A program made the translations under genes and the position numbers. From Deroplatys truncata (Eukaryota > Arthropoda > Insecta > Mantodea > Mantidae), in NCBI GenBank assembly GCA_030765065.1, contig CM060978.1:53720421-53784420 (forward strand): 64,000 bases of DNA. Reading direction: 5' to 3'. Positions 1 through 64,000 of the stretch are shown here, one piece after another (within the stretch, counting starts at the first letter, position 1; the number at the start of each line of letters is the position of its first letter). The notes beneath the pieces were generated by a model that was given only the letters and a program-made list of their open reading frames with translations, was not told where the DNA came from and made no database searches.

Positions 1-24
1 CAGTAGTCAGTAGAGTTAAAAAAA

Positions 25-920
25 TCTGATGTGTTACACTCACATGACTTTCTCTACTCTTGTACAATCTATTTTTACAAACGCCTATTCTCCATATGCT
101 TCATGTTAATCGAGATATTGAGATGTCAAACTTATTGCTAATTTTCTTGTAGATGCAAGGGAAATATCGTAGCTTTTAAGCGATAGTCAAATATTTTAAC
201 GCTGGTTGCTATGTGGCGCATTCCATTCTCTTTGCATGTCCAGGACATAAAAAAAATGAATAACGAATTTGAGAAAAAGTATAAGTATTGGAAAATTTAA
301 GGAAATAACAAGCAATATCTCGAAAACGGTTCACTCAACAAAAGAAATGTGTATGACATAAGTTGTGTATTTTAACGCGATCTACATTTTTTGTGTAGTA
401 AAATTTTGTCTATCTCTTATGGTTTACCAGTTATGCAAAAGTCGTTCACAATGAAGAATACTTTTGGAGACATTGCCAGAAAATTCGAGATATACATTTC
501 ATTTCTCATGACATTATCTTAAACATATGATATTTTAATCAAAATCGTTAGAGCCATTTTTGAGAAAATTAAAATTTTCGAAAAATCTTCCATGTAAAGG
601 GTAGTCTGGGGTGGGGGGATTTTCTTGAAAACCTTCGTGTCGCATCTCTGGAAGATACTGAACCTAAATACCAAGTTTGGTACTTATCCGACTGTTCGTT
701 TTTGAGTTATGCTGTTCACAGACACACACACACACAGACACACACACACACACACAGACACACACACACACACACAGACACACACACGGACATGTTTCCA
801 AAAATGCTTTTTTTGGATTCAGGAGGTCTCAAAACATGTATTTCCGATGAAATCTCGGTATCGAATTTTTGGGTGGAATGCAATACTTCCCCTACTTACT
901 ATACGTAGTAGAGAAAGTAA
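25..920 (+). mobile_element. Family A element, full copy (Helentron/HINE-like)
   Basis: A complete copy: head beginning TCTGATGTGTTACACTCACA, then ACTTTCTCTACT; A-run at about 247-253 (GGACATAAAAAAA); body starting ATGAATAACG; a CA/CAGACA microsatellite at 719-788; hairpin ACTATACGTAGT; inverted ACTTTCTCTACT (as AGTAGAGAAAGT) at the right end. No transposase is encoded. The short ORFs are the microsatellite read as Thr-His. Confidence 0.8.
719..788. repeat. CA/CAGACA microsatellite inside family A
   Basis: Tandem CA with interspersed GA dinucleotides. The same site is occupied by a CA/GT tract of different length in almost every family A copy, for example 1389-1445, 13007-13036, 23610-23657 and 33196-33226. 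It is therefore part of the element and not an independent locus. Confidence 0.9.
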
Positions 921-1395
921 AAATGAATAACGAATTTGAGAAAAAGTATAAGTATTGGAAAATTTAAGGGAATAACAAGCAATATCCCGAAAACGGTTCA
1001 CTCAACAAAAGAAATGTATATGACATAAGTTGTGTATTTTAACGCGATCTACATTTTTTGTGTAGTAAAATTTTGTCTATCTCTTATGGTTCACCAGTTA
1101 TGCAAAAGTCGTTCACAATGAAGAATACTTTTGGAGACATTCCCAGAAAATTGGAGATATACATTTCATTTCTCATAACATTATCTTAAACATATGATAT
1201 TTTCATCAAAATCGTTAGAGCCATTTTTGAGAAAATTAAAATTTTCGAAAAATCTTCCATGTAAAGGGTAGTCTGGGGTGGGGGGATTTTCTTGAAAACC
1301 TTCGTGTCGCATCTCTGGAAGATACTGAACCTAAATACCAAGTTTGGTGCGTATCCGACTGTTAGTTTTTGAGTTATGCTGTTCACAGACACACA

Positions 1396-1438
<43 letters not shown>

Positions 1439-1580
1439 ACACACGGACATGTTTCCAAAAATGCTTTTTTTGGATTCAGTTAGTCTCAAAACATGTATTT
1501 CCGGTGAAATCTCGGTATCGAATTTTTGGGTGGAATGCAATACTTCCCCTACTTACTATACGTAGTAGAGAAAGTAAAAA
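921..1580 (+). mobile_element. Family A element, body module only
   Basis: It starts exactly at the A-run that separates head from body in full copies (ATGAATAACGAATTTGAG) and runs to the terminal AGTAGAGAAAGT. It is very similar to the body of the copy at 25-920 and has a longer uninterrupted CA tract (1389-1445). The head is absent, so it is either a nested-insertion remnant or a body duplicate. Confidence 0.75.
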
Positions 1581-2009
1581 TCATCTATAACGTTGTTGGC
1601 ATTACTAAAGCTATAAACTGGTACGCTAGCCAGGCGCTTTAACGTTTTGATCTATTCTCTATGCGTAAAGTGATGATGATAATAAACAATAATATTATTA
1701 ATAACAAGCAACAATAAAAGCAATACTACTAATAATAATAATCATAGGAAGCGAACAAATGGCAATGAAACACTGAGCTTTCTCATGTTTGCATGGTTTT
1801 CGTTACGACGTTTTAGTATTTTGATTTAATTCTACGATACGTATAGTCGTAATGTTAAATAAGAACAGCTTAATCAAAACAAATAAATAAAAGATAGATA
1901 GGGTGCATACTGTTAGGTCAAACAACGACATTTTAATTATTTATCAATCTAAAAAGTAGCTTTATTCCCTTAAAAATAAAGTGTCTGTAACTGAAGTAGA
2001 AAACATGTA

Positions 2010-2079
<70 letters not shown>

Positions 2080-2187
2080 CTGTTTGAGTGGCGCAAAACT
2101 ACTATGGTCATGAGCACCACCCTCTCGAATACATAAGCAATACATACAAAACAACTACATGGTTAACCAACTGAGATTAAAAAAGTA
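1581..2187. other. AT-rich spacer with a TAG-repeat microsatellite
   Basis: It contains AAT-rich low-complexity sequence at about 1670-1745 and an uninterrupted (TAG)n tract at about 2010-2080. The minus-strand poly-leucine ORF here is only the triplet repeat. No gene or known element is seen. Confidence 0.7.
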
Positions 2188-2832
2188 CGGGGGCTATCCA
2201 GAAAGTAATCTCCGTTCATGCATAGCACGAGAACTAGTCGGGATAGCGCCACCATTTCGACATCAGCGTGCGCAGCGCTTCAGTGCGCATCTAATTGTGT
2301 AAGGTGGAGCATCGCACTGTCGCGTGTTTGCTAGTTATAACCTAACAACATGAGCGTCCCGCCAAGTGTGAAGTGTGAAAAGTCTAACAAGAGCAATCCA
2401 AAACAAGTGTCGTGGTCTTCTGACATCTGCTGGTGTGTTTTGCATGAAAACGCTCACCCTCACGCAGCAAACAATACAAATGAATTTTTGGCCAAGTTCA
2501 AACAGGACGTTTCTGACCTCCCCCGTACAGCACAGACTTGGTCCCTAGCGACTTCCATCTTTTCCCGTACATGAAAAAGTGGCTTGCAGCTCAGCTCAAT
2601 GACGAAGAGCTTCAAAACTCAGTGACAGTTTGACTTAGTTCACAGGCGGCAGAAGTTTATGCGGAGGGTATTTCAAAGACTCTGAAAAGGCATGACAAGT
2701 GAGTGAATCTGTCTGGAGACTATGTAGAAAAATAGAGAAAAGCTGTAGTTTTCAGATGTATATAATAAAGCTTTTGTATTACACAGGTTTCATGTTTATT
2801 TCAAACGGAGGTTACTTTCTGGATAGCCCCCG
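2188..2832 (+). mobile_element. Mariner-family transposon with large internal deletion
   Basis: A 645-bp element flanked by TA on both sides (2186-2187 and 2833-2834). Its terminal inverted repeats are about 28 bp: CGGGGGCTATCCAGAAAGTA at the left, mirrored at the right. An internal frame starting at 2350 runs MSVPPSVKCEK and then passes directly into LHENAHPHA, the second-aspartate region of a mariner transposase (normally LHDNARPH, here Asp to Glu). A recognisable SPSDFHLFP-like stretch follows in a shifted frame. About 600 bp of coding sequence is missing, so it is non-autonomous. Confidence 0.85.
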
Positions 2833-2834
2833 TA

Positions 2835-3200
2835 GAAAAAATAAATATACATAAATTATACACAAAAATTCACAAATCAACTACACTAGGAATAATATTC
2901 AGCAAACACAAGCAGTAAAGTCATTAACACCCAGTAACTACAGTTTAAATTTTTGTAAGGAAACCACTGAATTTAACATAGCGAAAAAGCTTGGCGATAG
3001 AGGCAGGATCATTCCCTAAAAACATAGTTAAATTAGGAGAGAGTCCAAATCGTTCGCGAAGAGTGGAATAGCAACGACACTGGGTGAAGAAATGTTTCAT
3101 TGTTAAGGGCACATTGCAGTGAAGACAGCGAGGAGGTATCCATGACTAACAACAGTGGCCAATACTGGAAAACATTGTAAGACCTTTTCGGTCTGTTTAC
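2835..3200 (-). pseudogene. LINE 3' end (C-terminal zinc-knuckle and 3' UTR), 5'-truncated
   Basis: Read on the minus strand, 2955-3150 gives WIPPRCLHCNVPLTMKHF, then TQCRCYSTLRERFGL, a proline/leucine stretch and a stop. The C-x2-C-x5-8-H-x4-C pattern and ERFGL ending are typical of the C-terminus of Jockey/I-like non-LTR retrotransposons. The frame upstream is broken by a stop. The mariner element at 2188-2832 sits in or beside its 3' UTR. Confidence 0.6.
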
Positions 3201-3535
3201 ACTGTTCTTGTCTACCATCACGGACTGGGACAAGCCTGGTAACTGCCTCTCAATGAGCGCGACTCGCTCATCGTCTTCGACGTTAAGTAACAGGAGTAAA
3301 ACGAACGTCGCTAACACTAATGCGCCAGTTACTCACTCACCTGCGTTTACTTGGAATTGCCCCGTTGATTTGTGCAACTCTTTTAACGCACGAAGGGATA
3401 TATGCACATTAAAATACGTCAAGCTTGAACCACCTGGTATATTAGAGTAGTCTCACAATAGATTATTAAGATTGCCTACAGGGCTTAAACGACCCAGCAG
3501 CAATCTAGTCTAATCTAACCTAATGCTTCTCTTTT
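3201..3535. other. GC-richer block of unknown identity
   Basis: A stretch of less AT-rich sequence that ends in TCTAGTCTAATCTAACCTAA, resembling the short tandem tail of a retroposon. It has open frames on both strands (for example 3208-3450 plus) with no motif I recognise. It may be more of the neighbouring LINE or a separate retroposon. Confidence 0.3.
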
Positions 3536-3539
3536 TGGT

Positions 3540-3915
3540 GCTTGGGCAGTTCAATCGAGGTGATTGTAACAAATTTTTGTGTTTCACCCAAAAATGCAGG
3601 TTCCCTGAATACAAAAACAGCGTTTTTATGAGGTCTCCTGTTTATATCTGTCCGTCCGTCCGTCTATTTGTGAACAGCATAACTCAAAAACAAATGTCAG
3701 ATACTACCAAGAATACGACATAAATATTTTCAATAAAATATGTCCAAACCAAACCATATTAAAAGCCTTTCGTTATTTTTTATTGTATAAAAACTACCTG
3801 TAATGATTTTGATTAAAATAACACATGAAAAATAAGATAAATATCTTAATTTTCTCCAAATAACCACAAAATCCTTTTCATTCTGAATGAATTTTGTACA
3901 ATGCTGGAAAATCAT
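3540..3915 (-). mobile_element. Family A body fragment, diverged
   Basis: It matches the family body in reverse: CCAAAAATGC, a CCGTCCGT tract in place of the CA microsatellite, GTGAACAGCATAACTCAAAA, then ATGATTTTGATTAAAAT. Both termini are missing. It abuts the forward copy at 3936. Confidence 0.6.
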
Positions 3916-3935
3916 AGCAGATACTTCACGAAAAA

Positions 3936-4666
3936 TCTGATGTGATACATTCACATGACTTTCTCTACCCTTTGTCGTTGGATATATTCATGTTAAAGCT
4001 TGTTTTTCTATATGTAGGCCCTAAAATTCCATGACATTGCGAGAAACAACAGAATGTTGACAGGATTTAAGAGAATGACCAAGTAATGAACAACTGGAAC
4101 CATTAATAATGCATACCGCAGAAATGGCTCTTGCCACAAAAAAAATTATTTGAAATATATTGTGTGTTTTAAAGAGATCTACATATTTTGTGTAGTACGT
4201 TTTCGTCTATCGCTTAATGTTTACCAGTTATACAGGATTATACAAAACTCCTTCCGAATGAAGATGATTTCACAGACTATTCCCGGAAAATTCAAGATTT
4301 ACATTTTATTTATCATGTAAATATCTATAATATATGGTATTTTAATCGAAACTGTTAGGGGCACATTTAAGAAATGCAAAACTTTCGAAAAATCTTCCAT
4401 GTAAAGGGTTGTTTGGTGTGGAGAATTTTCTTGAAAATCTTCGTGTCGTACATTTTTAAGATACAGAACTTAAGTACCAAGTTTGGCGTTTATCAGACTT
4501 TTCATTTTGGAGATATGCTGCTCACAGGCCACACATACACATAAAAATGCATTTTTTATTTATGGGGCCTCAAAATATGTATTTCTGGTGAAATCTCGGT
4601 ATCGAATTTTTGGCTGGATTGCAATACCTTCTCTACCTCCTAGGTACGTGCTAGAGAAAGTAAAAA
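3936..4666 (+). mobile_element. Family A element, old full-length copy
   Basis: It starts TCTGATGTGATACATTCACA with ACTTTCTCTACC and ends GCTAGAGAAAGTAAAAA. The body is recognisable but diverged, and the microsatellite is reduced to about CACACATACACA. Confidence 0.7.
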
Positions 4667-5212
4667 TATATAAATGGTTAAAATACACAATTTATGTCCA
4701 ATAATTGTTGTAGCATTAGACATTTCCGAAATATTCGTCGTTTTTATTTTGAACTTTCCAACACATTTTTAAATGTTTTTATCACACAGTTGTTTATCGT
4801 GAAAAGGAAAGAGCATGGTATTTTAAAACTCGCTCTTTAAAGATTTGACTATTGCTTCAGGTTCCTGAAGGAAATAGAAGAACATTTTTGTAAGAATGCT
4901 TTGAAAATAATAAACAATAGTGGCTAGAGAAATTCTTTTGAATACATTTGACATTAAAGATTTTCTTTTGTGTATCCATCATGGTTTATCAGTTCTACAG
5001 GATAGACTATTTAAGTTGGGACTGTACAATATCTCCAAAACTAAGCGTTGTAGAAAGAAATGTCTTTAACAAAACTTGCTTGATATTATGGGGGAAAGTA
5101 AATACCATTAGTCGTGTTTTGTTTGAAGGACATTGTGATGGTCATTTTAGGTCAATTTAATTCAACTCCAATTGTAGATTTCCATTTTAAAAAAAATAAA
5201 TTGACACTTAAT
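4667..5212. other. Unannotated AT-rich stretch
   Basis: No repeat, gene or RNA recognised. The plus-strand ORF at 4948-5160 has no motif and no supporting context. Confidence 0.4.
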
Positions 5213-5364
5213 TGTCTATTGCTTAAAGCCAAGAAAATTAGCAATAAGATAGTTTCCGCAAACGTTTATCTCGATTAACATGAAGTAGATGGAGAATAAG
5301 CGTTTGTAAAAATAGTTTGTACAAGAGTAGAGAAAGTCATGTGAGCACATAACATCCGATGTTT
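5213..5364 (-). mobile_element. Family A head fragment
   Basis: Reverse head: AAGAAAATTAGCAATAAGAT through CGATTAACATGAAGTAGATG to AGAGTAGAGAAAGTCATGTG and CATCCGATG. It contains the terminal region but no body. Confidence 0.7.
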
Positions 5365-5860
5365 TAAAATTTAAACATAGGTAGTGTATAAATTTAAAGT
5401 TTAAATGCAATAACTTAGAAAACGAATGTTTGCTTAGCTTCTTGGAATGTACTATTTTGTGCTGGAGTTTTTACAAATCTTCAACAAATCACCTTTGTTC
5501 CTTTTTAATGTAGATACATAAAGTGTTTCTATTCTATCTCTCCTGAACATTTAAATGCCTTTCGGCCTTCATGTTTTACTGTACTTATAGTACTTCTTTT
5601 TCTTGTGATGCCGGAGTCTCGTGAATTCAAACAGAGGTACTCCATTTTATATATCTATATGTATCTTATACTGCAAAATTATCGGTCACACTTATATGTC
5701 TTTCTCTACTCACTAAAATCTCACATAATCTCCTAAGTATTATAGTATACCCATAAAAAGTTACGTTTCTTCACGTTATATTACTCTTTTGGCTAGAAAT
5801 AACCCTATATTAAGCAACATGGAGCTAATTTCATCCACAATATAGAAAACAAAACACAAC
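5365..5860. other. Unannotated AT-rich stretch
   Basis: Apart from a short CTTTCTCTACTCACTA motif at about 5700, which resembles a family A terminus, nothing is recognised. Confidence 0.4.
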
Positions 5861-5866
5861 TAGGGT

Positions 5867-6145
5867 GGCCTCGCAGCTCAGTCATAGATCAGCTGTGTGC
5901 TGTGCGAGGGGTCGCGCTTTCGATTACCAGCTGGGGGGTTGGGAATATAACTCTAGCCAAGATTATTGCCTATCCTTCCCAGAGTCTGGAAATATGAATG
6001 TGTATATGACCTAATGTATAAAACCCAAAGAAAATCCAGAGATCCAATGACAACTGAATAAGAGTTAATACCATTGCTTATAGACAATACGTTAGGTAAA
6101 AGGCCGCCGGTAAGACCATTGCAGTTAAACGCGGAGTATTAATGG
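5867..6145 (+). mobile_element. tRNA-derived SINE (type S3)
   Basis: The head GGCCTCGCAGCTCAGTCA resembles a tRNA 5' half (A box CAGCTCAGTCATAGATCAG), followed by a B-box-like CTTTCGATTACC. The body contains CCAGAGTCTGGAAATATGAA and ends with GCCGGTAAGACCATTGCAGT. A second copy at 60322-60600 aligns over the whole length, showing that this is a dispersed family and not a functional tRNA. Confidence 0.75.
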
Positions 6146-6244
6146 GGGAAACAGAACTGTTCACATATCGTACGTCAGTTTTTGTTACTAATGAACCCAA
6201 GTGGGGTAAAAAGAAGAATCGCGTAAATACATTATAGATGCAAC

Positions 6245-6526
6245 ATACAGTTCAATCTAGGAAATACAATAACAACCAATATCGGAAACGGCTAATGCTA
6301 TAATCATTATTAATACATATTACATATTTCAATGAAGTTTACATTTTTCCTGTAGTAAAATTTCTTTAATGGTTTCCCGATTTTACAAAATTAATACAGA
6401 ATCCATTCAATATGATAATCACTTTACAGGACATTTGTAGAAATTTCAGGATATGTGTTTTATTAGTCATATAAACATGTAATATATAGTTATTTGATCA
6501 AAATGATTAAACTCATTTTGAGAAAA
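6245..6526 (+). mobile_element. Family A body fragment, very diverged
   Basis: Order of landmarks as in the body: CAATATCGGAAACGG, AATGAAGTTTACAT, TGTAGTAAAATTTC, TCATATAAACATG, ATTTGATCAAAATGATTAAA. It ends where another copy begins at 6527. Confidence 0.5.
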
Positions 6527-7348
6527 TCATCTTTTGTGTTACATTTCCATGACTTTCTCTATCCTCTAGCGCTTTTTAACAACTATACAAATTATTCTTA
6601 CGAAAGTTTAATATCCTATGTCCTTCATTTTAATCCAGAAAAACGTTTCCGGAAATAGCAGCATTACAAGTTTCGTAATAGATACAAAGGGAATAGCGAT
6701 ATTCAACCGTTTAGGAACTGGACGCTATATGCTGGCCTTAAAATTCCGAGCTCTTTGCGTGCAGTCGCGAAAATAACTGAATATCGAAAGGACTTGAAAG
6801 AATGACAATGTAATGAACAATTCGAGCCGTTAATAACGGATATCTAGAAATAGCTGATGCCAAAAAAACATTATTTGAAATAAATTGTTTGTTTTAAAGA
6901 TATTTACATTGTTTGTGTAGCACGTTTTCGTCTATCGCTTAACATTTACTAGTTATACAAGATTTAAAATATTCTTCCAAATGAAGAGGACTTCACAAGC
7001 ATTCCCCGAGAATTCATGATATATTTTAATCAAAATGGTTAGTCATTTTCTAGAAAATCAAAAATTTTAAAAAATGTTCCATATAACAGTGAATTTTTTT
7101 TAAAATCTTCGTGTCTCATCTTTGAAGGTACTGATCTTAAATACCGAATTTGGTATTTATTTGATTTTTCGTTTTTGAGTTACGCTGTTCATAGACCACC
7201 CGCGGAACTTTTTCTAAAAATACTTTTATTTTCATTTCTTCGGGCGCCTCAAAACATGCATTTCCGGTGAAGTCTTGGTATAACATTTTTGGGTACAATG
7301 CAATACCTTCTCTACCTACTATGTACGCGATATAGAAACTAAAAATTA
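6527..7348 (+). mobile_element. Family A element, old full-length copy
   Basis: Head with TTTTGTGTTACATTTCCATG then ACTTTCTCTA; body with CGTTTTTGAGTTACGCTGTT; the end is degraded (ATGTACGCGATATAGAAACT). No CA microsatellite remains; the site reads CATAGACCACCCGCGG. Confidence 0.6.
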
Positions 7349-8046
7349 CATTTCATGTATCTCAACTATGAAATTATATTTATTTGATTTTTCAATTTGA
7401 GTTATACTGCTCATAAACATTCACGCGCCCACAACCTTGACCAAAAAGGTTTTTATATTAAAATTTATAGACAAATTTATAGTTTAAAATGTTTAAATAT
7501 TCTTACGAAAGTTTAATATCCTATGTTCTTCATTTTAATCGAGATAAAACTTTCAAATTTAGAATTTAAAATGTTTAACTATACCCCAATATTTCCTGAG
7601 TGGTACATAAATTAAATTTTTATTTAAAATTACCTAAAAATGTATTTAACTTACTTCATTTTCTTGTCACACACCAAGAAAAGATACACAGAACTTCCAG
7701 TTCGGTGAAAACGAATACCAGCTTCTGTATTTCGTTTCAATTTAGCTTGCAAATCCTCGAAGCGCCTCTTGCGGTGTCCAGAAGAAATTGAAGTTACGAG
7801 GCAAAGATGGCTGAAGATTTCGTTAAAAGATGACGTCGACGCGGTCGGTGCCCTTCTTCCAAAGATCATTGTTAATACTTCGCCCTGACCTTGTGACTTT
7901 ATCTATGCTCGTTACAACACTGTGCAGAGCACCCATAATGCGGTGGCTATTTAGTAAATAAAAAATTTACTTCACGTGTTTACCACGGATGCGCTGCAGC
8001 TTCTGACTTCCAAGTGAGATCACCCCACTAAATATGAATAATAATA
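7349..8046. other. Unannotated region with an isolated ORF
   Basis: The minus-strand frame 7651-7869 (72 codons) is less AT-rich than its surroundings, but I recognise no motif and there is no splice-site pair or partner exon. A further family A head-like phrase (TACGAAAGTTTAATATCCTA) occurs near 7505. Confidence 0.35.
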
Positions 8047-8718
8047 CGAGGGTCGTCCAATAAGTGAGCTTCCCTGTTTTATAAAAACATTACATACAAT
8101 TGATCATGTTGAATTAATTTTATTTATATTGTACAATCCTTCTGTTACTTTACTACATAGTCAACGTGTTTTTCCAAGCACTTTTGGGGACGTGACACAA
8201 GTTTTTCCAAGCCAGTGTTGTACCAGGTCGGGTCCTGTGCTCATCATCGGTGTTAAAAGTGCTTACCTTTGAGTTGAAGGAACTTGTGAAAATCACTTGG
8301 GGCAAGCTCCGGTGAATACGGAGGATACGAGAAAACTCCCAAATTGAATCTTGACTCAGGCGGAGCTCAGAAGATTCAACTGAACTTTTCTCGCATCCTC
8401 CATATTCATCAGATCTTTTCCCATATGATTTTCACATGTTACCCTGATTCAAAGGTCATCATGTAGGTAAGCACTTTAACACCGTGACGAAGATCAATCA
8501 GAAGTGAACAGCTGGTTACGAGCACAGGATCCGACTTCAAGTACAACATTGTCTTGGAAAAACTTGTGTTACGTCCCCAAAAATGCTTGGAAAAACATGT
8601 TGACTATGTAGAGAAGTAACAGAAGGATTGTACAATGTAAATAAAATTACTTCAACATGATCAATTGTGTGTAATGTTTCTTATAAAATAGGGAAACTTA
8701 CTTATTGGACGACCCTCG
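8047..8718. mobile_element. Palindromic mariner relic (inverted dimer of mariner 3' ends)
   Basis: The whole 672 bp is an inverted repeat. The left end CGAGGGTCGTCCAATAAGTG is mirrored at 8699-8718, and the arms continue inwards through matching stretches to a centre near 8350-8380. The right arm read on plus encodes SDFKYNIVLEKLVLRPQK followed by CLEKHVDYVEK and a stop, the typical C-terminal end of a mariner transposase (RWxKCIxxxGDYVEK). The left arm carries the same end inverted. It is flanked by TA on the left and TG on the right. Confidence 0.8.
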
Positions 8719-8946
8719 TGTTGTTTTACCATCTTTAACATAGCTAATTGATGATAGTCATTTTGCAAAACCAAAATGTTATTTTCTCAGCTCTTTAACT
8801 ACAAAGAAGGTTTAAAAATAGCCACGTACATAGCAGGTAGGAAAGGTATTGCATTCCACCTAAAATTAGAAACTGATATTTCACCGGAAATACACGTTTT
8901 GACGTCCCCTGAGTCAAAACAGTTGAAAAGGTCTATGTGTGTCTGT

Positions 8947-9127
8947 AAATTAAACTGAGTTTTATTTATGGACGCTCTTTAACTATTGTAGTTGTTAGCG
9001 TCCCATTCTATATTGGGCGTGAAAGACCGGAAATTTTGCTCAGAGGCCTCTTTATCAGGCTTAAGGGTCCTCTGCAGGTTTGAACCCGCGACCACGGGAA
9101 CTAGGTAACCGCTACACTACGGAGGAC
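8947..9127 (-). mobile_element. tRNA-derived SINE (type S2) inserted in family A
   Basis: On the minus strand the head GTCCTCCGTAGTGTAGCGGT with B box GGTTCAAACC looks like a tRNA gene start. The tail side carries GAGCGTCCATAAATAAA. Imperfect target duplications TATGTGTGTCTGT (8934-8946) and TATGTGTCTGT (9128-9138) flank it. Related copies lie at 26625, 47500 and 62500. Confidence 0.8.
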
Positions 9128-9690
9128 TATGTGTCTGTGAACAGTAAAGTCGAATAAATACCAAACTTGGTATTGAAGTTCAGTACGTTCCAAAGATGCG
9201 ACACGAAGATTTAAAAACTTTCCCCACACTTAACTACACTTTACATGGAAAATCTGAAGAAACTTTCGATTTCGTCAAAAACGGTTCTTAGAATTTTTTT
9301 TAAAAATACTATTCATTAAAGATATTTACATGACAAATAGAATGTATATGCTGAATCTTCTGAGAATACGCTGTGAAGTCCTCTTAATTGGAAGGAATTT
9401 TGTATAATATATATTATAATAATATTGATAATATAATAATACTGGTAAACGTTAAGCGATAGGCGAAAACGTATCATACAAAAATGTAGATCTCTTTAAA
9501 ACATATAATTTATTTGAAATAACATTTTTGTGCCAGCAGTCATTTCCGAGATATCGATTATTAATGGTTTGAATTGTCCAGTACTTAACTATTCTTTCAA
9601 AGTCCTGTCGATTTTCAATTATTTCTCGCGATGTAATGGAAAGAATATGGAAATTTAAGGCCAGCGTATAGCGTCAAGTTCTAAACATTT

Positions 9691-10237
9691 TCCGAGGGAT
9701 GACTCAGGCGGTTGCGTCTGTGGACCGTATTCGGGAGGTCGTGGGTCCAATACGCGCAGCCGAACTTCTTGGAGGATTCCTCGGGTCATTAGGCAATGCT
9801 GGGAAGGCGCGTTGACTCCCTTGAATTTCTTTCTCTCTTATTCCCTCTCATTTCACCTTCCTCTTTCACGTTACAGGTTTATTTCGGGGCTGTGGGTCGG
9901 ACGATTGCGGACAGATGGCGCAGATGGTGACTTCTCGGCCCCGTCAGATGGAGACCTCTCGAAATTCCACTACTGGGTCGAGCTTTCCGCTGGAGGGGAG
10001 CCTGTGAGCCACTCTCCGATGGCTTTGGAGAGCTGCCTTGAGCGCTCACCGTCTGGGTGGTCAAGGTTGTAACTGTTAGGGACCTCTATGCGTCTCTGTC
10101 GCCTGCTTCGGCCGGTCCTGCAGCCCATACTTCGCCTACGGTTCCATCATGTCATCCGTTCCTCCCGGGGTGTATGCCCAAAAGATCCCTGTGTGGGGCC
10201 AAGTTGCTGGATGTCCTCCCAGTAGCGTAATCCTAAT
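9691..10237 (+). mobile_element. tRNA-derived SINE (type S1), near full length
   Basis: The head GGATGACTCAGGCGGTTGCG has an A-box-like start and a B-box-like GTGGGTCCAATAC. The body has CCCTCTCATTTCACC, a GC-rich middle and GTGTGGGGCCAAGTTGCTGG, ending GTAGCGTAATC. It is flanked by CTAAACATTT and CTAAAACATTT, which is a target duplication inside a family A copy. The two ORFs inside are incidental. Reverse copies occur at 29570-29998 and 61915-62455. Confidence 0.75.
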
Positions 10238-10530
10238 CTAAAACATTTGACTATCGCTGTTCTCTTTGTATCTATAACGAAATGTGTAATGTAGCTATTT
10301 CTGCAAAAGTTTATTTGGATTAAAACGTAGTAAATAGGAAAATAAACTTTCGTAAGAATAATTTGAATACCCACTAATAAGCGATAGAGGGTAGAAAAGG
10401 ACGTGTATGTAACATCAGAGTTTTATGAAAGTTTTATTTAAAGATTAATTGATCACAACAGAGTTACTGTTTTGTTTGATTAAAGAACGATGCATCAATA
10501 GACATTTCGTCAACGAAATATTTTGCCTTT

Positions 10531-11371
10531 TTACTTTCTCTACTACGTATAGTAAGTAGGGGATGTATTGTATTCCACCCAAAAATTCGATACCAAGATT
10601 TCACCGGTAATATATGATTTGAGACCCCCTGAATCCAAAAAAAGCATTTTTAGAAACATGTCGTGTGTGTCTGTGTCTGTGAACAGCATAACTCAGAAAC
10701 AAACAGTCAGATAAAAACCAAACATGGTGTTTATGTTCAGTATCTTCCAGAGATGCGACACGAAGTTTTTCAAGAAACTTCCTCCGCCCCAGATTACCCT
10801 TTACATGGAACATTTTTCGAAAATTTTAATTTTCTCAAAATGGCTCTAACGATTTTGATTAAAATATCATATGTTTAAGATATTTTTATGACAAATGAAA
10901 TGTATATCTAGAATTTTCTGGGAATGTCTCCAAAAGTATTCTTCATTGTGAACGACTTTTGCATAACTAGTAAACCATAAGAGATAGACAAAGTTTTACT
11001 GCACAAAATATGTAGATCGCGTTAAAATACACAGTTTATGTCATTTACATTTTTTTTGTTGAGTGAACCATTTTCGAGATATTGCTTGTTATTCCCTTAA
11101 ATTTTCCAATAATTTTTCTCAAATAGGAATTCTTAATTCTTTTTTTTTTGTCCTGGACATACAAAGAGAATGGAATACTCCACCTAGCAACCAGCTCTTA
11201 AAATATTTGACTATCGCTTAAAGTCTACCAATTCCCCTTGCACCTACAAGAAAATTAGCAATAAGATTGACATTTCAATATCTCGATTAACATGAAGCAT
11301 ATGGGGAATAAGCGTTTGTAAAAACAGTTTGTACAAGAGTAGAGAAAGTCATGTGAGTGTAACACATCAGA
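10531..11371 (-). mobile_element. Family A element, full copy
   Basis: Runs from TTACTTTCTCTACTACGTAT to GTGTAACACATCAGA. It has a short GTGTGTCTGTGTCTGTG microsatellite, the A-run at the head/body junction (ATTCTTTTTTTTTTGTCCTGG on this strand) and the standard head without the extra H' segment. Confidence 0.8.
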
Positions 11372-11885
11372 TTTTTTAAAAATGTTACTATCGCTTTAAC
11401 CTATTGCATCCTTCTGAAAGTTACAACGAATATGTAAATATGTAAGGACCGTTATTGAAGTGAAAGTTCTTTAGGCGCGGTAGGGCAAACTGGCCTGGAT
11501 CAGACGAAAAATGAAACGTTTTCCCTTCTCCGATTCCAACCGGCAGTTGCGAAGAAAGAGAGGGAGAATCAATACTTCAGCTATCATAAACCATAACTTC
11601 TTTCTTAGAGTATTAATCAATGGGAATTGATGAATAAAAGAAGTATTTCATTTAATTAAAAGAGATTTTGTTCAATAAAATTCCACAAAACCATTTCCTA
11701 ATCCTGTAATAATAAAATCGTCAACAAGTGCTACAACCTAAGAAGTTTCACTTCTAACGTCTCATGCAGTTTTTTATGGATTAAAAAGAAGCAGAGAGAC
11801 GAATAAGCTTTGTAAGAATGTTTGTAAAAGAGAGAGTAAATAAAGTCATGTGAATGCAACAATCAGATCTGTTAATAGTGTTTAA
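11372..11885. other. Spacer with a degraded family A head
   Basis: About 11680-11870 retains head phrases (AAGCTTTGTAAGAATGTTTG, AAAGTCATGTGAATGCAAC, ATCAGATC) in reverse orientation. The remainder is unrecognised. Confidence 0.45.
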
Positions 11886-12300
11886 CCCCCTTCTTGATTC
11901 CGGGTGACCGTCCACTCTGACTCTTGGGTTTTATCGTGGTTTTCCCCTGTACTGTACCACGATCTCTCCTTTCCCCATTTCCTCTCATTTCATCTCCATT
12001 TCAGGTTTTGCAGTGCTAGCGGTTGTAGCGGGGATAAATGAGAAAAAAAAGGTTTCTTGGTGTCGGGTTTCTTGCTCGAAAAGGACTGTTCTTGCCGGCT
12101 ACTCAGGTAGATGGTTATTGTTTGGGTGACTCTCATCTCAGAGAGTGTGGATAGGACTTGAATGATACTCACAGTTCTTCTTCAGTGGCCCGTTTATTCT
12201 GATAATCCACACTGCGTTCCTTGACCGAATCCCCGTCACACAAGACTTGATTCCGCTAGTATTTACGTGCTTTTCCCTTTTCTAATTATCTTTAGATGTT
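11886..12300 (+). repeat. SINE S1-like fragment and unrecognised flank
   Basis: GTGACCGTCCACTCTGA, TTTTATCGTGGTTTTC and TCCTCTCATTTCATCTCCAT match the S1 SINE body seen at 19560-19680. Both ends are missing. The sequence after about 12020 is not recognised. Confidence 0.45.
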
Positions 12301-12308
12301 GAAAAAAA

Positions 12309-13005
12309 TCTGATGTGTTACACTCACATGACTTTTTCTACTCTTGTACAATCTATTTTTACAAACGCCTATTCTCCATATGCTTCATGTTAATCGAGAT
12401 ATCGAGATGTCAATCTTATTTGTAATTTTCTTGTAGATGCAAGGGGAATATGGTAGCTTTTAAGCGATAGTCAAATATTTTATCGCTGGTTGCTATGTGG
12501 CGCATTCCATTCTCTTTGCATGTCCAGGACATAAAAAAATGAATAACGAATTTGAGAAAAAGTATAAGTATTGGAAAATTTAAGGAAATAACAAGCAATA
12601 TCTCGAAAACGGTTCACTCAACAAAAAAAAATGTATATGATATAAGTTGTGTATTTTAACACGATCTACATTTTTTGTGTAGTAAACGTTTGTCTATCTC
12701 TTATGGTTTACCAGTTATGCAAAAGTCGTTCATAATGAAGAATACTTTTGGACACATTCCCAGAAATTTCGAGATATACATTTCATTTCTCATGACATTA
12801 GCTTAAACATATGATATTTTCATCAAAATCGTTAGAGCCATTTTTGAGAAAATTAAAATTTTCGAAAAATGTTCCATGTAAAGGGTAGTCTGGGGTGGGG
12901 GGATTTTCTTGAAAATCTTCGTGTTGCATCTCTGAAAGATAGTGAACGTAAATACCAAGTTTGATGTTTATCCGACTGTTAGTTTTTGAGTTATGCTGTT
13001 CACAG

Positions 13006-13040
<35 letters not shown>

Positions 13041-13170
13041 CATGTTTCCAAAAATGCTTTTTTTGGATTCAGGAGGTCTCAAAACATGTATTTCCGGTGA
13101 AATCTCGGTATCGAATGTTTGGGTGGAATGCAATACTTCCCCTACTTACTATACGTAGTAGAGAAAGTAA
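12309..13170 (+). mobile_element. Family A element, full copy
   Basis: TCTGATGTGTTACACTCACA start, A-run near 12533-12539, CA tract 13007-13036, and terminal AGTAGAGAAAGT. It is very close to the copy at 25-920 over head and body, so both are likely recent. Confidence 0.8.
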
Positions 13171-13895
13171 ATATACCGATGTGAATTTTAATGATTTGAC
13201 TTTTGTCATTTCTAGCTACCTTTCCGCACTTTTACTGAACACCAACTTTCAAACACACAAATGCTTAAGTTTCGACATCTACACCGTTCCCCTATATGAC
13301 ACGATCCATCTTACACACGTCTCAAACTGCTCTCCGTCCTAGATAATTTTTCTATTCTCCGCCTATTTTCTAGTTTCAATCCTCCTTTTTACTATACACG
13401 TGACTTTTATAATTTCTCATTGGTCATTTTTCTAAAGTTTTTCGCCTTTTCCCATTGGTTCGTTATATTTTCAAGTTGACCTTGCCCGCGTCTGCCATTA
13501 TCGCCTTATTTTCGCCTGATTAGGTTTTCTGTGCGGTTGACTGCATTCGACTTCCTTTCTGTTGTTCTCGCTTCCTGTGAGTTTCACAAGATTTCTATAG
13601 AACTTTAGCGCTTGCTAATGTTTCTTTTTCCTGTTTCTTCTTAAAATATTTCACCTTTTACAGTTTTCACTATGTGTTTCTTCGCTCTAAAATACGGTTT
13701 TCCTACATTTCATTTCACGTTCTGATCATTTATTCTTATCTGTTCTTTACTTAATTTCTTTCGTTATGATTTTATTCTCCCCTTTTCTAATCCTTCATAT
13801 TATCTTTTATTCTTGCTTCTTATTATTATTTCCATTCTTTATTTTGATTATGAGTATTATTATGGTTATTATTATTACTATACTGGCGGATCTTA
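13171..13895. other. Pyrimidine-rich region, no element recognised
   Basis: The plus strand is unusually rich in T and C from about 13330 to 13870, with two CATTGGT/CCATTGG phrases (13425, 13454) that resemble inverted CCAAT boxes. It could be part of an LTR or retroelement 5' region, but there are no paired ends to support that. Confidence 0.3.
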
Positions 13896-14265
13896 TCACT
13901 TCACGGTGCCAGGTAGATGGCATGAATGCATGTGCATTGGAAAGATTTCACTCCCTCTACGCCAGAGTGAGCTATCGCGAAAGTTAGGGTCGCTGCGTCG
14001 CCCTCTTGGGGATTTTCGCTCACTGGTGCGCCGGTGTTTAAACTGGAAGTATTAGGAGCTTCTGCGCGTCTCTGCCCTGTCTGTCTGCAGACCTGGAATC
14101 TCTTCCGGCTCTTCACCTCATCCCTGCTTCACAGGGGGTGTAGTCACAATATATCAAGATGTTCACAGTGCGCGAGTACGGATAAACGCATCCTACATCC
14201 CACGCGCACTTTTATTGCATACGACACCACAGGCGGTGGGCACTGATGCTACATGAAATGAAGTG
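13896..14265 (+). repeat. SINE S1-like 3' half, diverged
   Basis: Phrases such as GCTATCGCGAAAGTTAGGGT, GGAGCTTCTGCGCGTCTCTG and CTCACTGGTGCGCCG parallel the GC-rich middle of the S1 SINE at 10000-10140. The head is not identifiable. Confidence 0.4.
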
Positions 14266-14369
14266 ATAATTGGACAAGGCAATTTCGGAAGGAAATGTTC
14301 CAGATCTAAGTGTTAGGTACTCCCCAGCAATCGCCACTTATGAAACAGGAAAACCTGGCAGAAGCCTCG

Positions 14370-14462
14370 GTTGGAAGGACGGTCCTGGCGAGATTTGAAC
14401 TGCAGATCACCCATTCACGAGTCCGTGCCTTAACGACCTGGGTGTCTATTCCCTCTGCAGCT
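14370..14462 (-). repeat. tRNA-like SINE head, diverged
   Basis: On the minus strand, GACACCCAGGTCGTTAAGGC (A-box-like) is followed by a B box AGTTCAAATCTC about 35 bases later. The spacing fits an RNA polymerase III promoter of a tRNA-derived SINE. No cloverleaf is convincing. Confidence 0.45.
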
Positions 14463-14562
14463 TGTTAGCAAGTTGACGATAGTCGTTTTGAACTTAGTTT
14501 CTCAGCTCTTTAACTAAGGAAAATACATCAACTACTGTCGAGGAATTTTATGGTATTTTTAT

Positions 14563-15119
14563 TACTTTCTCTACCGGTACGTAGTAAGTACAGAAGATAT
14601 TGCATTCCATCCGAAAATTCGATACCGAGATTTCACCGAAAATACATGTTTTGAGACCCCTGAATCCAAATAAAGCTTTTAGAAAAAGGTCCGTGTGCGT
14701 GCGTCTGTGAACAGCATATCTCAAAAACGAAATGTCGGATAAATACCAAACTTGGCATTTGGGTTCAGCATCTTCCAAGGATGCAACATGAAGATTTTCA
14801 AGAAAATCCTCCCACCCTCAACTACCCTTTACATGGAATATTTTTCGAAATGTTTGTTTTTCTAAAAAATGGCTCCAGCGATTTTGATTGAAATACCATA
14901 TACTGGAGTTATTTATCGACAAACAGTATGTAAGTGTATCTTGAATTTCATGGAAATAGCCTGTAAAGTACTGTTCATTCGGAAGGAATTTTATATAATC
15001 TTGTATAAGATAGACGAAAAAGTCCATCGCTTGTCTATCTCTTATAGTTAACCAATTATACAAAAGTCATTCAGAATGCAGGGGACTTCACAAGCTATTC
15101 CCAGAAAATTCCAGATATA
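14563..15119 (-). mobile_element. Family A body, split by a Tc1-like insertion
   Basis: Starts TTACTTTCTCTACCGGTACG and runs in reverse to TTCCAGATATA, where the Tc1-like element begins. The expected continuation TACATTTTAT appears immediately after that element at 16363, but the rest of the copy is replaced by another element. Confidence 0.7.
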
Positions 15120-16362
15120 CACTACATGATCAAAAGTATCCGGACACCTGGCTGAAAATGACGTACAAGTTCATGGCGCCCTCCATCGGTAATGCTGGAA
15201 GCCAATATGGTGTTGGCCCACCCTTAGCCTTGATGACAGCGTTCACTCTCGTAGGCATACTTTCAATCAGGTGCTAGAAGGTTTCTTGGGGAATGGCAGC
15301 CCATTCTTCACGGAGTGCGGAACTAAGAAGAGGTATTGATGTAGGTCGGTGAGGCCTGGCACGATGTCGGCGGTCCAAAATATCCCAAAGGTGTTCTATA
15401 GGATTCAAGTCAGAGGTGCACAGAGGTGCAGGCTATTCCATTACAGGGATGTTATTGTCGTGTAACCACTCCGCCACAGCCCGTGCAGTATGAACAGGTG
15501 CTCGATTGTGTTGAAAGATGCAATCGCCATCCCCGAATTGCTCTTCAACAGTGGGAAGCAAGAAGGTGCTTAAAATATCAATGTAGGTCTGCGCTGTGAT
15601 CGTGCCACGCAAAATAACAAGGGGTGCAAGTCCCCTCCAGGAAAAACACGACCACACCATAACACCATCACCTCCGAATTTCACTGTTGGCACTACACAC
15701 GCTGGCAGATGACGGACACCGGGCATTCGCCATACACACACCCTGCCATCTGATCGTCCCATTGTGTACCGTGATTCGTCACTTTACACAACGTTCGCCC
15801 ACTGTTCTATCGTGTAATGTTAACGCTCCTTACACCAAGCGAGGCGTTGTTTGGCATTTTCCAGCGTGATGTGTGGCTTATGAGCAGCCACTTGACCATG
15901 GAATCCAAGGTTTCTCACCTCACCCTAACTGTCATAGTACTTGGAGTGGATCCTGATGCAGTTTGGAATTCCTGTGTGACGGTCTGGGTAGATGTCTGCC
16001 TATTACTCTTTACGACCCTCTTGAAATGTCGGCGGTCTCTGTCAGTTAACAGACGAGGTCGGCCTGTACGCTTCTGTGCTGTACATGTCCCTTCACGTTT
16101 CCACTTCACTATCACATCAGAAACAGTGGACCTAGGGATGTTTAGGAGAGTGGAAATCTCGCGTACAGACTTCTGACACAAGTGACACCCAATCACTTGA
16201 CCACGTTGAAGTCCGTGAGTTTCACGGAGCATCCCATTCTGCTGTTTCACGAAGTCTAATGACTACTGAGGTGGCGGATAATGAGTACCAGGCAGTAGGT
16301 GGGAGCATAATGCACCTAAGATGAAAAGCGTATGTTTGTGGGATATTTTTGATCGCATAGTG
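15120..16362 (-). pseudogene. Decayed Tc1-like transposon
   Basis: A 1243-bp element flanked by TA (15118-15119 and 16363-16364), with imperfect terminal repeats of about 25 bp sharing GATCAAAA(G/A)TATCC. The minus-strand frame 15915-16250 is the N-terminal paired-type HTH (REISTLLNIPRSTVSDVIVK, then a GRPR hook). After a frameshift, 15433-15762 carries GVMVWSCFSWRG and the catalytic region. The second catalytic site reads QHNRAPVHT where Tc1 proteins have QQDNAPxH, so the aspartate is lost, and LNPIEHLWDILDRR follows in a further frame. It is certainly inactive. Confidence 0.9.
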
Positions 16363-16371
16363 TACATTTTA

Positions 16372-17040
16372 TACAGAATGTTTCAGGACCTCTGCGACAA
16401 ACTCTGAAGAACGATAGATCTCGCAGGGGGTAACATTTTTTGTCAAGCAACCACCATCCTCCGACGTATTGTTACAGAGTTATTCCCCCTGTTTGAAGAG
16501 TATACGGTAGGATAGGTTTGATAGGCACAGCCTATTTAACTCAGTGTTTGTGAACAGCAGCTCCATACATACCACCTCCAGAAAGGACGAGGATTGGGCC
16601 CGAACGACTTTGCACCTCGTGTTCAATTTGTCCAGTGGTTTCTGCAACGAAGTATCGCAGATCCTACATTTCCCACGCTCGTCTTGTTTAACGATGAGGC
16701 CTGCTTCACACGAGACGGATACTTCAACAGTAAGAACAGCCACATCTAGGATTTGAGAACCCTCATGCAGTGTTCGTTAGACATCACCAACAAAAGAATT
16801 CCGTTAACATCTGGGCTGAATCGTTGCTGATAATCTGTTGTGACCTTTTATTTTGCTACCCCGTTTGGGTTAAATGTCACTTGATTCAGCGGTTGTAAAC
16901 AAGCACAGCCCAAGTGCATTGGCTGAACCCCCCAAACCTATCCCACCGGATACGCCTCAAACAGGGATTAATAACTCCGTAACGATGCGTCGGAGAGTGG
17001 CGATTGCTTGACAAGAAATGTTCTCTGCAAGATTGGATAA
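16372..17040 (+). pseudogene. Deleted transposon with FxDEACFTxxG-type transposase remnant
   Basis: Inverted repeats near the ends (TTGTCAAGCAACCACC region at 16440-16497, mirrored at 16959-17021, extending to CTCGCAG/CTGCAAG) bracket a coding remnant. In plus frame, 16620-16750 reads VQFVQWFLQRSIADPTFPTL, then VLFNDEACFTRDGYFNSKNS HI. This is the block around the first catalytic aspartate of a transposase family widespread in insect genomes (Mos1/Tc3-like, usually preceded by a DUF4817 domain). A stop follows, and the second half is missing. Confidence 0.75.
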
Positions 17041-17257
17041 TAAGTTAGCAGCTTATTTCAATCAACACATCTTATTAATTGGAATATATAATTCAATTTT
17101 ATCATTAACAGTGATAAACCTCATGTTTATCCCGAATAATTTTAATACATCTTACATCAAACCATCATTTTGGTTTTGAAGTACCTGCTTGAAGAAGCTA
17201 GATTCTGGCACACGTATGGAAAGCCAATTTGAAGTTGATATGTTTGTTGTATTGTTA
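17041..17257. other. Short unannotated spacer
   Basis: AT-rich; no recognisable feature. Confidence 0.4.
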
Positions 17258-18168
17258 TTACTTTCTCCACTACGTATAGTAAGTAGGGGAAGTATTGTAT
17301 TCCACTCAAATATTCGATACCGAGATTTCACCGGAAATACATGTTTTGAGACACCCTGAATCCAAAAAAAAAAACATTTCTGGAAACATGTCCGTCTGTG
17401 TGTCTGTCTATGTGTGTGTGTCTGTCTGTGAACAGCATAACTCAGAAACGAACAGTCAGATAAACACCAAACTTGGTATTTAGGTTCAGTATCTTCCAGA
17501 GATGCGACACGAAGGTTTTCAAGAAAACCCCCCACCCCAGATTACCCTTTACATGGAACATTTTTCGAAAATTTTAATTTTCTCAAAAATGGCTCTAACG
17601 ATTTTGATTAAAATATCATATGTTTAAGATATTTTCATGACATATAAAATATATATCTTGAATTTTCTGGGAATGACTCCAAAAGTATTCTTCATTGTGA
17701 ACGACTTTTGCATAACTGGTAAACCATAAGAGATAGACAAAAGTTTACTATACAAAAAATGTAGATCGCGTTAACATACACAATTTATGTCATATACATT
17801 TTTTTTGTTGAGTGAACCATTTTCGAGATATTGCTTGTTATTCCCTTAAATTTTTCAATACTTATTTTCTCAAATGGAAATCCGTTATTCATTTTTTTGT
17901 CTTGGATATGCAAAGAGTATTAATCTGTGGCAAAGGGAATGGTGCTGCACCTAGCAACCAGCTATTAAGAGATATGTATGTGCTTAAAGGCTACTGTATT
18001 TCTATATTGCCCTTGTAAATATATATTCCCCTTACATCTACAAGAAAATTAGCAATAAGATAGTCTTCAAATGTTTATCTCGATTAACATAAAGTAGATG
18101 GAGAATAAGCGTTTGTAAAAATAGTTTGTACAAGAGTAGAGAAAGTCATGTGAGTGTAACACATCAGA
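17258..18168 (-). mobile_element. Family A element with H' head variant
   Basis: TTACTTTCTCCACTACG start on this strand, GTGTCTGTCTATGTG microsatellite, and end GTAACACATCAGA. The head is the longer H' variant, with GGATATGCAAAGAGTATTAA, ATGGTGCTGCACCTAGC and GGCTACTGTATTTC in place of the shorter standard segment. Confidence 0.8.
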
Positions 18169-18398
18169 TTTTTTTTTGTCCTGGTAATTCAAAGAGAATA
18201 GAATACTCCACAAGCAACCAGCTCTTAAAATATTTGACTATCGCTTAAAGCCAACCAATTCCCCTTGCATCTACAAGAAAATTAGCAATAAGATTAACAT
18301 CTCGATATCTCGATTAACATGAAGTAGATGGAGAATAAGCGTTTGTAAAAATAGTTTGTACAAGGGTAGAGAAAGTCATGTGAGTGTAACACATCAGA
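18169..18398 (-). repeat. Tandem extra family A head module
   Basis: A 230-bp standard head directly follows the H' head of the previous copy, separated by a T-run. It starts GTCCTGGTAATTCAAAGAGA and ends TAACACATCAGA. No body accompanies it. Confidence 0.8.
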
Positions 18399-18412
18399 TT
18401 TTTTTTTATTTT

Positions 18413-19415
18413 TACGTTGTTATTTGCCCCACGTTTTGGGAGCCAATTTGAAGTAGATTGTATTGAAGGAGTTGTATTATATTTTAACTATTGGGAGCCT
18501 AACTTGAAGTTCTTGCAACCGCAGGTATAGTACCCGGTTTCCAATAGCCTTCGCCCCAAAAGTACTTTCCGGTGGCCTTTGCCCCAAATGTTTAAAAAAT
18601 ATTAACTCTGTAATTTGACTGTTTCTTTAAATATTATATATATGTTTGCCTCGGCTGCGTCAGTATTTTTGTTAGAGACATGGATCTCTTAGCAGGGAGT
18701 GGTGCGACTGAAGAATGTAGGTTTACACAGATTATAATTTTAATTCACTCCTTTTTATTAATTCCTGACACAGTTTAAATAACACATCACTGATATAGAG
18801 AGCTGTAAGATTCTTTTATTAATGAATTACTTTCACTTTTTAACACGTAAAACTATTTTCGTCTCACACGAATACGTATTAAATTTCTCGAGGACGTGTC
18901 CCGCGTCCGGTTAGGAACACTGTCTGCAAGCAACGCCTCCAGTTATGAGCACTGTCTACAAGTAACTGACTTGATTTCTACTGCCTAAATTTGTAAATTT
19001 CTGTATTTAAGTCTCTGGTTGGTTATTCCTAATCCAATAGAATACTTTTATTTAACTTAAGCTTTTTTTCTGGTTGTTGATTGGCTATTTCATAAACTGT
19101 TACAAAAATTACATTATTGTTGCTTCAATAATGACTAGTAGCATTATTACACTTTCTTATTCATTATTGCCTCAAGGTTACCTCATTGTTAGCAACTTTT
19201 AACCTACTATTCGCACAGCTCCTACATTATTAAATTACGTAATACATTCACATAACACTATTGCACATGTATACAATAATATAAACATTTACAATGACTG
19301 TAATATACACTTTTTATATATTTTTACATACACATATTGCTTAAAGGCGGGCTTTATTATTGTTTTATATTATATAATTAGATTGATATCATTTGAGTGT
19401 TAAAAATACTGACTC
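18413..19415 (-). repeat. GAGGCAG-type dispersed repeat, possible solo LTR
   Basis: About 1.0 kb; the reverse strand starts GAGTCAGTATTTTTAACACT at 19415 and ends in repeated GGCTCCCAA phrases near 18440. It contains GCCTCGGCTGCGTCAGTA, a GAAAGTACTTTTGGGGCGAAGG-like minisatellite of low copy number, and paired CCAAT-type motifs (AACCAACCAGAGAC and AGCCAATCAACAACC on the minus strand). Three more copies occur at 35544, 37009 and 56690. The class is unproven. Confidence 0.6.
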
Positions 19416-19504
19416 ATGCTTGATATTGACACTTCGTCTATTGTTCCTCAGAATGTGTCGAGAGATACTAAAACATCACGTATACATGAAAATTCACCGA
19501 GCTA

Positions 19505-19866
19505 GATGACTCCGTCATGACGTGTGAGGCTCGCATTCGGGAGGTCCCGGGTTCGATTCTCGTCTAACCGCCCACTCTGGATTGGATTTTTCGTGGTTTT
19601 CTCTGGTCAGTAGTATAATGGTTTCTTATCTACCACGATTTCCATCATTTGCTTCCATTCCGTTTCCTTTTCATGTTTTAGTTGTCCCCGTGGACAGCAG
19701 AGGGCTGCTTGGCCGACGGGTCGTTCATCGCCCCCTCTAGGCAGCTCCAGCAGTTCTGCTCGTCTTCGTGGCCTGTCATTCTGCGGTCTATAGCCTTCTG
19801 TGGTTCCTTTACTTCATTCCTTCCTCTTTACTTCGTCACAGTGCACGAGGTGTCTACTATCGTTGT
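19505..19866 (+). mobile_element. tRNA-derived SINE (type S1)
   Basis: GACTCCGTCATGACGTGTGA then B box GGTTCGATTCTCG, CGCCCACTCTGGATTGG, TTTCGTGGTTTTC and TCATTTGCTTCCATTC follow in the same order as in S1 copies. The 62-codon ORF inside is incidental. Confidence 0.65.
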
Positions 19867-20557
19867 ATAACCTCACATATATGAAATTATCAACAGAGAA
19901 AGTGGTGTTCTGATATGAACGAAATGGTTTTTTCCTTGGTTTCACCTTGGTTACCCTTTTCCTTCGTTATTCTCCACAGCTCAATATTGTCAAACAAATT
20001 AGATGATAAAAATGTCAGAGTATAGTAAGAAATACTTCAGAAAGAAATTAATCCCTAGAATGATTGATATTTCTTTTTAATTTCTCGTACAACAGCTCTT
20101 TCGACAAGCTGGTTATTGTAAGGACAGTTTTAAAAGCACCATTCTCCGTGAAATTTTCTTTTTTAGCATCACATCGACAGCTCAGCTTGGCTTGTGGAGA
20201 ATCATCCATCATTTATCACGACTTAGAAGCTGGTTTAATCCAGCTCTGCGTTCGTTCGTTATCAGAATTACCAGTCCTCTTTTTGTGTTCGCTTTCAGTA
20301 ATGAATAATTGTGGTTGGTCATTTATTTTGACCACCATATCTCTCGCACAAAGGAAAAATGTTGATATAAATGTTTGCGGATTGGAATTCCAATAACATT
20401 GATTAAAACAAGTTTTGTGGTGATCGTAAAAAGGTGAAAAAGGAACATGTAATAAACGAATTATTGTATTATTATACAGAATATTGTATGTTTTGTCTAT
20501 ATTTTCGTACTGAGAAATGAATATATTAAAATGCTTTTTGTTACGCTTTTTAAAGTC
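19867..20557. other. Unannotated region with one moderate ORF
   Basis: A plus-strand frame at 20064-20396 (110 codons) has no recognised motif and no conserved context. I see no splice sites or repeat that would explain it. Confidence 0.35.
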
Positions 20558-20559
20558 TT

Positions 20560-21346
20560 TTTACTTTCTCTACTAGTAAGTAGGGGAAGTACTGCATTCC
20601 ACTCAAAAGTTCGATACGGATATATCATCACAAATACACGTTTTGAGGACCTAGAATCCAAATAAAACATTTTTGCAAACATATCCATGCGTGTGTCTGT
20701 GTGTCGGTCTGTGAACAGCATAACTCAAAAACGAAAATTTCGCTAAGTACCAAACTTAGTATAAGTTCAGTATCTTACCAGCATGCCACACGAAGTTTTC
20801 AGGAAAATCCCCCCACCCCAACTACCCTTTACATGGAACATTACTAAAAAATTGCTCTAACGATTTTCATTAAAACACCACATATTAAAAATGCTTACAT
20901 GACAAATAAAATGTATATCTTCAATTTCCTGGAAACAGTTTTTGAATTACTTTTCATTCGGAAGGAGTTATATATAACTTTGTATAACTGGTAAACGTTA
21001 AGTGATAGACGAAAAGGTACCTTACAAAAACATGTTATCTCTTTAAAATACACAATTTATTTCAAATGATATGCTGAGATATCCGTTACTCCTTTCAACA
21101 TTCAGTTGTTTCTCGCGATTGCATGTAAACAGTATAGAATTTAAGGCCAGCATATAGAGTCCACTTAAACATTTGACTATCGCTGTTCTCTTTGTATCTA
21201 TAACGAAATGTATAATGTAGCTGTTTCTGCAAAGGTCTATTTAGATTACAATGTAGTAGACAATAACATGAGCTTTAGTCAGAATAGTTTGTATATCCAC
21301 TAATAAACGATAGAGGTAGAGAAAGTCATGCGAATGTATCACATTG
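20560..21346 (-). mobile_element. Family A element, full copy, first of a direct pair
   Basis: Begins TTACTTTCTCTACTAGTAAG and ends AGGTAGAGAAAGTCATGCGA with TATCACATTGGA. It is clearly older than the next copy, which starts only about 10 bp further on. Confidence 0.75.
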
Positions 21347-21354
21347 GACCTTTT

Positions 21355-22138
21355 TTACTTTCTCTACTACGTATAGTAAGTAGGGGAAGTATTGTATTCC
21401 ACCCAAAAATTCGATACCGAGATTCCAAAGGAAATATATGTTTTGAGGACGCCTGAATCCAAAAAAAGCATTTTTTGGAAACATGTCCGTGTGTGACTAT
21501 GAACAACATTACTCAGAAACGAACAGTCGGATAAACACCAAACTTGGTACTTAGGTTCAGTATCTTCCAGAGATGCGACACGAAGGTTTTCAACAAAATC
21601 CTCCACCCCAGATTACCCTTTACATGGAACATTTTTCGAAAATTTTAATTTGCTCAAAAATGGCTCTAACGATTTTGATTAAAATATTATATGTTTAAGA
21701 TATTCTTATGACAAATGAAATGTATATCTTGAATTTTCTGGGATTGTCTCCAAAAGTATTCTTAATTGTGAACGACTTTTGCCTAACTGCAAACCATAAG
21801 AGACAGACAAAATTTTACTACACAAAAAATGTAGATCGCGTTAAAATACACAATTTATGTCATATACATTTTTTTTGTTCAGTGAACCATTTTCGAGATA
21901 TTGCTTGTTATTCCCTTAAATTTTCCAATACTTATACTTTTTCTCAAATTTGTTATTCAATTTTTTTTTTGTCCTGGTAATGCAAAGAGAATGGAATGCG
22001 CCACATAGCAACCAGCTCTTAAAATATTTGACTATCGCTTAAAACCTACCGTATTCCCCTTGCATCTACCAGAAAATTAGCAATAAGATTAACATCTCCA
22101 TTAACATGAAGCACATGGAGTGAGTGTAACACATCAGA
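21355..22138 (-). mobile_element. Family A element, full copy, second of a direct pair
   Basis: TTACTTTCTCTACTACGTAT to GTGAGTGTAACACATCAGA. The microsatellite is reduced to GTGTGTGAC, and the head has a deletion near the terminal subrepeat: the AGTAGAGAAAGTCATG stretch is missing, so ATGGAGTGAGTGTAAC joins directly. Confidence 0.75.
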
Positions 22139-22467
22139 TTTTTATTACTATCTCCCTGATTCCATATTTAAGTAAAAGGGTAACTACAATGTAGTTAATG
22201 CTAAAGTAATGCGTTTGTTACAAATATAAACTCTATACTTTTAACCTTCTTCATACCAAGTAAACTAATTTTGACATATAATTGTTGCAAGGAAAGCTGG
22301 AGGCTTGTAGGTTCATGACATTGTTTATGAACCTTTATAATGCAACTACCACAAATTTGTTCTTAAAATTTAAGTATGTAACAAGAGTATAGAACTAAAT
22401 TAGCTCATGGGTGTACGTTCACCCCGTTTGGTGTTCTGGGCGACTAAAGTAATGTTATAACACCTTT
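22139..22467. other. Unannotated AT-rich spacer
   Basis: No repeat or gene recognised. Confidence 0.4.
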
Positions 22468-23924
22468 TTTTAATTTCTCTACCGCATACATTAGGTAGAA
22501 AAGATTGCATTTCACCCGAAAATTTGGTACGAGATTTCAACGGAAATATATGTTTTGGGGTCTCCTGGATAAATAAAATAGAAAAAGACCCGTGTGTGTG
22601 CGTGTGCGTGAACAGCATAACTAAAAAACGAAGAGTCGGATAACTACCAAACTTGATATTTATGTTCAGTATCCTCCAAGGGTGTGACACGAAGATTTTT
22701 TTAAGAACATTCCTCCACCCGAACTATTTTGATTTTATAAAAAATGGCTATAACGATTTTGATTAAAATATTATATGTTTCAGATATTTTCATAGCAAAT
22801 GAAATGTAGATAATGAATTTTCTGGGAATGTCCCCAAAAAGCCTTCTTCATTCTGAATGACATTTGCATAACTGGTAAACCGTAAGAGATAGACAAAACT
22901 GTACTATACAAAAAATCTGATGTGTTACACACACATGACTTTCTCTACTCTTGTACAACCTATTTTTACAAACGCTTATTCTCCATATGCTTCATGTTAA
23001 TCGAGTTATCGAGATGTTAATCTTATTGCTAATTTTCTTGTGGATGCAAGGGGAATATGTTAGTATTTAAGCGATAGTCACATCTTTTAAGAGCTGGTTG
23101 CTATGTGGCACATTCCATTCTCTTTGTATGTCCAGGACATAAAAAATGAATAACGAATTCCCATTTGAGAAAATAAGTTTTGAAAATTTAAGGGAATAAC
23201 AAGCAATATTTCGAAAACGGTTCACTCAACAAAAAAATGCATATGACATAAATTGTGTATTTTAACGCGATCTACATTTTTGTGTAGTAAAATTTTGTCT
23301 ATCTCTTATGGTTTACCAGTTATGCAAAAGTCGTTCACAATGAAGAATACTTTTGGAAAGATTCCCAAAAAATTCGAGATCTACATTTTATTTGTCATGA
23401 AAATATCTTAAACATATGATATTTTAATCAAAATCGTTAGAGCCATTTTTAGGAAATTAAATTTTCGAAAAATGTTCCATGTAAAGGGTAATCTGGGTTG
23501 GGGGGATTTTCTTGAAAACCTTCATGTCGCATCTCTGGAAGATACTGAACCTAAATACCAAATTTGGTGTTTATCCGACTGTTCGTTTCTGAGTTATGCT
23601 GTTCACAGACAGACACACAGACTGACAGACAGACACACAGACAGACAGACACATACACGGACATGTTTCCAAAAATGCTTTTTTTGGATTCAGGGATCTC
23701 AAAACATGTATTTCCGGTGAAATCTCGGTATCGAATTTTTGAGTGGAATACAATACTTCCCCTACTTACTGTACGTAGTAGAGAAAGTAAAAATGTAAAT
23801 CTCTCACTAAAACATGCAATTTATGTCATATACATTTTTTGTGGAATGAACCATTTCCTTGTTATTTGCTTGTACGTTCCAATACTTATACTTTTTCTCA
23901 AATGGAAATTCGTTATTCGTTTTT
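22468..23924 (-). mobile_element. Family A body, interrupted by a nested family A copy
   Basis: The left part, 22468-22915, ends ACTATACAAAAAA. The right part, 23789-23924, resumes TGTAAATCTCTCACTAAAAC and ends at the head/body junction (GGAAATTCGTTATTC). In uninterrupted copies the same place reads ACACAAAAAATGTAGATC, so the nested copy entered the six-A run. Confidence 0.8.
22916..23788 (+). mobile_element. Family A element, full copy nested in another copy
   Basis: Forward copy from TCTGATGTGTTACACACACA to GTAGAGAAAGT, with a CAGACAGACACA microsatellite (23610-23657). The insertion into a known sequence places the termini at TCTGATG on one side and AGAAAGT plus possible A residues on the other. 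Confidence 0.85.
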
Positions 23925-24885
23925 TTACTTTCTCTACTACGTATAGTAAGTAGGGGAAGTATTGTATTTCACCCAAAATTTCGATACCGAGATTTCATCG
24001 GAAATACATATTTTGATACCTCCTGAATCTAAAAAAAGCATGTTTAGGAACTTGTCCGTGTGTGTGTCTGTCTGTCTGTGTGTCTGTGTGTTTGTCTGTG
24101 AACAGCATAATTCAGAAACGAACAGTCGGATAAACACCAAACACTCTATTTAGGTTCAGTATCTTCCAGAGATGCGACACGAAGGTTTTCAAGAAAATCC
24201 CCCCACCCCAGACTACCCTTTACATGGAACATTTTTCGAAAATTTTAATTTTCTCAAAAATGGCTCTAACGATTTTGTGTAAAATATCATATGTTTAAGA
24301 TATTTTCATGACAAATGAAATGTATATATCTCGAATTCTCTGGGAATGTCTCCAAAAGTATTCTTCATTGTGAACGACTGTTGCATAACTGGTAAACCAT
24401 AAGAGATAGACAAAATTTTACTGCACAAAAAATGTAGATCGCGTTAAAATACACAATTTATGTCCTATACTTTTTTGTAGAGTGAACCATTTTCGAGATA
24501 TGGCCTGTTGTTCTCTTAAATATTTCAATACTTTCTCAAATGGGAATTCGTTATTCATTTTTTGCCTTGGATATGCAAAGAGTATTAATTTGTGGCAAAG
24601 AGAATGGTGCTGCACCTAGCAACCAGCTATTACGAGTAATGTCTATGCTTAAAGGCTACATTATTTTTATATTGCCGTTGCAAATACAAAACAAGTGGAA
24701 CATAGTAGCGATAGTCAAATATTTTTAGAACTGGTCGCTAAGTGTAAAATGTAATTCTCTTTGCATGTCGAAAGACCTTTTCTGGAAATGTTTATCTCGA
24801 TTAATATGAAATAGATGGAGAATAAGAGTTTGTAAAAATAGTTTGTACAAGAGTAGAGAAAGTCATGTGAGTGTAACACATCAGA
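23925..24885 (-). mobile_element. Family A element with H' head
   Basis: Body begins ACTTTCTCTACTACGTATAG immediately after the T-run that closes the preceding body. GTCTGTCTGTCTGTGTG microsatellite. H' head (CTTGGATATGCAAAGAGTAT, GTGGCAAAGAGAATGGTGC) ends GTAACACATCAGA at 24885. Confidence 0.8.
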
Positions 24886-25552
24886 ATTTTTTTATGTCCT
24901 GGACATCAAAGAGAATGGAATACTCCACATAGCAACCAGCTCTTAAAAGATTTGACTATCGCTTAAAACCTACCATATTCCCCTTGCACCTACAAGAAAA
25001 TTAGCAATAAGATTAACATCTCGATTAACATGAAGCATATGGAGAATAAGCGTTTGTAAAAATAGTTTGTACAAGAATAGAGAAAGTCATGTGAGTGTAA
25101 CACATCAGAATTTTTTTATGTCCTGGACATCAAAGAGAATGGAATACTCCACATAACAACCAGCTCTTAAAAGATTTGACTATCGCCTAAAGCCTACCAA
25201 TTCCCCTTGCATCTAAGAAAATTAGCAATAAGATTAACATCTCGATTAACATGAAGCATATGGAGAATAAGCGTTTGTAAAAATAGTTTGTACAAGATTA
25301 GAGAAAGTCATGTGAGTGCAACACATCAGAATTTTTTTATGTCCTGGACATCAAAGAGAATGGAATACTCCACATAGCAACCAGCGCTTAAAATATTTGA
25401 CTATCACTTAAAGCCTACCATATTCCCCTTGCATCTAAGAAAATTAGCAATAAGATTAACATCTCGATTAACATGAAGCATATGGAGAATAAGCGTTTGT
25501 AAAAATAGTTTGTACAAGAGTAGAGAAAGTCATGTGAGTGTAACACGTCAGA
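24886..25552 (-). repeat. Tandem array of three family A head modules
   Basis: Three direct units of 224, 221 and 222 bp (24886-25109, 25110-25330, 25331-25552). Each starts ATTTTTTTATGTCCTGGACA, contains AAAATTAGCAATAAGATTAA and TTTGTACAAG, and ends CACATCAGA or CACGTCAGA. Units are nearly identical and no body lies between them. Confidence 0.9.
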
Positions 25553-25559
25553 TTTTTTT

Positions 25560-25925
25560 TTGTAGCGCGTTTTCGTGTAGTGCGTTTTATCAAGAGTATA
25601 CAAAATTTCTTCCGAATTTAGAGAACTTCTTTAATATATGGTATTTTATTCAAAATTGTTAAGATATATTTTCAACCAAATCGAAAATTTCGAAAAATTT
25701 TCCATATAAAAGGTGGTTGTGTTGGGGAAATTTTCTTTAAAAACTTCGTATCGGAAGATGCTGAACTTAAATATAAAGTTGGGTATTTATCCAACTTTTC
25801 GTTTTTGAGTTATTCTGTCCACAGACACACACATGGATCTTTTTCTAGAAATCCTTTTTTTGGATTCAGGGGCCTCAAAAGATCGATTTCCGGTGAAATT
25901 TAAATACCGTGCTATAGATATGTTT
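25560..25925 (+). mobile_element. Family A body fragment, diverged
   Basis: Forward orientation: GTTTTATCAAGAGTATACAA, TTGGGGAAATTTTCTTTAAA, CACAGACACACACATGG, GATTTCCGGTGAAATTTAAA. The terminal hairpin is missing. Confidence 0.6.
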
Positions 25926-26624
25926 AATGAAAACAGTATTATTACATTTGCATTCTTGTGTTTCATTTTATGTATTTGAATTGCTTTGTGTCAGTTTAGA
26001 TCATTTTAGTATTTTGGAATAATTATGCTGATAGAAAGCACTACAATTCAGAGCTTAAAATGTTTAAAATGTTCAAATTCTTCAATTAATAACTTCATAT
26101 TCAAAGTAATGTGTAATTGCATGAAGTAAAACAGATTTGTTTTAATATAGTACATTAGAAAACACTATAATGTTATGGTTTTCTTTTGGGTACACTTGCA
26201 CTCCAGCTGCCATTTCATTTATAATTTTGATTCCTGGTGTGACGAAGGTTAAAATATATTCGCTCCTGATAAGCCTGCTTTGTCTTTATGTAGGCATGCA
26301 ACTTACACTTGAGAGCAGACTAGATCCCCCTTCTTCAGTAGGCTTTCCCCATTTATCTAATCAACACTAGTTTCTACCCAGGCCGTATACGTCTCTCTAT
26401 GACGAAACAAACACGTCTCGAAACAAATCTCAAGAAACAAACATGAACCAATAAGTGATGGTATATACGATATACAAATGGAGGAGAGTTCAGAAATAAT
26501 CTCGCTTAAAGAACTTCACTCTGATTCGTGTAAGCAGGTGGAAATGGCAGCCCATGATTACAGACTCGACCTTGTAGAGGGAGGGATTGGTGAGAAATGA
26601 GTTATCTGCAGCACTTAAATTGAG
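25926..26624. other. Unannotated AT-rich stretch
   Basis: No recognised gene or repeat. The ORF at 26170-26370 lacks any motif. Confidence 0.4.
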
Positions 26625-26827
26625 GTTTTTTTTTTATGGACGCTCTTTAATTAGAGAGCTCTTCCTTAGAGCCCCATTCTATATTGGGCATGAAAGAAGG
26701 GAAATTTTGCTCAGAGGCCTCTTTATCAGGCTTGAGGTTCTTTTACGTGCCGTAAATCTACGACATGGGTTTGAACGCGCGAGCTTGGGAACTAGAGGCT
26801 AGCATGGTAGTCTAGACAACGGAGGAC
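26625..26827 (-). mobile_element. tRNA-derived SINE (type S2)
   Basis: Minus-strand head GTCCTCCGTTGTCTAGACTA, B-box-like GGTTTGAACGCGC on plus, then GCCTGATAAAGAGGCC and the tail AGAGCGTCCATAAAAAA. It matches the copies at 8947, 47500 and 62500. The ORF across it is incidental. Confidence 0.75.
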
Positions 26828-27139
26828 ATCTGTAACACTGAATTGCACACATTCCACAATAATGACATCACATGTTTCTTCTGAAATAGTGGATATAGAA
26901 ACGAATAGGGATGTAGCGATGCAAGCGCTGCTGAATTCTAAGACATATCTCAAAGATACCACTCCCGTTGGTGAAAAAATTATTAAGAAACATATGTGTT
27001 TGATGTGTTTGTCATTTCAGTAATTAATTTGGTTCATAAGTACTTACATACCAGTGTACTACTACTACCACTACTACTGATGCTGCTAATAATAATAATA
27101 ATAATAATAATAATAGTAATAATAATAATTTATTAACAG
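26828..27139. repeat. Spacer with an AAT microsatellite
   Basis: CTACTACCACTACTACTGAT followed by (AAT)n at about 27088-27130. The poly-leucine ORF on minus is this repeat. Confidence 0.7.
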
Positions 27140-27291
27140 GTACAAAATTATTGTACTCCATCCAAAAATCCGATATCGAGACTTCACCGGAAATGCATGT
27201 TTTGAGGTATTCTAAATACAAAGGATTTTTTAGTAAATGGTCCTTGTGTGTGTGTGTGTGTGTGTATGTGAACAGCATAATTCAAAATAAA
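27140..27291 (-). mobile_element. Family A terminal body fragment
   Basis: AACAGGTACAAAATTATTGT, ATCGAGACTTCACCGGAAAT, (GT)n, GTGAACAGCATAATTCAAAA. It stops at an A-run exactly where a forward copy starts. Confidence 0.65.
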
Positions 27292-27294
27292 AAA

Positions 27295-28099
27295 TCTGAT
27301 GTTCCACACTCACATGACTTTTTCTACTTTTGCACAAACTATTTTCACAAACGCTTATTCTCCATATGCTTCATGTTAATCGAGATGTTAACCTTATTGC
27401 TAATTTTCTTGTAGGTGCAAGGGGAATATGGTAGTATTTAAGCGAGAGTCAAATGTTTTAAGAGCTGGTTGCTATGTGGCGCATTTCATTCTCTTTGTAT
27501 GTCCAGGACATAATTCCGATTTGGGAAAAAGTATTGGAAAATTTAAGGGAATAACAAGCAATATCTCGAAAATGGTTCACTCAACAAAACAAATGTATAT
27601 GACATAAATTGTGTATTTTAACGCGATCTACATTTTTTGTGTAGTCAAATTTTGTCTATCTCTTATGGTTTACCAGTTATGCAAGTCGTTCACAATGAAG
27701 AATAATTTTGGAGGCATACATAAAATTCGAGATATACATTTCATTTGTCATGAAAATATCTTAAACATATGATATTTTAATCAAAATTGTAGGCCATTTT
27801 TAGTAAATTAAAATTTTCGAAAAATGTTCCATGTAAAGGGTAGTCTGGTGTGGGGGATTTTCTTGAAAACCTTTGTGTCGCATCTCTGGAAGATACTGAA
27901 CCTAAATACCAAGTTTGGTGTTTATCCGACTGTTCATTTCTGAGTTATGCTGTTCACAGACACACACACGGACATGTTTCCAAAAATACTTTTTTGGATT
28001 CAGGGGGTCTCAAAACATGTATTTCCGGTGAAATCTCGGTATCGAATTTTTGGGTGGAATACAATACTTCCCCTACTTACTATACGTAGTAGAGAAAGT
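27295..28099 (+). mobile_element. Family A element, full copy
   Basis: TCTGATGTTCCACACTCACA start, head, body with a short CACACACACGG tract, and terminal AGTAGAGAAAGT. The A-run at the head/body junction is lost (CAGGACATAATTCC). Confidence 0.8.
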
Positions 28100-28124
28100 A
28101 AAAAGAACTTAACGGACTATTTAC

Positions 28125-28427
28125 AAAGAGTCAGTCTATACGTTTTATTTGTATACAAATACGTTAAACATATTTTGTTTTAATAAAAATCGTTAGAACT
28201 ATTTTAAGAAAATAAAAAACCACGAAACGTAAAGAATAGTTGACGGTGGTAAAATTTTCTTGAAAACCTTCGTGTTGTATTCTTGGTAAATGCTGAACTT
28301 AAATTCCAAGTTTTTCTAAAAATACTTACCTTTATTAAGGGGCCTCAAGACTAATATTTTCAACGAAACCTCGATATCTCAATATCGAATGCTTCGTCTA
28401 CTACTATAGGCAAGTGGTAGAGAAAGT
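28125..28427 (+). mobile_element. Family A body fragment, old
   Basis: Landmarks in order: TAATAAAAATCGTTAGAACT, AAAATTTTCTTGAAAACCTT, AAGGGGCCTCAAGACTAA, GGTAGAGAAAGTAAGC. The microsatellite segment is deleted. Confidence 0.6.
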
Positions 28428-29120
28428 AAGCATTATGGAAACATTTAACCTTATAGAATATATATTAAAAGGAATAATAATGTGTAGAAAACTCTGTTTG
28501 AGGGTTACATATCACAATTTTAAGCGTGCCCTTATTGTAACCACTGCAGCATTCTAAATAATACGAGAAATTGTTTATAATTTCCACAAAATGTTTTACT
28601 GCCCTAGTTCTGCTTCCCAGCGAAACAAAACGAAATAAAAACTAAATGAACACAGTCAGTTCATTCAACCAGTGAAGTTTTTATCAACAGTCTGAGATTT
28701 ACGTAACGCACAAAATCTGCCAAAACACAGTGTTTTTAATTACGTATACGATTACAATGTTACTATAATGCTTTTTTCCGCCAAAACTACGCATATTTCT
28801 TGCACCATATTTGGCAATGCAGCATTCTTGATGATTGGGCAAATATCTGTGTATAAACACAAACATACGTTAGCTACCTCCCCCCTCTGTTGCCCCCTCT
28901 CTCCTCCCTCTCACCATATTCTTTCGTTCATAAAATATAGCATGATCGGAGCCATATGGATTGGTAAGTAAGTGATACAAACGTGAAGCTATACTCTGTT
29001 GCATAATTCTAACTGCTTGATTGACGAGTTGCTTACGTCATTTCAGAAGATGGGCGGAGCCAGTGAGTTGTCTCATGTTCTGGCTAGTTGAGTTTTTTAA
29101 CACCTTCGTTTCTTAAATTT
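28428..29120. other. Unannotated AT-rich stretch
   Basis: No gene or repeat recognised. A C-rich stretch at 28880-28915 gives a short ORF without motifs. Confidence 0.4.
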
Positions 29121-29129
29121 ATCCTCGTT

Positions 29130-29215
29130 GTTTTGAGGATATGCCCGATATGAGAATCGAACCAGTACTCCCTGCACCAGAAATACCAACGTTAGCTTCC
29201 TTAGTGTGTGTGGTC
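29130..29215 (-). repeat. tRNA-like SINE head, diverged
   Basis: On the minus strand a B box GGTTCGATTCTC follows a poor A-box region (CACTAAGGAAGCTAACG) at tRNA-like spacing. No second copy was noticed in the window. Confidence 0.4.
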
Positions 29216-29230
29216 ACTCATACTGGCTAA

Positions 29231-29261
<31 letters not shown>

Positions 29262-29560
29262 AGAACAACAATCCCGTGACACTACAGCCCATGAAGAGCC
29301 TTCACCTGCCAACCCAACTGCCGGCCTCACGCCCACGTACGGACGGCAGAGGTAGGGGATCATCCAACCGATAAAAGGTGATGTGTCCAGCATCATACAT
29401 CCGCCAGCCAGAATGTTGACCTCCATGGCGAGGATCACTGCCTATCGCAGCTCCTAACTTTTCTCAGGATGCTGAGTGGGCATCCGTTCTATACTCGCGA
29501 CTTAAACTGCGCACTCCCATAGGTGGGATCGAACGCCGGCGCTCCTCGCTCTAACTCACA
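29231..29560 (-). mobile_element. tRNA-derived SINE (type S4) with ATT-repeat tail
   Basis: The minus-strand head CCATGCCGTTGTGAGTTAGA and B box GTTCGATCCCACC are followed by a body ending AAGGCTCTTCATGGGCTGTA, GTGTCACGGGATTG and a (TTA)n tail at 29231-29260. The head, GGCTCTTCATGGGCTGTA body and ATT tail fit a SINE type common in arthropods. Confidence 0.7.
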
Positions 29561-29569
29561 ACGGCATGG

Positions 29570-29998
29570 CGAGAGGAGACACCGGGCGGCCGGATCCAGG
29601 AGCGATGGTACAGCCGTGACAGAGTCCGTAAGTTTCCAGATGTGATACCCCGGCTGACGGATAGGCAGACAGAGTAGTCCAACGCAACCTCAAAGGGGGC
29701 TGAATACCCTGTCAGCTAGCCGAAAGCCTAGGGACGGAGTTACAAAGAGAGTCCTTTTCCCTTGCCACGCTGCACCAAACACCATCGCCGACACTTCCGA
29801 CGCGGTATAGAGACCAACGGGATGAAGGATGAAATGAAATGAAAAAATGGAAAGAAAGGAGGTACAGGAAATTCGGGGGCTGAAAGAAATCACTCCAGTA
29901 TTCGCCTGACGATCCGAGAAAACCCCCGAAAAAACCGATGGGTCAGAGTGCGGTCGCCGGGGATTGAACCCGGAACCTCCCAAATGTGGGCTATGCCC
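29570..29998 (-). mobile_element. tRNA-derived SINE (type S1)
   Basis: The minus-strand head, with GTTCCGGGTTCAATCCCC as B box, is followed by TTTTTTCGGGGGTTTTCTCG and TTTCATTTCATCC. The left part GAGGAGACACCGGGCGGCC matches GAGGAGACACCAGGTGGCC at 62015. It is truncated at the S4 SINE. Confidence 0.7.
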
Positions 29999-30592
29999 CC
30001 TGTATCCCCGGAGCAGGCAGCAGGAACAACCAGACCACCTACTACATTCACTAGTGACTCGACACAGCCCTTAGAAAGGGCCAAGCAGACGAGCAGTGGC
30101 AATACAGTGAACAGTCACCAAGAACTTCAAGGCACCCTGTCAGCAATTCAGGCAGGGATCAAGGACCTCTCCTCACAGCTGGCTGAGCCACGTCGCGCAA
30201 CCTTCACGCACCTTTCGGCTGTGGAGGCCAAGCAGCGAACTGCACTCACCAATAGGATCATCAAGCTACAGGACGAAGATGGGGTTATCGCATCTGCCCA
30301 GCGTAAGCTGGAACGAATCGAGTGCCACCTCGTCGAACCCTACACCGACGGCAGCGACGACCGGTCCACGAGACTAGGCGCCCTCGGTGCTTCTGTTGCG
30401 GGGATCCGAAGGCTACAAACCAACACCAACACCTCCAACAGACAGAACTTCAAGGAACTCACCGACCACTACAACCACCTACATGAGAGCTACATCCTAA
30501 TTCGGAACTTCATCGAAACCTATGTTATGTCACACCCTTCTCAATCCTCTTCCCATCCACACCAACTTAACCGAAAATCCAAGCGCCACTAA
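29948..30592 (+). CDS. 214-codon ORF of unknown function in a retroposon-like segment
   Basis: The longest uninterrupted frame outside the ABCG gene. Its first 15 or so residues (MRSPGIEPGTSQ) come from reading the S1 SINE head backwards, so the true start, if any, is probably later. From residue 55 on it is polar and Gln/Arg/Glu-rich with heptad-like hydrophobic spacing (ELQGTLSAIQAGIKDLSSQL, then RRLQTNTNTSNRQNF), which suggests a coiled coil. GC content is well above the neighbours. It is followed by a 310-bp 3' flank and a poly(A) run at 30900-30914. A retrotransposon ORF1/gag-like fragment or a retroposed host cDNA would both fit. I recognise no family. Confidence 0.35.
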   Translation: MRSPGIEPGTSQMWAMPPVSPEQAAGTTRPPTTFTSDSTQPLERAKQTSSGNTVNSHQELQGTLSAIQAGIKDLSSQLAEPRRATFTHLSAVEAKQRTALTNRIIKLQDEDGVIASAQRKLERIECHLVEPYTDGSDDRSTRLGALGASVAGIRRLQTNTNTSNRQNFKELTDHYNHLHESYILIRNFIETYVMSHPSQSSSHPHQLNRKSKRH

Positions 30593-30914
30593 TCCTTCAC
30601 AATATCACCTGGAATCACACTATTTTCTCCTTTACTTCGCTGCGGTGGCAGACTGATCCCTAGTCAAGTTTGTCTCCCGGCAACAATTCCTTACTCCCCT
30701 GGTGACCGCACTGCGGCCCAGTTTTCAACCATCACCTTGGAATGCGCGGGTGCTTTAGGCGGTACCGCAGCAAAACGTATCCTTTCAATCCGGTGGAGGA
30801 GTTTATAGTGGATATGCCGGTATAGGTGAGTCCCACACTCTCAGTCCCGACTCCCATCGGGGCTGAGGTCAGTGATTAAATCATTTTCTCCTCCACTCGA
30901 AAAAAAAAAAAAAA
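30593..30914 (+). mobile_element. Retroposon 3' flank ending in poly(A)
   Basis: GC-rich sequence (GCGGTGGCAGACTGATCCC, GGCGGTACCGCAGC, GACTCCCATCGGGGCTGAGG) ending CCTCCACTCG followed by about 15 A. The poly(A) and the sharp drop in GC afterwards mark the 3' end of a retroposed unit that probably includes the ORF at 29948-30592. Confidence 0.5.
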
Positions 30915-31229
30915 GATTCGGAAATGTTGGTGGCCGTGCAATTGATTCACGTCGTCCTATCCACATGTTTGGAAACTCTTCGTCTAGAACGTCTCGCACA
31001 ATTACGGCGTAATAAATACGAACCCCATCTTACTGAAAACAGGACTCTGTATTCTTGTGTTATCCACCCATAATAATATTATATATGTAATTGTATGCCT
31101 ACATACTTACTTTATCCCATTATCAGGCATAGGAATTCTTAAGGGCACTGGGATGTCATTAGAAAGCTAAAGAAGCTAACACCTAACACTACTTTAAATT
31201 CTGGTTACACAATAACTGAATCAATGGTA

Positions 31230-31985
31230 GGCAATCAAATTTGTATTGGTTAACATCCATCATCCCAGTGCAAAGCTTTCTTGCTTCCAGAAAGGTGTAT
31301 ATTACGAGACCATAAAAATATTTAATACTCTCCCTAATGATCTTAAGAGAAAAGTTGACAATTTCGATGTCTTTAAAACTGCTGTTAAAGAGTACCTATG
31401 CTCAAAAGCATATTATTCTGTACAAGATTATCTGAATGACAAATTATCCTGATGATAATACTTATATAGCTCTGTAAGTAGTATTAGTAAATATTAATGA
31501 CAATTGCCAGTCATATTTGATGCCTGCTCTAGAATTAATGAAGTTATTTAAATGTATATTAAGAACTGACAGTAAATGCTATGCCTTACAAATCAAATAG
31601 AACAAAATGATGATACGAACAAAGGTACAAAACTAGTGAATGTTAAAATAACTGTTCTTGTCTATACGTATGTTAACCTTATAACAGTAAGGAGGTATTC
31701 AACACTGTACAAAATTACACTTGATTTGTTTCATTTTGTATATAATATGTCTTTATTTTATTTTAAATGTTCTGTATACTATGTAATATTTATGTATATA
31801 TGTAACTTAATTGTACATTTCCTTGACACGCATATAGTATGTGTCTATTTTATTTCAAATGTTCCATATTCTGTGTAATATTTATGTTTATATGTAATTT
31901 TTGTACCTTTCCTTGACATGTTCTATGTTCACAAGCCTTTATGGCTGCTAGTGAACTCACAGAATACAATATAATCTAATCTATG
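31230..31985 (+). pseudogene. LINE 3' end: C-terminal domain and 3' UTR, 5'-truncated
   Basis: The frame 31246-31452 reads LSCFQKGVYYETIKIFNTLP, then NDLKRKVDNFDVFKTAVKEY and a stop. This K-G-V-Y-Y-x-x-I-K-I-F-N-x-L-P block is the conserved C-terminus of a non-LTR retrotransposon reverse transcriptase common in insects. The 3' UTR ends CTTGACATGTTCTATGTTCA, AAGCCTTTATGGCTGC and AATATAATCTAATCT, as expected for such elements. The catalytic RT domain is absent. Confidence 0.75.
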
Positions 31986-32449
31986 CATTAAGTGTTTCTG
32001 GAAATTATGATTATAAAACTAATAAGTTAACGCTGGCTTAAAGTTGTGCAAAAGTGATATAAGTAACATTCTGCTTCTTTGTTCAAAATTTTGCAACTCA
32101 TACTTTAGGTGCACTTTCCTCCTATGATTTTGTTTCTATGATTACCATTTTTCCCTATTCATATAAAAGGTAATTTTATACTGTGAATTAAATATTTTCC
32201 CAGTTTTAACCTGCCGAGAATAAAAACTAATTCTGTTAGCGTAACATAAACAAGAAAAAAATTCTCATAAACAGTCTTCTATTTTCACATTTATTTAAAA
32301 TTCTGAACAAAAGGTGGTTCAGTGTAAAGGGATACTTCCCAGATATATCCAGTAAAAATTTGGTGTGCATATCTTTAATGGCTTTTTAGAAAAGTGCACC
32401 AGAGATATGAAAAAAAAGTTACAGGAAAGTGAGAAGACAGAAAAAAAAT
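31986..32449. other. Unannotated AT-rich spacer
   Basis: Nothing recognised; ends in an A-run into which a family A copy is inserted. Confidence 0.4.
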
Positions 32450-33361
32450 TCTGATGTGTTACACTCACATGACTTTCTCTACTCTTGTACAAACTATTTT
32501 TACAAACGCTTATTCTCCATATACTTCATGTTAATCGAGATAAACATTTGCAGAGTCTATCTTATTGCTAATTTTCTTGTAGATGTAAGGGGATAATATA
32601 TTTACAAGGCCAATTTGGAAATACAGTAGCCTTTAAGGACATACATATCTCTTAATAGCTGGTTGCTAGGTGCAGCACCATTCCCTTTCCCACAGATTAA
32701 TACTCTTTGCATATCCAAGACAAAAAAATGAATAACGAATTCCCATTTGAGAAAATAGTATTGAAAATTTTAAGCGAATAACAAGCAATATCTCGAAAAT
32801 GGTTCACTCAACAAAAAAAATGTATATGACATAAATTGTGTATTTTAACGCGATCTACATTTTTTGTGTAGTAAAATTTTGGCTATCTCTTATGGTTTAC
32901 CAGTTATGCAAAAGTCGTTCACAATGGAGAAACTTTTGGAGGCATTTCCAGGAAATTCAAGATATACATTTTATTTGTCATAAAAGTATCTTAAACATAT
33001 GAAATTTTAATCAAAATCGTTGGAGCCATTTTTGAGAAAATTAAAATTTTCGAAAAATCTTCAATGTAAAGGGTAATCTGGGGTGGGGGGATTTTCTTGA
33101 AAACCTTTGTGTCGCATCCTTGGAAGATACTGAACCTAAATACCAAGTTTGGTGTTTATCCGACTGTTCGTTTCTGAGTTATGCTGTTCACAGACAGACA
33201 CACACACACACACACAGACACACACACGGACATGTTTCCAAAAATGCTTTTTTTTTTGGATTCAGGGGGTCTCAAAGCATGTATTTCCGGTGAAATCTCG
33301 GTACCGAATTTTTGGGTGGAATACAATACTTCCCCTACTTACTGTACGTAGTAGAGAAAGT
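32450..33361 (+). mobile_element. Family A element with H' head, full copy
   Basis: TCTGATGTGTTACACTCACA to GTAGAGAAAGT. The head is the H' variant (AATATATTTACAAGGCC, AGCTGGTTGCTAGGTGCAGC, AATACTCTTTGCATATCC). CA tract 33196-33226. Confidence 0.8.
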
Positions 33362-33435
33362 AAAAATAATGGCCATGGTTATATGCCGCCAAATTTAAAT
33401 TAGCTATTTAAAGGACCAAATTAGTCAATAGACCC

Positions 33436-33510
33436 AGTGAAATGATGATGATGATGATGATGATGATGGATGGATGGATGGATAGATGGATGGATGGATG
33501 GATGGATGGA
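33436..33510. repeat. ATG/ATGG microsatellite
   Basis: (GAT)n changing into (GGAT)n at about 33467, followed by GGAATGATTTATTGCCT. A switch between tri- and tetranucleotide units is seen at LINE or SINE tails; no such element is recognised beside it. Confidence 0.8.
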
Positions 33511-34642
33511 ATGATTTATTGCCTACTTTGTACTTACATACACTTTATACAATGTACTCGTATACAATACAATAGAGTTGCTTATTATTTCCCTTCCCTT
33601 TATATTTAACATTCTGTTGTATATATAATTGGGGAAGTATACTTCTGAATGAAATGGAATGGGATGGGACGGCATAGATGGTATTTTTTATCACATAAAA
33701 ATTAAAAACAAAAATTGTTAAGCATCTCGACCTCCCAGTGCTCTTAAACTACAAAGAATAATGCAATGATAATGGTTTCAGTGTAAATAACAAAGGCCAA
33801 GGGTCATTGACAGGCAGTTAAAACCGGTCCAAGTGCTATCTGCAAACGCTAAAAGGCTAACGAGGGATGGGGATGGTTTGTTATCTGTGGCCCTCCTGCG
33901 TATAGTCCAGTGACAGTTCAACCTTATTTCCTTCCGTTCTGGCTTTAATGCTCATAAATTCCTATTACGTTATTACAAATTAATGCATAGAAAGCAAATG
34001 CTTATTAAAATTGACAAATACATCTAAATAATAGCCTCTTTCTTGATAATTTTCCCCCAACAAGATTGGATTCTTTGAAGTAGACTATATAATCCACTAC
34101 ATCTTGCACCACTACATCTATTCGATGGCGGCAGTAATTTAATACTTTGTTTCTTCAGAAAAAGCAATGTTTGACATAAATATTGTGGCTGTTGCGCATT
34201 TCAACGCTGCAGGTAACACATTTCTCACCCACCCAACCCTCTACGGGCTCGAATCGCTAATCAAGTTATATTTGGCTATCCCTCTTCCAGGTATTTACAC
34301 CAAACAAAGTGGAATGTATTAAGAGAAGTTATTTCCGACCACCGCCCCTCCCTTCGTTTCACACGGAACCATGACAGCGCTCAATGGTTCGTTTTTATTT
34401 CTCAGAATTTGTTTTAAGTCAACCGTAGAAAGATATAATAAAGGAGGGAAGTCTAACTTGGAAGTTTATTTGGTACAGTCACATGACTTTCTCTGCATAT
34501 TGCAAATTCGCCAGTGTATGGTTTATTTTATAGCATTCTTGAAAAGTGATTCTTTTCTCCATTATTCACGACACATTTTTGTCTAGAAATAATTTGAAAT
34601 TAAAGAAAACGTACCTTATTATGTACAACATCAGGAAAACAA
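33511..34642. other. Unannotated stretch
   Basis: No recognisable gene or repeat. The ORF at 34371-34586 contains a family A-like phrase (CACATGACTTTCTCTGCATA at 34483) and is not supported as coding. Confidence 0.4.
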
Positions 34643-35439
34643 CCTGATGTGTTACACTCACATGACTTTCTCTACTCTTGTACAAACTATTTACACAAAT
34701 GCTTATTCTCCATATGCTTCATGTTGATAGAGATAAACATTTGCAGAAACTATATTATTGCTAATTTTCTTGTGGTTGCAAGGGGAATATGGTAGATTTT
34801 AAGAGATAGTGAAATATTTTAAGAGTTGGTTGCTATGTGGCGCATATTACTCTCTTTGCATATCCAGTACATAAAAAAAACCAATAATGAATTCCCATTT
34901 GAGAAAAAGTATAAGTATTGGAAAATTCAGACAAATAAGGAATATCTCGGAAATGGTTCACTGGATAAAAAAAACTATATGACTTAAATTGTGTATTTTA
35001 ATAAGGTTTACATTTTTTTGTGCAGTAAAATTTTGTTTATCTCTTACGGTTTACCAGTTACGCAAAATTCATTCAGAATGAAGACAACTTTTGGGGTCAT
35101 TGCCAGAAAATTCAAGATATACATTTCATTTGACATGAACGTATCTTAAACATATATTTTAATGAAAATCGTTAGAGCCTTTTTTGAAAAAATCAATTTT
35201 TTCGAAAAATGTTCCATGTAAAGGGTAGTCTGGGTTGGGGAATTTTCTTGAAAATCTTCGTGTCGCATCTTTGAAAGATACCGAACCTAAATACCAAGTT
35301 TGGTACTTATCCGAATTTTCGTTTTTGAGTTATGCTGTTTACAGACACACAGGCACCATATATTTCAGGTGAAATTTCAGTATCGAATTTTTGGGTGTAA
35401 TGCAATACTTGCCTACTTACTATACGTAGTAGAGAAAGT
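34643..35439 (+). mobile_element. Family A element, full copy with collapsed microsatellite
   Basis: CCTGATGTGTTACACTCACA start and AGTAGAGAAAGT end. The microsatellite and adjoining segment are reduced to ACAGACACACAGGCACC. Confidence 0.75.
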
Positions 35440-35543
35440 AAAAATTAAAATGCTTTTCCGAAGCACAGAGGAATAAATTCAGGCCATAATAATCATTTCC
35501 TGTAAAGGAAAATAAAAAGAAGATTTGAAAACTTTCAATTATT

Positions 35544-36420
35544 CTGTACATGTATAATAATGTTAAGTGAATGTATTACGTAATTTAACAATATACGAGC
35601 TGTGATAATAGAAGCCGAAAGTCGTTAACAATGAGGAAACAATAAGGTAACCTTGTAGTAATAATGAATTAGAAAGTTTAATAATGCTACTAGTAATTCT
35701 TGGAAACAATAATGTAATATTCTTAAAACAGTTTATAAATAGCCAATCAGAAATTAGAAAGGCTGAAAGTTAAATAAAACTATTCTATTGGAGTAGGATT
35801 AGCCAATCAGAGACTTGAAATACAAAAATTTACAAATTCAGGCGGTAGAAGTTAGTTGCTAGTAAACAGCGTTTCTAACTGGACGCGAGACGCGTCCTTG
35901 AGAAGTTTAATACGTATTCAGTGTGAAACAAAAATTCATTACGGCGAGAATATCATGAAGTTTACGTGTTAAAAAGTGCAAGTAATTAATAAATATTCTC
36001 ACAGCTCTCTATATCAGCGAAGTGTTATTTAATCGTGTGAAGGATTAATAAAAGGAGTGAAGTAAACATTATAATTTGTGTAAGTCTACTTTCTTTAGCC
36101 GCATCACCCACTGCAAAGAGACACATGTTTCTACAAATTAATACTGACGCAGCCGAGGCAAACCTAAATATATATATAATATTTAAAGAAATATAAAATA
36201 CAAAGTTCGTTTCTAATCGTTGGGGCGAAGACCACCGGAAAGTAAACTTGGGGCGAAGACCACCGGAAAGTGAACATTGGGGCGAAGGCCACCGGAAATG
36301 TTATACCATACGTGGGGCAGTTACTTCATCAAGTTTGGCTCCCCAATAGTGGAACAATAGAATTCAACTCCTAAAAAAAATTAAATAAAACTCCTTCAAA
36401 TTGGCTTTCCATAAGTGAAA
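35544..36420 (+). repeat. GAGGCAG-type dispersed repeat, 5'-truncated
   Basis: It starts at TGTACATGTATAATAATGTT, lacking about the first 130 bases of the 37009 copy. Two CCAAT-box-like AGCCAATCAG motifs occur at 35742 and 35801, and GACGCAGCCGAGGCAAAC at 36150. A minisatellite of about 30 bp (TTGGGGCGAAGACCACCGGA) is present in three copies at 36217-36300, and the 3' part has ACTCCTTCAAATTGGCT as in the 18413 copy. Confidence 0.6.
36217..36300. repeat. Minisatellite, three units of about 30 bp
   Basis: Units share GGGGCGAAG(A/G)CCACCGGAAA. Single or double versions of the same unit occur in the other copies (37795-37840; reverse at 18550-18590), so unit number varies between copies. Confidence 0.8.
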
Positions 36421-36439
36421 TAAATATTCTTTCAAAGAT

Positions 36440-38222
36440 ACTGCTCCTTCAAAAAAGATCGATGGACTTCTTATCAATTTATTTAGGCAACATTGGGCAT
36501 TGGTATGAGTCAAATCCAAAAGTTTTATATCAACAGTTAGACGTGAGAAAACTTTGTTGTCGTTGGATTTCACATAAACTGATTCCCGATAAAAAAAAAT
36601 AACATCGCATTGATTGGTGCAGAAAAACTCACAAAACATTCCAACATTTGGTTTGGAATATCGTTACTGGTGATGAATTCTGGATTTAATGTTAGGATCC
36701 TGAAAAGAAAAGTCAATCGGCTCAATGGGGTCTTTCGAACAGAACCTAAGCCTACAAAAGTCCCACGAATTTGCAGTGCTGGTAAGAAGATGGTTGCTAG
36801 TTTCTTTTTTTAAACGGGCCATATTGCTATTATAGCATTAGAAAATAGACGTACCGTTACTGTCGAACGGTATACAAATGTCCGTTTACCGCAAATATTT
36901 GAAAAAGTTCGTGTAAAACACCCAAAAGGTAAAATAATGTTACACCATGACAATGCGCCGCCACATACAGCGAAATTAACAAATGAGTATCTGGATGCTC
37001 TAAAGGTTGAGGCAGTATTTTTAACGCTTAAATGATTTTAGTCAAATTATATAATAAAAAGTATAATAACAGCCCGCCTTAAAGCAATATGTATATGTAA
37101 CAGTGTATAAAAAGTGTATATTACAGTCATTGTATATGTTTATATTATTGTATACATGTAATAATGTTATGTGAATGTATTACGTAATTTAATAATGTAG
37201 GAGCTGTGAGAATAATAGGTTAAAAGTTGCTAACAATGAGGTAACAATGAGGTAACTTTGAGGCAATAATGAGTAAGAAAGTTTAATAATGCTACTAGTC
37301 ATTACTGGAGCAACAGTAATGTAAATTTTGAGAAAGTTTATAAAATAGCCAATCAATAACCAGAAAAAAGCTTAAGTTAAATAAAAGTATTCTATTGGAT
37401 TAGCAATAGCCAATTAGAGACTTCAAATACAGAAATTTATTAATTTAGGCGGTAGAAATCAAGTCAGTTGCTTGCAGACAGTGTTCCTAACCGGACGCGA
37501 GATGTGTCCTCGAGAAATGTAATATGTATTTTGTGTTAAAAAGTGCAAGCATTTAATAAAAGAATCTTACAGCTCTCTATATCAGTGAAGTGTTATTTAA
37601 ATCGTGTCAAGAATTAATAAAAGGAGTGAATTAAAAATTATAATCTGTGTAAGCCTACATTCTTCAGCCGCAACGCACCTTGCAAAGAAATTCATGTCTC
37701 TAACAATAATACTGACGCAGCCGAGGCAAACATAAATATATAATATTTATAGAAACAGTCAAAAATTACAAAGTTAATATTTTTTAAACATTTTTGGGGC
37801 AAAGGCCACCGGAAGGTAAATTTGGGACGAAGGCTACCGGGTACCATACGTGCGGTTGCAACTACTTCAAGTTCGGCTCCCCAACAGCTGAAATACAATA
37901 CATCAAAATAACGTTCTCAAGGTTAACACCAACACCATACAGCCCTGAACTAGCACCCTGTGATTTCTTGTTGTCAAAAACTTAAGGATAAAATGCGTGG
38001 AATAACTTTTTCGTCATCAGAAGAGGTAGTGGAATATTATAAAAACCTGTTTTCTAAAGTTTCTCAGGAAGAGTGACATCATTGCTTTAAGGATTGGTTT
38101 CATCGATTACAAAAATGTATTGATTTTAAAGAGGAATATTTTAAAGAAACAATAAAAACATTTAAATTTTTTAAAACTAATCTTTTTTTATTTTCTAAAA
38201 ATGTTCAGTACGCCCTCTATAT
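36440..38222 (+). pseudogene. Mariner transposase pseudogene split by a GAGGCAG repeat
   Basis: Plus-strand frames give LDVRKLCCRWISHKLIPD, WCRKTHKTF, then NIVTGDEFWIQCWDPEKKSQ (first Asp), MLHHDNAPPHTAKL at 36938 (second Asp), and, after the 910-bp insertion, TPYSPELAPCDFLL (third Asp) and WFHRLQKCIDFKEEYFKE at the C-terminus. The DD34D signature is present, but frames shift and stops occur. The right end reads ACGCCCTCTATATATA; no matching left TIR was found, so it may be 5'-truncated. Confidence 0.85.
37009..37918 (+). repeat. GAGGCAG-type repeat inserted in the mariner, with target duplication
   Basis: The mariner sequence reads TCTAAAGGTT before and CTCAAGGTTAACACC after, so AAGGTT (37003-37008 and 37919-37924) is duplicated and the insert is 910 bp. 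It begins GAGGCAGTATTTTTAACGCT and ends AACGTTCTC. Two other copies also begin GAG(G/T)CAG, which supports this as a true terminus. Confidence 0.75.
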
Positions 38223-38479
38223 ATACGAGTGACCCAATGAACTAAGAACCAGCTGCGTGGTATTTTTCCACTGGGTGTGTGGACACATGTTCCCTGCTCC
38301 TTCTGCAATCAAGGTAACCTACTGATTTGGCTTTGCTCTGCTGTGCATATTACGCTGACCGTGATGCGGTGTTGTGCATAAGCTGTTGCAAGTTATTTAT
38401 TATATATCTTGTACTTAGTCACAATTATGGCTCAGTATACATTAACTACTGCACACTATTGAATCTCCCTGTATACACC
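38223..38479. other. Short unannotated spacer
   Basis: Nothing recognised. Confidence 0.4.
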
Positions 38480-38752
38480 AAAAGCAGATTTTTTGGGGGT
38501 TTTAGGCCTCAAAACATGTGCCCCCCGATATCAATCTTTCAGATAGAATACAACGCTCTCTTTATCTATAATAACTAGATTGTAAATAAAGTAATACACG
38601 TGATTTTCTCTACCCACTCTTTTACAAATTATTCTTACAAAAGCTTATTGTTCTATCTGCTTAATTTTAATCCTGAAAAACGTTTTCTTTCACATTTTAT
38701 TGCAGGTGCAAGGGAAATGCAGTAGGCTTCAGCGATAGCCAATAAATTATTT
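38480..38752 (+). mobile_element. Family A fragments (body end and old head)
   Basis: 38480-38580 retains GGCCTCAAAACATGTG and CAGATAGAATACAACGC from the body end. 38595-38750 retains ACACGTGATTTTCTCTACC and CAAATTATTCTTACAAAAGC from a diverged head. A reverse copy follows at the T-run. Confidence 0.5.
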
Positions 38753-39485
38753 TTACTTTCTTTACTACATTTTTGGAAACATGTCCTTGTGTGTGTCTGT
38801 GTGTCTGTGAACAGCATAACTCAGAAACGAACAGTCGGATAAACACCAAACTTGGTAATTAGGTTCAGTATCTTCCAGAGATGCAACACGAAGGTTTTCA
38901 AGAAAATTCCCCCACCCCAGATTACCCTTTACGTGGAACATTTTTCGAAAATTTTAATTTTCTCAAAAATGGCTCTAACGATTTTGATTAAAATATCATA
39001 TGTTTAAGATATTTTCTTGACAAAGGAAATGTATATCTCCAATTTTCTGGGAATGTCTCCAAAAGTATTCTTCATTGTGAATGACTTTTGCATAACTAGT
39101 AAACTATAAGAGATAGACAAAATTTTACTACGCAAAAAATGTAGATTGTGTTAAAATACACAGTTTATGTCATATATATTTTTTTTTTTGTTGAGTGAAC
39201 CATTTTCGAGATATTGCTTGTTATTCCCTTAAATTTTCCAATACCTATACTTTTTCTAAAATGGGAATTCATTACTCATTTTTTTCATGTCCTGGACATG
39301 CAAAGAGAAAATGGAAGAGCAACCAGCTCTTATAAGATTTGACTATCGTTTAAAACCTATCATATTCCCCTTGCATCTACAAGAAAATTAGCAATAAGAT
39401 TAACATCTCGATTAACATGAAGTAGATGGAGAATAGGCGTTTGTAAAAATAGTTTGTACAAGTCATGTAAGTGTAACACATCAGA
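38753..39485 (-). mobile_element. Family A element, terminal deletion
   Basis: TTACTTTCTTTACTACATTT start; the segment between the hairpin and the microsatellite is deleted, so the terminal end joins directly to GGAAACATGTCC. Body and head then run to GTGTAACACATCAGA. Confidence 0.75.
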
Positions 39486-39809
39486 TTCTTTTTATTCACA
39501 TCATGACTAATCTACAAAGATCAACTAATGATTTTCTTCTCATGGATTACATCATTTGACAAGGACGTTATTAATAATAAAATTCTTTAACACATTGCCA
39601 CAAACAATTTTGTCAAGTTCTATTAAGCCAGCTTGTATGGCTTAATTCTCTTTGGTTGCCACACAATGTGCACAGCTTCCATTTCAGGATTCACATGGAC
39701 TTGAAGATGCTGATAACGTTTTACTGCACATCTTGAGATTTCTTCATAAACTGTAGCTATTCTTAAATCACGATGAAAGTCACTATTACAGATGTACCAA
39801 GGAGCATTT
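39486..39809. other. Unannotated spacer
   Basis: No repeat or coding signal recognised. Confidence 0.4.
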
Positions 39810-40545
39810 AAACAAAAATTATTTTACATAAATTGTGCATTGTAATGAGATCTACAAGTTTTATGTAGTAAGTTATATCTGTCTTAAATTTACAAGTTAT
39901 ACAAAATTTGTTCTGAAAGAAAAGGAATTTATACGCTTTTCACAGAAAATTTAAGATGTAGATATTATTTGTCTTGCAAGTATTTTAAATATAAAATATA
40001 TATTAATTAAAATCATTAGAGCCATTTTGAGAAAATCTAAAATAATGAAAATGTTTCCAATTAATTAGTATTATGGGGTGGGGGGATTTTATTGAAAATC
40101 TTTGTACCACATCCATGGAAGATACTGAATTTAATCACTAAATTAAGTATTCAACCAACTTTACTTTTGGAGTTATTTTTTTCACAGACAGGTGTGCATC
40201 TACATGTGAACAGCATAACTCAAAAGCAAAACATTATTGTTTAAGTTCAGTATCTTCCAAGGATGAAAACCAAATATTTTTAAGAAAATTCTTCTATCCC
40301 AAATCGTCCTTTACGTAGATATTTTTCATTATTTTCTTAAAAATGGCTGTAAACAAATTTGATGTCAAATAAAATGTATATCTTGAATTTTCTGGGAATA
40401 GCCTGTGAAGTCTTCTTCATTCTGAATGACATTTGTATAATTGGTAAACTGTAAGGGACAGACAAAATCTTACTACACAAAAAATAGAGATCTCATTAAA
40501 GGACACAATTTGTGTTAAATAACCGATTTTATGGCATTAACCATT
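39810..40545. repeat. Inverted pair of family A body fragments joined at the microsatellite
   Basis: 39810-40195 is a forward body (TAATGAGATCTACAAG, GTGGGGGGATTTTATTG, CAGACAGGTGTGC). 40205-40545 is the same body in reverse (GTGAACAGCATAACTC, AGTATCTTCCAAGGATG, AATGACATTTGTATAATTGG). They meet at CACAGACAGGTGTGCATC, forming a large imperfect palindrome. Confidence 0.65.
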
Positions 40546-41235
40546 TTACTTTCTCTACCACATATAGTAAGTAGGGGAAGTATTGCATTCCACCCAAAAA
40601 TTCCATGCCAAGATTTCACCGGAATACATGTTTGGAGGCCCCTTGAATACAAAAAAATCATTTTTAGAAAAAGGTCCATGAGTGTGTCTGTGTGGATGTG
40701 AACAGCATAACTCAAACACAAAAAGTCAGATAAACAGCAAACTTAGTATTTAGGTTCGTATCTTTCAAAGATGTGGCACAAATATTTTCAACAAAAACCC
40801 TTTACGTGGAACATTTTTCAAAAATTTTAATTTTCCCAAAAATGGCCCTAATGATTTATTGAATTGCATATGCTTAAGATATTTTTATGCCAAATGAAAT
40901 GTATATCATAAATTTTCTGGTAATTACCCCAAAATTCCTCTTTATTCAGAATGACTTTTGCATAACTGGAAGACTGTAAGAGATAGACAAATTTTACTGC
41001 ACTAAAGATGAAGATCTCGTTAAAACACACAATTTATATCATTTACATTTTGTTTTGTCAAGTGAACCGTTTCTGAGAGATTTGGTTATCATTTAAAGCC
41101 TACTGTATTCCATATTCCCCTTGCATCTACAAGAAAATTAGCAATAAGATAATTTCTGCAAATGTTTATCTGGAATAACGTAAAGTAGATAGAGCATAAG
41201 CATTTGTAAAAATGCTTTGTACAAGAGTAGAGAAT
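40546..41235 (-). mobile_element. Family A element, shortened head
   Basis: TTACTTTCTCTACCACATAT start; body standard; between body and head a deletion removes the A-run (GAGAGATTTGGTTATCATTTA). It ends ACAAGAGTAGAGAATTTTTT, lacking the last 30 bases. Confidence 0.7.
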
Positions 41236-42208
41236 TTTTTTTCCAGTTTTGTTATTCACAGTTGCCATTTCATAACATTCATCCATATACAAAATTTCTG
41301 TAAGAAATAAAAAGAATTGTGTATTTCATCAAATCATGAGCTTTATTTCACATCTTTTCAGGTATATATCAAGTATTTTAAAGCATTTGTACCTTTTAAC
41401 ACAGTAACTTTTCATTCACTCAATTTGAAATCATAGATGCCTTTTCTTCCTGCCAAATTGCTTGTTCCAGACTTTTCCATAATACACATCCTATGCAGAG
41501 ATCATCATATTTGCAGATAACACAATTCCAGTGATGTTACTTGTTTTCACAACAAAGTTAAGGAACCAATAGTTTATAGCACTGACTGAGAATAAATAAC
41601 GTTTCATGTAACCTCAATAAAACAGTTTATCTTGATTGAACATATAAACAATCTCAACTCATACATAAATAATACAGCAGAAATAGTGTGATTGAATTTC
41701 TAGGTTTGTGGTCTGATGCTGAAATGTTCTGGGAAAGACCTTATTGAACTACTAGTAGAATCCAAAGCTCTACTCACATTATGCACTAGATATCTGTGGA
41801 AATTCTTCTCTCTATGTCTTACTTTCTCACTGTACCTTATTCTCATTATCTCCCTCACTCCCCCTTTCCATTCTCTCAACTCCCTACCTCTATTACCCTC
41901 TCACCATCTGCTCCTCCCTCTCTCTGTGCAATGTACCTGTAGCATGTACCTTAGCATGGGAAACAGTATACATATGTACATGATTTACATACATAAATAA
42001 CTGCAAAGGGAAATTTGTGTAACTTCTAAAATACTCATCCTATCAAAATTTCATAAATAACAAAACTTGACAGAGAATAAGTGCATATAAACTTTTGTTA
42101 TTTAACATTTTTCAAAAAACTTAATATTAAATGAGATATTTTTAGCTGTTTTTCTCATTCACTATTGTAAACCACAACTTTTGGTGAAAGCACCATGTGT
42201 TCAATTTA
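41236..42208. other. Unannotated AT-rich stretch
   Basis: No repeat recognised. The ORF at 41716-42000 is pyrimidine-rich and without motif. Confidence 0.4.
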
Positions 42209-42210
42209 TA

Positions 42211-42999
42211 GCCAGGCCACAGATCGCATATATGCATAGTTCCCTTTCTTTTTGGTGTGTTTTTCTAATAGTGCACTATGATGAATGACCCACTCAAGCT
42301 ATGTTTATTAGCTGTGTTACACTGTCTCTACTGCTGCATTCAGTTCGAGCTGTAAAGACTAGTGTTTGTTCATTGTGCATCTCAATAGTGAAAGTTTATT
42401 CAAGACATCTGCGTTGTATTTGAACTACATTAGATTACATATTCTTATTAGTCCACCGAAATACCTATAAAAAATTCACTCTTGAACAAAGAATTTTTAT
42501 GTGCGATACATACGTAAAAACTTAAAACATGTAGACAGCGTAGACAATTTCAGGAGAAATTTCCTGATATTCCAGTTCCAGGCAGAGAAACGTTAGATGT
42601 TTGGTTAATAAGTTTAGGACAATTGGATTGCTAAATGTTAAACCTAAGAAGCAAAAAAGAAATGTTGTAACAAAGGATAAAACTGATGAAATTTGTACAT
42701 CATTTAACGCTGTCCAAAGAAGTAGTTTTAAAATTGAAACCCTAAAAAGTGCTATAGTCATGAATTACAACCTTGTAATGATGAAAAATATGTGAATGGA
42801 AATTTCATACAAAGATGCCAGGAATTTTTCATCTCTCATGCAGATGGTCACCACTTTCAACCCACTAATAAGATTAGTGCTCATTATAATTCATATTGCT
42901 ATCACTTGTGAGTAAGTAATGCGGGAGTTTTTGAATGGAAAACTCCCTAGTGTAATAGAGAGTGCATGGAGTGCATATACGCACGATCTATGGCCTGGC
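42211..42999 (+). mobile_element. TIR DNA transposon with DUF4817-like remnant
   Basis: Terminal inverted repeats of about 26 bp: GCCAGGCCACAGATCGCATA at the left and, reversed, GCCAGGCCATAGATCGTGCG at the right, both continuing TATATGC/TATATGC. Inside, plus-strand frames read FTLEQRIFMCDTYVK-like, RRQFQEKFPDIPVPGRETL, LVNKFRTIG and NVKPKKQKRNV, the helix-turn-helix (DUF4817) block found at the N-terminus of insect Tc1/mariner-type transposases. The catalytic half is absent. Flanking TATA-like bases do not give a certain target duplication. Confidence 0.7.
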
Positions 43000-44439
43000 A
43001 ATATAACAAATGCACTGTAATTAAGACGCCATATATTTGTTCGCACACATATACATACACACACACACTAGAGGTAGATAAATGGTTATTTCTCAGTAAC
43101 AGTTTCAATCATTGCAATTGCAAAATAATGCTGTATCACAAATAACAGCTCCAAAATAACTGTCAAGTATACATCCATGGGTATTTTATACATAACTATA
43201 ATAGCAAGATAATCTCAGTTAATTGTTATGTGCCTGATTCATGTCCTTTACGTCAAGTCATGGTTATTTGTCCTAGTATCAAAAGACAATGCTCCCCTCT
43301 GTTCTCTCACTTCTGCCGTACCAGCTCAAATTCATAATGAAATATTAACAATACATCTAAACATTACAATTACTGCTCACTTAGGTCACATTAATGTAAT
43401 TTTTGTACATCCTCAGCCTTCTTCTCCTTCTCCACCTCATCATCATCATCATCATTATCATCATCAGTTTCCTTGATACTAGTGATTATATGTTCCAAAA
43501 CGGCATTATACTTGTAACTGTTATATTGTATAGAAACATACTCAATCAGAGTATGGAACCAGTTATAAAAATGCTCAAGCAATCACACTGATTCGATGAA
43601 TGTTATTTTGGAACTGTATAATTGACCTTTAGTCATGAAAGGTTCCATTCACATACTTTAAACCATGACTTTTGGCTTCAAGATAAGCCATTATAATACA
43701 TTAATGTTAGTTACTTATTAAAAATAAAAAAATTATATGGAAAATTTAAATTATTGCTCTTTCATATGTATTATATACCCAACAAAAACGTTTATGGCTA
43801 TATTCTGGAACCTATCACCACATTATTTGGCAAGAAAAAAAAGTATATCACAATTCCATAAAAAACTACAACCTTCACTTGCATTCCACAGCTTTTCTAA
43901 TTGATTTATTTCTTTTCTCACTCACTTATTTGTACAGAAACTTATATGCTTTATTTTCCAAAAAAACAAAACAAAACAGGTTTTCTAAGTTCTTTCCATA
44001 TCATTGTAATTTTTTCTTAGCATTAAAAAACATAAGAGAAAGTATTCACCATTCAGTTTCCCACAGAGAAATTACTATAAATTTGTACGTTATTATTCAA
44101 ATATTTGCTTTGATTCTTCTCTTGCATTTCTTCAAGCTGTGATATAAATATAACCATTTAATTGCATAATTTATAATGTAATACTTAATAAAGTAGAGAG
44201 ATGTAACTTTCTTGTTTAACAACAGTATAATGTTAAATTATCAATAATAAACAATAAACAGATAATAAAAATATCTTATTTCATAAAGATGTACATAGCA
44301 CAGGGCTCTTGCCTTTTTGTTGAGAAGGTAAAATTGGCTATTGTTACATCTTTATAATATACAAAGTCTCCAGAAAAGCAATCATCTCCACTTTAAAAAT
44401 TCTAGCAGACAAATTAATGGAGAGAAAATTCTGATTTTT
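43000..44439. other. Unannotated AT-rich stretch with a CAT microsatellite
   Basis: (CAT)n at about 43435-43470. No gene or known repeat seen; several short ORFs have no motif. Confidence 0.4.
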
Positions 44440-45165
44440 AACATACAAAAAGTCTCCATTGTCGCTAGCAAACAACAGTTTTCAATTGTATACAGATGGT
44501 TTCGGAACTCCAAGAGGTGTAGGTGATTTGGTAGGATGTGCTTTTGTTGTATACGCCAGCAACAATGAAATACATTTACATACATATAAGTTTGTCTTTA
44601 TGCTCTATATTTCAAGCTGCTATCCAACAGCCTGTAAACTGGATCATCAATAATGACTATACTGCATTATATATATCGACTCTCAGTCTGCTATTAATGC
44701 TATTACAGATAAATTCAATCTGCATTCCATAGCTATAGAAAAGCATAACAAATTATAATAATCTTATATCCTTGTCACTGGTCAAGGGTCATGAAGGATT
44801 ACTAAGCAATGAAAGGGCAGATGAATTAGTGAAGTCAGCTGCAAATGGTCACAAAGAATTCAGTTACTCAAAATGTCCAGCATCACGGGTGAAGATGGAA
44901 TATTGAAAGCAATTAATAGACACTTGGAATAGATACTGGATAAATACCACCAAAGGACATATCACTAATACTATTTTTCCCAGACTAAATACTCACTTTA
45001 AATGCAAAAACTTTCATCCAAATTTTGTATGCATACAGTTCATGACAGGCCATGGAAAATTTCAAGTTTACTCCAAAAGGTTCCATATCATTGTTAGAAG
45101 TACTTCTTTGTGACAGTGAACAGGAGTGCAACATTTATTATTTGACTGTCTGATTTTCGAAATTA
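44440..45165 (+). pseudogene. LINE fragment: RNase H domain and C-terminal region, frameshifted
   Basis: Plus frames give FQLYTDGFGTPRGVG and VGCAFVVY (first RNase H Asp in YTDG), then WVKGHEGLLSNERADELVKS at 44785-44850 with the WxxGHxGxxGNExAD signature of RNase H, and later NTHFKCKNFHPNF, MTGHGKFQVYSKRFH and a C-terminal VQHLLFDC zinc-knuckle piece. This order is typical of RNase H-bearing non-LTR retrotransposons (R1/Jockey/LOA-like). At least three frameshifts; inactive. Confidence 0.8.
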
Positions 45166-46285
45166 AAAGATATTTCTTTAATCTTACTGTAACAATCAAT
45201 TTTGTACACCTCTGTATCATTTATTTAAAAAGCAATGTTGTTATAAAAGTTTCCTATGATTCCGACACATTCATGCCAAATTGTAATGTTATACCTATTG
45301 CTCCTTAGTATTTAGTTTTTATTTTGTAAACTATAACCCTAATATGCATCTATATGTAAAATAGGGTTGACAACTGTGGAAAAATATATATACAGAAAGA
45401 ATGATACAGTTTGTGTATTCTACTGTTTTTCAAGGTCTTTTATTTTACTAGTTTTAAAATTAAATTTTTCAAGTTTTGCATGTGTGGTATTTACAAAATT
45501 ATTTTACATGCATTTAGTACAGCACAAATATTTTGGTATAATACTTCAAATTATGGTGAAAATGTATTTTATTTGACAGAGGAACAGTCTCTAAGTTGGA
45601 ATTATTAACTTTTTACTGAACTTTGTAAGTGTGCGCTGGCCAACAAAACTGCATATATTTGTATTTTTAACTATTGGGTGGTATTCAAAGGATCTCCATA
45701 TCACTTTAGAATACTAATAAATAGAAAATTTGGTGCTGTTGGTAATGTGAGAACAAATAAGAAAGATATGCTCTCTGATATAACTCATAATAAAGTCAAA
45801 TGTGGCAAGTATGAATCATGGTACACAATAAATATTCTGTGTGTGAAATAAAAGAATTATAAATACAATTATTTCCTATCAATGAAACATGAAGCTGCTG
45901 ACACTATAGGCAAGCTGAGAAGGAAAATCAGACACCCAGAGAGAAGGTAAAGAAACCTTGTATTTACTCCTTGAGTATCTACTAGAAATAAATAGGTGTC
46001 AATTTGTAAGATCAGGTTTGTTTCCTATAATGCGATGCAGAGCTAAACATTACATGAAAATACTCTTCTGTCAGCTAGACAGATAACTAGATGGCAGTAC
46101 AACCAACACTAAATTAGGAGATCCCCTTCTAGATGCCAAGGGACATACAACTGATGATGCAAATAAATGCCTTTGAAACATGTTATGAGTCAAAACGTAG
46201 TAAGTGAAACTAAAACATCACCAATCCATTCACAAATTCAATTATGTTAAAAATGTTCACTGTTTATAAGCACTTCTAATAATAA
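45166..46285. other. Unannotated stretch, possible LINE tail
   Basis: 46150-46210 (AACTGATGATGCAAATAAAT, GAAACATGTTATGAG) resembles the 3' UTR phrase common at insect LINE ends. No coding block is recognisable upstream. Confidence 0.35.
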
Positions 46286-46289
46286 TTTA

Positions 46290-46635
46290 TTATATAGTAC
46301 CTTACTCAAAATCATTAAGATCCAGTTTGGAGAAAGTCAAGTATAACAAAAAATGTTCCCTGTAAAGGGTAGTTTGGGATGGGAAGATCATATTGTAATC
46401 TTTGGTCACATCCTTATAAGATGCTGAATTTAAATACCAAATTTGGTATTTATTTGACATCTCATGTTTTAATATGCTGTTTACAGACCCACAGACATAT
46501 GGAAGTTTTTCCAAAAATGCTTCTTGTTTTTATTTAGGTGCCACAAAATGTGTATTTGTAAATGAAATTTTGATATTGAATTTTTGGATCGAGTACAATA
46601 CCTCCATAGGTAAGTGCTAGAGAAAGTACTCCACT
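46290..46635 (+). mobile_element. Family A body fragment, old
   Basis: TCAAAATCATTAAGATCCAG, CCCTGTAAAGGGTAGTTTGG, CAGACCCACAGACATATGG, TGCTAGAGAAAGTACTCC. The head is absent. Confidence 0.65.
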
Positions 46636-46650
46636 AAATACATATAATAT

Positions 46651-46960
46651 TGTAGCAACTCCATGCGGAGTCCGATCCATGCCCAGGAAGTTGTGTCAGG
46701 TTGCATTAAGTGTTGTAATGAGGGAGGTGCTAGCAATGAGGATGGCAGGTTGCTGATCTGTTCCTCTAAAATGTATTTATTGGCCACATAGGTGAGCCAA
46801 CTCTCTCAATTCTCTTCATCAGCAGCTGTAACATGGAGGCTACACCTGTTTCAGGTTCAGTACCCCTAACTAATTAGTAAATCTTTAAGTTTGCGCAGTA
46901 AGTCCTGCCAGGTTTATTCAGGTGAGTCATGAGCATGTAGAGTTAAGTTCTTGCACAACA
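46651..46960 (-). mobile_element. LTR-like segment with adjacent purine tract
   Basis: On the minus strand it starts TGTTGTGCAAGAACTTAACT and ends GTTGCTACA, so it has TG...CA ends. It contains CCAATAAATACATTTT as a polyadenylation-like signal. Directly upstream on the same strand is CAAAGTGGGGGGGTC, a good polypurine tract. This suggests the 3' LTR of a Gypsy-like retrotransposon whose internal part would lie to the right. No pol motif or second LTR was found, so this is tentative. Confidence 0.4.
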
Positions 46961-47499
46961 GACCCCCCCACTTTGAAGAGGCCACAACCCCCTTCAATTT
47001 ACCAAGGAATATAGCCAATACCTTTTATAGAATCCCTGGCATTTATTTCACACTCCTCCTCTGAGCATCCTTATGGTGCCCCTCACCCCAGTACCAATCG
47101 TCTCTACCCCCTGATGCTACTTGCCTCCCTACTATCAATAACCCCCGGGGCTAACCTGAACATATTGCTATAAAAGTGCATATCTCATATTTTCACTTCC
47201 AGTTTTTGCAATGCACTTAACACATGTCTATTGCATACTATTTGTTTGGCAATAGTGAATAATAGAAATGCTTATGCAAAATAAAATTAATCACTGTCAG
47301 TTGCTCAAAGTGGTATCAAGGTCAAGCGTGCTAGCCTGTGTGAACTGATCTATTACTCATTGATCAAGCCAATTGACAACTGATGGTGGGTTGGCTGCTT
47401 GCACCAAAAGTTATCTTTAAATGCTGAATATAAATCATTAACAAATAAAGGACATAAAGACAAGAAGACTTAAATAATAAAATTCAAGTATCAAATACG
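46961..47499. other. C-rich then AT-rich stretch, unassigned
   Basis: 46961-47160 is rich in CCCC runs (CACCCCAGTACCAATCG, ACCCCCTGATGC), possibly internal sequence of the LTR-like element. The remainder is unrecognised. Confidence 0.3.
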
Positions 47500-47695
47500 A
47501 TTATACTGCATGTCTGCAACAATAAATCAAACCCGGCAGAGAGTGGGGAAGGGAAGTAAAGCTGGTGGTCCCCTCAAGCTTGATAAAGAGGCCTCTGAGC
47601 AAAATTACCGGTCTTTCACGCTCAAAATAGAATGGGATGCTAAAGACCACAGCAGCTAAAGAGCATCCATAAATAAACCATAATTTAATTTGCAA
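47500..47695 (+). mobile_element. tRNA-derived SINE (type S2), 5'-truncated
   Basis: Begins AATCAAACCCGGCAGAG (B-box region), runs through CTTGATAAAGAGGCCTCTGA and GGTCTTTCACGCTC, and ends GAGCATCCATAAATAAAC. Same order as the reverse copy at 62500. Confidence 0.75.
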
Positions 47696-47995
47696 CAATA
47701 AATATAGATATTAATATTTGGAGGATTAAATACATTTTATTAACATTTGCGGTAAAAATACAAAATGCATGAAGTGCAGGAATTTCAACTTCCCATGCAT
47801 GATAGCATGGGCAGGAACTGGATAAAAAAACACTATCCTAGAAAAAATAATTTTGTGAACACCATACATGAAAAAATTCATGACATTTTCTAAAAAGTAT
47901 GAAACTAATTAAAATCCAACTTCTGAAAAACCGCTAGAATATGTATACTGTAATTATTGTTCTTTCGCATAATGGACAAGATTGTAAAGGTAGAA

Positions 47996-48092
47996 TTAGA
48001 CTGAAAAATCCAATGCCATGGCCAGGATTTGAACCATGGACTTAAGAGTTTCTATCTAGTTACTCTAACCAACTAAGCTACCATGACAACAT
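47996..48092 (-). repeat. tRNA-like sequence (SINE head or tRNA pseudogene)
   Basis: On the minus strand: TGTCATGGTAGCTTAGTTGG with A-box spacing, B box GGTTCAAATCC and an acceptor-like pairing GTCATGG/CCATGGC. The anticodon stem does not fold cleanly, so a functional tRNA is unlikely. Confidence 0.5.
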
Positions 48093-48423
48093 CTCAAATT
48101 AAGTGTAAGTCACCAGTGGGGTATGTCATTTCAAAATAACTTGAGATCTCCTTGTGGTTTACTGGGAAAAATGCAAGTCAGTGGGGGAATTTTATGTAAA
48201 CTATAATATTGCTTATGCTTGTACAATTTCAAAATGGTGATTTTCTCTCTGTTAATTTGGCTACTAGAAATTCTTAAAGTAGAGATGAATACTTTTTGCA
48301 GCTATTATACTTAACTCCAATCCACAGATCATGTAACTGATCTAAAAGCAACAAACCAAGTTGCACTCATACACCCACAGAGTCACACATACTCACTAAA
48401 TAACAGTTAGAAACACTGCATTT
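48093..48423. other. Region 3' of the ABCG stop codon
   Basis: Expected 3' UTR and downstream sequence of the ABCG gene. AAATAAA overlaps the stop codon; no other strong polyadenylation signal was picked out. Confidence 0.4.
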
Positions 48424-48825
48424 TTATTTATGCCTTAATATTTTAGTAGCATAGTTCAAAATCTGATTTGAGAACTCTGTAGTAAGCCTGTAGCGTAGAG
48501 CTAGGTAAGCAACAATGCGGTAGATAAGTCCAAACACAAGTAAACCCAGTAACTGACCCCAAGTGGTTAAACCGTCCATGCCAAGATCTCGGAGTAGAAG
48601 TTCTGGATCCTGGTAGTGGCAATAGTTGAGTTCTGCATCAATACAGTTCATCATGGGACGATTGTCACCATATATTGACACCGTGATTCCTGTCAGGCCA
48701 TAGCGAAGGAAGCTAAGGCTCATAAGGATGTACATAGTCTTCTCAATGGCAGGTCCATGACCCATTCCATACACTGCGAGGGCAAGCAGGGGCGAGAATG
48801 TTGCGGGTGCTACTATGGATCCATT
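48424..48825 (-). CDS. ABCG half-transporter, terminal exon with stop codon
   Basis: This last coding exon is 402 bp including the stop and follows a T-rich tract and CAG. It encodes NGSIVAPATFSPLLALAVYG, then helix 5 ending in SFLRYGLTG, the extracellular loop with ISIYG-like TVSIYGDNRP and paired cysteines (NCIDAELNYCHYQDPELLLR), then a final helix GLLVFGLIYRIVAYLALRYR, a short tail TTEFSNQILNYATKILRHK and TAA. Helix 5 L-R-Y-G, the cysteine pair in the last loop and the terminal R-x-x-A-Y-x-x-L-R-Y pattern are diagnostic of the ABCG1/ABCG4 group. An AATAAA overlaps the stop region (AAATAAATAAAA). The upstream intron (48826-54726) is 5.9 kb and holds five or more repeat insertions. Confidence 0.95.
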   Translation of the reverse strand, partial: NGSIVAPATFSPLLALAVYGMGHGPAIEKTMYILMSLSFLRYGLTGITVSIYGDNRPMMNCIDAELNYCHYQDPELLLRDLGMDGLTTWGQLLGLLVFGLIYRIVAYLALRYRLTTEFSNQILNYATKILRHK

Positions 48826-49002
48826 CTGAAAGGGTTTAAAAAAATCATCAGCTATGTTTCAACATTTTAAAATTGAAATTAATATTAAGTTTTCCTTATA
48901 CTGCTCTTAATATCCAAACATTCTTAATTTACTTTAATCCATTTTCTACAAACAATCAATAAAAAAAATCAACATACTACATTCACATTACTTTCTCTAC
49001 CC

Positions 49003-49834
49003 ATGTCATTTATTACTTTGTCTTCATGTACATAATATGTAGAGAAGATACTGTATTTCACCCAAAAATTTGATATTGAGATTTCACTGTAAATACATGT
49101 TTTGAGGTCCCCTGAAACCAAAAAAAAAGCATTTTTAAAAAAAGCCTGTGTCTGTGAACAGCATAACTCAAAAACGAAAAGTTAGATAAATACCAAACTT
49201 GGTATTTAAGTTCAGTATCTTCCAATGATGTGATAGGAAGATTTTCAAGGAAATCCCCCTACCCCAAATACCCTTTACATCGAACATTTATCAAAAGTTT
49301 TGATTTTCTAAAAAAAATTGTTTTCATGATGTTTATTACAATACCATATATTAAAGATATTTACATAACAATAAAACGTATATCTTGAATTTTCTAAGAA
49401 CAGGCAGTGAAGTCCTCTTCATTTAGCAGGAATTTTGTATAATCTTGTTTAACCAGTAAAAGTTAAGCGATAGATGAAAATGCACTGCACAAAAAATGTA
49501 GATCTCTTTAAAACATATAATTTATTTTAAATAAACTTTTTTTGTAGCATAAGACATTTCTGAGATATCTGTTATTAATGGTTTGAATTGTCATTCTTAT
49601 AAGTTCTGTCAACATTCACTTGTTTCTCATAGTTGCATGAAAAGAGTATGGAAATAAAGCATATAGTGCCCAGTTCTTAACATTTGACTATCGCTATTTC
49701 CTTAGCATTTATTATGAAATGTATAATGTAGCTAATAATGAAGTAGATATAAAAATAAAGTTTCCGAAAAATAAGTTTTATTTCCATTAATAAATTATAT
49801 AGGATAGAGAAAACACGTGAATGCAACACATCAG
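49003..49834 (-). mobile_element. Family A element, old copy
   Basis: TTACTTTCTCTACCCATG start; ATATTGAGATTTCACTGTAA; GCCTGTGTCTGTGAACAGC; head CATTTGACTATCGCTATTTC; end GAATGCAACACATCAG. Diverged from the neighbour that begins five bases later. Confidence 0.7.
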
Positions 49835-49839
49835 TGTTT

Positions 49840-50683
49840 TTACTTTCTCTACTACGTATAGTAAGTAGGGGAAGTATTGTATTCCACCCAAAAATTTGAT
49901 ACCGATTTCACCGGAAATACATGTTTTGAGACCCCCTGAATCCGAAGAAAGCATTTTTGGAAACATGTCCATGTGTGTGTCTGTGTGTCTGTGAACAGCA
50001 TAACTCAGAAACGAACTGTCGGATAAACACCAAACTTGGTATTTAGGTTCAGTATCTTCCAGAGATGCGACACGAAGGTTTTCAAGAAAATCCCCCCACC
50101 CCAGATTACCCTTTACATGGAAGATTTTTCGAAAATTTTAATTTTCTCAAAAATGGCTCTAACGATTTTGATTAAAATATCATATGTTTAAGATATTTTC
50201 ATGACAAATAAAATGAATATCTCGAATTTTCTGGGAATGTCTCCAAAAGTGTTCTTCATTGTGAACGACTTTTGCATAACTGGTAAACCATAAGAGATAG
50301 AAAATAATACACAATTTATGTCATATACATGTTTTTTGTAGAGTGAAGCATTTTCGAGATATTGCTTGTTATTCCCTTAAATTTTTAATAGTTTTCTCAA
50401 ATGGGAATTTGTTATTCATTTTTTTGTCTTGGATATACAAAGAGTATTAATCTGTGGCAAAGGGAATGGTGCTGCACCTAGCAACCAGCTATTAAGAGAT
50501 ACGTATGTGCTTAAAGGCTACTGTATTTCTATATTGCCCTTGTAAATATATATTCCCCTTACATCTACAAGAAAATTAGCAATAAGATAGAGTCTCGATT
50601 AACATGTAGCATATGGAGAATAAGCGTTTGTAAAAATAGTTTGTGCAAGAGTAGAGAATGTCATGTGAGTGTAACACATTAGA
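49840..50683 (-). mobile_element. Family A element with H' head
   Basis: TTACTTTCTCTACTACGTAT start; GTGTGTGTCTGTGTGTCTGT microsatellite; H' head (GGATATACAAAGAGTATTAA, ATTGCCCTTGTAAATATATA); end GTAACACATTAGA. Confidence 0.8.
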
Positions 50684-50880
50684 TTTGTTTATGTCCTGGA
50701 CATGCAAAGAGCGCTTAAAATACTTGACTATCACTTAAAACCTACCATGTTCCCCTTGCATCTACAAGAAAATTAGCAATAAGGTTAACATCTTGATTAA
50801 CATGAAGCATACGGAGAATAGGCGTTTGTAAAAATAGTTTGTACAAGAGTAGAGAAAGTATGTGAGTGTAACACATCAGA
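50684..50880 (-). repeat. Tandem extra family A head module, shortened
   Basis: About 197 bp: TTTATGTCCTGGACATGCAA, GACTATCACTTAAAACC, ACATGAAGCATACGGAG, TAACACATCAGA. As at 18169 and 24886, it is a standard head placed directly behind an H' head. Confidence 0.75.
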
Positions 50881-51335
50881 CTTTTAATATAGGTTCTACA
50901 AATTATTCTTATGAAAGCTTATTGTTCTATCTACTGTGCAGAAATAGTTTCACTGCACTTTCACTGAAGGTAGAAGGGGCATAGAGGAAACTGAATTAAC
51001 AGTCAGGTGTTTAAAGGCAGAATGCATTTACTGGCCTTAAATACCATACTCTTTTCATGAAATGCAAATAACAGCATTTTAAAATGATGAAGTATTGAAA
51101 AATTCAAAGCAATAAATGGATACCTCAGAAATGGCTGATACACAAAAACAAATCATACCTATGTGTTTTAAAGAGATATCTACATTTTTTGTGCAGTATG
51201 CTATGTTTATCTCTTATGCCTTATCGATTATACAAAATACATTTTGGGTGAAGAGACCTTCACAGTCTATTCTCAGGAAATTCAGGATAGGCATTTTATT
51301 TGTGATGTAAATATTTTAAATATATGGTATTTTAA

Positions 51336-52206
51336 GGGGACAAGGTAGTCTGAACACATGGAAATTACACCTTAACTGTGTTAAATTACCACTGCTCTTA
51401 AAGTTCTAAATGGTTTTTCCTGAAATTTATATGATTTATTTTATAAATAATGACAATTATTTCCAGTGGCTGTTTACATTGATAGCTTATGTATTTGAGT
51501 TCATAAAAATTATTTCGTTCAGCAGAAAAATAATAAATCTATTGTAAAACATGTGAATTCATGTACCTTTTTCTCTGATACTACTTGCAATACAGAATCA
51601 CACTTTTGCATGCTTGTTTTTAGTAAAATCAGCTATCTTTTGAACCTCAGTTATTTAGTTGTATATATCAGTTCACTAGAAATTGAAAAAAAATTATTTG
51701 CAAAGTCAAAAAAGTAAAAAGTGAAAAATTTGCATTGTTGTTGCTTTCTTAATATCACCAATATACATTATAAAATTATGATTGTGGTTCAGAAAGTTTA
51801 GCTATGTGTTCCAAAAATGTTTTGAGAAAACTGAATTTAAAGTTTTCATTAAAATTCTGACGCACTTCAGTACATTCCAGGGTTATAATCATCTGCACCT
51901 TCATTCCTGGATCGCTTCAGCTCTTGTGATTGCCTTTCTTGGTCCTGGTCTCTTTGTTAATTGCTGAACTGTTCGCTAGGTATGATACAGTCATTTGTTG
52001 TTGAAATATACAAAAATGTTCTAAAACGGGGCATTGCATGACAGCTTTAAAGACATGCAGACTAGCATTTAAATGGTATTTAAATGCCTTAAAAACCTCT
52101 TATCCCCCAAAAAGTATATATTTTATGAAACTGGAAATAATAGAGATTTTATTAGTGCCTGAAACAAAAAATGTGATTTTTGACCATTTCAGAGTACCTT
52201 GTTCTC
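51336..52206. mobile_element. TTAA-flanked TIR element (piggyBac-like, non-autonomous)
   Basis: Flanked by TTAA on both sides (51332-51335 and 52207-52210). Terminal inverted repeats of about 19 bp: GGGGACAAGGTAGTCTGAA and, reversed from the right end, GAGAACAAGGTACTCTGAA. The 871-bp interior is AT-rich with no long ORF. TTAA duplication is characteristic of piggyBac transposons; assignment otherwise rests on the termini. Confidence 0.75.
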
Positions 52207-52335
52207 TTAAACAAAACCGTTAGAGCCATTTTTGAGAAAGTAAAGAATATCAAAAAGTTTTCATGTAAAGGGTAGTTTGGGGGGAGGTTTGTTGAAAATC
52301 TTAATGTTGTATCTTTAGAAGCTACTGAACTTCTA

Positions 52336-53439
52336 CTGTCCATTCCAAACCAGAGTTCCCTCTGATGTAAACAGAAGCACGAGCTTCGGCTTGTCACGAA
52401 CCCGAGAATATACTCATACGCCAATGTAAATAGTTCCTTAATACATGCATTGTATTATGAAATATTAGCGCAGGAAAGGTATAGAACTGCACATTTTATT
52501 GCAGTTATCATAAGAACTCATTGTTAAAGGTAATGGATATATACTAGCTGTTAAGAGATTACAAAATATGATTTTCGCCTGCTATTGCGCTAACGCCAAG
52601 AGCATCTTGTTTGTTAATACCAACCGTATGCATGACTGCCACTCTCTTACATATACAAGAAATGCACCAATGAATTCCCAGAGATGCTATCTGAGTACCG
52701 AATAAACACTTTGCGTAACACAGGATATATGATAAGCGAACAGTCATTCATAATACACTAACACACATATGCTCAGCTCAGGTCAAATCTTGTGATTTAG
52801 TCAGCTGGTATTTGAGTTTACATGGCAGAGGTAGGTGCATGTACTGCAAATAAACTATTCAAACACAGAAGCGGGAAACAGTTAAAAAGTGGCTAAAAAC
52901 AAACAATACTTCATATATTCAACTCACTATTACAAAAATACCCGACACTTGCATTATTGCATATTACGAAACTAATATCAGATTTTACAGGCGTTTCAGT
53001 GAAAAGTGTAACCAAAGCGAGCAGGGAATATAAACAGACATAATACAACATAGAAGAGGATAAAATGTGGGAAATTGTTTTAAGTGCGACAGTGCTGTGG
53101 ATAAGCTTGTCATTATTTTGGAGAGTAGTCCTGATTCCGATATGGCAGCTGAGTCATCTTCAGAGGATTCGGATTTGGGTGTTGCACTTTTGCCCGAGGA
53201 TTGTGATTAACGTAAGTAAAATGTTCATTGCCGCATACTTATTAAATCGATTGTTACCTCAGGTTCCATTTTGAACTATGATTCTCACGCAGGGCACCTT
53301 TTTATAGATTAAATAGTGTTCAACAAGCATGTGGGAGGGGAACAAGCAGTCATTATGGGCGGGGATTGCGAACTACTTTCGCACGGATAATACAAAGAGT
53401 TTGTTTTCAGTGAAAGGCACTCTGGTTTGGAATGGACAG
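52336..53439 (+). mobile_element. TA-flanked TIR element of unassigned family
   Basis: 1104 bp, flanked by TA (52334-52335 and 53440-53441). The first 21 bases (CTGTCCATTCCAAACCAGAG plus T) are perfectly mirrored at the right end. A plus-strand frame at about 53090-53205 reads LVIILESSPDSDMAAESSSE, DSDLGVALLPEDCD and stops just before GTAAGT, an acidic stretch like the N-terminus of some transposases. No catalytic block is present. Confidence 0.7.
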
Positions 53440-53810
53440 TAAGTCTGGTATTCATCGAACTTTTAATTTTAGAGTTATGCTGTTCCCTCTCACTCTCTCC
53501 ATAGAGAAAGTAATTAAAGCATATAAATATTTGTGGTATTTGCTGGCATATGTTTCAATTTTTCCAAATTTGAAACAGTACATATTGAAAGATTAAATGT
53601 TCATTCTTCTACTTTTCATGACCTTGTGGATGGGAGTTTTCTTAACCCTGACCATCATCTCAACCTCGTACAAGATATTATGTGAATGAAACAATTTTAT
53701 GGAGATACTTTAAGAATTATAAAAAAAAAGTTTTCTGCATTAAACCAGAACAAGTAGAGAAATTATTGTGACTGTTATTCATCAAAAATAAACAATTGTA
53801 AATGTCTTTA

Positions 53811-54698
53811 TTACTTTCTCTATGTATAGTAAGTAGGGGAAGTATTTCATACCGAGATTTTACCGGAAATATATGTTTTGAGACACCCTGAATCCAAAAA
53901 AAGCATTTTTGGAAACATGTCCATGTAGGTGTCTTTGTGTATGTCTGTGTGTCTGTGAACAGCATAACTCAGAAACGAACAGTCGAATAAACACCAAACT
54001 TGGTATTTAGGTTCAGTATCTTCCAGAGATGTGACAAAAAGGTTTTCAAGAAAATCCCCCCACCCCAGATTACCCTTTACATGGAACATTTTTCGAAAAT
54101 TTTAATTTTCTCAAAAATGGTTCTTAACGATTTTGATTAAGATATTGTATGTTTACGATATTTTCATGACAAATAAAATGTATATCTTGAATTTTCTGGG
54201 AATGTCTCCAAAAGTATTCTTCATTGTGAACGACTTTTGCATAACTGGTAAACCATAAGAGATAGACAAATTTTTACTAGACAATAAATGTAGATCGCGT
54301 TAAAATACACAATTTATCTCATATACTTTTTTTGTTGAGTGAACCATTTTCGAGATATTGCTTGTTATTCCCTTAAAGTTTTCAATACTAATTTTCTCAA
54401 ATGGGAATTCGTTATTCATTTTTTTTGTCTTGGATATGCAAAGAGTATTAATCTGTGGGAAAGGGAATGGTGCTGCACCTAGCAACCAGCTATTAAGAGA
54501 TATGTATGTGCTTAAAGGCTACTGTATTTCTATATTGCCCTTGTAAATATATTTTTCCCTTACATCTACAAGAAAATTAGCAATAATATAGAGTCTGCAA
54601 ATGTTTATCCGGAATAACATGAAGTAGATGGAGAATAAGCGTTTGTAAAAATAGTTTGTACAAGAGTAGAAAAAGTCATGTGAGTGTAACACATCAGA
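53811..54698 (-). mobile_element. Family A element with H' head, next to a splice donor
   Basis: TTACTTTCTCTATGTATAGT start; microsatellite GTGTATGTCTGTGTGTCTGT; H' head (GGATATGCAAAGAGTATTAA, GGAATGGTGCTGCACC); end GTAACACATCAGA. It ends 28 bp from the coding end of the ABCG exon at 54727. Confidence 0.8.
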
Positions 54699-54726
54699 TT
54701 TTTTTCCCTATAAATTAAAATCATAC

Positions 54727-54882
54727 CATTATACTGAATATTGATCCAACTATCAACCCTAGACCTTCAGAAACAAATCCAATCATGATGCCAGATGAAA
54801 AAAACCAGAGAAATCGTGAAACTTCTAGGAGTTGTGATGACAAAAGGTAACTAATGGCTGAAAAGATGAAGCCAAAAAGTAC
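54727..54882 (-). CDS. ABCG half-transporter, internal exon with two membrane helices
   Basis: A 156-bp exon (52 codons, phase 0 at both ends) bounded by TTTTTCAG and GTATGA. It encodes VLFGFIFSAISYLLSSQ, an SRFLWFF segment, GIMIGFVSEGLGLIVG and SIFSIM. The S-x-G-L-x-x-x-x-G pattern after a hydrophobic helix matches the SLGLLIGA stretch of ABCG1/ABCG4. The donor is GTATGA, not GTAAGT. A family A repeat ends at 54698, so only 28 bp of unique intron separates repeat and splice donor. Family membership is firm; substrate is unknown. Confidence 0.92.
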
Positions 54883-55293
54883 CTGAAAAAGAAAAATAAG
54901 TGATCAGTATATTAATCTCCAATCCTATTATTGTATATGTATTGTATTTATTGTGCTAAGAGTTTTACAATTTGATTGTCTACTGCACTTTGACCCTGGT
55001 CACGCATTCTGTAGACAATCACTACAGATTATTTACATCTTACAGTTTCTTGTCAATAAATTATCTTTTTTTTTCATGTCCCATTTCCACTTGTTTTTCA
55101 CTTTTCACTTATTGATTACTTAACCATCACACATTCACTATAGTTTTCCATTCAAAGTAAGATGCGCTACCTCTTACTTTTCTCTTTCCACTGTCCAAAG
55201 TCATTTATGTTTTACTTTACACAAAAAATGTCCAATGCTTCTAGCATCCTTGGACATCATTTTGATCATAAGTGTATTTCTATCCCCCTTCAA

Positions 55294-55977
55294 CTACTTC
55301 CTATTAAAAAATTCTCTTCTACAATTTTCTGTTCCTTGGCACTTAAGTACTATGTGTTCAATGTCTTCATTACCACCACATATCGGACAATGGTTCTGAG
55401 GAATACCCTGTCTTAACCCTCTTAGCCTCCATGCTCCTGTTCTTACCCATGCAATAGATTCTCTCTCTTCTTTATTTACTATGTCTATATATTTTTCCCT
55501 ACCCCATGTATTTTTCATTGGCCTATAACAAACTAATGAGCTCTTTTCGTCAATCTCATTGAACATGATTTGTATTTCTATATCTTCCAGTCTTTTCCTT
55601 GCCTTTTTCCAAAAAATTTTCACATTATTTTCTCTCCTTCTCCACATCTCTCCTAACCCATTTTTCTCCAAAATGTTCCGTAAATTACTTACCCATCCAT
55701 CATTCATTAAACTATTCTCTTGGTATTTAATACATTGTCTTAACACATTACTTTTTCCTAGATTTAAAGTTCTGAACCAAAATGTCAAAGCTCTTTCCAT
55801 TATCTTCCCCTTAGTTGTCACCCTGCCCATCTTTAATTGTGCTATCTGTCTTACAATTGACTTCGGTAGTCCTAGTATTTCTCTACAAAACATCCTGTGC
55901 ACCACATCTATACTTTCCCATCCTCTATCTAATCCCCATATTTCTATACCATACATCATTATTGCCTCCACAACCAT
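55294..55977 (-). pseudogene. LINE ORF2 C-terminal region (227 codons, 5'-truncated)
   Basis: An open frame starting inside the RT palm/thumb region: MVVEAIMMYGIEIWGLDRGW (the YG.E.WG block after the RT domain), IDVVHRMFCREILGLP, then a basic middle and the C-terminal zinc-finger block HCPICGGNEDIEHIVLKCQG. This order is typical of non-LTR retrotransposon ORF2. The frame is intact over 684 bp, so the fragment is not old. It lies in an ABCG intron, sense to the gene. ORF1, endonuclease and RT catalytic motifs are absent. Confidence 0.8.
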
Positions 55978-56105
55978 CTCATAAACTTTTTCCAGCCATT
56001 TAACATCCTATTATAGCTAATTGAGTTCTTATCTATTATAGTGAATTTACACTTAAGAAAACAATACAGGTCTCATGGGCTTTTAGGTTTTGTGTACTCA
56101 CACCC

Positions 56106-56490
56106 TATTCTCATCATCATCATCATCATCATCATCATTGCTTTTCCTTCTTTCTTTCTTTCCCCTGATGCAAATGAGCCCATGTAGGACTATGTAAAGT
56201 ACTTAGAGGCATTTCTTTGTTTTTCTTTGAACCCTTAGTTCCCTTATTTCTGTTTGTCCTCTTGGTCAACTTACCACTTATGCACATTGATTCTAAAGAT
56301 ATCTCTGTGTAGGATTCTTCTTGCATAATTCCTCCCAATTTTAAGTCAACCTTTACTTTACCAATCCACTTCATAGTATCTACTTGTGCTTTACTTCTAT
56401 TTTCATAGAAATCCATTATTTGTTTTGTGAGCCCATTTGAGTTCATTTGTTTAATATGTCCATAAAATGTTAAGCTTAATTTTTTAATGT
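56106..56490 (-). pseudogene. LINE C-terminal fragment with GAT-repeat tail
   Basis: The minus-strand frame reads LTFYGHIKQMNSNGLTKQIM and KWIGKVKVDLKLGGI. The YGHI.RM....LTK.I......W...V..DL...GI pattern is the C-terminus of another LINE type, different from that at 55294. It ends in a (GAT)n tail at 56106-56140, as expected for a 3' microsatellite tail. Confidence 0.65.
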
Positions 56491-56689
56491 CACTGCGAAT
56501 ATCTGTATATAATTTTTATTTAATTTTTACTTCTGAGTTTGTGTTGTTAAGCTATGAATTCTAGACCGAAAATGTTTCTTATAATTTTGCATTTCTTTTC
56601 ACAATATTTTCTACATCTGGTTTTCTATTCAAAGTGAAGAAGGTGTTTTGTTTACATAATTTATTTACGTAATTTATTAGCCTCATGCT

Positions 56690-57608
56690 TGGAAGCCAAC
56701 TTGAGGTAGTTATTGTCTTGGAGTTTATTTATTTAATCAGCTCCATGTGTGAACGTCAATTTTGAAGTGAATTGTTTATTACGTAATATGCTGCTACGTA
56801 TGAGAAGCCAATTTTTGAAGATGTATTTTTGTTGTTATGCTCCAAGTTTAAAAATATTTATTAACTTTGTTATTAAACTGCTTCTATAGATAGTATTTAT
56901 GTTTATGTTTGCCTCGGCTACGTCAGTCTTACTTTAGAGACATGTTTCTCTTAATCAGGGCGTGGTACGACAAGAATGTAGGCTTACACAGATTTTAAGT
57001 TTTAAATTCACTTCTTTTTATTAATCCTTGGCACAAATTAAATAGCACTACATTGATATTAAGAGCTGTGAGATTCTTTAATTTAAAACTTGTGTTTTGT
57101 TAATGCATATATTTAATTTTACGATTCACACGAATACATAATATTTCTTTAGAGAACACATCTTTCATCCAGTCACTACCAAGGTCTGCAGGCAACTGAA
57201 CATATTTCAATTATCCAAACTTGTAAACTTCTGTATTTTAAGTCTCTGATTGGCTAATCCTAGTCCAATAGAATACCTGCATTTAATTAAAGCTTTTTCT
57301 GGCTGTTGATTGGCTAATTTTAAACTGTCACAAAATTTACATTATCGTTGCCCTAATCATGACTAGTAGCATTTAAACTCTCAAACTTATTATTGCTTCA
57401 AGGTTACCTCATTGTTACCTCATTGTTAGCAACTTTAAACTTATTATTCACACAGCTCTTACATTATTAAATTACATAATGCATTCACATAACATTATTA
57501 AGCATGTTTACAATAAATAAGCATATGCAATGACTATTACATACATTTTAAAAATTATTACATACATATTGCTTCAAGGCGGACTGTTATTGAAATTATA
57601 ACTGCCTC
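56690..57608 (-). repeat. GAGGCAG-type dispersed repeat
   Basis: The minus strand starts GAGGCAGTTATAATTTCAAT at 57608, continues CAGTCCGCCTTGAAGCAATA and has GCCAATCAACAGCC and AGCCAATCAGAGAC motifs. On plus it shows GCCTCGGCTACGTCAGTC at about 56910. The 3' part holds three GGAAGCCAA(C/T)TT-type subrepeats between 56690 and 56800. The minisatellite is absent from this copy. Confidence 0.6.
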
Positions 57609-57900
57609 AAAAGTTAATGTTTTTGCTCTGTGGAGGCACTCTGGCTTAATTACAGTGCTATAATGTCTCAATTTTATATGCTTAGACATGCACTTTTTAT
57701 TACAGATGTTTTGAGTATGCTGATATCTTGTATCCATTTTTGCATCTACTTTTATTAGCTTTACTTTCAATTCCATTTTCCTGAATTCTTTCACCTGATA
57801 TTTAAATTGTGAAACTTGTTTAATTTTTCCATATTTAGTTTCTATGTATTTTGGTGCTTCTTTATTGCACAAAATGTATTCAGTTTATTTTAGGGATATC

Positions 57901-57926
57901 TGTTGTTGTTGTTGTTGTTGTTGTTC
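57901..57926. repeat. GTT microsatellite, AAC-type tail of the LINE
   Basis: (TTG)n on plus is (CAA)n on minus, placed at the 3' end of the LINE fragment that follows. It fits a LINE 3' tail. Confidence 0.7.
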
Positions 57927-57929
57927 AGC

Positions 57930-59500
57930 ACTAGCACTGGGGATTAATAGATCTGAATCATTTTCCCTCTGGCTTCCCAATATAAAGCCTGTAAGTTATC
58001 ACTTTTAAGGCCTTTGCATCTGGCGAGATGCTGTTTGTTCAGGATGACATCTTCACAGAGAGTGCACTTGGGTGTAGGTAGGCATCCTAACTTGTAGAGA
58101 TGTTCTGTGAGGCAATCGTGTCAGTTGCCTTCCTAAATGCAGTCTTCCTTGGCATTTTTTGTATATCAACTCTATCTTTAATATTCTTATAATCTTTATC
58201 TTTTAATTTATGTTCTTCATCAAGTCTCTGCTGTCTTCTGAAATGTTGTTTAATGTTATTTAATTGCTTATTTATTTCTATTTGTCCTACAGGTTTTATT
58301 TGTTATATTGCACTGAGTGACATGATTTCTAGTTTCAACTGCTTAAATTAGGCTTCTTATTTCTTTAATATTTGTTGTTGTTTTATTATTGTAATTTACT
58401 GTTCCATCTATGGCTGATTTTGAGTCTGATAAGATGACTATTTTTTTGTTTTATGTATGGTCTATATAAAATGTTCTGTAATGCTGCTTTTATAGCTGTT
58501 AATTCTCCATCATAGTGGTTTGACGTTTCATCTAATGTTAGATACTGTGCAAAATGTTTACAGTATACTCCTGCACCGGCATTTTTTTATTGATGCGGCA
58601 TCCATCTGTATATATTTGGAGCCATTCTTTTTCTGGGTATCTTTCATTTTCCGTAGCTATTGCTATGGCTCTCATTTCATCTGGTATATTGTTTTGTTTA
58701 TGTATTGTATATATCAGGTCATTCTGATATTGCATATCAATGTATTCTATTGGACTCATTACCTCTGTTGCAATTATATTTGTTGTAATTATATTCTTGT
58801 ATTTTAAGTTTATTAATATATGTTCTGAAGCTTATTTGAGTTTTTAAATCACTTATAGTATCTGCTGTGTGGTACCACTTGTATCTGTTTCTATTGACTT
58901 TTGTTAGAGTAATTGCTTTCAACTCGTGTTCCAATTCAATAACCATGTTTTTTGTGAAGCTTTGTAGTACTGTAATTGGTGTTTTTACAGCTCCTGTTAT
59001 TATTCTTAGTGAATTATTTTGTGAAATTTCTAGTTTACTTTTAAGTCTCTTGTTTACTGTTGCTAGAGTTCTCCATACAATAGGTTAGGTTTTATGTATG
59101 TTTTATATGTATTATTAAGAAGGTCCATGTTTCCACCCCATTTTATTCCTGCTAAACGTTTTAAAATGTTGTTCTTTTTGTTGATTTTATTCTTTACATT
59201 GTTTACATGTTCTTTCATTGATAGTTTTTGATCTAATTCTATCCCTAGATAGGTTGCTGTAGTTGCTTCTTGTAGTTTTTTGTTGTTGATTTGCAGGCAT
59301 ATATTTTCTGTTTTATGGTGCATTGTGAATAGTTGATACTGAGTTTTTCCTGTATTTATTTCCATATTGTTATTTTTAGGGATATCTGCAGATCAATTTT
59401 CTGTGCAACTTCTTTTAATAGTTCAATCTGTTTTTGAGCTGTTACAATGTAATGAGTGAAGACTGCTAGATCATTCACATATGCTAGGTACTACCACTAT
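57930..59500 (-). pseudogene. LINE fragment: end of RT, RNase H and C-terminal zinc finger
   Basis: On the minus strand from 59500: AYVNDLAVFTHYIVTAQKQI (the F/YADD box, here YVND), then MEINTGKTQYQLFTMHHKTE, TYLGIELDQKLSMKEHV and NILKRLAGIKWGGNMDLLNN TYKTYIKP (59063-59365), PIEYIDM, WLQIYTDGCRI with RNase H Asp (58640), GAGVYCKHFAQYLTLDET and HYDGELTAIKAALQN in a shifted frame, and near 58040 LPTPKCTLCEDVILNKQHL. The order RT, RNase H, zinc finger fits an RNase H-bearing clade. Frameshifts and the missing 5' part make it inactive. Confidence 0.8.
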
Positions 59501-59830
59501 CACTACTACTACTACTCTTTTAAAATGTCTTATTTTGCTGAAGAATGAATAAAAACTACTTTTAAACATATTTTATACTATGTTTCAGTATGTGGCTTTC
59601 ACTTGCTTTACCTCCTCCAATGCCAAACTGGGTCCCTAGTTATGCCCATAACTGTAAAATCTCTACACCTTATTTTAGAATCCCTAAATGTAAAGAGCTT
59701 ATATTTGCATTACAATATGATTTTAAGAATCACATTGCTTTTTCTGAATTTTAGAATACATAATACAATGTACATTTACCAGAATTAAAGAATTTGAAAA
59801 ATGAACACCAATTTTGTATTATGAACTTAC

Positions 59831-59931
59831 CATGGATGGAAATGATATAATGGTAGCTGCCAAATAGTAAGCTTTCAAACCATACCACCGATTGAAATAC
59901 TCTCTCCTCAAAAGCTTTACTTCTGTAGGAA
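59831..59931 (-). CDS. ABCG half-transporter, internal exon
   Basis: A 101-bp exon (2 bases, then 33 codons) flanked by TTTTCAG and GTAAGT. It encodes PTEVKLLRREYFNRWYGLKA followed by YYLAATIISFPSM. The R-E-Y/H-x-N-x-W-Y-x-L-K-A-Y-Y-L-A pattern is a hallmark of the connecting loop and start of a transmembrane helix in ABCG1/ABCG4/White-type transporters. The phase matches both neighbours exactly: phase 1 upstream, phase 0 downstream. The exon lies between a 2.97-kb intron (59932-62898) and a 4.95-kb intron (54883-59830). Confidence 0.92.
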
Positions 59932-60320
59932 CTGAAAATTAAAGAAATTATTATATCAGTGTAATATAACATTATTTATAAAATAGTTTCATTGCTACAC
60001 TATGATATTTCGCTGTATCAAAGCACTGGACGAAGTTAGCATATAGACATTTTAGTTTGTGAAAGAGAAAGTTTAAAATAGGAACTGAAACGGAATTACA
60101 ACACTTGATGACCTAACTGGAAGTCCAAGAGCAATCTGAAGTAAAGAAAGTTTGTCTGTTTTATCATCAGCATGTTTCTACACATAAAATAGTGACTATA
60201 AATTGCAGAAAAACCATATTAAAATAATTCATTAAATATTATTCTTTCCTAAACAGCATAAAAACTGAGAAAACAACAATGGGTTTATATCAACTTCCAA
60301 ACCAAATAAAATATTTGAGC
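59932..60320. other. Intronic AT-rich stretch
   Basis: Part of the ABCG intron 59932-62898; nothing recognised. Confidence 0.4.
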
Positions 60321-60321
60321 T

Positions 60322-60600
60322 GGCCTCGCAGCTCAGCCAGTAGAGCACCTGGCTGGTGTGTGAGGGGTCCCAGGGCTGGGGAGGTGGGAAGTTTTCTCTA
60401 GGCAAGATTATGCCCCATCATCCCCAGAGTCTGGAGGTATGAATGAGAGTGTACATGTGTGTGATCTAATGAATAAAACTCAAAGTTTACCAAAAATTCA
60501 ACAACAAACAAATATAAATTAACCCTATTATACATAATAAATAATATATTGCAAAGGAAAAGGCTGCCAATAAGGCCATTGTAGTTAAATGGAACTTAAA
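60322..60600 (+). mobile_element. tRNA-derived SINE (type S3)
   Basis: GGCCTCGCAGCTCAGCCAGT AGAGCACC is a clear tRNA-like head with A box; the B-box region is degraded (GGGGTCCCAGGGC). The body CCCCAGAGTCTGGAGGTATG and end GCCAATAAGGCCATTGTAGT match 5867-6145. Confidence 0.8.
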
Positions 60601-60909
60601 AAAAGTATTTGATTTGTTATGCCAGGTTAGTTTAGTTTTTAAGTATCACACATTTTCATAATATATAATTAAGCACATAGCATTATGGAATACAAGTGTT
60701 TGAAGTGTTCTACAGAATCTTGGAAGAAAAATCTAACAGTTAAATTTAGAAGACTCTCTCTACCCAATAACATCTGTTTTTATATCTCTTCAACAAAATG
60801 TTATTACAAAAACTTACTTCCTCTTCTAATATCTACTTATAGTAATTAAAGGAAATATTGCTTTCCACCCAAAAATTTTGTATCAAGATTCCACCAGAAA
60901 TACAAGTTT
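60601..60909. other. Intronic stretch with a family A terminal fragment
   Basis: 60845-60909 retains GGAAATATTGCTTTCCACCC and CAAGATTCCACCAGAAATAC in reverse orientation. The rest is unassigned. Confidence 0.5.
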
Positions 60910-61802
60910 ATGACTTTCTCTACTCTTGTAGAAACTATTTTTACATTTGCAGAAACGACCTTTTGACATGCAAAGAGAATTACATTTTATACATAGCGAC
61001 CAGTTCTAAAAATAATTGACTATCGCTTAAGGCATACCATGTTCCGCTTGTTTTGTATTTGTATTGTATATAAAAATACAGTAGCCTTTAAGCAGAGACA
61101 TATCTCTTAATAGCTGGTTAGGTGCAGCACCATTCTCTTTGTCACAGGTTAACACTCTTTGCATATCCAAGACAAAAAAATGAATAACGAATTCCCATTT
61201 GAGAAAATAAGTATTAAAAAATTTAAGGGAATAACAAGTAATATCTCGAAAATGGTTCACTTAACAAAAAAAAGTGTGTATGACATAAATTGTGTATTTT
61301 AACGCCATCTACATTTTTTGTGTAGTAAAATTTTGTCTATCTCTTATTGTTTACCAGTTATGCAAAAGTTGTTCACAATGAAGAATACTTTTGGAGACAT
61401 TCCCAGAAAATTCAAGATATACATTTTATTTGTTCTGAAAATATCTTAAACATATGATAATTTAATCAAAATCGTTAGAGCCATTTTTGGGAAAATTAAA
61501 ATTTTCGAAAAATGTTCCATGTAAAGGGTAATCTGGGGTGGTGGGATTTTCTTGAAAACCTTCGTGTCGCATCTCTGGCAGGTACTGAACCTAAATACCA
61601 AGTTTGGTGTTTATTCGTTTCTGAGTTATGCTGTTCACAGACACACACACCCACACAGACAGACACATACACGGACATGTTTCCAAAAATGCTTTTTTTG
61701 GATTCAGGGGGTCTCAAGCATGTATTTCCGGTGAAATCTCGGTATCGAATTTTTGGGTGGAATACAATACTTCCCCTACTTACTATACGTAGTAGAGAAA
61801 GT
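60910..61802 (+). mobile_element. Family A element with H' head
   Basis: It begins ATGACTTTCTCTACTCTTG; the first 22 bases are missing. H' head (CCTTTAAGCAGAGACATATC, GTGCAGCACCATTCTCTTTG), body, microsatellite CACACACACCCACACAG, and end AGTAGAGAAAGT. Confidence 0.8.
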
Positions 61803-61914
61803 AAAAAAAAAACTACTACAGGGTTAACTAAATAGCACATATAAATTAACAACATTAATATTTATATGCTTTTTTATATATTATTAATAAATTTTACTAA
61901 ATATGCTTCTCTTG

Positions 61915-62455
61915 GATTGGATTGGCTACGAAGGGGACTTGGCATTGATCCACAGAGGGAATATTGTACCTACTCCCCACAAGGGGGCATCCCTGGCAGC
62001 AAGGATGAGGTGAGAGGAGACACCAGGTGGCCAGAACCAGGAGTGATGGCACAGGAATGCCAGGGTCCCTAAGTTTTCCAGATGGAGACTTCCTGGCAGA
62101 TGGACAGGCAGACCGGGACCCCACCCCACACAGAGGGGGTCTAACCCCCTCAAGGGGGTTTGGATGCCCCGGCAGCCAGCCAAAAACCGAGGAACAGAGA
62201 GAGTCACAAAGAACATCGTTTTTCCCTGCTACACTGCACTGAAACACCATCATCTACACTTTCAACCCTGAAAGAGATAAATGGATGAAAGATGAAGTGA
62301 AATGGGGATGGAGATGTAATGGAGGGACAGGAAATTTGGGGGATGTTGTGGTCCCGGAAAACCCCCCAAAAAAAACCAATGGGTCAGGAACGGTCACAGG
62401 TATCGAACCCATGACCTCCCGAATGCAGACCACAGATGTAACCGCCTGAGCCATC
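61915..62455 (-). mobile_element. tRNA-derived SINE (type S1), near full length
   Basis: Minus-strand head GGGATGGCTCAGGCGGTTAC with B box GGTTCGATACC, then TTTTTTTTGGGGGGTTTTCC, CCCATTTCACTTCATC, the GC-rich body and the end GGCTACGAAG(plus). Same order as the copy at 9691-10237. The ORFs of 66-118 codons across it are incidental. Confidence 0.75.
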
Positions 62456-62494
62456 CCATTTGGTTGTTTATTTCTTTATTAAAATTAAATTAAT

Positions 62495-62750
62495 TGAGTT
62501 TTATTTATGGATGCTCTTTAACTGCTGTGGTCCTTAGTGTCCCATTCTATATTGGGCGTGCAAGACCGGTAACCTTGCTCGAGGCCTCGTTATTAGGCTT
62601 GGGGTTCTTTTATATACCGTAAAGCTATGACCCAGGACCACCAGCTTTACTTCCCTTCCAAAAGAAGCTATGCAAAGGATTTTACACCTGAAAAAATCCA
62701 TTGCCCTCTGCCGGGTTTGAACCCACAGCCTCAGGTATTTTCTTGATGCG
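62495..62750 (-). mobile_element. tRNA-derived SINE (type S2)
   Basis: The minus strand passes from the B-box phrase GGGTTCAAACCCGGCAGAGG through GCCTAATAACGAGGCC and GTCTTGCACGCCC to the tail AGAGCATCCATAAATAAAAC. The tRNA-like 5' end is truncated near 62750. Confidence 0.75.
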
Positions 62751-62898
62751 CACTCTATTAATGCACATTTTACTGCATATTTGAAGGATGAATAAATTGA
62801 ATGAATTGCACTTCTCAAATCTGATTTAACGTTCTAAGGTTGGCCAGTGTGAGGAACAGTTATCAGACAAAAATCATTAACAGACAAGCAATACTTAC

Positions 62899-63067
62899 AC
62901 AAAAGAACTGGCTTCATGATGTGAGTATAAAGAAAGAATACCAGCACACTCATACAAAATTTGATATTCGAAAATGGCTTTGCTGCATCATCTCCAACAC
63001 CAATAAATATTCCTCCAATAAGCACTGCTGAGATCAAATGGTGGAACAGCTGGATCCATAATGCAAC
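62899..63067 (-). CDS. ABCG half-transporter, exon with first membrane helices (partial gene, 5' part outside window)
   Basis: This is the most upstream exon in the window of an ABCG-family half-transporter, a membrane protein that dimerises and exports lipids or other hydrophobic substrates. It is 169 bp, 56 codons plus one base, preceded by a pyrimidine-rich tract and CAG and followed by GTAAGT. It starts VALWIQLFHH, has hydrophobic segments (ISAVLIGGIFIGVG and MSVLVFFLYTHIM) and ends MKPVLL. The dangling T joins the first TT of the exon at 59931 to make Phe, giving LLFPTEVKLLRREY, which corresponds to the MP..FPLE..V..RE region of ABCG1/ABCG4. The ATP-binding domain and the first part of the transmembrane domain must lie upstream, beyond 64000; I found no further exon between 63068 and 64000. 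Confidence 0.9.
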
Positions 63068-63231
63068 CTGCAAAACAAAATATAACTTAGTAAGACTTCC
63101 ACCTAAAAATGGAATTATACATTTTTATAAATCATTGCATATTTACAGGTTCAAAAACTGTTAATCTAAACTTAGTTTAAAAGCTTTGAAAATATTTTTC
63201 ATAAACTTATTTTAAAACCTCTTTTGCATAA

Positions 63232-63549
63232 AATCCAATGCATTACATTCACATGACTTTTTCTACCTATTATTATTTGCTTTTGAATCTCCTTTATATA
63301 TTATTCTTAAAACAGAAGCTTATTTTTCTGTCTGCTTTATGTTAATCAAGATAGTTTCATTATATATTTCATTTTAGGCACAAAAAGGACACAGGAGATT
63401 GAAGCAATAGTCAGATCTTTAAAAAGTGGGCTGCTATAAGTAGGCTTTGAAATTCCATACTCTTTACACGACATCATATGAAACCAACGAATACTGACTT
63501 AGCACTTCAAAAAATTTATAATCAAGTTTTGGAAAATTCAAATCAATAC
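63232..63549 (+). mobile_element. Family A element, old copy, left part
   Basis: ATCCAATGCATTACATTCAC, ATGACTTTTTCTACC, CTTATTTTTCTGTCTGCTTT, GTTTTGGAAAATTCAAATCA. It is interrupted by the inverted-repeat element at 63550. Body phrases (AAATACCAAGTTGGTGTTTG, TTTTTGAGTTACGCTGTTCT) reappear at 63938-64000, at the edge of the window. Confidence 0.65.
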
Positions 63550-63814
63550 GACTTGTAGATGGCTTTTTTGGTTGGATGTATTCTACGATGAAGTCCCTTT
63601 TATTTGGGACATCAAAGTTTAATTAACTTGTTCATTGGGGAAATCAGCTGAAAGAGAAATCCAAGTATTTAAAGGTCTTAGAAAACCAGCAGAATTCTCT
63701 TTGGGAAAAATCATTCATATACAAAAATAAACACAATTTATTAAACTTAGATGTCCCATATAAAAAGGATCCCATTGTGCAATATGTCCAACCAGAAAAT
63801 CCTATCTACAAGTC
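63550..63814. mobile_element. Short inverted-repeat (MITE-like) element
   Basis: The first 65 or so bases (GACTTGTAGATGGCTTTTTT, GGTTGGATGTATTC, TGGGACATC) are mirrored by the last 65 or so (GATGTCCCATAT, CAATATGTCCAACC, CCTATCTACAAGTC). Total 265 bp, no ORF. It lies within a family A copy. Confidence 0.6.
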
Positions 63815-64000
63815 ACATGAGAAAGTGCAGCAGTGAACCTAGCTGATGATGGAAACAACGGTCTCCAAAACAAGCCCTGGTAAGTTCTGATGTAAAAGTG
63901 AAGGTAGAGTAATAATAATCTCAATTTGTGCATATATGTAAATACCAAGTTGGTGTTTGTCCAAGATTTTGTTTTTGAGTTACGCTGTTCTCTCCCTCTC

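Follow-up and report, generated by a model that had tools for sequence, protein, structure and literature searches.

The repeat at positions 25–918 of the window, the 64,000-base stretch analyzed here (G000:C4:53720421-53784420, from a genome of 4.29 Gb in 818 contigs), is very probably a non-autonomous Helentron (HINE) that is moved by the rolling-circle machinery of a Helentron in the same genome. It is placed in the Helentron class because a longer relative carrying both of its ends is predicted to encode a Rep domain, a PIF1 helicase, and an endonuclease of AP type, and Helentrons are defined by having these three together. The original prediction had named this class and had called for a search for a larger Rep/helicase relative with the same ends. 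Such a relative exists, and all seven Helentrons read at both ends share them with the repeat. The family is a new one within the known HINE/Helentron class, as judged against literature text rather than repeat libraries; a literature search with three sequences from its ends gave no match.

The element is 894 bp long and lies on the minus strand, with its 5′ end at 918 and its 3′ end at 25, as delimited by exact ends and profile matches at 26–759 and 753–918. It consists of two modules whose junction was read from the sequence. Module B (257–918, minus strand) forms the 5′ part and module A (25–248, minus strand) the 3′ part. They are separated by an internal run of eight T's on the minus strand (249–256), the type of site that holds nested Helentrons.

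Module B opens with the 5′ subterminal inverted repeat (subTIR) ACTTTCTCTACT, read directly at 907–918 on the minus strand. Together with adjoining bases it makes up a longer imperfect inverted repeat, ACTTTCTCTACTACGTATAGTAAGTAGGGGAAGT; DINE-1 is likewise described with a longer inverted repeat around its 5′ subTIR. The DNA fold of this repeat has an energy of -5.7 kcal/mol (z -3.93), and none of 200 shuffles was equally stable. A CA/GT microsatellite of variable length follows near the 5′ end (717–787, minus strand; Tandem Repeats Finder). Its anchor is located 122–127 bases from the 5′ end in nine of the 11 near-complete copies, the exceptions being copy 23927 (112 bases) and copy 35439 (unmatched), and the measured stretch is 13–69 bases in near-complete copies.

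Module A starts with the palindrome ATGTCCTGGACAT right after the T-run and ends with the 3′ hairpin and CAGA. The palindrome folds no better than its shuffles (z -0.54). The 3′ subTIR AGTAGAGAAAGT, also read directly, occupies 47–58 on the minus strand, 22 bases from the 3′ end. The hairpin ATGTG-agtgtaa-CACAT (29–45, minus strand) lies between it and the end, from which it is separated by four bases. Its fold is weak and not above shuffles (z -0.78); the sequence is nonetheless conserved in both HINE and Helentron. The element thus has subterminal inverted repeats and a 3′ palindrome between the 3′ subTIR and the end, the arrangement by which HINEs are recognized.

Several of these parts had been pointed out beforehand in forward-strand letters: a start motif TCTGATGTG (25–33) with hairpin arms ATGTG (29–33) and CACAT (41–45), ACTTTCTCTACT about 22 bases in (47–58), an inverted copy AGTAGAGAAAGT at the other end (907–918) adjoined by the hairpin ACTA-TACG-TAGT, and a CA/GT microsatellite of variable length at a fixed site. 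All are present as described. The supposed start, TCTGATGTG, is however the 3′ end, as the element runs from 918 to 25 according to the reading direction of the partner protein. The exchange of the two ends leaves the class assignment unaffected.

The partner borders define this orientation. In all six Helentrons first read at both ends, a T-run is followed by ACTTTCTCTACTACG at the 5′ border, and ACACATCAGA is followed by a T-run at the 3′ border; a seventh agrees. The longer readings, ACTTTCTCTACTACGTATAGTAAGTAGGGG after the 5′ T-run and GTAGAGAAAGTTATGTGAATGTAACACATCAGA before the 3′ T-run, also hold in six of six. These borders are the reverse complements of the far end and the start of the repeat as originally read, and HINE 25–918 therefore reads on the minus strand. 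A canonical Helitron (Helitron1), with 5′ TC, 3′ CTRR, and insertion between A and T, was considered and rejected: the borders here are ACTTTC after a T-run and CAGA before a T-run.

The two ends are not equally close to the partner. The first 672–694 bp of the Helentrons are 91–97% identical to window copy 1 (six of six), but the last 100–112 bp are only 71–72% identical, and two differences fall within the last 33 bases. Because of this imbalance, the HINE is best viewed as an internal-deletion relative of the Helentron, with a 3′ part that either diverged or was derived from a sister subfamily. Given the 3′ divergence, a closer Helentron subfamily could also be the true partner. Mobilization by a Helentron subfamily other than the one described is nevertheless unlikely, as the seven end-read Helentrons are members of the group that has many copies and open frames, and match the HINE closely over the 5′ end.

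The partner group was found with the Rep domain PF14214, which gave at least 152 matches in the genome (150 of 291 candidates scored); 18 open frames of 2,108–2,543 codons are among the matches listed. Among ten loci of the Helentron group, L030 is 96.2–98.4% identical to the nine others. For the copy on contig C9, both ends and the surroundings of the frame were read; the ends of five more copies were fetched by offset, and those of a seventh were added. Pfam domains, scored on frame pieces from two copies, comprise Herpes_teg_N (4.3e-10), DUF6570 (4.8e-17), Helitron_like_N (1.7e-28), and PIF1 (1.6e-27). Behind the helicase, Exo_endo_phos_2 reaches an E value of 1.3e-5, with 25.5 bits against a Pfam cut-off of 27.4 bits. 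The L040 frame contains GDFN and SDHKP, which are presumably AP-type endonuclease motifs.

Matches to the helicase part include PIF1 helicases of known structure and Helraiser (7lcc). The Rep motifs RGSPHEH and YIIKYISK are present in ten of ten group members (L029–L038). The serine of Rep motif 2 (RGSPH, in place of leucine) is diagnostic for Helentrons according to the available part of Thomas et al. 2014 (PMC4067079). The N-terminal part of the frame (L039:329-1798) resembles a tegument-like protease; in an alignment with a tegument protein of known structure, weak at an E value of 0.0066, QCTSN and DPHS correspond to QCLSN and DPHC. Such a protease is a known Helentron passenger (PMC9741609, consulted in excerpt). 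No OTU domain was detected at E 0.001 in the frame pieces scanned. As judged from these domains and motifs, the partner is a Helentron predicted to encode a herpes-tegument-like protease, a Rep domain, a PIF1 helicase, and an AP-type endonuclease. Pieces of its protein have no tblastn match in the window at E 1e-3, in agreement with the earlier statement that the repeats carry no transposase frame.

A second Rep group (L009–L028) shows motif 2 as RGLPHAH in 11 of 20 members and no motif 2 in nine, and stops interrupt the match in 17 of 20. It was set aside as partner group and assigned to canonical Helitrons on the basis of the RGLPHAH motif. By its sequence features, the group is probably an older Helitron lineage alongside the Helentron. 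One of its Rep loci, L018, has the 12-base motif nearby.

Besides the copy at 25–918, five complete HINE copies are defined by exact ends and profile: 10533–11371 (plus strand) and 12309–13168, 27295–28099, 32450–33361, and 34643–35439 (minus strand). Another complete copy (22916–23788, minus strand) sits inside an older HINE, and its empty site is seen in other copies. Three complete copies on the plus strand are extended by A modules. The first (17260–18398) contains the copy 17260–18168 and one extra A module at 18171–18398, giving the form B-A-A. The second (23927–25552) has a B end before the copy 23927–24885 and three A modules of about 221 bp after it (24889–25552). The third (49842–50880) consists of the copy 49842–50683 followed by one A module at 50686–50880. 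An extra B module (919–1575, minus strand; profile positions 1–633, 5′ end at 1575) directly precedes copy 1 on its 5′ side, giving the form B-B-A. Two copies identified by profile are near-complete: 53813–54698 (plus strand, profile positions 1–857) and 60897–61802 (minus strand), the latter with a different 3′ end. The 11 near-complete copies share 79.1–95.9% pairwise identity, with a mean of 88.8%.

A few other frames are found in the window. An element at 2188–2832 has long inverted ends, ACGGGGGCTATCCAGAAAGTAATCTCCGTT, and a short coding remnant that is taken to be mariner-like. Of the transposase pieces at 15433–16262 (minus strand), presumably Tc1-like, the one at 15915–16262 matches the HTH domain of Sleeping Beauty at 2e-9 but stays under the cut-off of that domain, and the other gave no Pfam match. 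Two more frames on the minus strand lack a Pfam match at 0.001. The one at 55294–56007 resembles the C-terminal part of a non-LTR reverse transcriptase, and the one at 48424–48858 bears a resemblance to the end of an ABCG transporter.

A profile built from the 11 near-complete copies detects 56 HINE segments covering 23,443 of 64,000 bases (36.6%), close to the third of the window estimated at the outset; the reversed window gave a single match of 63 bases. The family is also abundant genome-wide. The 3′-end pattern TCTGATGTG-N13-ACTTTCTCTACT, 34 bases with 13 left free, has 162,311 matches (81,514 + 80,797), and the exact 5′-end 30-mer ACTTTCTCTACTACGTATAGTAAGTAGGGG has 131,038 (65,403 + 65,635); both reversed controls gave none. 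Neither end pattern has an exact match in viral contigs, nor does the 5′ pattern in prokaryote contigs. In 40 samples of 3 kb at preset positions on seven contigs, the family covers 17,433 of 120,000 bases, or 14.5% (bootstrap 8.7–20.9%), so that the window is denser than the sample average. A HINE match occurs in 18 of the 40 samples, and the reversed control covers 185 bases.

The cover may differ among contigs. On C16 (707 Mb) it is 4.8% in ten samples (L069–L074, L091–L094), compared with 17.8% in the 30 samples from elsewhere (one-sided permutation p 0.029, in a small sample). C16 is possibly a chromosome with a different history, for example a sex chromosome. This contig starts with repeats of CCTAA, the usual arthropod telomere repeat. 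A separate observation concerns contig C1, where L001–L008 (G000:C1, about 20.5–119 kb) belong to an array that repeats in tandem roughly every 3,408 bp. The same HINE insertion is present in the eight units fetched, and L001 is 98.2–98.4% identical to the seven others. The array looks like a satellite that was amplified following the HINE insertion.

The junction between a 3′ end and the start of module A occurs exactly 10,006 times in the genome. Within the window, 22 of 55 pairs of neighboring segments are within 20 bases of each other (gap or overlap), compared with 1.5 expected and a maximum of seven in 5,000 random placements. Copies interrupted by other copies account for part of this close spacing, and such interruption is itself a form of nesting. 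The Helentrons also possess a doubled 5′ end: all seven read carry two B modules, 626–662 bp apart.

The 3′ flanks of 19 Helentrons were compared, seven read earlier and 12 further ones out of 20 chosen, picked by Rep score and frame length and thus not a random set. In ten of the 19, the flank is a T-run followed by module A from HINE profile position 628–630. Locus L106 gave two end matches, and since neither leads to the start of A, the count of ten is unaffected. Among runs of six or more T's on both strands of the 40 samples, only ten of 252 are such sites (binomial 6e-10, Fisher 2.5e-8), and among runs of seven or more, nine of 111 (Fisher 1.7e-5). The control sites were identified by motif and the Helentron flanks by profile; by profile, the controls amount to ten of 699 runs of five or more T's. 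Ordinary HINE 3′ ends are followed by the start of A in six of 34 cases, tandem A arrays counted. Seven Helentrons were read on both sides, including three of the ten flanked by A; a B end is on the left in all three, and the other four lack this arrangement.

The flanking A modules bear on how many insertions these junctions represent. Pairwise, the ten differ by 1.1–29.5%, with a mean of 10.3%, and the corresponding mean among 18 ordinary A modules is 21.1%. Full independence of the ten insertions is weakened because the flanking modules are more alike than ordinary ones. The target HINEs may form a subfamily of recent origin, or some of the copies may go back to a single source. The junctions might even all descend from one composite, or a small number of them, that moved together with the adjoining HINE module, since rolling-circle elements can bypass a 3′ end (available text of PMC4067079). 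The closest links, below 3%, join L100, L104, L105, and L108 with one another and C1:33206011 with L103. That origin is nonetheless improbable for the junctions as a set. Among nine of the flanks, only five of 36 pairs differ by less than 3% and 31 differ by 3% or more, and the tenth flank (C4) differs by 27–30% from all others, whereas the 3′ regions of six compared Helentrons differ by just 0.1–0.3%. When alike flanks (<3%) are counted once, six of 15 Helentrons remain at such sites (Fisher 6e-5 against runs of six or more T's and 3e-3 against runs of seven or more).

Preferential landing of the partner in the internal T-run of the HINE, giving B-[element]-A composites, together with copying between alternative ends, giving B-B-A, B-A-A, and the doubled 5′ end of the Helentron, is the somewhat favored account of these forms. 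A broader proposal is put forward more tentatively: the Helentron could have a strong insertion hotspot in the internal T-run of its own HINE, with the composites recasting both families, and this self-feeding cycle could have helped the lineage to take up about 15% of a genome of 4.3 Gb. A Helentron hotspot in its own HINE was not found in the literature searched, whose coverage leaves out most subscription papers.

The target sites were analyzed for 17 insertions aligned at their borders, comprising ten window HINEs, six Helentrons, and one HINE in L001. The flanking T-runs contain two to seven T's on the 5′ side and zero to nine on the 3′ side; both zeros start with an A and then T's. With the T's stripped, none of the 17 has a matching flanking 3-mer or longer, and one has a matching 2-mer (0.6 expected). 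Unstripped flanks match at the level of shuffled pairs. Insertion is into T-rich sequence without target duplication beyond the T's, so the fixed-length duplication that had been named as grounds against the Helentron class did not appear. The other such ground, a partner with a DDE transposase or a reverse transcriptase, was likewise not encountered among the elements examined.

Junction-spanning matches to empty sites were obtained for nine of the 17 queries; many other candidate matches covered one side only or stemmed from neighboring copies. Three were accepted (23788, HelC4, and HelC5), and six were not (13168, 17260, 23927, 49842, HelC9, and HelC13). The empty and filled sites read T5 and T5+T6 for copy 23788, T8 and T6+T7 for the Helentron on C4, and T7 and T5+T8 for that on C5. 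The empty-site match for HelC4 is a Helentron leader (L051, 86%), not a HINE. Filled sites hold five to six more T's than empty ones, a surplus for which T's carried by the element and a duplication of about five T's look identical. Thomas et al. report the same doubt over where the T's belong, in the part of PMC4067079 consulted.

These sites, together with the ends and the partner, speak against two readings outside the rolling-circle class. The first is a MITE of the cut-and-paste type, bounded by terminal inverted repeats and dependent on a DDE transposase. A 12-base inverted repeat close to each end and the absence of coding sequence are reminiscent of a MITE, and DINE-1 was formerly classed in this way (PMC2374699, seen in part); the reading is very improbable, as the inverted repeats are subterminal, the two ends are unlike each other, a fixed duplication is absent from 17 insertions, and the element that shares the ends encodes the predicted Rep, helicase, and endonuclease. 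Even less credible is a SINE-type retroposon with the A-run as poly(A) tail: on the plus strand copy 1 finishes in an A-run and lies in A-runs, but a T/A-run is present on both sides, no variable-length duplication is seen, the empty sites show extra T's only, and both ends match the Helentron.

For a HINE moved by the Helentron, the following sequence of events can be envisaged. The Helentron protein would recognize the shared 5′ subterminal repeat and the 3′ hairpin, and a Rep-mediated nick would be made at the T-run border. One strand would then be copied as far as the 3′ hairpin and inserted in another T-run. A nested arrangement B1-[B2-A2]-A1 would provide a choice of two 5′ ends and two 3′ ends. 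If copying started at the outer 5′ end (B1) and stopped at the first 3′ end (A2), the product would be B-B-A; if it started at the inner 5′ end (B2) and stopped at the outer 3′ end (A1), the product would be B-A-A. Both predicted products are seen in the window. The doubled 5′ end of the Helentron could have arisen when copying of a HINE-nested ancestor started at the outer 5′ end and stopped at the ancestor's own 3′ end. Self-insertion was suggested earlier for Fusarium Helitrons, among which a single nested case and several elements with a doubled 5′ end were described (PMC5148889, accessible in part).

A very abundant HINE and closely similar partners with open frames are present together in one genome. 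Target choice, end recognition, and composite formation by Helentrons become testable by reading insertion sites, empty sites, and alternative-end products. The cover suggests that one rolling-circle family can occupy about a seventh of a large genome. Helentron copies nested in the HINE T-run may be a possible route by which the two build on each other.

The family shares many features with HINE/DINE-1 elements, as described in the accessible sections of Thomas et al. 2014 (PMC4067079): 12-base subTIRs, a microsatellite, a 3′ palindrome near the end, T-rich targets, variable end T's without a clear duplication, and a Rep/helicase/endonuclease partner. DINE-1 also has a 5′ inverted repeat nested in the subTIR. 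In the mite HINEs of that source, the 3′ subTIR is 38–60 bases from the end, farther than the 22 bases here. The present family differs further in its two modules parted by a T-run, in the B-B-A and B-A-A forms, and in making up about 15% of the genome as sampled.

Cg_HINE of the Pacific oyster, according to the excerpt of PMC7492417, has a similar left flank of subTIR, inverted repeat, and GT-rich microsatellite, and a similar right flank of subTIR followed by a palindrome. It contains central satellite-like repeats, whereas the terminal modules are repeated here. The Helentron-encoded tegument-like deubiquitinases (VTD; PMC9741609, in part) also place Herpes_teg_N at the N terminus of the frame; those proteins are deubiquitinases, and the one here is a putative protease.

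A parallel to the composites is provided by the FoHelis of Fusarium oxysporum, as covered in the portion of PMC5148889 available. Composite FoHelis likewise combine several 5′ ends with a single 3′ end, a structure attributed to self-insertion and to copying that begins at the outer 5′ end and stops at the first 3′ end. The two systems display several differences. One nested FoHeli is described, compared with ten of 19 partners at one kind of internal site here. The repeated part is less than 200 bp in FoHelis, but 626–662 bp in the doubled 5′ end found in seven of seven Helentrons read. In addition, FoHelis are without the endonuclease, whereas the Helentron has a candidate AP-type domain, scored below the Pfam cut-off.
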